A DNA stretch of 64,000 bases from Neckera pumila (taxonomy: Eukaryota; Streptophyta; Bryopsida; Hypnales; Neckeraceae): NCBI GenBank assembly GCA_963969595.1, contig OZ018412.1, positions 15,936,501 through 16,000,500 of the forward strand, read 5' to 3'. The notes below the pieces were generated by a model. It ran no database searches. It was given only the letters and a program-made list of their open reading frames with translations, and had not been told where the DNA came from. Both the position numbers and the translations under genes were made by a program. Shown here in pieces: positions 1 to 64,000 of this stretch. How positions within the stretch are numbered: the stretch's first letter is position 1; each line of letters begins with the position of its first letter.

Positions 1-470
1 TGCATCTAAAAATGTTAATTTTTTCAAAATTTGTGCTTTGTTGTAGAAGGTACAAGCACCTAAAAGCATTAGTTTTTTTTATCCAAATTTTTGAAGTGAT
101 ATGTCAAATACAAACACCTAGAAGCATTCATTTTATCAAAATCTTTGAAATATTGTAGAAAGTATGAGCACCGAGAAGTGCCAATTTAGTACAATAAACA
201 CACATGTAAGATATGAGCATCTACAAATGTCAAAATTTTCAAAATATGAAAATTGTTATAGAAGGAACAAGTATCTAGAAGTGTCATTTTTTCAAAAAAC
301 TTGGAATTATCATAGAAGGTACAAGTTTTGTAGCATATAAAGTATGAGCACCTAGGAGCGTTAGTCTTTTCAACTATGAAGTGATGTGTATAGTACAAAC
401 ATTTAAAAGATGTCAAGTGTTTTCAAGAATTATAAGCTAATGTGTAGAATATGCTTACCTAAAAGTGCCG
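1..470. repeat. Degenerate tandem repeat, about 50-bp period
   Basis: A loosely conserved unit recurs about nine times: a stretch like GTACAAGCACCTAAAAGCAT followed by a T-rich run ending in TTTGAAGT or TTGTAGAA. Copies start near 49, 107, 159, 212, 262, 313, 340, 389 and 447. The units have drifted in length and sequence, so this is an old satellite-like block. No coding potential is seen; a 76-codon reading frame across it is only the repeat read through. Confidence 0.6.
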
Positions 471-1744
471 CCTTTTCTTGACATATATTAATCTAAGGTT
501 AAATTTCAATTTTTTTGATTAGGTAATTAAAAATCATTAAAAGTAATCAAATTCAAGTTGCCTCAAAGAACTCTTCACTTTTTATTAGTTGTTCTTGGAA
601 AATTGCATCAATTTTGGGTGACTCAAGGTGCCCATATAAAGGCCCAAATGGTGGTGAAAAGATATACAAAAATACCTCCAAAACAATTGTAGATGTATGT
701 ATAAAGTTAAAATCCGTCGCTTCAATATTATGACACTTTAGTCACATTGGTTCAAAATTCCATGTCTATATGCCATGAACCTTAAATGGATCCATAGTCA
801 TGCCAAATGAATTATATGTTCTTCGAAGCACAAATCAACTACAATGGCATTCAAATTACTCCGGATTTGAAATTATTAGACAACAAATGTTTATAAGAGT
901 TGTATACTCTTCTGATAATAAAGATTTATTCTACAAATGTACAAATTTTGTAATGAAAACAACTTCTTATCCTAGTATCTAAGAGCATCTTATGTACCCC
1001 TCCAAAGAACCCCTTTCCTCCAAAATTATTGAATGACAAGCAATCAATTCTAGTGTATTTCACAATATATTTTCACTTTCCCCTTCAAATAAGGCCATAT
1101 TTGAAGGTATCACTAACCCCTCTATACGCTATATACTCTCTTGGGATTAACAAGTCGTCATAATAAATGATAGCTTACTTATTACTTTTGCAAGGTCTAT
1201 GACTTGTGATTGGTTGGAAGAATATTTTAGAGAGTTGTTCTATTGGGGATACAAGTGGCCATCCCCTCTACATTAGATGGATTTGGATTGAAGGAGCCTG
1301 GCTATTTGGAGGATTGCAGGAGATGCTCTAAGGACCATAATTGGCTTCCTACCTTAGTACTTACGCAAAGTAATCACAATTTTGATGTAACCTTTCTTTC
1401 AATCTACATTACTATAGAGTACTACAACCATCCCAAAATGATCTTCCTGTTAGACAAAATGTTTGAGCTTTAAATCTTTCTAGTAGATAATTGGGTTGAG
1501 AGTCTAGGGGAAAAAAAGAAATTAAAAAAAAACTTAATTTTCATTCTTAAAAAAATTGTTAAGTAGAAGTAGGTACAAGATAGAAGGAAAATCTAAAATA
1601 TTGATATCTTTTAGATGGAATTAAAATGCACTAATCCCAATAGTGAGATTGTTCTAGCAAGAAAACTAAACCATGTGGAACTCTTTTTTTTCTAAAAATT
1701 GCAAAAATTGCATTCCAAAATGAATCCTACTAGTTCTTTTTTTC

Positions 1745-2060
1745 AAGAAGATGCTCTAATTGCCCAAAAAACAAGATTGTCCACAACTTTCTCATAAAAA
1801 AAACAAATGAAATGAATCAAAGCTTCCCAAATAGACAAAAATATAATCTATAAGGAAAATATTAAAAAAAATTAAATTAAATGTTTTGCAAATTTTTTTA
1901 CTGCCCCTTCTCCACTATTTTGAGCTTGTTTGGGCTTAACTTTTGTTCCCAGGCACTGATTGAAAAAAATTATATTCCCACAAAGCTTATCAATTTTTCT
2001 ATTTCCAAAAAAAGTTTCAAAAAATCATGACAAAAATTCAGCCCGTAGGTACCTGGCCGA
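1745..2060. repeat. Dispersed repeat, copy A
   Basis: Two stretches match the region 53975-54690 in the same order. One reads AACAAGATTGTCCACAACTT here and AACAAGATTGTCCATAACTT there. The other is the TTATATTCCCACAAAGCTTA segment followed by paired TTTC and TTCAAAAAA stretches. The copies have diverged by many substitutions and indels. No protein is recognisable, so the family type (retroelement or DNA element) is unknown. Confidence 0.5.
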
Positions 2061-3108
2061 AATCCCATTTGTCCCCCGAACGGACAATGATCCTTTAGGG
2101 GTTAACCTTGTGACGATGCAGTGCCTTAGAAGTCTTCAATGGTTGCTGGAGAATTCTTCTATGTAAGATAGAAATAAAGATGTTCATCGTTTGCACAACT
2201 AAAAGCGCGGACCCACAGGTGGTATCATCGGGGGGCAGTATTTAGAAATTGACCTGCACTGGTACCCACATGAGTACAGTGCAAAACACAAATTTAAAAA
2301 CTTCAATAAAATATGATAATGAATCCACTGAACACACATGAAAAGCAAGGGTAAGACGGAATATGCGCACATGCTTTTTAAACGTAGAAAAGAGACCCCA
2401 AATGGCCACATCCTACCTCATACAATTAGGGCAAGTCCCAACGATTCGGACCGAGAGAGGATTTTAGAGGAATCGGAAGAAAGTTCTGAACCCTAATTTA
2501 GCCCCATGAGAAATAGAGTGGAAACAAAATTAGCCTGATTTAGTCAAAACATCATACGGCAGGGTCATAATAACACAGGAATCAAGTGTGGACTTTCCGA
2601 CGGACGGAATCAGTACTGCAGCCCGACACGAGGCAACGGCCAGTCTAGCGTTAGTTGCTGCTTGATTTTACCGCGCAGCCAACGGAGGGCAGTGGAGCGC
2701 GGTTTCACGCGCGGTTGGCCTAATCCAAGCTCCCCAAGTCCCTATTCGTGACTTACTAAACTGGAGTGGGGCGGTTCCCAACGGTCACTACTAGTCTCCC
2801 CGCGGATTGGCGAGCCTCCCTTGGGGCTGTTGGGTTTGAACTGAATCCGTGGACTCATTCTTCTTTCCCCTCGTGAACCAGGCACGTCATCGTCCTTTTC
2901 CTGGAGTACAGTGTTATTATTTTGCTAGATTTGATGATAAAAATTATTAGCAGTATTCATCATCTTTATTTTTATTTATTACTGTAGCTTCTGCATATTT
3001 TATCATCAGTTCAGGCCTTCAAGGCCTAGCAATTGTACTTGGGTCTTGCAATGAAGCAGCTCATTGGCTTGGACGGAGAAGTTGGAGTGGAGCATCAGGA
3101 AAGTAACC

Positions 3109-3207
3109 CCCATTGAAACAGTATTGTTTCATAGGACCCACAGTCCAGTAAAGAAACTTTACTGTTACAGTATTGAGACAGTACTGCAACAATACAGTTT
3201 CAATGGG
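3109..3207. repeat. Foldback (hairpin) element
   Basis: The outer arms CCCATTGAAACAGTATTGTT and AACAATACAGTTTCAATGGG are inverted complements with one mismatch over 20 bp, about 59 bp apart. The inner sequence holds further partial complements around TTTACTGTTACAGTATTGAG. This could be a small MITE or a hairpin-forming transcript source; no target-site duplication is clear. Confidence 0.55.
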
Positions 3208-6200
3208 TCCATCGGGTTCTACCCCATTGAAACTATATGAGGGGCTCCCTTCATCATGGCATGACCATAACTGACATTCAGTTAACTAGCCAAAGGTAGG
3301 AGGTCCATACAGCAACCATCTAAGCGTTGAAATTGAATTTTGGGGCCAGAGGTAAAACATCTTGAAATGTTTTTCAGTAAATTTTCCTTGAAAGACAAGT
3401 AGAATTGACATCTAACCCAAGTCATTTCATATGTTTTGGACCTTCGTGGAATTAGTTACAAATTTTGTGAAGTTGAAAAAAAGGGGTCATTTTGGTCATC
3501 AAAAGCGACCGACCACCTCTTGAAATTAGTGCATAGTTTGTACATTGAAAAACGCAAAATGTACCTCTGAGTCATGTTCGCTTTTAATGCCCAATTGGAG
3601 TTTGAGCCTCCTACCTTAATAAAAGCTGGGTAAATTATCCCCCAAATTGTCACTTTGCTATTGAGCCCAGTTAATACTATTAGACAAGTTGAAATTTTTT
3701 ATATTTTTTTGTTGTTGGCAAGTGAAAGGAAGTTTCAACGCATCAAAGAATGTGACATTGGGATAGCGTTAGCAGAAGTTATCAAGGAACAAAGTTTGGA
3801 TCTATCACAGTTCCTTCTTCATAGGTTTATAAGAGCCCCCAAATGGCAAAGGCGGTAGATAGGGATGCCAAGTAGAGGGGCTTGGCATACATGTCAAGAG
3901 AACCCCACCTATGTGTTTTGCTTGTGCTCCAATGCAAAAAGGGTTGGAGAGATGGGAACAAGGTATGTACGGGGCCCAAGACCGCCATGTCATTATTAGT
4001 GTTGGCAAGCCCGTATGGTCATTGAGTTTGCACTTAGCGTAATTCATGCTTGGAAAACTACGTCAAACTATGCGGTGCATACCTCGAACATTGCGTCACA
4101 ACTTATACCACGTGCAGCGTAAGACACTTAATTTGGTCATTTGCTTGCAAAATTTTGTAGTGGCTCGCCATGTTTTGGGCCTTGGTCTACCATAGGGCAT
4201 TGACAATGGCTTGGCCTAGTCAGTCACCGAGTCTGCGCCCCTTGAAGTATTGCCATGGGAATGCTTTAATTGATTTTGGAGATGTACACAAAGTGAAGGT
4301 GACGATTTAGGATCACTAGTGCATTTTAGGGGGCCGACCTTAAACCATTTCCCCTTGGAGGTTGGAATACTTCTTCCCTAAATATTTTAGAGTAAATTTA
4401 GTTTAACCTATAGAGAGACATTGGTTGGCTAGGAATTTGCAATGCTAGGTACTCTAGCTTTTTGGAGGAACAAAAGGCCCTTTTGCGTTGATTAATGTTC
4501 TAACACCCTTAACGATTTTACTAGGATTAGCACAATGGTTAGTGTAAGAAAATTACTTGCCAAAATTTTTTAGTATCCCTGTGCAAAATGAAGTTCATCA
4601 TCCAAAGTGTTGTGAGCAAGCTCCCATTCTTGAGTCTATGGTTTGTGCATTCAATATTGACAGTGCTTCAAAACACTATCTATTGTTGTTGTGCCTTAGA
4701 TACCCCTAAATTTTACATAATTTTTGTTTTCTTACTTTGTCGGTTGTGGATATGTTAACTTTAATCTGAAATTAGAATTCACTTTTCCAATAGTCCATCC
4801 TTTGCCTATAGATCACAATTACAAATATCAATAATTTAGGAAAAATATCTAATTTTTCTCAAAGCATTAAATTTTGAATTCCATGAAATAGCAGTTTCTA
4901 AGATCACATACTTTCTTATCGCATAAAATTGTAGGCCAAAAACAGATATAGTCAATTGAAAACTCACTCTCTGAATAGTGTCATGTGCAATCACTAGATG
5001 TGATAACTCATAATTTGGCAAGTGAGAGAAGGTGTGATACAATAATTGCAATAATTCAATTTTATTAAAATATCAAAATAACATGAAGATTCCACTAAAG
5101 TAATATTAGTAGTGATATAAATATATTGGAATATAAGTGATAGATCAAGTTTGAGCAACCATTTTTAATTTTTGCAAGATATAGTATATTTTAAGATTTG
5201 GAGAAAAATAAAGATAATTATTTCTAATCTATTAGTGTATAAGAAGAAGATTCTACTAAAAAACACAATATGATTCACTTGTTAGAGGTCATACTTTGAG
5301 ACTTTAGATTCATATGCATTTTTCTATACAATTCTTAAAGTAGAAAACATTGATTAGAATGTTCTAGTCAACCAAAGTTTTGAAATTATGGCCAGTTGTC
5401 TCTTATGGTGTAAAAACAAACTAGTTGTCAACCCATTCCCATTTGGTGGTGTTAAGGTAACTCCCCCAATTCCCGACCATTAACCCATTTCCAACCTATA
5501 GGTGCACGTATTTCCAACCACACTTAGAATGCGGGTTATTCCCGTTTTCAAGGTTGGAACTAATAAATACGTGAGGCATGTCCCAAGTTGTGAAAAAAAA
5601 ATAGGAAATAATGATTAGGTAAAAAGTTATTGAATGATCGGCATTGGAAGACTCTACACATTGGCCATAGGTCCGGCGCACTTTTTGCCTCCCAAAATTC
5701 ATAGTAATTTCAATTCAAGCAATAAAATTACAATTTTTTTGCAATCCATGTCATTTCTATTGATGTACCTTTGGAAAATATTTGATTTTGCCTTCACAAC
5801 TCCAGATCATGTCGGAATTCCTTATTCGGTCGGTTAGGAGGGGGGGGGGGGGGTACCTTAGTTTCTATTTGTCTTTGCAGGAGGATTTAGATGCAAAATG
5901 TCATGAGTAGCTTGGATTTGAAGAGTGGATTTGTCTTGTCCAAGTCTTTCATAGAAACAAATCGTGGTCTTTTGGTTTTAGATACAAGCCCAACAATTTG
6001 ATTTTTTTCACTCTCACTTTTTTTTTTTTAATCAAGTTCTCTTTTTATTTTCTTTGGAGCTTGTAGTGATTACTTGTCTCCTTTGTAGTTTTTGTACTTA
6101 AGCTCTCATTTGAAATAAGAAATTTCTTTGTAACACTTGCATGTATTTTTAAGTACTTTAAATTGGCCAATTATTGGCTTTAGACTTTGTGAATTTGACA

Positions 6201-7960
6201 ATTAGCCAAGAAATTGCTTTATAATTAAAAAAAAATCATTAGCTTAATCAAATCAGTATTTGTGACTACAATATCCATATCCTCCAATTAAATATTATGT
6301 GTACAGATTACGTTTATCATTAGAAAAAAATTCAGCCCTTGAAGGGGCCCGAAGTTTTGCACCCCCATGGTGCAATAATGGAAAAAATAAAATTTTATTT
6401 TTTTAATTTTTTTTAAGAATTTGGGCGTTGATATGGCACAACTTGTGCCGCATCGGCACCACAACAATTTTTTTACTTTTTAAATATTTTTTTATTTTTA
6501 TTTTTATTTTTTCTAAATCAATATTATATATATACATATATGTGTGTGTAAATATAGTATTCTTTTTGTAATTGCATCGCGGGGGGCCAAAAATCAAAAT
6601 TCATAATTTGTTTGAGGGCTGAATTCTTTTGTAATGTATTGCTTTCTTGCCATGCCTGGACCAACTTTCTTCAAAAAGACTTATTAGTATATGACTTATC
6701 CCACAAGGATAGTAAAATTGAAATTTGTAAAGACTTTCTAGTTGAGAAATATTCAATCAAATCTCCTATACAATTGAAGGAACTATGAGTAAATTCCATT
6801 GACTTAAATACTCTACAAGTTGAGTTATGATTTATTCATTTTTAGGCATCAATATCAAACCAGTGTATTATAGAAATCATAGTCATTATAGAAAATGTGG
6901 ATCCTACAGAGGGTCATTAGGATTTCGGCAAATGTGCAATTATCATGATTTATTTATTTATTATTACTATTTTTTAATAATACAACTAATTAATTCATCA
7001 AAATTCCAATGGACACCTTCATTAGATGTTTTTCAGTTCCTTTGGAGGGCTGTGAGTTCCCTAGGCTGCCAGGATTGGGGAACAACCTTGTAGCAATCTG
7101 CAGCTGTTGCGGGACGTGGCAGAACGACTGCCATGTCACCACAAAAAAAAATTGTTTTTTTTTCATTTTAAAATTTTAAAAAAAAAAAAAAAAAAAAATT
7201 GACAGCAGATGTTCCCGATCTGCCTGGAGAACAACGTTGGGAGCATAGGCCTGAAACAGCCCTTTAGCCCTCCCGAATCTCTTCTAATGGGCTAATTGCT
7301 CACTTTATAGATTGTCTAACAACCTTTTTGGATTGATATTTTCCCTAAATGCACATTTTTATGCATCCATTTAGTCCTGTAGAGGGCTGAAATTTTCTCT
7401 ATTATGATCTTAGGTTGTGTCAATGGGTGATTGCAAGATGATCTTTGAGTCACACCTTGCGTGCTAATTTGTATTTTGGCCATAATTTTTATGTTGTAAC
7501 TCCAAGTGACTCAAAATTCATAGGCAAGGTACTCATGACTATTATACACCTTACTTAAATTTTTAGAATTTTAAGAAAATGTTTTACTATCCAAAAATAG
7601 CCCCCAATTTTATGTCACACTTGTAAATTTTGGGATTTTTTGAACAAAGTAGTATCCAAAGAAACAAATTTGGAGCTAAAATTTAGAGGGAATAGTCTTC
7701 CAGTACACTTTTAGCTTCTCTTCAAAGGATTTTTTAAAATAATTAATTATATGTTGTGTAGAAGTCTACAAAAATGAACCTCTTTCTATTTGCTTTTTGA
7801 CACATGTATAAAATAATTCTGGCGGGTTTTTGGTGAATAACCATTTCCATAAAGTTGTTACAAATGAAAATTTTTTATTTATTTTTATTAAATTTTTTTC
7901 CACTTTAGACTAATTAAAACATCAAAGTATATAATTTCTTGAGATTTGACACTTTTCTAT

Positions 7961-8154
7961 CACTACAAGAGAAAGAGGTGTTTTAAGTATAGTCCTAGTA
8001 GTATTGTTTTTTAAGTAATGACCTTTAAGTAACATTTTTAGTAAAATTTTACTAAAAAGATGGTCTTTTCAGTAAGATTTTACTAATTAAAGGTCATCAC
8101 TTAAAAGACTATACTACTAGGACTATACTTAAAACACCCCTTTCTCTTGTAGTG
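7961..8154. mobile_element. CACTA-type MITE (foldback)
   Basis: A 194-bp element begins CACTACAAGAGAAAGAGG and ends with the complement CTTTCTCTTGTAGTG. The arms pair over about 70 bp almost without mismatch, including GTTTTAAGTATAGTCCTAGT. CACTACAAGA-type termini are characteristic of plant CACTA (En/Spm) transposons, so this is a non-autonomous derivative. The 3-bp flanks (TAT and CTA) are not an obvious duplication. The near-perfect arms suggest a young copy. Confidence 0.75.
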
Positions 8155-9464
8155 CTAGTTCTCTTACTTAGAGAATTTTTCTTTGTCTATCTTTTGGTGG
8201 TTACCTTCATCTTATAGGTGTATACATTGGCCAATTTCAAAATTGTTTTTTTTTAATTTGAATGTTTTTCTATTTCCAAAAAAAAAGGCACGAGTATTGT
8301 AAAACGCAACAAAAGCAGCTGGTGTTTCTTGCAATCACCCCAATCTCCATACAATTTATATAAAGTGAATTCAGTTTAACTATGTTTTTTTTATGATTAA
8401 ATTGAAAGAGCTCAAGCAAGTTAAATGCCAAATAGACTCTTACCTTGCAATTGAATTCAATTGCATACATGAAGCATGCCTACGTTAGAGTGTAATTTCT
8501 TCCTCCATAAAAATATTGCTTTAGAATAAGAAATACAATGGTTTGTGACTATATTTTCTTCTATTGTAGAAATTATGTCATTTCAACTTTCAAAACTTGA
8601 GGGCTACTAGTTTAATAACATTGTATTAATATATGTACAAATATTATAATCGTATATCAAAATACAATATCTATACAAACATAGTAGAATTATATAAAAA
8701 TGAAAGATATGAAATCCCAATATGATTAATTCTTAATTGGTAATTTGATAATGCATTCTATTTTCATTCATATTTAATAATATGTAGCTGTTAAGTTATT
8801 ATAGGCTCAAAATTCAACAATCTTGTGAATTGAAGTACATAATGACATCAACATTATCATGTAGTCCAAGGATGATATCTATAAATATATGTCTATATTG
8901 AAGGGTCATCAATACAAATTATCTATTGCACTATACTTTTCTATGCACTTAAACAACTATGTGAATTGAAGTACAAACATTAACCTCTAAGTTGACTAAA
9001 AAGCCCGTATTAGGCTTTTGAATTTTGTAAATTTTAAATGAAAAAAATTAATCATTTTTTGGATAGTGGGTGTCATGTTACAATACTAGCTTTTAAGCTC
9101 ATTCTTGTTGCCCAATTCATATAAGCAATTGAAGAATAATGAAGTAAAATTTGTTTTCAATTTCAAATTGGATAACTACAAAAATATTTTATTTCGATTA
9201 ATTTTTCGAATCCAACCATAGTATCATATAGCTAACTTATTGTATCTAAATTCAAAGTGAAAAAACTCACAGATTGTAAGATATTGACTTTGAAAATTTG
9301 AAAAAAATTATTTTTCCATAACTTTGCCTTTGCATAATTCATCTTCCAATTTTCTTCTAGCAAATTTTATGTGCCTTTGAACTTTTTCAAGTTGATGAAT
9401 TGCTTTGAAATTTAGTTGGGAATCCATGAAAACAAATTCAAGAAAAAAATGCTCTAAAATAGAA

Positions 9465-9474
9465 AGTTTTTCCT
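9465..9474. repeat. Left 10-bp target-site duplication of the giant MULE
   Basis: AGTTTTTCCT lies immediately outside the left terminal inverted repeat and is repeated exactly at 27661-27670, immediately outside the right one. Mutator-like elements typically make duplications of about 8-11 bp, so the length fits. Confidence 0.85.
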
Positions 9475-9930
9475 GGGGAATGCTGGCATGTGAGCATGGA
9501 GCGGTGAGCGGGAAGCGGGGATTGGTGAGCAGGGAGTGTCTAAAATGTGGAAGAAAAATAAAAAGAGAAAAATTGATGAAAAAATGGATGGAAGTTGATG
9601 GAAATGTGGGCAATTTTTGCTAGAATAAAATCTAGAAATTGGGCTGAAGAAATAAAGAAAAGTGGATGGAGGAGTAGGATGAAAGTATGGGAAAAAAATT
9701 GTTGAAAATGGATGGCGGAAATGGATGAAAGTCGTGGGAATAATGGATGAATGTGTTTTGTAAAATGGATGGAAGTCATTCAAAAAATGGATGAATGTAT
9801 GCTTAAAAATGGATGGAAGTCATTCAAGAAATGGATGAAATTTGCTTGAGCGGTTTTGATGAAAGTAGGTGAAAATGGGCATAACTGAATGAAAAGAGGG
9901 AGGACATGAAAGAGGAAGGATTCCCCCCAA
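9475..9930 (+). repeat. Left terminal inverted repeat of the giant MULE
   Basis: The outer 60 bp are GC-rich with repeated GTGAGC and AGCGGGGA words. The inner part is an array of ATGGATGGAAGT/ATGGATGAAAGT words. The same two-part structure occurs inverted at 27300-27660. The right copy has 7 extra bases (CGAGCAA) in the GC-rich part. Identity is high in the outer block and falls inside the ATGGATGAAA array. Confidence 0.8.
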
Positions 9931-11916
9931 AAATATTAAATAGCAACTTTTCTTCAAAGCCCGTTTACAAGGAGTTAATTTGCTTGTATGACCGTGGAGA
10001 GTTCCTACAACCGTGCATTTAGGAATTAGGACACATATTCCAATTCACAATCAATTTTGACACTGCAACTTGTAAGGACAAAACATGAGATGGGTGATGT
10101 TTTGGTGCTACAAGAAGAGATTTTGGCCATGGCATAAGAGAATCATCTGAGTACTACTTCATCCATAAGAGGGTGAGACAAGCAAACAAAATTGAACTGA
10201 AATAATATATTGAGAACATTGAAATTTGTAAGAAACTGGATGTGCATTGTTAATGTAGCCTGAAATAAAGCTAACAATTTGAAGAATTCGGTTTTGGAAT
10301 ATGGTCATCTTTTGCGGTTTGTGCATCAATGTTGTGCTTAGTACAATGACAATGAAAGCCTGACGGTAAGGCTGTTACACCTCCAGTTTCTGTCATAGTG
10401 ATTTAATGAAATTTTTGCAAAACTATGGCGTTCAATCTTAAAGAATCATTATTCGCTGCATTATCATATATGCCCACTAGCTCACCATCTTCTTGACATT
10501 CATCGTGCATCCCCTGCAGCAGACGACAAACTCATCCACTAAAACCAAAAACTTAATGAATTCCATGTTCAATGGACCAGAATCTCACAAGCACTTGTTC
10601 TGGTGGGCAAGAGAGCAAACAATTCACAAATTCAGAATTATTAATCGAGGAGTTTGTAGTCTGGCTGAAGAAAATGCACGATGAATGTCAGTAAGGTGTT
10701 GAGCGGGTTGGATAATGATTGTAGTACTCATGAGGAGAAAAAACAACTAAGCAGAGATGATATTGAACATTGCAGATGAGTAGAAGAGACAGTCACTAAA
10801 ACCAATGTAAAATGAACTCTCCGAGAGTGCTATCAACTAGAGGCACTAAAATTACTATACCAACATCAACAATACGTCAGTAGAAGTGGGATTTTGAAGC
10901 AAAATCCCCACTATGAGATATCTAAGACCCAAGCACTACAACACAAATATTGTGACAACTACATATATGCTATAACTCATAAGGGCGTCGAAGATAGCGT
11001 CATCCTTTGAAACCGACAGGAATGCCCGACATGTGGCATGGAGTGATAAGGTTGTCATAGATCGCCTAATCCTCTTGAAAAGCTACAACAATAGGACACG
11101 CGACATAAAATTCTTAGAAAGATGCACCACGTGGCATCATATCCTAAGAATGAGATGTCACTTGGCATCCAAGATAGGCTCCCCTCTTCAGAAGCCACTT
11201 CCAAGACGATATGTAGTAATACAAATTGGAAATCCATATCCAAGACAACATTATCAGTATTTGGTGCATGTTGAAGAGAGAATTGGCGTAAAATAAGAAG
11301 ACTCGGCTACAACTAAAGAGGCACCTAAAACCGTCAAAATAAGGAATTCAGCATAGGCATTGGGGTTTAGGGTCGTAAAAATAAGGAATTCAACGTTGGT
11401 GGGGGAACTCTTCTTTCAAATAGTATTTGTTTACGTATTAGTGAATGAAACTCATGAATATTAAGAAAATAAATAAAAGATTAGGTGGTACTATGTAATG
11501 TCTAGGATTCAAATGCGATTATACAGTTGGAATATAAAAATGTTAGGGCACATTAATGAATGCTTATGGATAGATTTGGGAAGAATATATGGTGTACTCC
11601 ATGTAACAAGCACAGGGAGAAAATGGTGATATACTCTAAATCAAAAGGAAAATCATATTATTATAAATTGGCTCGTGAAAATCAAAGAACATGAAAGGAA
11701 GCTCATGCGGAAGCAATACTATTATGAGGAAGGTACATAAACATTCAGATACAAAGCATGTCGAAGGAAAAAATCCATTACTGAGATTGCATCATCCAAG
11801 TCAAGAATACAAATAATTCAAATACAAAAAACATAATTTAGCATCTGCATGGCAATCACAAAAATGTATTGAAAACAGTCATAGTAAAGCATGGTAATAC
11901 TACAAAGACATTGGGT
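9931..11916. other. Element-internal spacer, no gene recognised
   Basis: This lies between the left terminal repeat and the stop codon of the ParB-methyltransferase gene. An 87-codon plus-strand frame at 11033-11296 contains several CATGTGGCAT/CACGTGGCAT words but no recognisable domain. The stretch near 11880-11916 just past the stop is probably 3' untranslated sequence. Confidence 0.5.
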
Positions 11917-14900
11917 TCATGACGAACTATCCTCACTGTCTGCTGTCGTCGAGTCTGAATCTATAGCACAATCATCTACATACTTCAGAACGTGAGGATG
12001 TACCAAACCTGCTCTAGGAGCTGGTCTAGGGTTTAAGGCAACTAAATCCCTAGCCACTGCGTCTGCGTATACAGGGAGCTGAAATGATTTTGGTGGGCTT
12101 GGGAAAAATCCAGCTCTAGCAAAAAATGGAACGTATGTGACTTTGGTCACTTCTTGGATTTGCCTACACACCAATTAATCACATATTAGATCACATGAAT
12201 TTCATGTTTGTTGTGTACCATCAAAAGAAGATCTTAAATGAAAACTTACTTACTGAATCGGTTGGTCTTCACAATACGTTGGATTGGTACTTCTTCTTCA
12301 TCCAAATCTTCAACTGCAACTTCAGGGATTGATGGTTCAAGACACGGAACTATTGATGCACGCATGATCGGAGAAATGAGGGCATCAAATATAGCTTTGT
12401 CTTCCTCAAAGGCTAAAATATGACGACGAGCAGCACGGCAAGCTTGAATGCTTGAACCTGAAAATATACAAAACAAACAAAGAAAACGCTGCATAAGATA
12501 CATGACCAAGTTCAAGCATGTAATCTAACATCGTGGAAATAGTAAAATGGCAAGCACACAATACCTGTAGATGCTGTGCAGTCCACCACAACGTCTCCTG
12601 GTTCAGTGAGCCCTTCCACAAGCATCTGCATGAACTCTCGAGCCTTCTCTCGGGGACCACGCCATGGTTTTGGCCCATTCATGCTCACGTCTTCCTTATT
12701 GTAGAAGTTCTGCAAAATGTCATCTCGGCCCACCGTGACACCCACCGCTTGATGGGATGCGACAAATTGGAAAGGAAATTCCAAATCGGTCTTAGGTCCA
12801 CATTCCTTGACCACAAGAGCAATGGTGAAGTGCATAGTCTGCAATACAAATGAGTTAACACTGTCACTATAGTGTAGGTGATAATTAAATGGAGACTTAA
12901 ATGGGGGTAGAGTGCTTGTTACCGTCTTTGTTGGATTTGCCGGCTTTGTCAAATGGAGATGATTCATGCCAGTCCAAGTGATAAGGAGTCTGAATTTGTA
13001 TTCGGCGCAACATCCAAGGAGGTGGCTTTTGTGCTGTCAAGATTGGAAGGGATACATCACCAGCAGGGGCGCGCCGTCATGAAGGTACTCTTCAGCAAAG
13101 TCAAACACGGGCTGCAGGTACTCAGTGGGATTGAAGTCATTCCACTCCGGAATTGGTTCTGGTGGAGCCGAAATCGAAGGCACATGGAGTCCTTCGGGAA
13201 CATCTACAATGATGAGGTCCACGGCTGACTTCGCGATCATTTTCCCTTTGAAAGATCGGTCCTTATCACAGGCATGCTGTATGAGACAACAAAATGAAAT
13301 AAAATTTGATTAAAGAAATTATACAGTTATTGACTGAGAACATGTGTGATGTCATAAACCAGTAATTCATATATATGGAGGCCAGATCAATAGAATTTCT
13401 TACCATTTCCAAGAAGGCCTCCACATCAGCCATGGCTTTAGAATTATTGGGCAAATTACCCAAGGACAAATTGAGGATGCATTCATCAATGTCAGCCACG
13501 GGTGCCAAGTTCATCAATGTAGGTGTAAGCCCATGTACTAAGCGCTCCTGAGTGAGTGAGAAACCTGAAGATGTGTCCTTCATGTCCGCTGCACTTGTCT
13601 GAGGTTCATGAATAGGGATCTCAGCCTTCCTCTTTGTGCCCTTCTTCTTGGCCTTTTCCTCCTCCTTCTCAGCTTTAGATGCCATCCGTTTTTTCTTGGT
13701 TTCTTCTGTTTTCTTCTTCGCATCCTCCCATCTCCCCTCCTTTTTCTTGTCGGCTGCCCCCCTTCGCGCAACAGCCTTAGCTCTAGCCTCTGGATCTAGT
13801 CCAGCGAACTCGTCAAACTCTGGCTCTTTGGGTGCGGCGGATTGAAGTGTGTTGAAGAGAGTCTCTTCCTCTGGTGGCGTGGTTCCAAAAACACACTCGA
13901 GGTACCATGGGCATGCCTGCAAATGCGGTGTGGTCCAATTCTTAATCTGTGAGGCAGAGAACATGCAATCTGGGGAGGTCCTATCTAACCATGTAGTCAG
14001 AAATGGGGGTAGGTCCGTCTTTTGGATGGCTTTCTTTGCGTACAACTCAAACTTGAAATACCTGCAATAAAAGAAAGTTCAAGAGTATTGTATCCAATCA
14101 GATTATAGGGGAAAAAATGAAATGTAGAAGCTCCACCAAGACTTGGGAATTTAATTAGCAGTCAAGACAAACTAGAAATGAACAAAATGGAGATGAAAGC
14201 ATCTTTCAGATCCCTAGAAATTGTCTTCTGGGCCCGAGAGGACCTGCATTAGGTGGCTGACGATCTGAAATTGGAAACAGGTCCTAAGATTCACGCCAAG
14301 AAATTGAGAGACAATGGACAAAGAACTGGCTAATCATGATCCTGGTTATCAAACACAAAGGGGAATGGGTATTCTCTTGAGGATCAGAAATTGATTCATA
14401 AAGGCCGACGTACCACTTCATGCAACCATGAAAAGTTCCAAAAAGAGCAAATTAAATCAACAGATGACCAATACAAACAACAGAAAATGAAATGAAGTTC
14501 AAAACCACTAAAGAATATGTACAATGCAAAGCATGGAAAAAGTCCTATGGTAAACAAACACTAGGACTATCAACTAGTGTTGATTGCAGTGAAATTAACA
14601 CACATTCCACAATACCTGTATATCAACCGCTTCACAGCCAACATGGCCCCCCTAAAGTCCTTGAATGACTCAGACTTCTTGAAGGAGTCCGATCCCTTAA
14701 AGCTACATGTGTACGCCATGTCCCACAGCTTCATTCTCCAACACTCAATGTATTCGTGAAGGTTTTGCGGCTCCGTTTGAACAGACATGTCGATTGGAAT
14801 GTTATCCGAATGGTTGATGCTATCAAACATCTCCGTGGCTGCCTCTTCCAGCTACAGGGAAAATTGGCATGCAAATGGTGGATGAAATGTTAGCTTGTAC

Positions 14901-16831
14901 TAGTCTACCAATACTAGGAGTGAAAGGCAAACGCAGCTATGTATGTAGAATGTAAACACATGAAGCTGGAATATATAGAATGTCATATTATAGTAATACG
15001 TACCTCGGCATACCAACATGCCTTTGCAAGGAATGTCAACAGTCTATCCTCGTTAACTGGACGAGGAGGAAACCGCCTGGCTTCCCGAGTCGGATTGGAG
15101 GAATTCATCCACTTCAGCCACTTAATCTTGTGTGCTGGACTGACATTGGATGTTGAAATCATATTCAACTTCTCCAGTGTCAACTCTGACACTGCAAAAA
15201 GGTTCCAGTGCCTCTCGATCTGTAGCAATGATACAAATATTGATGAGAGAACAATTTAGAAGGACAATTGAGTAATTGCAATGGTTGAATAGAACATGGT
15301 ACTCACTTCTTGTAGCCACTCGGGGCCTAGACTCGGGGCGGCCATTGACACAATTTTTGACAGTTTTTGATACAACAGTCTTGTCGAATCCTTGATAGAA
15401 GTCTTCATTGCATCGGCTACTCCTTCCTTTGTAACTTCGGCAGCAGGCGTATCTTCGTTATACTTTCGAACTGCTTGATCAGCAACTGCAGAAATTTCTT
15501 GCTGACATCCAAGATGTATCACGGAATTAGCTAAGAATAGATTCATTGATTAAATCATCAATTAAATTAAGATCATGAACTAATAAAGGCTAAGCAATAT
15601 ACCTTGAAGATGAAAGACGTGAAGACCTCAAGGGGCATAGTGTACCACTTGGTTCTTGTCGTTTGTAAGCAGGTTTTAACCTCTTCGGGGCTAAGAAGCT
15701 CTTTGAACTTGTCGATTTCCATAACACCGTATTTTTGAACTCGATAGAGGGTGTGCACCAGGTTTGTCTTGACGTGATAGTTCTCGGTGTGCTTGCCATA
15801 CACATATCATTCGAAATTGCATGAGCATTATCAAAGCACATGCTAGTGAGGACGGGATTCAATCATGAAATTAGGAACATATAGGAGAAGACAACAAATG
15901 GAATGTTGCAAAATCATACTTGTTTATGTCGTGCATGGCTTGCATTGCCACTCCAATCCGATTCCGCGTATCCAAAATGATGGAATCCACAGCAATATGC
16001 CAATCTGGTTCCGTTGAATGAAGCCGCTTGATATGATTCATCCAAGCTATACGTCTATGATTTCCATCGCAGACATATAGTTTGAAATCGACCAAGTGCT
16101 TTAGCGCAGGCTGGGACACCAAATACTTGTTGAACTCGTCATTTGCCGAATTCCAAATCGGTCCCCATTCAAGTTTCTCAGCATCGGAGAATACTCCAGT
16201 CCGTCCAGCCTCATCACAAATTGATACATAAAAGACACGAGCCCCCTCCTCATATCCTCGAGTGAACTGATTTTCTAGCATAGTGAGGTCACAGGTGAGT
16301 GTCGGACGAACAACTGGCATAGGCACCATCCTGCAAAGTGGAATTTTCATTCTAGAAAACTCGTTCGAAGTTAATCGTAGACCTTGGAGGATTGAAACAG
16401 TATCCAAGGTCTGGGTCCTCCGGATGTCGTCCTCCATGAAATCCTCGCGAATTCCGGGAAGTTGGTCTTCAGATATCTCGTCCATCTCCACATCAGTGCC
16501 ACCTTCCGATTGGAGTCCGGTAACATCCATTGCTGTCAGGGTTGTCCCAGGATGGTTTGCCATCGAACCGGTTTCCACAGTATTCTGTAAGAAGGCAAGA
16601 ATATGTAGAACAATTAGAACTGGAAAATCCTCTCTTCACAAACGTAGTTAGAGAACAAAAGTGACACCTGTATGTGAAACAAATGACGAATCCCACCAAA
16701 CATACCCTAAAAGGATGGACAGGGAGGTCTGTAGTAGCTATCGCCATGGCCCCGGATGGAGTATTGTTTTCAAGAACCTCCAGTGCACCTTGCGTTGGGG
16801 GATTATTTGTTTGCCTACTGACCCCATGTCC

Positions 16832-19800
16832 CTGATCAATATATCGACAAATTAGCCATCGGATAGAAATCCTGACAGGATAATCAAATACGATCTAAAG
16901 CATGACTATGAACTTGGTGATAAGATCCCTCCTGCAGTAACTGGTTCAAGGATAGCAATTACATATAATGCGAGTAAAGCAAATCAGCGAACAAGAAGAT
17001 GAAATCCGTTTTCAGAGTGACGGCTAGCCTCCATGAATATCAACATTTGGCAGTGTTAGGATTCCCTCTCCCGGCTTGCCAGAATTGGTGCCTCAGGCCT
17101 GAGAGACCTCATGGGGTCCGCGAGCCAAGCAACAAGATTGACCTATTCACACGCAGTATCACCCAAAAAGAGCCTGGTTTGCGTAATACTTCCACCATTA
17201 ATAAGAATCATTGTTCAAATGCAACAGCTCCCACATGGATATACTAACGGGAACCAACAGAGGTATTGACAATGTAACGCATCTTGTTCTGACCCTAGAA
17301 ATCGGTTGAGATTATTTTGAATAATTTGGTTTAGTGGCTGTAATCAGTCACTGTGATTTCTAGGTCGGACCCCTTAAATTAGAATATAGACCCTCTCTCG
17401 GGACCCGAAATTTGGTCTCTCGGGCCCGAGAGGACTCCGGGAGCTGCACGCTGTTGCATTAAAACATTCATGCGACCAGTATCACAGAAGTTCATCGGGG
17501 AGGATGACGACTGGAAGATCATTGACAATTTCGTTCATTAGATCACATAGACAAGAAGATCACCCTCTCCGATGCAACGGGAATTGGTCTCCTGGGCCCG
17601 AGAGGACTCTGGGATGTGTCACCTCATGCACCAATACTGCATCTCCATCGTCCATATTATTAAGGGCAATGGTAAATAATGAAATCGCATTCAACTGCTA
17701 ACATAATAACCCTCCGACAATCTCTTTGAAGAAAACAAAACGAAACGTAGATAATTAAGAATCTAATATTATATCATGCGGTTGGGGATTAGTATCACAT
17801 AAATCTAGATCACAAAGTGTGATTGTTCTGATGTATTAGCCAAGACCAGCACCAGAAATGATTCGGATGTTCTGGATACGAGTATGCAGTGACCCGAAAC
17901 GAACCCTCTCCCTCGGTCCGGGAATTGGTCTCTCGGATCTGAGAGACATGTGAATGCTGCATGCTATTGCAACGGAATCTATCCTCTCGACCATCCTACA
18001 CCAGAACCACGCCAAATCAAAAGTTCACATTCATTTGAAGTTTTGATCTAGGCAAGCATCGCTCTTTACAAGGCGAACCCTGGCTGCAATCAAACTCAAT
18101 TTTATCAATTGAAAAAGTATAGTCAAGATGACCTCAGGAAGAAGCACTAGAATTTTGCATCGCTAAAATAGTTAGCAAACCAAACCTACACTCTCCAAGG
18201 ACCCGAGAATCAGTCTCCTGGGCGAGATCAATACTGAATAATTCCTAAGACATTTGTCCAGTGTTCGTTATCACTAGGATCAAGTCAACAAAATGTGTTT
18301 ATTCACTCGTTTTTAGGATGTAGCAGCAGCAACAAATGGGTCGGCTGATTTACCCTCAAGTTCCAGAATTTCTGAAAGATAATCCTCTCCCGATGCCCGA
18401 GAATGGGTCTCTCGGGCCCGAGAGACATCTGGGACCTTGAAGCAGTTGCATCAAAATCAGTCCTCTCCAGCATCCGAGAAAAAAACTTCACCAAATCAGA
18501 AGATCACATTCATTTGGTATTCTGATCTAGACAAGCATATCACCGTACGAAGAAATCCATGACCGTATTCGAACTCAATTATATCAAACGAAATCATATA
18601 GTCAAGATGACCTCAGGAAGAAGCAGTGGAATTTCAATTCGTCGGAACAGTTAGCGAACCAATCTTACCCTCTCCCAGGACCCGAGAATTGGTCTCTCGG
18701 GCCCGAGAGACCTCTGGGACCATCAAGCAGTTGCATCAAAATAAGTCCTCTCCAGCATCCGAAAAAAAAACTTACCCAAATCAAATGTTCACATTCATTT
18801 AGTATTCTGATCTAGACAAGCAAATCACCGTACGAACAAAACCATGACCGACTTCAAACTCAATAATATCAAACGAAATCATATAGTCAAAATGACCTCA
18901 GGAAGAAGCAGTGGAAAATCAATTCATCGGAACAGTTGGCGAACCAATCTTACCCTCTCCCAGGACCCGAGAATTGGTCTCTCGGGCCCGAGAGACATCT
19001 GGGACCATTAAGCAGTTGTATAAATATAAGTCCTCTCCAGCATCCAACAAAAAAACTTTGCCAAATCAGAAGTTCACAGTCATTTAGTAATCTGATCTAG
19101 ACAAGCATATCACTGTACGAAAAAAACCATGACCGACTTCAAACTCAATAATATCAAACAAAATCATATAGTCAAAATGACCTCAGGAAGAAGTAGTGGA
19201 AATTCAATTTGTCGGAACAGTTAGCAAACGAATCCAACCCTCTCCCGGTGCCCGAGAATTGGTCTCTCGGGCCCGGGAGACCTCTGGGATCTCCATGCAG
19301 TTGCATAAAAATAAGTCCTCTCCAGAATCCCCAAAAAAACCATTGCCAAATCAAAAGTTCACATTCATTTAGTAATCTGATCTAGACAAGCATATCACCG
19401 TACGAAAAAAACCATGACCGAAATCAAACTCAATAATATCAAACGAAATCATATAGTCAAAATGACCTCAGGAAGAAGCAATGGAAATTCAATTCGTCGG
19501 AACAGTTAGCGATCCAATCATACCCTCTCCCAGGACCCGAGAATTGGTCTCTCGGGCCCGAGAGACATCTGGGACCATTAAGCAGTTGCATAAATATAAG
19601 TCCTCTCCAGCATCCAACAAAAAAACTTTGCCAAATCAGAAGTTCACAGTCATTTAGTAATCTGATCTAGACAAGCATATCATCGTACGAAAAAAACCAT
19701 GACCGAATACGAACTCAATAATATCAAACAAATTCATATAGTCAAGATGACCTTAGGAAGAAGCAGTGGAATTTCAGTTCGTCGGAACAATTAGCGAACG

Positions 19801-20787
19801 AATCCAACCCTCTCCCGGTGCCCGAGAATTGGTCTCTCGGGCCTGAGAGACATCTGGGACCATTAAGCAGTTGCATAAAAATAAGCCCTCTCCAGAATCC
19901 GAAAAAAAAACTTTGCCAAATCAATAGTTCACAGTCATTTAGTAATCTGATCTAGACAAGCATATCACCGTACGAAAAAAACCATGACCGACTTCAATCT
20001 CAATAATATCAAACGGAATCATATAGTCAAGATGACCTCAGGAAGAGGGAATGGAATTTCAATTTGTTGGAACAGTTAGCGAACGAATCCAACCCTCTCC
20101 CGGTGCCCGAGAATTGGTCTCTTGGGCCCGGGAGACCTCTGGGATCTCCATACAGTTGCATAAAAATCAGTCCTCTCCAGCATCCGAGAACAAAAAATCG
20201 CAAAATCGAGAGTTCACATTCATTTGATATTGTGATCTAGACAAGCATCTCTCTGCACGGAAGGAACCATGACCGCAATCAAACTCAATTGTATGAAAAC
20301 AGAACTTATAGTCAAGATGATCACTGGAAGAAGCACTGGAATTTTGCTTCGATGAAACAGTTAGCGGACCCAACCTACTCTCTCCTAGGACTCTGGAATT
20401 CGTCTCTCGGGCTCGTCAGGCCACTGGGCGCCACAACCTCAAGGACTCTTTACTCAGTCTACTGCATATCAGCGTTACTGCTGTGCATCCCCGAGAAGTC
20501 AAAAATGTGGAAGAGGTTTACACTCTCGATGCAACCCTTTCTGGCCCACCTGATTCGCAGCAATACCTAATAAACATTCAACATTTATAGACCTTGACAT
20601 CCACTCCTGACGCTGGTGCAGTTCCGGTCTGTGGCAATTGACACAACCCTGTTGAAGGCCGTGCGGCTGGGTTCATCAGGCGGCCAGGTTCGACCTAAAC
20701 CCAATACTTAAATGTGTGTGGCACAATCATTCCTGTGAGGCACGAACAGCAAAGCCTATCACATCCAAGTCCTGTGATCTTGCATAC
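16832..20787 (-). other. Large first intron of the ParB-methyltransferase gene
   Basis: Upstream, the ATG-started exon ends in a GTATGC donor with phase 0. Downstream, the next exon follows a GATCAG acceptor, also phase 0, so the two can be joined. The 3,956-bp interval contains the 285-bp palindrome array and its degenerate outliers. No intervening exon is convincing. Minus-strand frames of about 60 codons recur in some monomers, but they are copies of the repeat and I do not call them exons. Confidence 0.5.
17380..20425. repeat. 285-bp tandem array with a central GC palindrome
   Basis: Eight monomers have the same landmark (GGTCTCTCGG or a one-base variant) at 18406, 18691, 18976, 19261, 19546, 19831, 20116 and 20401, exactly 285 bp apart. 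Degenerate copies lie at 17414, 17586, 17927 and 18212; the last two are again 285 bp apart. Each core is the inverted repeat CTCTCGGGCCCGAGAG; in the 18691 copy it extends to a perfect 22-bp palindrome (18691-18712). The rest of each monomer is AT-rich with conserved words such as TCAAGATGACCTCAGGAAGA and TCTGATCTAGACAAGCA. Single GGGCCCGAGAG cores also occur in introns at 14230-14240 and 24876-24886. Confidence 0.9.
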
Positions 20788-20877
20788 CTCGGATACAATG
20801 TTCTCATTGTTTCGTGAAGGAGTCTCCGAAAGCACTTCCCCTTGTTGACCTCGCCGTGAACGCAGGTTCGCTGCCAT

Positions 20878-22503
20878 CTTCAAGCGCTAGAAAATCGCCC
20901 AATTCGCCGTAGCAGAATGCAGTGACCTCGCGGAAGACCTCGCACAAGCCTGCTCTCGACCTTCACCAAACCAAATCGCGAAATCGTGTAGCGGCAGAGG
21001 CGGCATGGTTCTCCTGAGCTCAGGGCCCCGTATTAGGGTTGGAGGTGTGAGTCATTCGTTGAACTGAGGCTCCGCATCATGGGCTGGCGGGCTGGGGCCG
21101 GTACCAGGCCTTTGGCGTGGGCTTGGGCTTGGGCCGGTACCAGGCCTTGGGCTTGGGCTTGGGCTTGGGCTTGGGCTCTGGCCGGTAGCAGGCCTTGGGC
21201 TCGGGCTTGGGCTTGGGCTCTGGCCGGTACCAGGCCTTTGGCATGGGCTTGGTCTGGAACCAGGCTTGTACTGGGCTGTTCATTCCGCGCTGTAATTTCC
21301 CTCGGGCCTGCTCTTCTCTGAGTCGTGATTCTCTAGATGACGCAGGAGGTTAAATGCTACATTCAGATTGAGACGCGCACTGTGAAATCACAGGAATGTT
21401 AACCCCCGAAAGAAGTACAACAATTTATTATTATTTTTGTATTAAAATTTTTTGAAATTTTGAATTTGTATTTGCAATCAAAGGCTCCATATGAGCTAGG
21501 TGAAGTTAACATCTAACCCTACACTTGGCTTAGAATAGGGGCACGATTATTCATTTATCCCCACTAATTTGTGCGCATTCACCCTGTGGGTCCCAGTTCG
21601 AATGCAGGATTTCAGTGCTTTCCTAAGTGACTCGATCCTTTCCCTCGTCCAATAAGTGATATCCTCTGGTTACAATAATGGACCACTACGAGACAGACCA
21701 CAATCCTAATCCGAGGATGGTATGTGGCATGCAATGTTCATATAGATTTAAATCTAGCGTTCAACTGCTTCTGATTATGATTTACATGAAATTTATATGT
21801 GGGATTTATAACTTAATTATTGAGGATCATTTGCATGATCTAAGATCAATATTATGGGGCAAATCAAGAACGTTATGATAAGATCCATGTCCTTGTCATT
21901 AATTTCTGGCGTACAAAACCACATCTACGGGGTGGTGGCAGGGTACAGCGGTATGCAACCACGGAAGGTAACTATGTGTCCCGTTCCCCAGAATTTTGTA
22001 TCCCCTTTGCCCTGTATATTGCAGGCAAGTAGTGGTATGCATTTAATGGTTAAGTATACCCGGACACTAACATACTTTAAATTATTATGCTAGGATTCGT
22101 GGCGGCTTCAAGCAAGGTCTATATTTGTAGTTTTGATTTATATTATCCGTTGTACTAACTACACATCAAAAATGATGTTTGTCACTAAACGGTAATCTTG
22201 TTCTTATATTGCTATTATCAGTGAACAATCTAGTTCTCTTTGGTCCTTCCTATATTCTTGTACTCCTCGCTATTTGATGTGCATCAACCTCTTGTTGATA
22301 TGTTGAATGTCTTAGGTGTGTAGATCAGAATGCCTGGTACCGCTTTGTAGTGCTGTTTGCACTTGATCCCATTTCTTATTACAGGCTCAGGCTATGAGCA
22401 TTATATGTTGTGTCTAACGATCCGATGCTATGATGTTCTCTCTTGTGGTAGCATAGATAATTAGTATTCAATTTCGCAATATTGGTAGTCCAGTTCCATA
22501 GAG
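20878..22503. promoter_or_regulatory. Central divergent intergenic region of the MULE
   Basis: This 1.6-kb region separates the start codons of the two divergent genes, so it should hold both promoters. The first 200 bp next to the methyltransferase start are GC-rich. A GGGCTT/GGGCTTG low-complexity array (about 21085-21265) follows. The remainder up to 22503 is AT-rich without clear signals. The long Trp-Ala and Pro-Lys frames across the array are translations of the simple repeat, not genes. Confidence 0.45.
21085..21265. repeat. GGGCTTG-type simple-sequence array
   Basis: Runs of GGGCTT units are interrupted by repeated GGCCGGTACCAGGCC blocks (near 21096, 21133, 21179 and 21220), giving a higher-order pattern of about 40-50 bp. 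It is G-rich on the plus strand and lies between the two divergent element genes. Confidence 0.75.
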
Positions 22504-25500
22504 ATGCCAGACTTCCAGGGTATGGTAGTCGTCAGGGCCAATGGTGAAGGAGTCCCCTTGATTTTCGAGGTAGGACAAGATGGATTGGCAAGTGTATCCG
22601 CTTTTAGATTGAGTCTTCGTTTTCAGTTTTCAGCGAACTCGATTCACGTTGACGAAGATATCTTTGATCCCATCTCAGGAGAGCTTACGCATACTATAGG
22701 TGAAGTACCAGTACGGATTGGAGACAACACCTCCTGGCAATTGAAGCCAGGGAATTATAGAGCATACGGGATTCCAATTTCAGGGCTTCAACCTTCTACG
22801 GACGTAGTAACACCTTATCAGTCCTCTTCGTCCTCGTTTATAACTCCGCCTCCAATTGAAGTCAAGATGGAACCTCGAGTAGACAATGTCACAGTCCTAA
22901 GTTCTGACTCAGACATGACTTCTCCTCCTCCACCATTGAACTCGGGGACTCCTTCTTCAAAGACGACTTATCGTAATCATTCTACGGTGAAGGTCGCCGC
23001 GGATGTGATATTTGGTGATGGATCTATAACATCTGTCATTGATTGCTTGAGAGGATTAAGGACCCTCAAGGGATGTAGGAATGTGTTGTCAAAAATTGAC
23101 TATGACAAGATTAGCATTCAGAGAGTAACCACCCTCCCTCCTACTTTTAATGGAGACATCATTTTTGAGCTGCCAGCATTAGAGAGTGGTTCCGCTTCCT
23201 CTTATGCCAAGCAAATGATTGGGATGGATAAGAGATACGACGGTCATGTTTGGTCTAAGACAATCACAACAAACATCACTAATCCTATGGGGTTGTCATT
23301 TCGCACTTCCGCTTGTATAGGGCACCTTAGATGCACAAACCAGAATTGTGAGTTCCTAAGTCGTGTTCACCGAACTATGACCATCAATGAGTTGGAATGG
23401 GAAGGTCTATGTCCCATGACGCTTGATCCTACAGGGTCGCATCCTCCTGGGTCAACTTTGGTTTGTAAAATTTGTAAGGAGCCTCCAACTTGTATTCAGA
23501 ATTGTCCTGTCAAAGTATACTACGTCGTTGGCAACTACAAGACGACCCGTGCATTTGTACACTTGGGCATTCACGAGCATCCCGTCAAGGAGGGAGAATT
23601 GAGAGACATGAAAGACATTACCCGATCCCTAATTGGCCAGCAGATGGAGAAGACACCAATTGCGACAAATTCGTCCATTGTACTTGAAGCTACGAAGGAA
23701 CTACTTGGCGACCTTCTCTTGCGTCCGGATGGGGTGGTGCCAAAGACCATGGACTTTGCTGAACTACTTCCGGTTTTAGACAAGTGCAAGTACTTCAGCT
23801 CTCCAAGTATTCGAAACGAGGTAACTTCTTTTAAATATTTGAGGAGATTTGGAGTGATAAATAGTATTACACAGTTGAGGGGAGCCAGTACTTGGGCATT
23901 TGTTCAAGAGAGCAAATTTCCAGGACAGGGAACCGATGATGATAAAGTTTTTGTCTTCAAGATGGCCGAAGTAGGTCCGGGAAGTGGAGTGGACTTAGTG
24001 AAGCGCATGCAAGTGGGAGGTGACCTAGAGGATGCGTGGATCATGTTTGATCATGTGAAACGTGTTAAAGGCTGGACTACAATGGCCTGCCATGTCTATG
24101 ACTCTTCATATTGTCGGGTTATGACAATTGCGATTTGCGACATGCAATCAGAGGATTGCGCAGCCCAGATTTTGTTTTGGAGGAATCTGAACTCTGTTCT
24201 TGAACGACACGGGGTACCGCATACTCAGTTCAAAGGATTTATGGCTGATAGTGCTCAGGCAAACTGGAATGCTGTCAGGACTATTTATGGATTGGGGGAC
24301 ATTGCCGTTCCAATGGAAAACAGGGAGCGAACATGCTTCTTTCATTGGACTCAATCCATGGAAAAGCACACCAGAGCTGAAATCCGTGGGGACCTTCAAG
24401 ATCAGCATCGACTGCTCTGCAAACAATATAAAAATGTTGTTTCGTCGGAGGAATCAGAAACCCGTTATTTGGCAATCCGGGCTTGGTGGCTCACATCTGG
24501 TGCTACAACTGAAGAAGGCTTGCATCGACTGGAGTTGTGGCTATCATTCTGGCATTTTCGATATCGGCAGTGGGGTGGCTTCATGCAACTTGTAAGTATC
24601 TATTCCAAATGATTATCGTGTGGGTAATGTATAAGCGTCTGCCTGTCTATCCGTCTTCCTTATAATTATATGTTCTTGAATATTTGAAGTATAAATGAGT
24701 ATCCTCATGACTATTGTTGTACAATATTTTGGCTCAAGGAGTGTCATATGGCTAGAAGCGTATGCTATAGATGTTTCCGTGTCAAATCTTCCAAAAAAAA
24801 TTTCATAGGTCTTCTCTCTTATTGATCATTATCAGATGAAGCTATGCATGGTTAGGCACCTCACAAGTGTCTTTTGGGCCCGAGAGGCATTTCTCCGAGG
24901 CTACTTTATGGAATTTATTCTCTTGACATCATGGGAATGTGGTAGATTGCACTATGACATTGGGAGCCCTATGCATAACGTATAGCGCTAACAATACAAC
25001 AACAAATGGACTTGTTGTTTCTCTTCTTCTAGAATCCACGGCTGGATTGCTTTGGATTGCTCATTGTTAATCCAAGTTTATCATAGTAAATTACCAATCG
25101 TTTGATTTGTACGCATCCACAGCACTTGATAGCATCATATTTTTTTCTTTCTTTCTGTAAATCAAGGTAATTGTTCAATCTTTCTACAGAATTTGAGCGA
25201 ATCCGAATTGGCAGAAATGCCATCGTGTAACCTTGCGGAGACAGTGCACAATAAGTGGCTTCAACAGTCTGGAAAACGGGGTAACGATTTGTACATAGCC
25301 ACTGTTGACGACTTTGTAAGAGCTTTTATGCAAATGGTTAGGTACCACCAGTACCTTAAAGGCAACGTACCTGGGACAGGCCCCGGCAAGGAAGAGTTGT
25401 TACTCCGAGTTGCTCAACGTTCGGCTGGGCGGACCGGAAACCCTAAAGTGCTCGCTCAAGCTATATCAAGCATTCCAGGGGTTGAAGAATTTGTTAGAAG

Positions 25501-26659
25501 GGAGCCCCATCTGGAAGGTGAAGAAGTGTTTGGATCCCAGAAGAGGAAGGCAGACATGCCATTGGGATGCGAGCACGATTCACATAGACCTGATAAGGTG
25601 AATTTCTCGTATGCTTGCATCCAAACCAGATCCTATAGAGCCTCTTCAAGTGTTTCTCAGTTGAACACAATTACTGAAGACTTGTTGACAACAGAAGATG
25701 CAATCTTGGCGGAGGCGATGGAAACCGAAGATAATTGTGGACAACAGAGTACGCATCTATTCTCTCATGCAACAGTAATTCAGGAGAGTGACTGCGACGA
25801 AATGCACTGGCACATAGCAAGGCTACCCAAAACATCAGCGAAGGCTTGCTTTGCTCTGCAAGCAATATCTAAGAAGAAGTGCACTGCAAAGATTGTACAG
25901 AACAATATTGCTACAGCAGCTCTAACATATACTGGTATGATGGAGAATTACAAGAAGAATCGGAATGACAGGATGCAGTTCTTCTTTTGCAATGATGACA
26001 TTCAACGCTGCGTGAAGGGTACAAAACGGAAATGGGTGTTGTCCCGTCCACTTGTTCCTTCCATTTGGCCAGTGAAGAGGGGCACTGCATTGTCAAAAGC
26101 TGAAATTCTAGCATTTGAAGCTGCTGGTTTTCAACTCCCACAGCGTGAAGTCAATTCACCACGAAGACTATTTGGCGGCGAAGCAGGTATAGATTTAGTT
26201 TCTTCTTATCCTATTCCTTCATCAGCAGATGACCATCCTAAAATCCGAGGAGGGAAATTGATTTGACGTAATATGAAGGCCCCCTCCACCAAACAAGCAA
26301 ACAATTGTGCTTCTGCCATGACCTTAACTGCACGCATTACCCGTGTGACCATGGTGCCTCACCCGGGTTTTGGGTGCATAGTTTGTCTCAGTTCTGGAGC
26401 AGAGACAAGGAATCAGGAATATATGATTACGATTTCATCGTTCCCGAGCTGCAGTTGCCCTTACTTCAACGAAATGACAATGAAAGCTTTGGGGAGGCGA
26501 GGACAATGGGCAAATTGCAAGCATTTATATTTTGTTTTCACAGTCATTTGCAACCTGCAGTGTGTAGATGATGTCTTCATTCATTCTCCGAGTTTTAGTT
26601 TTAATGAAGTGAAGCGAGTACTTCTGAGTGGGATACTGAATCATTTAGATTTGAACTAG
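22504..26659 (+). CDS. MULE-type transposase with SWIM zinc finger (one in-frame TGA)
   Basis: This is the transposase expected to cut and insert the surrounding element in the nucleus. Exon 1 is 22504-24591 (696 codons, ATG start, donor GTAAGT). The second exon starts at 25190 after a TTTCTACAG acceptor and stays in phase. Residues about 277-359 form a Cys/His cluster (C277, C282, C321, C324, HEH 357-359) like the WRKY-GCM1/FLYWCH fingers of MULE transposases. The catalytic region includes D516 (WIMFDHV), D582 (GFMADSAQANW) and CFFHW at 611-615. A SWIM finger (CSC...CKH, residues about 1117-1141) lies at the C-terminus. A TGA at 26264-26266 interrupts the frame just before the SWIM part; the frame continues unchanged to a TAG at 26657. 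The TGA could come from a CGA codon by CpG decay. Truncated there, the protein would lose the SWIM finger. The acidic Ser/Pro-rich stretch at 100-150 is a linker. The N-terminal 90 residues are unrecognised. Confidence 0.8.
24592..25189 (+). other. Transposase intron
   Basis: A 598-bp intron with donor GTAAGT and acceptor TTTCTACAG, phase 0 on both sides. It contains one GGGCCCGAGAG core (24876-24886), identical to the centre of the 285-bp monomers in the sister gene's intron, which ties the two halves of the element together. Confidence 0.7.
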
Positions 26660-27299
26660 GTGTTGGTTCTCCAATGAGCCAGCTCTTCATGTGATCTATT
26701 TTATTCATCAATGAAGTAGTAGTGAGACTAAAAGGGCCACTACTACCATTATTATTTTCCATTCCTAAGAGGACAAGATGCTTTGTCTTCCCCAAATTTT
26801 TATATACCTGCTTCTACTATATAGGCTGTGCCATTTATGTCATGATGTGTTAAAACTTTCTATTTCTGAATCCTGTAGCCCCAGATAATTTCATGCTTAA
26901 TCATATCCTTTAAACATAAATATGATTGCCTAAGAGGTGGATCTTGTAATGAAAAGGGAAGGTAGAAATCAACGTGAAAATGACTATATCAGCACAAGCA
27001 CGCTAGAAGGTATCATTTAGAGTAGCAATATTTTGTCCCTGAACCCATTCCCCCTGACTCTTAATGATCTAGGGGCATCCCTAAACATCTATCATAGGCT
27101 TTATATTGATGAAGTCACCCAATCAGAAAGTATGTTTAAATTAGATTCTTTGTTTCCTTGGACATTTACACATGATGTCGCAGATTTTAAATTTAATCCA
27201 GCATCATCAAGCTTTTCCATTCCATTATATTATAGATTTCTTGCATCTACACCCTAAACCTCATTTGCCATCCAACTTTTCATGCACGGTCATTGAAAT
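26660..27299. other. Element-internal 3' spacer
   Basis: Between the transposase stop and the right terminal repeat. It is AT-rich with no gene; it presumably includes the transposase 3' untranslated region and polyadenylation site. An AATAAA-like signal is not obvious. Confidence 0.45.
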
Positions 27300-27660
27300 T
27301 TTCCACAATGAATCATTCATTGTTATCAACTTTCATCCACATTGAGTGTCCTTTTCATCCATTTTTCCATCCACTTTGATCTACTTTCATCGTCCTTTTC
27401 ATCCATTGTTTTCATCCACTTTCATCCCACTTCATCGCCATTTTCATCCAATTCTTTTCATCTACTTTCATCCATTTTTGCCATCAGTAGTCATCCAATA
27501 TCCTTAAATTATCATTCACCCTAACCCTACATTTAATCAAAATTTTCACTTTATTTCATCGAAGTTTTCTTTTTTCAAACCCCAATCACTGCTCCCCGCT
27601 CACCAATCCCCGCTTCTTGCTCGCCGCTCACTGCTCCAAGCTCACGCGCTAGCAACGCTC
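27300..27660 (-). repeat. Right terminal inverted repeat of the giant MULE
   Basis: An inverted copy of the left terminus. ACTTTCATCC/CTTTTCATCC words fill 27330-27500, followed by the GC-rich block CTCACCAATCCCCGCTTCTTG and GCTCACTGCTCC near the outer end. The outermost bases complement to GAGCGTTGCTAGC. It ends exactly at the right AGTTTTTCCT duplication. Confidence 0.8.
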
Positions 27661-27670
27661 AGTTTTTCCT
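27661..27670. repeat. Right 10-bp target-site duplication of the giant MULE
   Basis: An exact repeat of AGTTTTTCCT at 9465-9474, directly abutting the right terminal inverted repeat. Confidence 0.85.
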
Positions 27671-30600
27671 TGTTGCTCGTTAAAAATGGTTTGTGAATAA
27701 AAAGACAAAACTGGATATAACTTTGTAACCATTAATCCAAATTCTATGAAATTTGTCTTGCATTTAGACAATCCTTGTGTGCATCTACATTCAAAATTCC
27801 AACCATAGGATTAAAACTTCGAGATCACTATTTCTTGCCCAAAATTGATAAAAGCCTAAAAAATACCCCTTAGTCATATACATTATACAAAATTTGGTGC
27901 CTCAAGAGGTCTGTCAAATTCTAGACCAATTCCCCCAAAGTCCAAATAAAAAATTTACATATTTTAAAAATATATTAATTTTTTAATTTGGAATGTTGGT
28001 TCAACTCTAGCAATCCCATAAGGGCCCATTTTTCTCTAATGGAGGTTAACATCATCATATCGTCCAAAAGGATATGCTTAGACAAGTAAAGGTCTACATT
28101 GAAGGGACACTGAAACCCATATAAATCATCTTCCCTACTCTATTTTTCTAAACAACTAAACAACTATGTAAATTGATGTACAAACATCAACATCAACATG
28201 TCACCAAAAAGGATATCAAACATGTGTAGGTTGACAATGAAGGAACATTGACACATGTACAAATCACCTTCAACGCTATACTTCCTATGCAATTACTGTA
28301 GTGTGGTTGTGGAATCAATGGTGTGCAAATATACAATTGGTTAAAATATCTTTGATGATCAAAGACATTTTTCATATATGACTATAACTCCCTTGTTTTC
28401 TTCACTTCAAATGCAAATATTTTGCAATTTCTTCCATATATATTTATATTAGTCTAGTTCAAGATCCCATGGTTAGATATGTGGATAAAAATGCACTTTG
28501 AAATGGAAATGGCAGTTTTGAGTGGAGTTTGATGAAGAAAAGACTTTAGGACTTGGGGTTTAAGGAACCTTTAAGGTAAAAGACTTCATTGCAGTCAAAT
28601 GGTCCATGATGGACACCTAATGTCCCCATTGTGGTTTTTCAGACCACAATCAATGCCTTACATGGTAGTTATGTAGTAATTAGTGACCTCAATAGGTACT
28701 TCCAACTTTTTAGTGTAAAATTCTTTGCAAAAATTGTTTTTTAGGTCTCCCATGTTTGAAAATGTTGTGACTACATTGGGTAGGAAGATGACCATATTGG
28801 ATTCAGATTTTGTTGGTCATAAGGTAGCCTACAGCCTCCTATGGGTTGATCACTTCAAAAATTCAGAACTAATTCATACTTGGTCCAAAAAATATAATTT
28901 CAAATGTCCTCACTGTCTCTCACGCTTATCTTTGTGTGGGAAAAAATTTGAAAAATTTCAGCAATGGCATGAGGGCACACTCCTAATTCTGACCGCAATG
29001 GGGTCTTTTACCTTATAGCAATTTTGTTGAGAATTGTTTTAAATTGTCAAAATCCTTTGTAGCTACTTACACACCAATTTTTTTATAATCAAATAGTCGC
29101 TAGAATTGAAAACCTCAACTAGAAAATTGTAGGGAGTCACCCCCTGGGAAATTTAAAATCGGAAAGAGACTGAAGGCGCTCAAATGGATTAGGTTTTGGA
29201 AATGCATGATGGTTGCAAAGACGGATGTGCGTTCAGTTCAGTTGGTTTTGGAGGGAAGGCGCAACAGTTTTGTTGGAGCTCGTTGAATGTTCGGATTTCG
29301 GGTTCCGTTCCGTGGCAGGAACGTCACGTTCCTTGTCGTGCGAGCAAGGATTGGGGCCAGTTCTGCCGGTGTCAGAATTACTGACGCGGGCTGACCGAGT
29401 TTTCGTTTTGAGCGCCAACTTCCGGCCTGAACTGTTCTGTCAGCTGGTCGGTGAACGGGATCCTCCACTAGTCACTTTGCGACTGACAAACAAATCGTTG
29501 GAAACAAGCGGCTGGAGCTTAGATTAGGGATCGCAATTCTAATGATTTGGTGATTATTTGGTGATGAGTTTCAAATAATTTTTCTTTGAAGGAATTATAT
29601 GCCTCGACCTTGTTGATTTGCATGGGATTCCGTTTCAATTCGTTGTAGTGGAAGACATTGAGCGCTTATGGATGATGACTTTGATATTCTTAATTGACAT
29701 TTTAGCCTTGAGTTTACGGATAAGAGTTCGCGCGCGACTACTGATATATCGGAGCTTCGTGCAAAATTCTGTCTGTGGTAAGCGGAGGCTGTTATATGCG
29801 GAGGTGTATGTTGTTATTATAGCTCATTGATGTAGCTACACAATTCTTAGCTTAACAAACTGATGTGCCTCATGGTCATCCCTACTCATGGTCACAAGTT
29901 GGAGCTAGGTTGTATTTGGTGATCAATTTGAAATCATTTTTCTTTGGAGGAGTGACCTCAATTTATATGTTGATTGCATTGATGCCAAGGGGGCGACCCG
30001 CGACCTGGAGGGAGGGCCAGGTTTGCCTTCCCCCTGCTATCATGATGCCCACGTGATTACATGATTGCCTGGCATTAAGCGTCCAGATGCCTTCTTTTGT
30101 GATCAGACGCTGTTCAACAATGCCAGGAATTATTTGTCGCTTTGCGGTGTAAATTTTCTTTTTCAGAGACATTTCGTTTCCGTTTCCATTGGTTTTAAAA
30201 TTAAAGAGGCTCATTGTCAGTTGGACAGTCTCCTCTTTGCTGAACAAAGGTGTACTTCAAATTGAATGTCACAGAATTGGATATGAGTGGGCAGAGTGGC
30301 TCTGGCATGCAATGTAGCGCTGGCTCCCATTTCAAGTAAGGGCTTTCTCTCATTCACTGTAGATGTAGCTCCTCTGACCGGGAAATGCCGTAGGTTTTGA
30401 TAATCTGTTGCAACCACACAATTTCTTTATCAAAACCCGGTATCGATCAGAACCGGTAACGCCAAGTGATGCCTTCGCAGCTCTGCACTCTGTTAATTTG
30501 CTCGCCGTCAAAGTATACAGAACGTGATCTTCGGAATGATGTTTGTAGCTTGAGCTTAGTTCCGGACAGAATCAACAGCACTGTCGATTTAGGATGCAGA

Positions 30601-32767
30601 GTCTCGGTTTAGTTCGGCACTACTGATTTTACAAAGACATGATGATGAAACTCCAGTCTCCAGAGTTGAATACTCGGTTAACAACTCTCAGAACGTCACT
30701 AGTATTCTGGCAAAACCAAATGACAGTAATTGGACCTTATTATTCTATTTGTGCATGTTTCATGGCAGAACAGTCCATCACGAATTGAATTGAATAATCA
30801 CTTGAAGTCACGGTCAATGTCTTCCAGTCCGCAATCTGAGAGATAATCTTGAAAAACTACCTGGAAAGAGTCGGTACGTACTTTGTTCTGGAGAAATACA
30901 GCTCTGTTTTTTTCCAATTTGTAGCGTCACAATAAAATTGATGCTGTATTTTAAATTTGATGAACTGCGCGTGCAATTAGGGCCATCGGAATGCATCTCA
31001 TCTGCAACATTTCACTGCCTTTCAAACTCTTAGTGAGGACTAATATTCTACAGATGTCGGCCAATTCAGAAAGAGGAGTTACGCCATCCATAGTATACCG
31101 GGTTGGAATGTTTTTTTGGTGTTTGAGATAGTTCCGTGCCGAATTATCTTATCTCTTTTTAGATTAACCGAATCGAGGAAGAACTCAAGTTCAAGAAGTG
31201 TTACCTAGCTAGACTTGCAGTTTCTTTTGTTAATATTTGCTTTTAATTCAAAAATTTAAATTGTTTGTAAATACAAATTTCTTGACTTAAAATTTGATCC
31301 GACGCGACATAGAGACGGGCATAGAGCTGCACACTTTCTAAGCAAACATACCTTTATTGTATTTTGTGAGACCTGTTATGATTTTCGTTGACTGTACTGT
31401 AGCTGTAGGATGTTGCAGACCTGTTTGATTTCTTGTAGTAGAATCGATTTTTTTAATCTCGTGTCATCTGTTTGATAATGTGTACGGAGTAATACTAAGT
31501 TATTACGTTTTTTTTCCAGTGAGAACAATTTAACTTTGTAAGTGATTGTTTTGATTGTTTTGATTGTGTGTGCAACCTTGTCGTGCTTGGCTCGAAGTAA
31601 TGTGGCATTTTACTTATTTATTCAGGGAGTCACTGGCCAAAAGATTGACCAATACTTTGAAATTGAGTTTTTTCTAGGAGTTAAAAAAACAATCATGACA
31701 CGAGTGAAAACTTTGCATCAAACGGTCTAAAACTCCAGCTTCTGATTGTAGGGGTGCGGAAGGAGCTGCGAACAGCTCTGAAAGAGTTCCGAGACTCTTG
31801 AATTCAAGAGTCCGATCGATTAAGAAAGCGAGTGTGCTTTATTTTGTCTGCTGTTTGATTAAATTTGGAGAAAAACAGGGAATCTCCTCAAATGGCTAAG
31901 GTACGTTTACACTGGCAGTCAAAGGTGATGCTAGTGGGTGCTATTTTGTAGAAAATTGCTGCAATGTTCGCACCTGATGCTCCTTTTCTCTCCAACTCTA
32001 CATGGAATCCCGTGTGGCAGCTGGTATCAACGCATCTTCTCCATTACACTGCTTATGCAACAATCTAGGTGTTGTATCATAATATGGCTTTTAATTTCTT
32101 GGTCCACTTCGTAAATTACCGATGGAAGATGATTTGGAGACAAGTTTTGGTGGAATTCTTGGAATTGCTGTAACTATGATCGATTATCATGAATGAGAGA
32201 GGAGCAAGTCGAAGTTTGAGTAACATTTGTGTTGTTTGGGAACTAGAATTTCACGAGAAGTGCATTGAGTCCGATCGTGAAGTTCTTCGAATTGGACTTT
32301 GAAGAGATTGCTCAGCTTCTGATGTGCACTTGGTTCCGAAATTCACTCTGCAGATTATCGTCGTTTTCAAATTTGAGCTTACGATCTGTATTTGGACAGT
32401 AGTTGTATTAGAGAAAGTGGGGCTGCCGCGCCTTGACTGATTCTGCTATCCTCTCTGCACATGACGTCTGATGATAATGTATTTTTCTTGAAGTCCTTGG
32501 AGGGAAATTCTTTAAGTTTCTTATTCTTGATAGCCAGCATTCAGTTTAAATTTTGACTCAATTCGTTATTCTAGGGGAATAATTGGATTTTTTTGGGTGG
32601 GTGGGGGGAAAATTTGATGACAATAACAATAAAGCATAACTGCATGCACTCTAGTCTCATCAAGTCGTCATTTTTTATGTATTGAGGTTTTGGTTCCATC
32701 ATTGCAATTTTGAGTTCATTTTGGGAATCCTTCATTCCTTATCCTCCATTTTGCCACTAATATGAAT

Positions 32768-32968
32768 GTTTAAAAAAAATTAAATTTAAAAAAAAATTAA
32801 ATTTTAAATTTTAAAAAATTTTAAAAAAATTTTAAAATTTTAAAAAATTTTAAAAATTTTAAAAAATTTTAAAAATTTTAAAAAAAAATTTAAATTTTTA
32901 AATTTTTTAAAAAAAATTTAAATTTTTAAATTTTAAAAAAAAAAAATTTAAAAAATTATATATATATA
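32768..32968. repeat. AT low-complexity tract
   Basis: About 200 bp built only from AAATTTT/TTAAAAA words ending in a short TATATATATA run. It is close to self-complementary and could form a cruciform; length errors in assembly are likely here. Confidence 0.85.
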
Positions 32969-33541
32969 GATATTTTAGTAAAGAAATCACATGTCTTTTG
33001 TAAGTCTTAGTGATTTCACCCTTGCAACTTTTCAGATTTTGTTGTGAAGTATAGAAATTATTGTAAATTGTTGAAGAGAAAGTGACATAATTTTAAAAAA
33101 AATCAAATACAGAGTATACTTTCAAAAATCATAAAATTACACCTAAAGTGTACGCATAGCATGGAATACTATGATGTGTAAATTATATTTAATAAGTCAT
33201 ACTTATTTGTCTTTTGATTATGCTAAAATTATTGATATCAAGAAAGTTGACTATTTTAATAATAGAAACTATACAAAATGCTTAAAGTGCATAAATAAGA
33301 TGTACTTAAGTTATTTGAATTAGTGTGAGTTTGAACAATTCAAAATTTGTTCATTTGTACAATCATTTGGATGAATAATAGTAGAAATTTGGACAAAAGT
33401 TAATGAGAGCATATGAAATTTGGATGAATTTAATTGAAAGTTGGTTGACAATGGATGACTATAATACTCTACATGAGTGTAGCATACCATTAGAGAAAAT
33501 TTCAGGCCTTTAGAATCGCAATTACTATTTCTTGTTGTTTT

Positions 33542-33624
33542 ATTCGCAAATTTCGATTTCTTGCAGTTTCTTGCTGCAATTGCTGTGATAGTGGCGCAAG
33601 AACCGAAATTTGCGAATAAAAAGT
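33542..33624. repeat. Short inverted repeat
   Basis: ATTCGCAAATTTCG near 33542 is repeated as its complement CGAAATTTGCGAAT near 33606, with a loop of about 50 bp containing CTTGCAGTTTCTTGCTGCAA. It may be a MITE core. Confidence 0.5.
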
Positions 33625-33735
33625 TAATTAAAAAAATATTAAGAAAAAAATTAAAAAATTAATTTTTTTTGCAAAATCTGACTGCTCCGGCGAGCAGTTA
33701 GCCACTCTGACTGTTCACCGCAGCAGTCAGCTGGA

Positions 33736-33773
33736 GTGACAGACCAAGCTTTTTAATAGCTTGGTTTGTCACT
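33736..33773. repeat. Compact hairpin
   Basis: GTGACAGACCAAGCT, then a 7-base AT loop, then AGCTTGGTTTGTCAC: a 15-bp stem with one mismatch or wobble. It lies just after a GC-rich stretch with repeated AGCAGT words. Small RNA precursor, terminator-like hairpin and transposon relic are all possible; the sequence alone does not decide. Confidence 0.5.
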
Positions 33774-36625
33774 CTGGGACGAGGGCTAATATTTCTTCTA
33801 ATGCTTTAGTTTTTTAGAGCCGATAGTCTCAAAGCAAAAAATCATCCCTATTATAAGTCAAAAAAATATAGCTATATCATTGTATGAAGGCACATTCATT
33901 TTAGACACAAAGGTTTTCTTATAGATAAATGGAAGACTCATGACTTGTTCATGAATATTACAACAATTCCACTATTTGAGATAGTTTTATCCCTAAAGGA
34001 TCAAGAAGCCTACTTTGGGCTGTTTGAAAATTTTGACAAGCTCTATTGGCTTCATAATTTAGAATTTTTGCATGAATTTTTTAGGATGGATGCTATTCAT
34101 CATAATTTGTGTTTGAAGCTTTGTTTCATGTCATTTCAATAAATATTGCAAAAATTAGAAATTAGAAGTTTTTTTTTATTTCAATGTCAAACAAGGCAAC
34201 AAAATTATACTCTAAAAAATATGAATTATTTTTTGGGATTGTACAGATTGATACCTACTCAAAAACAATTGAATCATACATTTCCAAATAGTGAGGTAAA
34301 AATTATCAGGAGAATAAAGTTTTAATTTGCAAAAAGTGAAGGTAGAAAAGATATATAAAGCTGTCTTTTGCTTTCAATTTGGAAAATTGAAAAAATAAAG
34401 ACTAAAGGATGTTAAATATTTATTAGAACAATTTTTAATTAACAATTCTCAAATTCTTCCAAAAGTTTGTAGCAAATAACTTTATCTTTCATTCATGAAC
34501 ACCTTCCACTTTACAATTTTAAGAAAAAAAATATGAAAGTTTTTTTGGTTAAAATTTTTGACATATGTTTTCAACCAATTTTCCAACATATTGATCAAAA
34601 TACACAAGTTATAAGACATACAGGTTTTTTTCTAAATTTCTTGAAAGACAAAACTAAACCTTTTGGAAGGGCCAATATTTTGAAGTTTAGGCACATTGAA
34701 CTTGCAATTGGCAGGAATATCTCTTTAAAATTTTAGAACAATGCATTTGAACAAGCTAACCAAAGGATACTACAATTGGATTTGTTAAAAAACAAATATT
34801 GATGAAGTATTTGACCTAGTTTTGGAGAAAAGTATTTTGAAGTACTTCTGGGCCTTTGAACATGAAATAATTTTAGGGTTTAAAAATCTAGTGAACCACA
34901 TTATATTAACATCATCCAAAACATTGTGACCCACAATAATAGTGTACCGCACAATTTTGTATAATTCTAAAATTAGAAAAATGAGTGTTATTATGATAGA
35001 GTACCTACTATACGTGCACTACCATACGTGTAGGTTAGTTTTGAATATAATTAGGGAAAATTTGGATGGTGTCTAAAATTTAAAAAATTGTACACTATTT
35101 CTGAAAATCTAAAAAAAAATTCATTGTTGGTAATTAGTCTAAAAATCCAAAATTATTCTTAAGAAAATTTAGAAAAAAGAACACAATTATGCATGAATAG
35201 AAAAAATCAATCTTAAATTAGGAGTGTCAAAAAAATTAGAAAAAACAAAGTACCAAACGCCAAAAAAAATAAATTAAAGAGCCAAATTGCTGAACTACAA
35301 AATTAAACTATTTCGGCAGCAAGGTGCCAAAACTGACCTACACATACGGTAATCAAACTTGCTCAAATAGTTACCTTGCATCATTATCAAAGAGCACCCA
35401 AAATGGATGAAAATTGTGACCTCTGTCATCCAAGCCTGTTATCATCATAATATTGTATATTGGCTGAGTTTTTTCCCCCAGGTGGAGGCATAATACCCCC
35501 CAAGATACATGGGGGGAGTTTTTAGTTACAATAATCCAACTGTGATTGGTTGGCACCTGAGTGTTGTCAAAGATTGACACTCCATTTGTTGGGGGGCTTC
35601 TATTTTGGGGCGAGCAAAAGGGAACATCCTAGCAGTGTTCACAGAAGTGGCTAAATTTCGCTCCATTGCTACTAAAAAATTTCAGGAGCTAAAAGTGTAT
35701 TGGAAAAAGTCCTTGAAAAAATTAGATTTTAGTCAAGACTGCAATAAACAATAGAATTTGGTAGCTAATGTGCATCTTTCTCTACATTAAAATTAGCATC
35801 TATTTTGTCAGTTTTCTATTATAGTACTTCCAATAATCCTTTAAAACTTACAAAATCCTATCTTTTCTATTTTATTTTAATACTACTCACTCTCAAGATA
35901 GCCAAAATTGATGTCCGCTTGTCTTGGAGGTAGCATATTGCACTAAATCCTAATAACTTAGGTAGCATGTTGCACTAAATTCTATAAAGCAGTTCTGGGA
36001 TCACTGCCCCCCAGTGAACGTTAACCCTTGAAGGACGGACCGGTAGCCATGGAAATCATGTATTGTGATTCCGTATGACATCATCTACTTTGAAAAAGCT
36101 TAATACATTCATTGGAAGTCAAAGAACTGTTGAAGATCTTTCCTTCTTACTCCTAATACCGAGGATGAAAAGTTGCACTTCTGTCTTGTAGGGAAAGATT
36201 CTTTGTCATTCAAAGGACGCAGAACGTCCTCGGCGGCGTTCAAGGGTTAATAATGTTATGATTCGTCAGCGTTGCACGCTTAATAAGCCCTTGACAGTTG
36301 GTTGGTCGATAGCGATAGAACACTCCATCTCACGGTGCCACGGATAACGTTGCAGCACAAGAGTTGCTGGAACGCCATCGCCATTGATCTTGTCCTCAAC
36401 TCGATGGGCCCGATGCAGCAAAATTCCAGCAATGGCCGCCTTCAGTCCATTTGCTGCCAACTCCCGTCTTCTCCTGCAGCTCCGAATCACGAGCACTTGC
36501 GTGGCGGGGAAGGAGCCGTGGCGTGCAACCAGACGCTGGAGCTCTGACAACCTCACGAAAATTAAAAACTAAAGCCAGGAAACAAGATTGCGTCTCCATT
36601 CAGTCGGTTCTACACTCATCTCTTC

Positions 36626-36633
36626 TATAAATT
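36626..36633 (+). promoter_or_regulatory. TATA-box candidate for the PPD4-like gene
   Basis: TATAAATT lies 189 bp upstream of the start codon, followed by a CT-rich then GC-richer leader. The distance is reasonable for a plant core promoter with a leader of about 160 nt. No other strong TATA is closer. Confidence 0.45.
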
Positions 36634-36821
36634 CCACCTGAGTCCGCCGCAAAATCTTTCCCCAATTTGGAGCAGTACGTTGCACAGGATTCTGAAATTG
36701 GACTTAGGAATTTGAGCGAATTTCGTTATTGGGTTTAGGATTTTAGAGTGGTTTCATATTTGGGTTGGTTGAGAGGATTGAAGTTACGAGTGCAGGATTG
36801 TGGTAGAGGTAGTGGGTAGCT

Positions 36822-39273
36822 ATGGCGGTGTTGAGCGGGACGTTCCTTACCCCTGTTCTTGCGCATGATGTGTCCGAGAGCGCTTTTGTGACGGGTCGTA
36901 AGGTGGAGTGCGTTTCGAATCAATGTTGTAGTAGTAGGTCTGCACTGCCGGTGCGCGTGAAAGCGGGGCAGGTCCCGGAGATTGTCGATTTCGTGGCGAA
37001 GCAAGAACGAGACGGAGGGGAGAGAGGTGAGGTTGTGGTGGGTCGGCGAGGAGCGTTGGTAGGACTTAGTGTGAGCGCTGCCGCCTTGGCTGCTCTGGTC
37101 TTGTCTCCCGAGAATGCGTCTGCGGTGCAGCAGAATCAGCTCGCCGGTCGTATTCCTGGCCTTTCTGAGCCGGATTCAAATGGTATTAAGTCCTTCCACT
37201 TACATATTCCTCCTTGGACCTTGGTTATTGCACGATTATTCTCTGAAATTTTGATAACTCTAGTGTCAGCAGCAACGATACGATTGCCTTGAATTCTTCG
37301 CTATTGAATTATGATCCTTTCGGGCACAAGGAAGCGCTCATATTTACGCTATCCTATGTATTTTTTTTCTTCTAGGATTGGAGTTGAGAACAGTGAATTG
37401 GAGTTGTGAAATTAATGTAATTAGATCTCTTAATTTTGATGGCACTCATGCGTTTATTCCAAAGACCTAAATCCCTCATAGCCAAGTGAGAAGTGAATAT
37501 CCATTTGATTCGATTGGAGTGTTATCTATGGACGAATGCGTTTAACTGTTGCGTTTTGACTTGACACGAAGTTTAAATTAGATGAAGAATTTTTTCTGAC
37601 GGGCATATTTTCGTTATGTTTGTGAAATGTTGAATTGTCGGTGATGAAATTACACCTTCTTTGAGGCCGATATCAATTAGGTTTCTTCGAGATCGCTCAC
37701 TGCTTTGTACTTCTTTGTTACAGGATTGAGGACTTATAGGAGGCCAGATCAGAAATCAGGAGGCCATGGGGTTGGCTGGAGTCCGATGGCTCCTTACTCT
37801 TTCAAAGTTCCTCAAGATTGGGAAGAGGTGAGTTCAATAAGCGAGAATAGACGATCACTTTACCGGATGGTTCCTGTGATATTTCATCATTATTTCTAGA
37901 GAAGCCCATTCAAAAGGAGGCTCTATAGTGTAACGCAGATTTCTCATTCATTAAAATTTATGGATAGATTCCAACGTGTATTCTCTTGATATCGTGATAT
38001 TAAATGAACATTTTTATTGTTACTTCCAGTGTTGTGGTTCTAATGTTCTTGAGCCTGGGGGTAGCCCCAGATGTACTGCAATTGAGTGCCAGAACTCTGG
38101 CTGTTCTGAGACGTCAACAGTGTACTGTTGTGTTTCTCGGTTCTTAACTTTGACGGGCGTCTGGCCCACCTTGCCATCTTCGACAGCCTTCTATTTGAGA
38201 AGTCGAAATTGCCTCTTCTCTTTAAGAAGTATCGACAGATAGTTGAGGATGTGGATTTTTTCCCTAGCACGTATATAATGGTTTAATTAGTGGAGCGATT
38301 TGTCAGTGCTGTAATGAATTTTTGTTAAGGTGTGAATAATCATGCATTCTTGAAAAAAGAATATAACGGCTGCAGTTTGTTATTATGTTCTCAAAATCCA
38401 GCATGTTGTCCTGACGTGGAGCTGATATGATATCAGATACCTGTATCAATTGCCGACCTTGGAGGAACCGAAATTGATCTGCGGTTTCAGAGCACACAGG
38501 AAGGCAACATCAGCGTGGTTGTAGCTCCTGTTTTACGTTTCTCTGACAGTAAGCCCTCGCTACGAAGCTTTGAGACACCAACTAGCAAGAATACTCATAC
38601 GTAAAAACTTTGAGTTGCCGAAGAATTTGATCACATGAAAAGGGTCTGTTGTTGAGTGCTCGCTTATCTACTATGTTTCTCTTTTGAGAACCGTTACTAA
38701 TTGCAATTGTTTTACAGCAATTGGAGACAATGCAACAATCGAAGCTGTAGGGACACCAGATAAGGTCATTGACGCTTTTGGACCTGAGATTACCGGGCAA
38801 AATGTTGAAGGGAAAGTGAAATCTATGGATGTCAAGCAGTATAACGGCCGAACATACTACTTGTTTGAGCTTGATGTGCCTCATATGCTGATCGCTGCCA
38901 CAGCTGCTGGGAATCGATTGTATCTCATGAGCGTTTCTGCCAACGGTACGGAGACTTGAAACCTCTCCAATGCGCATAGGAATCCCTTTTAAATGTTCTA
39001 GGTGCCTCAACTGGACGATTTTTCCGTGCCAGGACATAGTTAAGAGATGAATTCGTTGCACTCTTTCCGGAGTTTGCAGGTGCTCTGAGTGCGGGAACAT
39101 TTATCTGCCTCCGTGTTCCTTTTGTTACAATTGTTTTGCAAAAATGTTAAACATAGAGTGTCTGTTTTTTCAAGTCATTCTAAGAGTCGAAATGTTGGGT
39201 TGTTGCAGGGCGTCAGTGGAAGAAATATGCACCAGCGTTAAAGGAAATCGTGGACTCTTTCAGAGTTGCTTAG
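36822..39273 (+). CDS. PPD4: PsbP-domain protein, chloroplast lumen (PPD4-like)
   Basis: Five exons, 36822-37182, 37724-37827, 38437-38548, 38718-38945 and 39209-39273, join in phase through GT..AG introns into a 289-residue protein. The first 70 residues look like a chloroplast transit peptide. They are followed by a twin-arginine thylakoid signal: RR at 75-76, an Ala/Leu-rich core and an ASA cleavage site at about 99-101. The mature part has the PsbP fold with family-typical words GRIPGLSEPD, GGHGVGWSPMAPYSFKVP, ADLGGTEIDLRF and AAGNRLYLMS. It ends KEIVDSFRVA, as expected at a family C-terminus. PsbP-domain proteins are lumenal relatives of the photosystem II extrinsic subunit PsbP. PPD4 is the best match I recall, and the exact paralogue is less certain than the family. 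No break is seen. Confidence 0.82.
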
Positions 39274-42200
39274 AGGTCTTGCTTGTGCCCGTCATGTCGT
39301 GACCCCTGTCTGTATATTCCTCTAGATCTAATTAGAATTAGACCCTTCGATATCCTGCGAGTGTGAGAATTTTCGGCGTGCTTTCGTAGTTTGTAATGGC
39401 GGAAATTAGTTTTGGAAGAGATTCTGATGCTCCAGAATCTCTAGAGATGATTTTTGATTTTGAGAACAATTGCTTGTACGTTTGAAACACTCCGTTTCTG
39501 ATACGCATATAACTACAGTAGTGAAAAATATTGATATGGTTTTGACATCGTCGGTCTGTTATTTTGAAAGGTTGCGCACCTTACAAATCACTGATTAGAA
39601 ATGAAATACCGTAATCCAAGTTTGTGATTTGTGGTTACCTTTGGTCTTTGCTTAAGTGTATACCAGCCTTCGTTCTATTAAATTGAATTGTCCGTTAGTT
39701 GTCTGTCATATCTGGCCTCACAGTCATAACTTAGTTCGGGTTTCACAAGTGTTTCCTTTAGTGGTTCATCCAAGCTCGTCTGGACGCTTTTTTTGGGTGT
39801 GCTTCAGCTTGGCAGATGCTGACGTTGTGTTGAGAGGAATAGTGAGATGTAGCGTAGCAGTGTATTCCTGTACTGAACAAGACTCTGGGAATTTTATGTT
39901 TCAAGATCTAGGAAAAAACTGAGCTTGAGTTGACAGTGTCGAATTAATCAGTGTTCTGAAAACAGTGCACAAATTTTCAGCGTTTCGAAATCGTGGATCA
40001 ATTAGAGTCTTATCATGGAACCGGCATTTGCACTTGAATTGTCCAATTAAGCATTTGAACTGTAATTTTTTGTGAGATCTTGTCTATGATCTTGTTTGGT
40101 GTCTTAAGCGGATACTGGGAGTCTCTTCACCTGCATTATTTGGACATTGCATGAATGAACAATGAATTTTCAAAGAGTTGATTGATAATAGGTGTACTTG
40201 AAATTGATCCTAAGCTCTGACAGATAGAGGCTTCTATTTAGGGAAGAGGTATTTTTGCTAAAGTTAGAGATAATACTTTGAAAATTCATTGCACTTTCAT
40301 TAAGTATCCAAATGATGCATAGTGTAGGGCATTAGTCTTCATTCACTTGCCAATAAAGCATCCTCTCTAAATGATTTTTGATTAATAATTGTAACCACAT
40401 TTATTAGTAACAAGGATGGGTGCATTTATCTTATGCACTAATCAAATCTTAAATTGGAGTGCACTCCTAAGTCACATGAATTTACATAGAAGCTTACCAT
40501 AGGTTTCTAAAATGGCATGGAGAATAAATTGACAAACAATATGATAGTGCAAGTGATGCAGATGAGTATCAAAATTTGAGGTCTTTTGTTCCAGTTTTGC
40601 TATAAATCCCTCTTTACAACAAATTACTTTAGAACATTGTTACTAGTTCAAAAGATATTTATCAACTTTCGCAATTCATTCACTCTCTATATCATTGAAA
40701 GAACTTCTTGTTTGCATCACCTTGTGCAGTTTGTTCTTTTGCTGATCAACCAATTCCTTAGTGAGTTTTGAAGGAAAGTGTCATTCAAAGCTAGCTTAGT
40801 GAGCCTAAAAAAGTGTCTTCAGGAGTTTAACAAAACAACTTTAAGCACAACATTCTAAGCTTACTATTACATGGAAGATTCTACTGCACGTGGCCATTTT
40901 ACAAGTGGCAAAATAGATTCTAAAAATACTTTTATAAAATACCTTGACTCACTTGTGAATATGTGTAAACGCCGTATGAGTGCAACAAAGGAGGAAGTCG
41001 GTGAACTGCCCTGCTTGTCCTGCACCCAATTCAATCCATCTCCACGCTTGATCTCCACCTAGGTTAATTGAGGAGGCAGCGTTCATTTTCGTCCTGAGAG
41101 CAAGCATCTGATAAGCCATCTCGGTAATATCTCAACGTGGACAGACGATGCTGATTCGCAAGAAAGTGAACAATCCCTCCAGTCACTACAAGAGAATGCA
41201 GCGTTTGCAATATTTTTTGCAATGGTTTTGCAATGCCCACGAATTTTGTTTCAATGATTTTGCAATGATTTAATATAAAGTATTGCACTATGTTTGCAAC
41301 AGTTTAGAAATGCAATAGCATGGATTCAATGCCCAATACTTTTATATTGAATTAATCACAACTTTGCAACGGTTTTGCAATGGTTTTGCAATGCATGATT
41401 TTTTTTCTGAGTTCCAAACTAAGTTCCGTTACACATTATTTCATTGCAAAACCATTGCAAATGCATTGCTGGTATGGTGAATTTCGTTAAAATGGCAGCA
41501 TTCCATTACAATGGCATGTTATTTCAGTTCAGAACGTCCGTTCTGAAATCTACACTAGTGGTACATTTTGAAAATCTATGCCTTTCCTAGATATTGAAAT
41601 CTATACCAACCCTAGATTTTTTAGAATGGATGGTCTAAAATCTATATGGCTCCTAGATGTTTGAAATCTACAACAGTCTTAGATGTGTGGAATCTATACC
41701 AGTTCTAGATGTTCAGAGCGGACAGTCTGAAAAAATGGCATAATGAATATGGCACAAGGAAAATATGGCACTGGGACTACCGCCATTTTAATGAAATTCA
41801 CCATTAGTATGTTGCAATCACTGCTGAGCTCTTTCCATGAGGCGGTACACAAGGGTCCCTTCGCAAGAAAGTGCGACAACCTTTCATTAGTTGCGGATAA
41901 GCACGGCAGTTTGAAGGCAGTTTGAAGTTAGAATGTCGATGGAGCATCACCATCTGTTTCTGTCGAAAGCTAGCAGGAAATGCAAGTTTGATATGATCCG
42001 GTTACGAACTAGGTAACCTTTGAGCCCGGGAGGCGGTGAGAGGGTTACAAGGCGTAACCATCTCTGTCCCCGGATGAAAACTCATGTAATTGTTGCCTTT
42101 GTGGATGAATATCGTGTGATATTGAACAAATTATCTTGCTTGTGGATGAGTCTCATTTGAGTAGACAGATGCACACAATTAGAGATGGTTACAGTTTGGT

Positions 42201-42414
42201 AATTAAGGATCCTTGGATGGATTAGATTGTGGCAAAGAAATTGCTGGCATGATTTAATGTGCAACGTATAATTTGTCGGTTCCAGTATAATTTCAGGCCT
42301 TTAGGAATGGATGATGACCAATTAATGTAATGCAATGACCCTCCCTGATTGTAATAACCTCTCCAACATGATGTAATGTGTTAGTCAGACTCATCCAGGC
42401 CTTCTTGCTTTATA

Positions 42415-42563
42415 CAGTAGAACTTCTAATAAGTAGGAGGGCCGGGACGGGTTTGATATAGTACATTAGAGGTTCAGTTATAGTACTGTACATCAAAGGA
42501 GGGTCATTTACATTCATGTTGTTTGTATACTTCAGAGAGTGCTGCTTATTAGAAGCTCTACTG
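42415..42563. mobile_element. Tc1/mariner (pogo-like) MITE with TA duplication
   Basis: The 149-bp element has ends CAGTAGAACTTCTAATAAG and, inverted, CAGTAGAGCTTCTAATAAG, flanked by TA on both sides. CAGTARAACCTC-type termini and a TA target are those of plant pogo-like elements and their MITEs. No coding sequence. Confidence 0.75.
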
Positions 42564-43375
42564 TAGAAGTTCTGTTGCACAACATTTTTCAATAGAGAAA
42601 GTTTGAAGATCTTGAGTGGTGAATATTATTATAGTATTATGAAGCTGATTAATTCCAAAGTGTCCTAATAGGCCATGTTTTGGATGATGAAGGCAATTTT
42701 TTTAAATGATGTTTCATATAAATAGTTTCTCATTCATCTAGGATCTATATTTGAACCTTCAAAATGTAGTCTTCCGTAATGAATAAGAAGATGAAATAGT
42801 GAGGTAAATCTGCAAACTTTTGTACTTGTGTAATGATAAAAGAATATACAAAAATTTAGAAAAGGATTGTGTAATGAATAAAAAGACTAACCAATATTCA
42901 AGTAAGGAAACTAATCCAACAATAACCAATTGATTTGATCTAGAGTTGTTATCTAATGCAAAGATAGAAAACATTGGAAGCTATATTATATTCCAAAAGT
43001 CTAAGAGCTTTGTACTAATGTAACCAAACTTCCTCATATCAATAAGGCTGATTACTAGTTCAAAAGGTAGGTTACTTGTTAATTCCATCCGTGCAACTTG
43101 CTATGTTAATATCCAATCAATCACAACTTTGAACTCTCGAGTGTACTTAGCAAAAAGAATCTCCATCATTTACTATACCAATGTATTTAAAACAATCACC
43201 ATCATTACGCAAAGCATAGTTGTCTCTCTATGTCACATAGCAAAAATAATCTTCATCATATATGCAACTCACTATGTTAACATCTGACCAATCACAACTC
43301 TCTTATACATATAAGTAGCTAAATGAATCACCAACAAACTTGTCATCTATGATGGTCCTCACACCATTGACATTA

Positions 43376-43818
43376 CAGTAGAACCTCTTAGTAATAAGAG
43401 CTAGCCAAGATTGGTTTAACACATTACAATAGAGAGGTTATTACATTATTACACCCCTGAGCGCCCAGTGCGTGTTTACTAAAATCTAGACCCTTCTAAA
43501 TTCATTCCAATAAAACTATCACCTAACAAGAGATCCACATAAACAAACCATATTGATTGGTACTGGAGACAAGCCCGGAGCTCAAGGGGAAGGGATATTT
43601 CCTTTGATTGTATAACTGAAAAGATTATTAGTAGTCAAACAAGGAAATCTTTATATTTAAAGAGACAGGATCCTGTCGCTAGGGCATTCAGGGGTTAAAA
43701 GAGGGTCATTTGCATTTCTAATGTTTGTATGCGACCTAGTTCAGGACTAGTCCAAGACATTACTTTCGAGAGGTTTATTATTTTAAAGAGTGCTACTTCA
43801 ATAAGAGGTTTTACTAGA
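43376..43818. mobile_element. Larger pogo-like MITE
   Basis: The left end CAGTAGAACCTCTTAGTAA follows a TA. The right end, complemented, reads AGTAAAACCTCTTATTGAAG. It belongs to the same family as the element at 42415 but is about 440 bp and more eroded; the right outermost bases are mutated. Repeated AGAGGTTATTAC and GAGAGGTTTATTA words lie inside the ends. Confidence 0.6.
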
Positions 43819-43897
43819 CTATATCATGCCAAAATACTTTATTACAAACAAAAAAATATCTTTAAAACATTTGTCAAATGACACTTGTTCAACAATA

Positions 43898-44230
43898 GGG
43901 GTAGTCACGGCTCCTTCATCCCTGTCCGTGAAGGTTTAGAAGAGGGGCGTGGCATGGCGTAGTTGGCTTGCTGCGGCTTGAGCCGGCTCCTTTCAGTGAA
44001 GGTTGAGAAGGGTCATTCTCTTCCTCCGCAGGACAAGAACGGACGTGAAGAAGTTTAGCGATGATTTTTTTAGTGAAAAGTGACACAGCAAGTAAGTTCG
44101 GCAGTCTCCTTCTCCACAGGAAGCCTCAAGGGATATCACACCTTCTTCATGGAGAATGGGCTCCCATTGGCTCCACTTTCCTCTCCACATCTTCTCGACC
44201 TTCATGGAAGCGAGAAGGTGTGACTACCCC
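43898..44230. mobile_element. GC-rich MITE with GGGGTAGTCAC termini
   Basis: GGGGTAGTCACGGCTCCTTC at the left end matches the complement of the right end, GGGGTAGTCACACCTTCTCG, with TA on both outer sides. It is a 333-bp non-coding element. TA duplications suggest the Tc1/mariner (Stowaway-like) group, but the terminus is not one I recognise. Confidence 0.65.
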
Positions 44231-44685
44231 TAATGTCTCCTTATGCCTTCCTTTTCTGTAACCTTCCTTCCTCATTCATGTTCATATTTTATTTTAGAAG
44301 TTGATATTTCGGCAGAGTTCCTAACAGGCGCATCACAAGAACTGTCCAACGGCTGGCTCAGTAACTTCAGGACTTCCAGCGCTCTGTCTGCTCCGGGCAT
44401 CTGGCTATGGCGTCGGATTCAGTTAGATGCCGCCCATTTGGTTGCAATCGAGTGCCTCTCGCGTGTGACGTAAAGGAATTCTTATCCTCCTGCTGATGCC
44501 ACATGAGCTTACACCTATACCACGCCGGAGCGTGCAGGTCGTCTCCCTACGTCGGAAATGAATGAGATCACTTACATTACAGTTGCCGAATCGCTTTTGT
44601 AACGGCTGCAGAAGATTTGGGTAGTTCGCATTTTGAGAAGGTGTGGAACAAAGAAACAAGAAAAAGTATTACTCTGAGGTGGGCC

Positions 44686-45560
44686 ATGGCACTCGCAATG
44701 CAAGCTCTCGGGTGCTCATCGAGCTTCACAAGTGGAGCGCCTTTGACTGGAGTGCGGGGATCACCTCCCCGTGCTACTAGGGCTGTGCGATCTCCACAAA
44801 GCTCCCTCGTACTCCCGGTACGTTTCTTTCTTTGTCGCTATAGTTGGTTAGATATTAATTGTCGGTACAAATATTTGCTGGAGAAGCGTTTCATTTGAGA
44901 ACTATTGAGGCTGTTTATCTCGGTCGCTTCGTGTTCTGGCAAGTAATCTCATCATTTGGCGAACGCAAATGCGATGGAGCAGAGCGGGGACGAGTGCTAC
45001 CTGTCGCGCGTGGACTACGACGATGTTGCGAGTCAGTGGATTTCACCCGATTTCTTGGATTTGCGATTGCGATCTTCCAGGTACATTTTCTCTTTTATTC
45101 TTCTGAGTGTCGCTTTTAAAGTCTCCCTCGCATTTGCGTATGGCAACAAGTCTTTTTACAGTAGCCAAAGACGAGATCTGGCACAGAGTGATCTTATTGT
45201 CGCCATTTCTTTCTGACGCTTTACGAATGGCATCAGCTTGATATGCAACGAGTCTGTACAAGCACTTCGGAAACACTTCGAGGGAAAGGACGAGGGGCAT
45301 GCGGCTCGGACAAGTAACGCAACAGACAGCCGACAAGTTGTGGTATGCATGATCCAACACTCCTCTTAATTTAGTCTGTACCCCCTCGTGTTGTTACTCA
45401 AGGGTTTCATTGTAGGTGTTGGCCTTTAGTCTTGAGCATTGAGTTTCTTCAGATCATCGTCCATGTCATCTCACAGATTGTTTCTCTGCCCTTGCAGCAG
45501 CAGGAGCAAGCCGCGTCTTCATCAAAGGCTTCAACCCTTGCCCGTTGTGGTCGGTTTTGA
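44686..45560 (+). CDS. Small hypothetical protein, possibly plastid-targeted
   Basis: Exons 44686-44817, 44983-45080, 45237-45342 and 45498-45560 join with consistent phases (0, 2, 0) and GT..AG borders to give 132 residues ending in TGA. The first exon starts MALAMQALGCSSSF and is rich in Ser, Arg, Pro and Ala with no acidic residue, as in a chloroplast transit peptide. The second exon has an acidic/aromatic stretch SGDECYLSRVDYDDVASQWI. The third contains ALRKHFEGKDEGHAARTSN. The tail is Gln/Ser/Ala-rich. I do not recognise the family. The acceptor of exon 2 is weak (few pyrimidines), so the N-terminal join is uncertain. It lies alone, 5.4 kb from the PPD4-like gene. Confidence 0.42.
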
Positions 45561-46479
45561 CGAAGCTCTTTTCACGCAGTTGTGCAGCCCTGGCAGCACG
45601 TACACGACGATGAGCTGCTTCTTGGACGAGTCGTTCTGCTGAAGGGGTACGTAGTTTGATCGAGTTGCTGCAGCTCAACCATGCAGATTTTCATAGTGAA
45701 GGGTGTAGGGACGCTGCTGCTGTATCCTTGATGTGTGGCTTGTTTCCATACTCTACTGTACAGGAAATGTGCAGTCATGCCTCCAAAATTGTGAGGTTGT
45801 AACATATTTTTATAAACTTGAGATAATTTCCACTTCTTGTAACGATCTCTGGGAAAAGTTGATGTTCTTTTGTGACATTGCAAGCTATTGTTCGCAGACT
45901 AAATTACTGGATCAATGACATCTGTGAGCATCTGATTGGTGTCTACAGTAGTTCGTATGGCACAACTTCTGATTCTGTGATATACCCTCTTTTTACAAGT
46001 AATGAAACTAAGGATTCAATTTGTGCATCAGCAACACACTTTGCTGTATAAACCTTACATGAATGCGTGAACGTTTAGGGACTTCAATCTGAACTTTAGT
46101 TTACTGTCAATCAAAGCAATGCGCCAAATGGAAACATGGGGGAAATTTGTTTTTCACTGTTGCCAAGTGCAACTGAAACTCAACATGGTCCTAAAAATAA
46201 TTCTAAAAATTGATGCCAGAATGTTAGGGAAATATATTCTTTGAAATTATCATTTTTGTAGCGAGAGAATGCGAGATTTGAGGAAATATTTCTATTTTTA
46301 GCATCTACTAGATTTGTTTTCTTAACTTTAATTAAATATATTTGGCTTGAAGCAGTTGGGTGTAGTAGTTTCTTTAGATACTATTGGTGTGCCTTGTGCC
46401 AATGCTACAAACAAAATTAAAATAAAAGTAATTTTTTAATTCAATATAATTGAACTGCAACATTCAATAACATTTCACC

Positions 46480-47860
46480 ATAGGTCCAAATGCCACAAAA
46501 CAAAGCTTGTGTACCCCTCCTTGTTGAGGGCTTTCCAACTGTATCAAAAATGTGACCAGGAGACGCAAGGTCCAGGAAATCTCAACGTAACAAACAAAAC
46601 AAACAAACAACTACCTTAATGGTATGTATGTATGTATGTATGTATTTATATGGATGGATATTGAATTTGCTATCTATATCTTAAATCAAGTTGTTTATTT
46701 TGATTTGCTTATTACAATGAAATCTCTTGAACCATATATACTTGAATGGTGTTCTTGGCATTGTCGAAAAGCTCTCTTGGACCATGTATACTCCTAGACC
46801 ATGTATACTTTAGTCACGTTCTTGGCACTATTGAAAAGCTTCAAAAAGCTCTATGGGATCATGTATACTCCTGAACATGTATTACTAACTTTGGTCGCGT
46901 TCTTGGCACTGTCAAAAAGCTCTTTGTAAGGAGGGGTGCTTAGACCATGTATACTCCAATGACATTTTTGGCATAGTTGAAAAGCTCCCTGCAAAGAAGG
47001 GTGCATGGGCTTTGTTTCATGGCATTTAGACATGAAGTGTGAAAGTTATTGAATTTCAAAGTTTTTATAATTTAAAAAAAATTACTTTTACTTTTGGATG
47101 TGGCAACAACATAGAGCTCACTAATTCAATAGTTTAAGTTTGGCTGTTTGTTTGTTTGTTATGTTGAGATCTCCCGGACCATGTGTCTCCCGATTGCATG
47201 CTTAGTATCGATGGAAAGCCCTTAGCAAGGAGTGCATGGGCTTTGTTTCATGGCGTTTGGACTTATGGTGTAAAAGTTATGAATTTTTGAGTTATTTTTA
47301 ATTAAGAAAAATCAAAAATTACTTTTACTGTTATTTCAATTTTAGCAATGGCACATGGCACACTGGTCCACAATCTATAGTCTATACCTTAATTTAGGTT
47401 ATTTGTTTGGTTTGGTTTGTTTGATACACTCAGATCTAACAAACCATGAGGTGTCTTGCAATGTTCTTGGTACCAGTTGAAAGGTCTTGACAAGGGAGGG
47501 TGCATGGACTTTATTTTATGGCGTTGGCCCTATAGTATAATTTCAAAGTTTTTATGAGTTGGAAAATTGAATTAACCTATCTTTTATTTTGAAAAAAACA
47601 TAATTTTTATATCATGTGTCCAAATGCCATAAAACAAAGCCTTTGCACTCCTTTGTGCATAGAATTTTCTATTTGTACAAGATTCGTGGTATTTGGACCC
47701 ATGGTGTGAAAGTTATGAAATTTTAAAATAAAAAATTGAGTTAAGTTATCTCTTATTTTAGAAAAACCACAACTTTTACATTGTGTGTCCAAATGCCACA
47801 AAACAAAGCCCTTGCACTCCTTTGTGCATACAACTTTCTAATTGTGCCAAGAACGCTACC
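46480..47860. repeat. Cluster of a dispersed repeat family, both orientations
   Basis: A module recurs with the same internal order: a TCCAAATGCCACAAAACAAAGC-like start, then GGGCTTTCCAAC, then GAGACGCAAGGTCC, then AATCTCAACGTAACAAAC. It is seen at about 46485-46610 and inverted at about 47140-47270. Partial copies lie near 47610 and 47785. Relatives occur at 54120-54440 and 54780-54950. No coding domain. Confidence 0.65.
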
Positions 47861-48087
47861 TCTCAAACTATAGTAAGGAGGTTATTAAATTAAAAGTTTT
47901 AACGAATTACAAAATTATAAAATTATTTTTATTTTTATTTAGGCTATGGCAACAACACAAGATACACTAGTTTATTTCAAAAAAAATTGTAAACATACAA
48001 CAAAGTTATGCGGACCTTGATTTCTACATTTAGTAATTAACTCCTAAAGAAATGGAGTGTTTTTAGGGATAAAACTACTTCAAAATA

Positions 48088-48625
48088 CAATAGAACCTCC
48101 ATAAGTTGATCCTCCATAAGCAAATAAACCTCTATAAGGTAATCTTATTAAGTCAATTCTTCATAAGCAAATAAACCTCTATAAGGTAATCTTGTTAAGT
48201 TGATTCTCTATAAGCAAATAAACTTCTATAAGGTAATCTTGTCAGATAATTGATTTCTACATTTAGTAATTAACTCCTAAAGAAGTGGAGTGTTTTTAGA
48301 GATAAAACTACTTCAAAATACAATAGAACCTCCATAAATTGATCCTCCATAAGCAAATAAACCTCTATAAGGTAATCTTATTAAGTCAATTCTTCATAAG
48401 CAAATAAACCTCTATAAGGTAATCTTGTTAAGTTGATTCTCCATAAGCAAATAAACTTCTATAAGGTAATCTTGTCAGATATGACTAAAAATGTCCTAGA
48501 CTTGTCCCCATAACAAAGGTTATGACTAAAAGTGACCCTCTGTAAGCAAATAAACCTCCCTAATGTAATCTTGTTAGACCATGTCAGACCAATCTAGGAC
48601 TGATCCGTTTGGAGAGGTTCTATTG
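48088..48625. mobile_element. Pogo-like MITE enlarged by an internal tandem duplication
   Basis: The ends CAATAGAACCTCC and, inverted, CAATAGAACCTCTCC are flanked by TA. An internal ladder of AAGCAAATAAACCTCTATAA units (about 50 bp) is present. A segment of about 233 bp, including flanking DNA from 48018, is repeated head-to-tail, so the left terminus occurs twice (48088 and about 48321). Confidence 0.7.
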
Positions 48626-48793
48626 TACTTGTTTCTACAGCAAAGCTAAAACCTTGAAAGAGCTTTTCCTCTTTCAACAAAGACAGGGCCAAAATATGCA
48701 TTACTCTATATTCTCAAGGGATGCTTCCATTTCATAGAGAAACTCAAGGGAATATCATAATTCCCCACAACAATGGTCACACCATCACACTGA

Positions 48794-49356
48794 GGGCTGC
48801 TTTACACCAAGAGGCCAGGCCAATTTCCTTGTGTCAGAGGTTAAGAATCCTAACTTTTGATTGGACAAAAGGTTCAAATCAACCCCAACCCTTTTACACC
48901 AAGAGGCTAGGCCCATTTGGTGAATTGAATTTTTTATTCAAAAAAGACATGATCTGACATGGCCCGAGCTTGCTGAATTGGGTGCACCAAAAATGGAAGG
49001 CCAATTCTTGGCTTTGGGGCCAATGTCAAATTTCAATTAAAAAAATCATTTTAAAAAAGAAATATTTTTTTCAGCTAATCATTACCGTTGGATTTTGTAC
49101 AATCGGCCCCATGGGGATTAGGACCGCCCTCTAGGTGTAAAGTGGCCTTGAAAATTTCAGCCCCTCTTTCTTTTGTAGGTTTTATTGAATCGGCCCAGCT
49201 TCTTGGCCTTAAGGCCTTTACATATGGGAAAATTGGCCCCCATTATAATCTTATTCTAATGGGAAGTTGAGGCTGGCCTCCAGCCCAAAAGGGGCTGAAA
49301 TTTTGTGTAATTGGCTTGAAGGAGAATTGGCCCGGCTTCTTGGTGTAAAGCGGCCC
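48794..49356. mobile_element. MITE with GGGCYGCTTTACACCAAG termini
   Basis: The left end GGGCTGCTTTACACCAAGAG is the inverted complement of the right end, which reads GGGCCGCTTTACACCAAGAA on the other strand; pairing continues through GCCNGGCCAATT. Partial terminal copies inside (near 48890 and 49127) suggest nesting or internal rearrangement. No target duplication is clear; a PIF/Harbinger-like origin is possible. Confidence 0.65.
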
Positions 49357-52234
49357 TAAGATCCATCTATTTGCACTTTGGTGGAGCTTTATTTCCTCAG
49401 TTAGCTTAGGTTTCTTTCACTGGAGTCTTTTTATTGCTGGCGCCTTTACTGTAGCAGTAATTTCCTTTGGAAGGGCTTCCTCGGAAGCATTCTTTGCATC
49501 AACTTGGAAGTTGGAACCGCTTAGCAACGGTGAAAAATGAAGGCTTCTCTTGTATGTCCACTTTTTTCCCTTTTCGGGCTGCAGCCTCAATTGTCTTGAG
49601 ATATGGTTGGTACCATTTCTCAGACCTTATTGAACCAGTAACAGAATTAATGCATCGTCAAAATTTAGCATTGACAAGCAAACTTTTTTTTCCATTTTCT
49701 TCCCAAGGGACTTCAACCCTTCCAACCACCAGTACCGTAGTCAGTGCTGCCTCTCAACATGGATGATCTTACAGAATTAAACAAGAACATACAAGATCAA
49801 TAACAAAGAACACGAGATAAAGGGTAAGAAATACTTGCTACTGCTGCACCTCCAAGCTGCAAGAAACAAGACAGACACAATAGAAACACAAGATAAAACA
49901 TCATGAACAAAACTTTAACTTAAACATGAACACATGAACAAGAGCAAGAACATGAACAAGAACTAGAACAAAAGAGAAGGTAAGAAATACCTGCTGCTGC
50001 ATCTTGAAGTCGCTGCTGCAGCGCCTCTGGCTCATGCCAAAAACACCTCCAAGCTGCAAGAAACAAGAGCGCACTTTAACTTCAGACGTCCAAGCATCAG
50101 CCATCCTGCCATCTCGCACTTCTCCAACACCTCCAAGCAATTTTACTTGAAAACCTTCTACGAACAAGATCTAAGCAAAGGGACCATTGCATCTGAGTCG
50201 TCCCCAGTTGCAACTCAAGAAATATGCTCGGACAGTAAAATTCAACAATTTAATAGAACTGTTAGACAACAAACAAAGCGATAGAATCAAAACTTCCTGA
50301 TTAGAGAGCTTTACATTCCAAGCCTGAATGTCTGCAAACTAATCCCGTATCCAATCGATACAACTTCGAGAGATTCAATCAATAGGGGAATGTATAAACT
50401 CACAATGAGGAATCTGCTTGGGGAATGACGATGCCTTGAACTGGTTGCACATGCAGATCTTGTCAACCTTCTTCACCACATCGCTGCACTGCTTGCTGGG
50501 AGGCGGCGGGACCAGGGCTGGAAGAAGAGCAGGCTGGGACCAGATGAGTGGAAGAGATCGATGGAGATCGACCGTGGAGATTCAGGGTTTCAAGGGGTGC
50601 TGGTCGCAATTTTTTAATTTAAGACAAAATTATGCCTCCTGTGCCTGGTGTTTGCAAGAGTCTGTCTGCCTCTTTTGAGGGGATAAAAATGGGAGGTTGC
50701 TCAAAGCAGCAGTGCAGTACCGAAGAAGATAAAGAATTGCATTGCCCAACATGAGTAGAGATTGAACAGTTCAACTCATTCATGAAAATTTCATCAGTAC
50801 ATTGCTATCAAGACCAAAAAAAACAAAAAAACTATACTACATTGCACACTGGTAATACCAAATTAGAACACTCAAATTTATTGTTGGATGTAAATATCCG
50901 ACAAAGCCTTCATATGCTTTCTCAAGTACACTTTCAGTTACATCTGCTTAAAATTTCCTTGTAAAATGTTCCGCGAATCCATCACCCATTCGAGGCAACG
51001 ATTCGCATCTTGTCACTTAGTCCATGGCAAGTCCAAATGCTTCCTGGAACAAGAATTTGACTCAATACCCTACTTGTATGTGCTGAGTTCAATAAATGAT
51101 GTACCCACCTTGGAAGTACTTCATCCATCTTGCAAAAAAAACTGAATGACTTTCAGGGTGCCTTGATCCAGGCCTAGCTGCACTCAAGATTGAGCCATTC
51201 TGATGCCGTTGTAGAAATATTCCTCGAACCGGGAATTACATTTTGGGTTCAAGATGACGGGAATTGCTGAGCCAAGAATCTGTAACTTTAACAAGGCAAT
51301 CGCACCAAGTTTTAGACAAGAATAATTTGTAAACAGAGAAAAAATGTCACGATAACTTGTTCGTTTCCTCAAAGTCCATTCCTCATTTGACCAAAAGATT
51401 CGAAATAAACAATAAACTTACTAGAAAACTCAGGTGCTGCCGAAATCGTTCAGATCCATTGTAAACTTGAATTGAAACTTCAGCGATCTGTCGCAAATCC
51501 AGAAATCATTCCATACTCCAACTGATGTAAATGGACACAAACTAAACAACGAGATATTGAAAAGCTACCTTCAGATCAGAATGGAGAACAGCAATACAGA
51601 AATTGAATTAAATAAAGATTTAGCTCTAAACGATGTAGTACTTCGAACAAACCAACCTCCAAACATCTGACCCAGGAACTCTCATCCACTGTGCTGCGAA
51701 ATCATCTACAAATGCATTAAAGCGAGAATAATGTCAACAGGAATCGGTGGTCTGCAAATTACAGAAGTACCAACACGCCCCCGTCTGAAGATACTTTACA
51801 AAGAGATAATCCAGTTTACTGGGATTCAAAATTGCAGATGTTTAGAGAACTTGTACACAGCATATACACTAATGCTTTTGCATCTGAGCAATGAGGAAAC
51901 CTCACCAAATCATTTCCGAACACTAAAATTCTCTCCGGAAAACGTCAAAGAGCAATGCCAAAACATTGACACTGAACCGCTGACACAATGCTACAGATTA
52001 AAACTGAACAGAAACTTACCAATTTGTCTCACTTCATCGTTCAGACCAAACCAGAAAAGACGAAAGGGCAACTAATCTTAATACAAGACGGAGTGTCTCT
52101 GGATGCATTTACGCAGCAAGTATAGTGCAACCCTAAATCTTAGCTAATCTGACCTTCGTAAGTTTGGTAGGACTTCTTCCGCTCATGGCAATCCTCATCG
52201 TTGATTTCACTGTCGCAGCTTCCACTAGTGATAG

Positions 52235-53185
52235 CTAATTACGCCGTGGACGATCCTCATCGCTGCTTGATGGGGAAGGCGCCTCTCGTCGCCCCTTTGA
52301 TTTCTTCGAATGGCTCTTGCTCTTCTTCCGATCATCCTCACCACTACTCTCACTGTCAGCATCGCTCTCCGGGACTTTTGTTTTCATCGAACGACTTGTT
52401 CCCTTCTTCTTCCGGCCATCGTCGCTACTCTCACTGTCATCATCGCTCTCCGAGTCGACCTTTCTTTTCCTCGATCGACCCGTGCCCCTCTTCTTTCGAA
52501 CATCAGCATCACTACTATCACTATCACTCTCATTCCTTTTCCTTGACCGACCGTCTCGTCTCCTCCGCCGATCATAATCACTGCTCTCGCTCGAGATATC
52601 GCTCTCGTCACTGCTGCTGGAGTCAGAGGAATCACTATCGCTGTCACTCTCACTCTCACTGCTGCTCTCCTTCGGCTTCCTCTTTCGCTTCTTGCGCAAA
52701 TCTTTGCTCGCTTTCCGAGAGGTCGCTTCACGCATCACATCCCGCGCGTCCACCAAAAGTTCCTCCGGCTCCATGAGCTTGGGCCTCAGCTTAGGGTTTG
52801 CGAGCTGCTGCGTCCGCGTGGGACGCGAGATGTAAACCCGTTCGTTCTTGCACTCGTAAGTCCAATGCCCCATCTGAAAACACTTCTGGCACTGCTGGGA
52901 GCTCCCGAAAGCCGCCGCGCCTCCCAGCTTCGCATCCTTCCTCACGCCCAGCTTCACGGCCTTCTCAGTACTCATCAAATACATCTGCCGCTTCGCTTCC
53001 TTCCGCTCCTGCCATCGACTCGGACCCTCCTCCTTCTGCCCGTACGCGTTCACGTTCCGAGCAGCGGCGGCAGCGGCCCGCTCCGCCTGCGTTCGGCTCA
53101 AACCCTTCGCAGCCGTCAGAGCCGCGGCCTTGATCCTGTCCGCCGCAGCTGCAGCCGCATCCGTCTTCTCTTTCTTCGACGACAT
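52235..53185 (-). CDS. CCHC zinc-knuckle, Ser/Arg-rich protein (ZCCHC10-like)
   Basis: A single-exon, 316-residue nuclear protein, ATG at 53183-53185. Order: an Ala-rich basic N-terminus (1-45); a highly conserved plant stretch [20 protein letters not shown] and [13 protein letters not shown] (about 45-80); one zinc knuckle CX2CX4HX4C (C99, C102, H107, C112); [14 protein letters not shown]; then a long Ser/Asp/Glu/Lys/Arg-rich low-complexity tail (about 160-316) with [10 protein letters not shown] and RRRRRDG-type tracts. This matches the plant proteins related to animal ZCCHC10. The SR/SD tail suggests a role in RNA processing, but the precise function is not established. The many open frames on the other strand are shadows of the repetitive tail. 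No break is seen. Confidence 0.88.
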
Positions 53186-53974
53186 CGCTCAAGCTCGGGA
53201 AAGCTCAAAGCACTGAACCCCGCTGAAAATCACAATCCTATAATCGCCTCGTCGCAGCAGACAGGCAGAAGATGTGAACTCCAGTTTCTTTTCAGAATCT
53301 GCGAAAATCGCAAGCCTGTTTGTGTTCTCGAAACCGAACACTCCACAGCGGAGAGCACAAAATCAAGCACAAACAAGCACCATCGCATAGCCCCAAACCC
53401 TATTGGTGCACCCAAACCTCGGGTTCCATTAAGGGGAAAACACCCAAAACCGTCCGTCTTCCTATTCCTAACAAGCAGACCAAAAGTCTTTTTTTTTCAC
53501 TTTTTGAGAAAGTGCCAAGATGGCAATCACTTAAAATTTGGTGAAGCATTGTATTTCTACTTTCATCCATCTTTTGGACCAAATAACACTTTTCAATCAC
53601 ATACATGCATTTTTTCATCCACATTTTTAGAAAAAGTTTGGCAAAAAAAGATTACTTTCATCTGGCAAAAAAGTAGACATTTATTTTGATCTAGTGCAAT
53701 TTGACCCCACGCCCCAAAAGGGCTGGTAGACTTCTATTGAAAGTAAAAGTGTTCCTTAACACCTAGAGTCCCAAGGTCATTTTTTTGTCAAAAAACACTC
53801 AAAATTGCCATTTCAGTTGCGTTCACCCAAAAAAGCAGAAAAATTACATTTTTTAGAACCTAACCAAAGGCTCTTGTACTTCACTTGTCTGAAATCATGT
53901 GAAAAAAATTTCATCAAATCTAACCATACAGATTGTCATTCAAAGTCGGACAAAAAGTTTTTTCTCAAGTACAT

Positions 53975-54960
53975 TGCCTAAAAAACAAGATTGTCCATAA
54001 CTTTCTCATCACTAGTCCAAATAGAATGAATTAGTGTGCCCTCTACATTTGCCAGCCAAAATTATAGTACAAATAATTTACTAATTTTCTAAATCATAAT
54101 AAAAATTTTGAAATTCAATATCTTTTATCGTCATTCTAAACGCCACAAAATAAAGCCCGTCCACCCCTCTTTACTAAGAGCTTTCCAACGATACTAAGGA
54201 CGCGACCAAAATCAAAGTAAAAAATATTTTTCTAATTTTTTGATCTATAAATACTTTGAAATTCAATAACTTCCACACCGTAGGTCCAAACGCTATGAAA
54301 CCAAGCCCGTGCACCTCTCTTCGCCAAGAGCTTTCCGACTACAGCAAGTATGCGGCTGAGGGATGCATGGTCCGGGAGATCTCAACATAACAAAACATAC
54401 AAAACAAAACAAACAAATAAATAACCAAACAACCAAACTTAAGGTACTGATTAAAGCTTCAAATGTAGACAAAAACACAATCTTTGAGAAAAAAATAAAA
54501 AAATAAAAAATTCTTTTATTTTTATTTTTTTGGACTGCCCCTTGAGCTACTTTTTGGACTTAAAGTAGCATAAATTTTGTTCTCGGGCACCAATAAAAAT
54601 TATATTCCTAGAAAGCTAATCTGATTTCCTATCTTCAAAAAAGCTTCAAAAAATTCAGTCAAAAATTGATCACACAAGCCTATCCAAAATTCCAAGAGTT
54701 CCCTATAGGGGTAGTGCAATTAATTAATTCCTACTAGAATGCCCTGTGCCCTTTCCACAGTCAAAAAATAAATAAAAGTAAATTTTACCAAAATAATTAA
54801 AAAATTCATAACTTTCCCATTGTTGATCTAAATCCCACGAAACAAAACTCGTGCACCCCTTTTGCCAAGGGCTTTTTAACAGTATTAAGAACACAATTGG
54901 GAGACGTATGGTTTGGGAGATTTCAACGTAACAAACGAATGAAACAAATAGCCTAACTTA
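53975..54960. repeat. Dispersed repeats, copy B
   Basis: This holds the partner of the 1745-2060 repeat plus two copies (about 54120-54440 and 54780-54950) of the GGGCTTTCCAAC/AATCTCAACGTAACAAA family found at 46480-47860. The order of modules (AACAAGATTGTCC, ACTGCCCCTT, TTATATTCC) is kept between copies, so the two families may be parts of one larger element. Confidence 0.55.
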
Positions 54961-57694
54961 AGGGTGTGGATGGATGGTTTAATTGCAATTGCTTGACTGT
55001 TGATTCTCTAGATTTCAATATTGTGATCAAACTATGTGATGGTGTTAGTGACCAAGGGAGTTCCACTTCAAAAATTTACAGTAATTGCATGTCTTATCTA
55101 CAAATTCTAATTTGCTTTTCAAAAATTTATAATTTATAACTGTTAATATATTAATCATGTTGAATTACTTATTTTGAAGTTTTTTGGATGTTCTCACCTA
55201 ATTTTGAATTGTATAGAGAGTGATCTGCTTTGTTAGAGTGATTTAGTTGTTTACATCTATATAAATGGATGAAATTCACAAAATGAATAATGGCTTGTTA
55301 CAAGAGCTAGTCAAGAAAAGAAGAGCTATACTCAAATAACCCTAGTCCTTTAGGGATTAAAATGCACATGATAATTAAATTATTCATGCATTGAAAATAG
55401 AAGACTATGTTGTCTAATATTTCTTCAAAAAAAAGATTGTATTGCTTTTAATCAAAATATCACTCAAAAACATGTTGCTTTGAATATTTTTAATCCCTTA
55501 AAGCAAAAAGGGATTTCAAATTTCTAAAATTGTAAAGATTTATTTTTAAATGCAACTTAGAGTATATTTTAATGAAGACATTCAATTAAAAGCTGTATAA
55601 CATGATCTATAGATCATATCCAATGGTTGAATCTACTGTTGTACTAATCAATATTTATCAATAATATTATAAATAAAAATTCAGAATTGCTTCAAGAACT
55701 TACTTTAAAATGAAGATTTATATTTTTTTCATTTATTTTTTCTATTGAATTCAAATTTTTAAGCTTTAATTATGATGGTTTTTAAAAAAAATTATTCATT
55801 TTACTTATTTATAAAAGTCATTTTTTAAAGGTCCTTTTTTTAAATTGGAAAATTGATTTTTTGAGGTGACATGAAATATATTGGTACCCTTTGAGGTATA
55901 AATTATCTGCAAATAAAATCTTCAAAATTGATATTGTATGGATGTTAAAGAACTAATACAAGAATCTATAAGAAAACAAAACAGATGAAAAATCACAATT
56001 TTGTATACTTGAAATACTCTTGCGTGCATCCATTGTTTGAAATTTGAATGTTTGGTATCTAAGGGATTAAACTCAAGCTATTCTTCCTATACGATATATA
56101 TACATTGAATTGTAATCCCTTTCTAAAACCCATCTCTACAAATCCCTCTAATGTATGGATTTCCAACAAGATCTGACAAAAATCAAGCAATTTAATAATT
56201 TGAACAATGTTCAATTGCATATTTGGAAACAATTAGGTGCAGTTACTTGAAGGGCCATTCATTCTAAGGATGAAAAATAGGCGGAGCATAAAATTATGTT
56301 GCATTAGGTTAAATGAAGTTGGTTTGCCATTGACTCTCATTTTCCTAAACTGATTCATAATCAAGAATTCTTTCTAAATACCAACATTAACTTGAGAATC
56401 TATTTGAAACTAGCACTAGTTGTAGAGCGTGCCATCCAAGTTAGGTAGCAAAGTCTATATATAAAATAAAAAACAAATGACCTATAGATATTTTGGGTGA
56501 CCTATAATATTTTATGTGAATTTTTTATTGATTCACAAGGGCAAATGATAAGTAATAATCTATTAAATGAAATACTTTGGATGATTCTAGTTGTGGCTTG
56601 CAATTTTAGGAAGGCAAAAAAGATGTTCAAAATCTAAATGGTATTATGGAAAAGTAATAATGTATGAAGCTTTGGAGCTACAGCAAAGCTTGAAGAATTT
56701 GTGTCTGCCTTTTATAAACAAGAATAAAGATTTGCAAAGCCTTTCGTTTAAACTTTAATAGTAGTAGTACTAATAAAAAGATAGGTGGTATAGACTAACT
56801 TTGCAATGTCAAATTCTTCAATATGATAGTGAGTGTAAACAATTTTTAGCAAAATAACATTGTAGAGTATAATTATATGTGGAATAAGTAGGAAATTTTG
56901 AATTGCATATATTTTTTCTTGAAGTTTCAATGAAAAAACAAAAGGACTAGCTTACAAAAAACAATAGCTTTATTTGTATTTGTTTCTCATATCAAGATTT
57001 TACAAACTTTAAGCCCTATATAGACTTGTAAGGGATTGTTTCAAAAACTATTGGTAGGAAAGTAATGCGTATATTTGATTTCACTAGGCTTAAGTTTAAG
57101 TATTGATATGATTAATTTCAATATATTTTTCATTCAAAGAATTTTAAAAAGTGGGCCTATTAATATATACCGACACATGGAGTACCATCAGAAAGCACAA
57201 AACACCACAAATGTTTGGCATGGTTAGTACGTTCATGTTGAGTATTATTTTTCAATAGAAAAATAAGGTTAAAAATTTGCTGAAAATAAAATTATTCCAT
57301 AAAATGTTGTCTATTCACCAAAGAAAAAACTACATGTTTCCAACTACAGAAAAAACTCATTTTTTTTCAAAAATATTTTGTCATTTATTTTGAAAGTTAT
57401 TCATCAAATATCCTACAGTCTACGTATGGTACCATATCCAATGATAAAGGTCAACATTTCCTACTAAATAACTAAGTAAAGTTGACAAATGTGATTATAT
57501 AGATTCCTGTAAAAAGAAAGAGATTCATTCTTTTTCCATACATAATTGAAAAAGAAATATTCCAACGATTCCAACATCTTTTTTTAGAATAAAAGTGAAT
57601 AAAAAAAATGTATAGTTTGCAAAGTTGCAAGCCACACAACCTTGGATGAACTTTTTTCTGCCCCGCAATGCGACACCTCATCCAAATCCTCACC

Positions 57695-57704
57695 TTTCCC
57701 GCGC
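57695..57704 (+). promoter_or_regulatory. E2F-type site upstream of MCM10
   Basis: TTTCCCGCGC matches the E2F/DP consensus TTTSSCGC and lies 324 bp before the MCM10 start codon, in a local GC-rich patch. E2F control of replication-licensing genes at G1/S is well established in plants, so the placement makes functional sense. Confidence 0.6.
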
Positions 57705-58027
57705 CCGCGCTTTTCACAAATCCTACCAAGATTTCAAATTCGCGTAGTGTTTTTCCTCGAGTTTTGATGAAGAACTTGATGTCTTCCATTGCCTTTGCTC
57801 CGAGTCCGCACAGCAAACCTCGTCTCGCACCGCTCCGGGTGAGGACTGTGCCGTCATCACCGTCCTCTCCTCTTTCCAACGATCTCTGGCTCATTTCTTG
57901 CGGTCACAGCTTGACACAATTGGGGTGAAATGGCAGTGGGGGGTTCCTGGATTAGGGTTTAACTTAAGAGAGAAGCGCTGGAACACTCTTGTAGCTTCTT
58001 CTTTGAGGAGCTTTGATTGCGGTGACA

Positions 58028-61000
58028 ATGGAGAACGAGAACGATGCTCTGGATTTATTACTGTCGTTGCAGTCAGACGATCTCCCTGTGGAGAGTCCTC
58101 GATCCGTGCCAAGAGGGGATGGAGGTATGTGCTCTTGACTGGTACAATGCTTGTAAATGCTGGTGATGAGAAGTATTTTCTAATAATCCACGGTCATGAA
58201 TGTGTGAAGTTGAAAGCTGCATAGCGAGTTTTTATGTAGGAGGGATTGGATCTTGAAAGAGTCGTGAACTTCAGGCATCAATTGGCAGTTGCTCTAATTT
58301 CAAAGTAGTATTCAGAAAGAGAAAAACTTAAATCTTAAGACGAATTCGTGGACTAGGTGGAATTCATTTTTGCAATTTTCTCCAGAAATCACTCTGGTCT
58401 CGACGGACGTTGTTGAAGCCGATGGTATCAGTTTGCTGAGTGAGACCCAGAAGGATGCGTCCACGGTTTCAAATACAAAATCCTGTTTACAAACAGCCAT
58501 AACGAGTTCGTCAAAAAGATCGTCTGCCTCAGAATCTGGTCCAGGTATGGATTTTTTCTCTCTACTGCTCCGCAAGACACTTGTTCTCAAGTAATGGCTT
58601 ACTTGCAAACACCTAATATTCGTGCAGCAGGGCCGACGACATGACTGCGTTGCATGACAATACCGTACACCTCTTGAATTAGCAAAAAGAATTTGAACTT
58701 TGGTCTGCTCTTTACAAATTTCGCATTCATTGCAGATTCAGGGTACTATTCAGATGAGAGCCATGAAAGGCCGAAAAGGAATGTTACTATGGCAGCATTT
58801 CGAGACGTTGTAAAGAATTCCTTTGAAAAGCCCGACAGCTCAACTGTTGTAAATACCAATCGTCCAAATGCATCGGGCAAATTCCTCCCTTGTAATCAAG
58901 TAGATGTGGACCAACATTCTGGTCTAAGAATCAGGTGCGATTAACCTTTCAAGAACGTTGGGCTTTGGATTCCTTTCCCTCTCACTCAGCAGTTGCACCT
59001 TTGAGATCTGCGCTTGCAATACATGATGTTATCAACTTGCTTGAACGATTTGTAGATTAAGAGTAGTACCCTGAGGTCAACTATCAACTGCATGTGGTTA
59101 TAGAGCCGCCCAGCTACTTAAAGCTCTATCATCTCTGGATGAAATTGCAGAATTCTGCTCCTTGTCTATCCTCTGAAGTATTGGTTTCCTCTGTACTGTA
59201 CAGGGATAGGTTGGTCTCCTCTGCTACACTGAGTAATCGATTTTGTGACCTCAAATTTGTGCGATTACAGTCTATCAAGTAAGAATTTACTTACATTTTT
59301 TCTTATTTCATGAGTTGATAGCGCGTATGGATATCTTAGGGATCTCTTCTCATCTATTATGTGTATTCACTTGCGCTGTCAAACACCTGTCGTTCGCTAA
59401 AGTTGTTCTGGATCCTATTACCACAGGTTGGCTGGCATGGCTGCCAATTTCAAGGGGGAGTGGGCGACTGTGGGAGTGTTGACAGAGAAAGGCCAGCCAA
59501 AATTAAGTGCAGCGGGTAAAAACTTCGCAATCTGGAAACTTGCGTCACTTGATGGTGCAGTGATCAGTGCTTTTGTGTTTGGAGATGCCTACGCACAAAA
59601 TTGGAAAGAATCAACAGGGGCAGTTTTTGCTGTCTTTAGTGCTAAAGTTCGTCTTGATGAAAAAGTGAGTCTTCATTCTATATGAATCTCTACACCTGGA
59701 AGTTGTTCAGGGCTTCATGCTTATGTTTACCTGTCTGTTGCTTCGAGTGGATGAGAGATATTGAGTATCTTAATTGATAATACATATGTTAATAGATTGG
59801 AGACTTTCAATTCTTTGATACCCTTGAGTGTGCTCCTGCTGGAAATACGGCCTACAGAAACTAATAGATTTAGACTCTGGCAGAGCAAACTACCAAGCCT
59901 CAGCATCTTCAATGGAAATCAATTGCTGAAGATAGGATCCTCAGCAGAATTTGCTGTCTGCAAAGGCAAACGTACTGGAGGTGCCCCCTGCACTATGGTA
60001 GTGAACAGGTAAGATTAGATGATTCATGTCATGCATTGCTGAATACGTACTGTCACATTTGTTCAACCTTATTGCACTCCTGTGAAGTTATCTTGGATCT
60101 ATGGAACTACCTACTTCACATTTACAGTTTTTCTTCTGTTCTATTGTATCTCATTTGTACTATCGTGGTAATTCTGATCGCAGGAGGCTGCAAGGGGACT
60201 TTTGCCAGCATCATCTTGGTGTAAGTGACTTAAGATGCGAGCATCTAGTTCTATATTGTGGGTTCTGTGAGTCACGTCTTCTTTCACAGTGACCTGGTTT
60301 ACCTCGCAAAGGACAGAGCAGGCGAAATGCCCTTGTAAAATCCCACGATAAGTGTGAGCTAGACATAGATTCCTTCGGATTTTAAGAATCTGATAATAGT
60401 GCTTCCGCGGGTTGAATGCTCACGTCAGTTAATCTTATATGTTGTTGCTTGTAGGCTGCATATCAGAAGATTAAAACCAAAAGAGCCGAGATCAGTGGTG
60501 GGTAAGTTCCACTACTCCTTGCCGCCTTTCTGAACATTGGTTGCATACTGGCCAACATAAGATCAAGCACTTTTGGTTTTGTGTTGCAAATGTCTGCAGT
60601 AGCAGGGTGATATCTGTATAGGGTGTCTTCACTTCACACGCTATGTGGATTGTCTCTGTTGCAGGAATTTGGCCACTGCCTTCTCTGGGCCAGGAACGAA
60701 GAGGGCACAAACTGTGAAAGCGACTCCAAAAAGTCCTCTGAATGAGTCCAAGTACTCTCGACCTATTAAGCAGTTAAACTCAGCTGACTTGAAGAAAGTC
60801 TTGAGGTGAGTGCGAAACATGCATCACCTTTTCAATATATTTCTGAAATAGCTCCAAGATCACCTCCAAAATTTGCTGGGACATGAATTTCTATGATTGG
60901 ATAGTGAGTGTGACATTGAGAATTTCTTATACTTCTAAAGCATGGAACTTACCGTCAATTTCGTGGTTCTGGCGCTAAAATTTTTTAAATTCATTTGCAC

Positions 61001-62487
61001 AAAGATAAAAAACCCAAGACTGGGTATAAATTTACAGGTCAGGGCGCGCCCTGAAAAGTGCCCAAGTTCTGGATTTCTGCCAATTTAACGAAATTACATT
61101 ACTTCAACAATTGATTTAGTATGATACTGGGTTGTTTTGGTGCTGACATTAGTTGTCATGCTGTGTTGATTGATTGGAAAGCACTGCGGTCAATGTGACT
61201 TCAAATGTACACTCTCAAGGAATGAGGTTCCTGGAAACAAGGTCCCGGCATCATCATGGTACAATTTCTGCTCTTACAAATGAGGATTTCCCCGTTGCAG
61301 AATTGCAAATATCGTTTATGAATTGTCTAGTGCACTCAAGCGCCTTGTGTTATCGAATGGGATGCTGAGGTCTCAGTCACTCATATGGTGAAATGTGGCA
61401 GATCGAGAACAGAAACTGGAATCTCTGAAGAAAAAGGCAACAACAGAACTTTCTGGGACTCGGAAAAAGGCTAGGTATATCACATTACCTCATTCAGTTG
61501 GTGTTATGAGTGCTGTTAACAGGATGTAGCGTTGAGAGTTTATTGTTCAAAGTCCTTGCTTTCTCTAATTTTACGGTTGAAATGAAAGAAGTGCAAGGAT
61601 GGATCAAACTATCTAAGACTCATTCACTTGAATTGAGCAGTGTTGTCGCTGAATGCTGTTAGAGGACACTTTTTACGAAATCAAGCGGAGTCCTCGATAA
61701 TTGCTAGGGCGAGAGTATTGAGAGTAGGAAGATCGAGAATCACTGCGTCGTGCTGACAGTTTGTCTAATTGATCTCAGAGTTCCACTGGCGGAGAAACCT
61801 GTAGATATAAGTACACTTGAGAAATTCCAAGAACCAGCAAAGTCGAATTTGATGGAGCTTGACATCGACGAGGTTGATGATGACATGGTAAGCACTTTTA
61901 CTGTGGCAGTGTTAATTCATATCGATTACGTAGGATCATGAGAATCCGTACTCTCCCTGTCAGATTTTCTGGATAATTCTCTTGCAGAGAAATGTCCACG
62001 GGGGTGCACACTTCTAAACCTTCTTCACCTATTTAATGTTACCTTCGACAAAGATTACTTGCTAATAGCTCCAGGTTCATAAGGGATCTTCTTAAGACAT
62101 AGATATCGACGTTGTCCTTGTTATGCGAGGAAGAAGGATGTCCTTGTCACCCCAGAATGTGGGTTTATTTTCGCCTTAGAGATATATATCCTACCTGGCA
62201 GTTCTGTCTCGACTTTCTCCCTGCAAGTGACGAGCGTGTGCCCTTGTTGCAGGATCAAGCACGCAAGTTCTTTTCACCTCCAGGTAATAGTTCTTTCTAT
62301 GCTATCTACAGAAGAGCTCAGACTGCATTACAAGTTATATTCTTTGCAAAGCCAGTATGTAAAGCTCAACACGACTGCATTCATGGGTGGTTATCATCCA
62401 CAGATTTGTCTTCTCTAGATGGCTTTGTCCAATCTTAAACACTTTCTTGAATCTAATGCAGGCCATGCAGGACTGAAGGCTAAGTGA
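58028..62487 (+). CDS. MCM10: Replication initiation factor MCM10
   Basis: Fourteen exons splice in phase into 477 residues: 58028-58124, 58386-58544, 58736-58934, 59204-59278, 59427-59664, 59884-60008, 60184-60220, 60455-60501, 60665-60805, 61182-61258, 61402-61474, 61779-61887, 62253-62283 and 62462-62487. MCM10 binds single-stranded DNA and Pol alpha and activates the CMG helicase at origins in the nucleus. The N-terminus starts MENENDALDLLLSLQSDD. The conserved core begins at HSGLRIR and LSNRFCDLKFVRLQSIK (about 147-176). It continues through the OB-fold (WATVGVLTEKG, WKLASLDGAVISAFVFGDAY) to the MCM10 zinc finger (C282, C292, C305, H308; CX9CX12CX2H). After it come KTKRAEISGG and the FSGPGTKR-type stretch. 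The tail is basic and ends PPGHAGLKAK. The last two short exons and the exon ending at 61258 are the least certain. No break is seen. Confidence 0.88.
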
Positions 62488-64000
62488 ACGCTTGCAGAGA
62501 AGATAACTAAACCTTCAGCGAGCCTATAGTTCTTCTCTTGTACAGCTGTTGTCAATTGAACATGACAGGGTTGTACGGTTTCATTTTTTTATTAATTGGA
62601 TTTAGACTATATAGGAATCCAAATAGACGTCAAATGAGTCTTCCCTGTGACTCTTTATTTGTTTACAGAAATTGCCTCTACTTTGGTGCTGCCTGCAGTT
62701 AACACCCAGGCAAGAGGTCTAGTATCAGCTTGGAAGGACAAGGGGTACACCTGCCAGGCACATCCCGTCTGACTTTTACCACCTGGTTTCCTGTTCAATA
62801 TTGTAATGTTGGTATTTGCGATCAAGTTTCACAAGTGAAAAGTTATGCGACAGGAAGATTGTCGCTGGCTTCATTTCCACTCATCCTTATGTTTGTCCAT
62901 GTCCAATTGCTTGGCCATATCGCTGACAATTATCACGCGAATACTAGTTAAGAGATCATTTGTTGAAATCCAATTCGTTGTCCTACAGATCAGCGCCAAA
63001 TTCCAAGCTTGAAGTTCCTAGACCGGGACGTTACTTGGATGTTTGGCCCTAGTTTTAGTCAATCCAGACAGGTAACAAATATGGCACTCGAAAATTATAC
63101 CTGCCCATGGCCCAGCTTCAACAGTAGAGGAGTTTGCTTTGATTGGTCGCTTCTTTTGTGCAAAAACTTCAAGTGATTTTGGTTTGAAAGTACATAGTAC
63201 GAAACTCTGTTTTCCAAGGCAAAAATATCACAAAAACCAAGGCTTAAATTGGTTGATTAACTTAAATGGAATAGATGCATCACATGTTCCAAGAGTTACC
63301 TATGGATAATTTTACAAATTATTCCAGCACTAGACAAAGCAGAGATATGGCTAAGAGCATTTCTTATCAATTTAAAATCAAGGATGCACTTTGCCATCTA
63401 GATCCATGAGGCTTACATGGTTGAGACATTCCCAATAGATGCTTCATTCACATTGGTCTTTCATATTGGAGTTACCCTTCCTTCTTTGATACTATGTTTA
63501 TAGAGTTGCATGATATTAATCTAATTTTGTGCATGTGAAGCTAGACTATTCAAAATGTGTATGTAGACTCCAATTTATCTCCAAACCAGATCATGGTTGC
63601 CTTGCTTATGATTCATGGTATGCACTACAAATGACAACAAGTTGAGTCGATGGATCAGGTCGATCTCGATCAGGTCCAAAAAATACATATTTTCATCCAC
63701 TACAAACGGCAACAAGTTGAGTTGATTGTGTAGCCTGGCAGTTGCGGAAGCAAGAGCTTTTCGTTCATCTTGGTAAAAATTTGGAAAATCAAGCCAAATT
63801 GAATCTCCAAAAATTCATCAGATTTCAAGACACCAATAAAAAGTTATAGACAAAATTTTAGAGAGGGAATGGAAGGAACAATTTCTTGACAATTTCAAAC
63901 ACCCTCTCTGAAATTTGTCTATAACTTTTATTGGAGTCTTAAAATCTCAAAAAAAAATTTGAAGATTGAATTTGGCATGATTTTATAACTTCATTTAAAT
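62488..64000. other. Intergenic region right of MCM10
   Basis: 62488-63060 is probably the MCM10 3' untranslated region and spacer. A 73-codon frame at 62730-62951 has no recognisable domain. From about 63100 the sequence is AT-rich and repeat-like, with AACAACAAGTTGAGT near 63630 and again near 63709. Confidence 0.5.
63790..63980. repeat. Foldback element near the window end
   Basis: The arms AATAAAAAGTTATAGACAAA and TTTGTCTATAACTTTTATT are inverted complements. Pairing extends outward through GATTTCAAGAC and GCCAAATTGAATCTCC to their complements ending near 63980. The loop contains GAGAGGG and CCCTCTC, which also pair. The arms total about 75 bp; a MITE is likely. Confidence 0.65.

Follow-up and report, generated by a model that had tools for sequence, protein, structure and literature searches.

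The locus described here poses the question of why a DNA transposon should carry, divergently from its transposase, a gene for a protein that joins a ParB-like domain to an amino-methyltransferase domain, and what such a protein might do for the element. The transposon occupies positions 9475..27660 (~18 kb) of the window, the whole 64-kb stretch of Neckera pumila DNA that was analysed. Its ends lie exactly within two 10-bp target-site duplications, AGTTTTTCCT at 9465..9474 on the left and again AGTTTTTCCT at 27661..27670 on the right (neither has a strand), just as the initial annotation had read them. The long terminal inverted repeats that it had also reported span 9475..9536 (plus strand) and 27592..27660 (minus strand); a 45-nt pair of arms aligns at 87% identity, and 63 aligned columns at 79%. 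These repeats continue inward as inverted arrays of a TGGATGAAA-type repeat. Specifically, the left subterminal array (9560..9870, no strand) consists of a AAATGGATGAAAGT-type repeat with a step of ~22 bp, and the right one (27320..27490, no strand) contains the same repeat type in inverted orientation with a step of 44–45 bp.

We searched the 339.5-Mb assembly (18 contigs) with 601 bases from either element end, which yielded 45 and 41 scored matches and revealed at least 21 copies with both ends, 17,552 to 39,535 bp in length. Duplications of 10 bp flank all 21 copies (15 exact, five with one mismatch and one with two), whereas in a chance control of 420 flank pairs, each drawn from two different copies, no pair matches at ≤2 mismatches, indicating that the element is mobile. 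We left out of this set some end pairs that were weaker or irregular (C9:1.09 Mb, C3:7.48 Mb and C2:5.44 Mb), as well as partnerless ends such as those at C10:22.69 Mb and C4:21.99 Mb. We retrieved ten more copies, eight of them whole and two (C2a and C7a) with a mid-element gap of 1.0–1.3 kb; both coding regions can be aligned in all ten, and the terminal repeats co-occur with both genes in 11/11 copies examined, window copy included. The ParB exon is present in 20 of the 21 copies; that of copy C6c is not among the best 150 scored of 460 candidate matches. The element is a DNA transposon of plant type, mobile and present in low copy number, and two of the tests set out in the initial annotation, a search for further copies with the same ends and 9–11-bp duplications and a test of whether the terminal repeats accompany both genes, have both come out in its favor.

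Two copies are about twice the usual size, C8:23588809-23628343 (39.5 kb, exact duplication) and C6:17644887-17680903 (36 kb, one-mismatch duplication), and are probably nested insertions. A further locus, C2:5436562-5455440, has a ParB exon at 84% together with three exact copies of the palindrome described below, with two right-end-like matches in opposite orientation at its borders, which makes an end exchange possible.

The transposase is encoded on the plus strand by two exons of together 1185 codons. Exon 1 (22504..24591) contains the candidate acidic residues D516 and D582, while exon 2 (25190..26659) contains the glutamate of NLAETVH and a SWIM-like C-terminus. The splice dinucleotides are conserved across the aligned copies, except C3a and C3b, and the frame is open in copy C7a. 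MULEs generate target-site duplications of 8–11 bp, and a SWIM zinc finger at the C-terminus of their transposases is common, not universal. Two MULE traits are found here, namely the 10-bp duplications (21/21 copies) and the terminal inverted repeats, and a CxC...CxH pattern is present in the transposase C-terminus of 11/11 copies. The Pfam MULE profile was matched neither by the whole transposase nor by a 20-sequence set (exon 1 of the window copy plus 19 homologs), and the SWIM match (PF04434) falls below its cutoff (E 0.12; 12.4 bits versus 19.6). The MULE/SWIM assignment made by the initial annotation remains putative: a Mutator-type transposase is suggested by the duplication length and the terminal repeats together with a D-D-E/C-H pattern read by eye, and is unproven.

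The second gene is divergent from the transposase and has multiple exons, in agreement with the layout first proposed. It occupies 11917..16563 on the minus strand and comprises 10 exons and 1073 codons, with the first ATG taken as the start. Comparison of the copies fixed the splice sites of both genes, and for this one places exons 1–5 at 16563-15920, 15792-15603, 15501-15307, 15219-15004 and 14851-14616, and exons 6–10 at 14061-13404, 13276-12923, 12838-12565, 12457-12250 and 12163-11917. GT/AG dinucleotides are conserved at the internal junctions of the aligned copies, except at exon 2 of the window copy and exon 6 of copy C6b. The frame is open in copy C1a, in which a tyrosine replaces the first residue of the DGNH motif.

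The N-terminal exon encodes a predicted ParB/sulfiredoxin (Srx)-type domain (15922..16359, minus strand; residues 69–214). The structure model of this exon, a confident one obtained from 69 sequences, matches the ParB/sulfiredoxin superfamily fold with a DGxHR-type active-site strand and helix, and the DGNH motif (residues 166–169) is invariant in 69/69 aligned ParB sequences. Chromosome-partition ParB proteins, by comparison, are CTP-binding clamps that attach to parS through a helix-turn-helix domain. An AlphaFold model from the single ParB-exon sequence was useless (pLDDT 33.9), and the model with 69 sequences was used instead. The second domain (12250..13276, minus strand) matches PF01555 (28.5 bits versus a cutoff of 26.7; profile positions 30–218 of 221) and PHROG 3008 (E 3.1e-07). 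Its motif IV, DVPE, precedes motif I, DCTASTG, so that the combination of a ParB-like part with a permuted beta-class methyltransferase, already recognized in the initial annotation, is borne out. By domain profile, the protein belongs to the beta-class N6A/N4C amino-methyltransferases, an assignment of family and not of enzyme activity. The catalytic tetrapeptide of amino-methyltransferases is usually (D/N/S)PP(Y/F/W); it is absent here, and the copies contain DVPE (9/11), DVLE (1/11) or DVPK (1/11).

With the whole spliced protein of the window copy as the query, no homolog was found at E≤0.001, perhaps because gene calls in the searched data break at introns; the ParB exon alone retrieved 120 homologs. 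The genome itself contains at least 150 matches to this exon at 40–100% identity (the best 150 of 460 candidates, at least two rows of which are one split copy), many of them stop-free. Among these best 150, 21 are located on C11, a contig of at most ~13 Mb as judged from the sizes of the other contigs. A tblastn search of phage records with the methyltransferase domain gave weak matches in 95 records (22–25% identity in the 20 listed), and because the matches are only weak, we claim no donor lineage. A scan of viral contigs with the ParB alignment returned no relative, and profile searches of the PDB, run with the alignment of either protein (transposase or ParB), returned chance-level matches only.

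The substitution ratios show that both proteins are under purifying selection. Two groups of six and three copies were compared, and C3b was treated as a separate lineage. Between the groups, the second gene has a dN/dS of 0.162 (dN 0.026, dS 0.163) and the transposase one of 0.259, the pairwise ratios sharing copies and carrying no significance test. Copy C2a was excluded because the aligned piece did not include its ParB exon (exon 10 of this copy is lengthened by an insertion). Within the second gene, the ParB part (0.109) and the methyltransferase part (0.172) have lower dN/dS values than the two edges, at 0.382 for the first 110 codons and 0.530 for the last 113; introns diverge by 10% and 9% between the copy groups. 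Inside the larger group the ratios are 0.39 (second gene) and 0.38 (transposase), as expected of recent, partly dead copies; comparison with C3b gives 0.27 and 0.46, respectively. The value of 0.16 for the second gene, compared with 0.26 for the transposase, indicates that the gene has been maintained with the element. The initial annotation had termed this gene cargo; it is indeed a second gene within the element, but the term undersells a gene whose dN/dS is lower than that of the transposase. Downstream of it, window positions 9975-11900 are conserved to about the same degree as the gene (3.7–10.6% divergence per 200 bp between copy groups), and no gene was recognized there despite this conservation.

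Mutations private to individual copies are predominantly C to T, at 0.23–0.26 per CG, 0.20–0.21 per CHG and 0.067 per CHH, a pattern that suggests the footprint expected of CG and CHG methylation by the plant host. Both genes carry damage in the window copy, which the initial annotation had overlooked. In the methyltransferase gene, the exon-2 acceptor (15793..15794, minus strand) is AA, compared with AG in 10/10 other copies, and codon 793 (13037..13039, minus strand) is a premature TGA, compared with CGA in 10/10 others. In the transposase, codon 1055 (26264..26266, plus strand) is a premature TGA common to the window copy and C6a. Both stops of the window copy are CGA-to-TGA changes in CG context, and the acceptor loss is a G-to-A change for which the opposite strand is in CHG context.

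Also overlooked was an array of palindromic sites between the divergent genes (17064..20419, no strand), with 285-bp units from 18384. The 64-kb window contains 13 sites resembling the palindrome CTCTCGGGCCCGAGAG at ≤3 mismatches, versus 0.05 expected, and all of them are within the element. Eleven are positioned between the two genes, mostly in the 285-bp units, while one is in intron 5 of the methyltransferase gene (14225..14240, no strand; three mismatches) and one in the transposase intron (24871..24886, no strand; two mismatches). At ≤2 mismatches, the window copy has 10 sites and the other ten copies have 10 to 17 apiece. Across 159 distinct segments, the site core carries 1.58–1.74 bits per position versus 0.54–0.62 for the flanks, the core figure being inflated because the sites were chosen by that core; the adjoining CCCTCTC and GAATT, which were no part of site selection, are also conserved while the rest of the unit decays. 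Furthermore, the exact 16-mer occurs 131 times in the genome and its reversed control not once. Among the 50 occurrences listed, 47 fall within the 21 copies, together 0.13% of the genome, and the other three lie beside another ParB exon (C2:5.44 Mb). Between the array and the transposase, positions 21089-21252 form a GC-rich tandem repeat of the GGGCTTGGGCCGGTACCAGGCCTT type, distinct from the palindrome array.

Two relatives, L064 (ParB 68% identity) and L065 (ParB 45% identity), have tandem units of 170 bp and 149 bp, respectively, upstream of the ParB exon. The arrays of the window element, L064 and L065 show no mutual match by blastn at E≤1e-3, and the units of L064 and L065 both contain an imperfect palindrome of the TCGG-NN-CCGA type. 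At ≤1 mismatch, TCGG-NN-CCGA is found at 10 sites in L064 and 6 in L065 (shuffle means 0.79 and 0.59; maxima 4 and 5), with one exact core in L064 and none in L065; since the pattern was picked after viewing the arrays, the shared core is a lead and no blind test. No transposase was found in the stretches of L064 and L065 that were read, which may stop short of one. On these sequence patterns, the palindrome array could be the target of the ParB-methyltransferase.

Divergent genes that share an array, silencing marks in the copies, and two DNA-handling domains in one protein make a self-targeted epigenetic module the simplest reading of this element. We propose, with a probability of about 0.5, that the product of the second gene, a selected protein of ParB/Srx fold and amino-methyltransferase type, recognizes TCGG-NN-CCGA palindromes and marks or coats the region containing them. 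We infer that the element's own protein would bind the palindromes upstream of both genes and, once bound, would mark or coat this shared upstream region. The promoters of both genes might then stay open despite host cytosine methylation or, alternatively, the marking might label the element as a substrate. Such a mode of action would be reminiscent of VANC proteins on the motif arrays of VANDAL transposons; in anti-silencing of the VANC type, the second protein binds the element-specific array and methylation is lost. A bolder form of the proposal, which is distinctly speculative and which we consider unlikely, is that the ParB-fold protein uses parS-like arrays in the region of its own promoter as loading sites, that the fused methyltransferase (making 6mA or 4mC, or catalytically changed) keeps an element-specific chromatin, and that protein and palindrome co-diversify over a hundred-plus loci of one genome, amounting to a rebuilt bacterial-style self-marking system.

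The array might instead be a binding and promoter region for the transposase or a host factor, and the ParB-methyltransferase might contribute to transposition in another way, such as by assisting at the DNA ends with a nuclease or NTPase function. The array is also upstream of the transposase, the methyltransferase part may not methylate given its atypical motif IV, and DNA nicking is reported for a fusion of a ParB domain with an adenine methylase (PMC5512222). This explanation, somewhat unlikely in our estimate, leaves unexplained why three subfamilies have arrays of like core upstream of their ParB exons, a weak objection in that the ParB side alone was read in the two relatives. That the second gene is a passenger, captured from the host or a bacterium and without function for the element, is a reading that we reject on its dN/dS of 0.16 between copy groups and hold to be very improbable. 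Gene capture is frequent in MULEs, and the methyltransferase gene is broken in the window copy, but a passenger is also at odds with the at least 150 ParB matches at 40–100% identity in the genome, the DGNH motif kept in every aligned sequence, the ParB exon in all but one of the 21 copies and the similar proteins described in algal transposons (PMC12477816).

An ordinary transposon with a second gene, in which the tandem array is a fast-evolving satellite devoid of function, would account for the rapid divergence of the array flanks and for the imperfect core in both L064 and L065, and tandem arrays readily arise. We nevertheless judge it improbable, since CCCTCTC and GAATT are kept outside the selection core amid the decay of the unit, single sites are present in the introns of both genes, and a similar core is embedded in the otherwise different repeat units of related elements.

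The preferred reading, a ParB-methyltransferase that marks its own element, invites comparison with Sola1 transposons, which generate a target-site duplication of 4 bp; unlike these, the element here has duplications of 10 bp in 21/21 copies, and by that measure its transposase is another one. Ectocarpus Sola1-1_Ec32 is a 21.5-kb transposon that encodes, on the strand opposite its transposase, an 1104-aa protein that combines a ParB-like domain with an N4C/N6A methyltransferase domain (PMC12477816). Compared by description, the two proteins are alike in combining these domains in one polypeptide of ~1100 aa and in being encoded opposite the transposase. Green and red algal transposon cases of like proteins are cited beside the Ectocarpus one, and the authors suggest that algal ParB-methyltransferases bind and modify their own transposon (PMC12477816). 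Neither the protein type nor the general idea of self-marking is new, and the novelty of the architecture, of which the initial annotation knew no description, does not hold, given this precedent and that of VANDAL/VANC, in which MULEs with an epigenetic second gene are already known. Decay of the CHG type is seen in the present genome, and the element has a palindrome array specific to it, whereas the description of Sola1-1_Ec32, in its accessible part, mentions no target array.

VANDAL/Hiun elements of Arabidopsis encode a transposase and the anti-silencing protein VANC, and have tandem arrays of short motifs upstream of the transposase, in introns and in noncoding regions, which turn over between families (PMC5735166, PMC10398659). 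The element described here resembles them in combining a transposase, a separate gene of epigenetic type and an element-specific motif array. It differs in that its second protein has a ParB/Srx fold and an amino-methyltransferase domain, a composition not described for VANC in the accessible portions of these papers, and in that its motif is a 16-bp palindrome and two genes were found, not three. In bacteria, Bce_0392 has a ParB-like domain joined to an adenine methylase (PMC5512222); unlike in Bce_0392, the domains here are separated by ~500 residues, the gene has 10 exons and belongs to a eukaryotic transposon, and motif IV is DVPE. Retrotransposons of dinoflagellates and charophytes likewise encode their own DNA methyltransferases, which are C5-cytosine enzymes (PMC5890265), whereas the domain here is of the amino-methyltransferase family and the element is a DNA transposon. 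Bdelloid rotifer N4CMT, another amino-methyltransferase of bacterial type within a eukaryotic genome, is encoded by a host gene, contains SPPY and a chromodomain, and is tied to transposon silencing (PMC8885841), whereas the methyltransferase here sits inside a transposon.

What is added here is an element with 10-bp duplications, data on selection, and arrays of palindromes that are candidates for the target; the genome around it bears methylation decay of plant type and contains the ParB exon in many diverged copies. The suggestion made for algae, of binding and modification, thereby gains a testable object in the element-specific palindrome arrays of the shared upstream region. If the link between protein and palindromes is true, the module would be a second answer to host silencing beside VANC, unrelated to it, and would provide a eukaryotic example of a natural epigenetic effector with sequence specificity. 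Subfamilies in one genome would permit a direct test of coevolution between protein and motif. Elsewhere in the window, an open frame on the minus strand (52238-53188) encodes a CCHC zinc knuckle (PF13917, E 5.3e-21) and an Arg/Ser-rich tail, and is probably a host gene.
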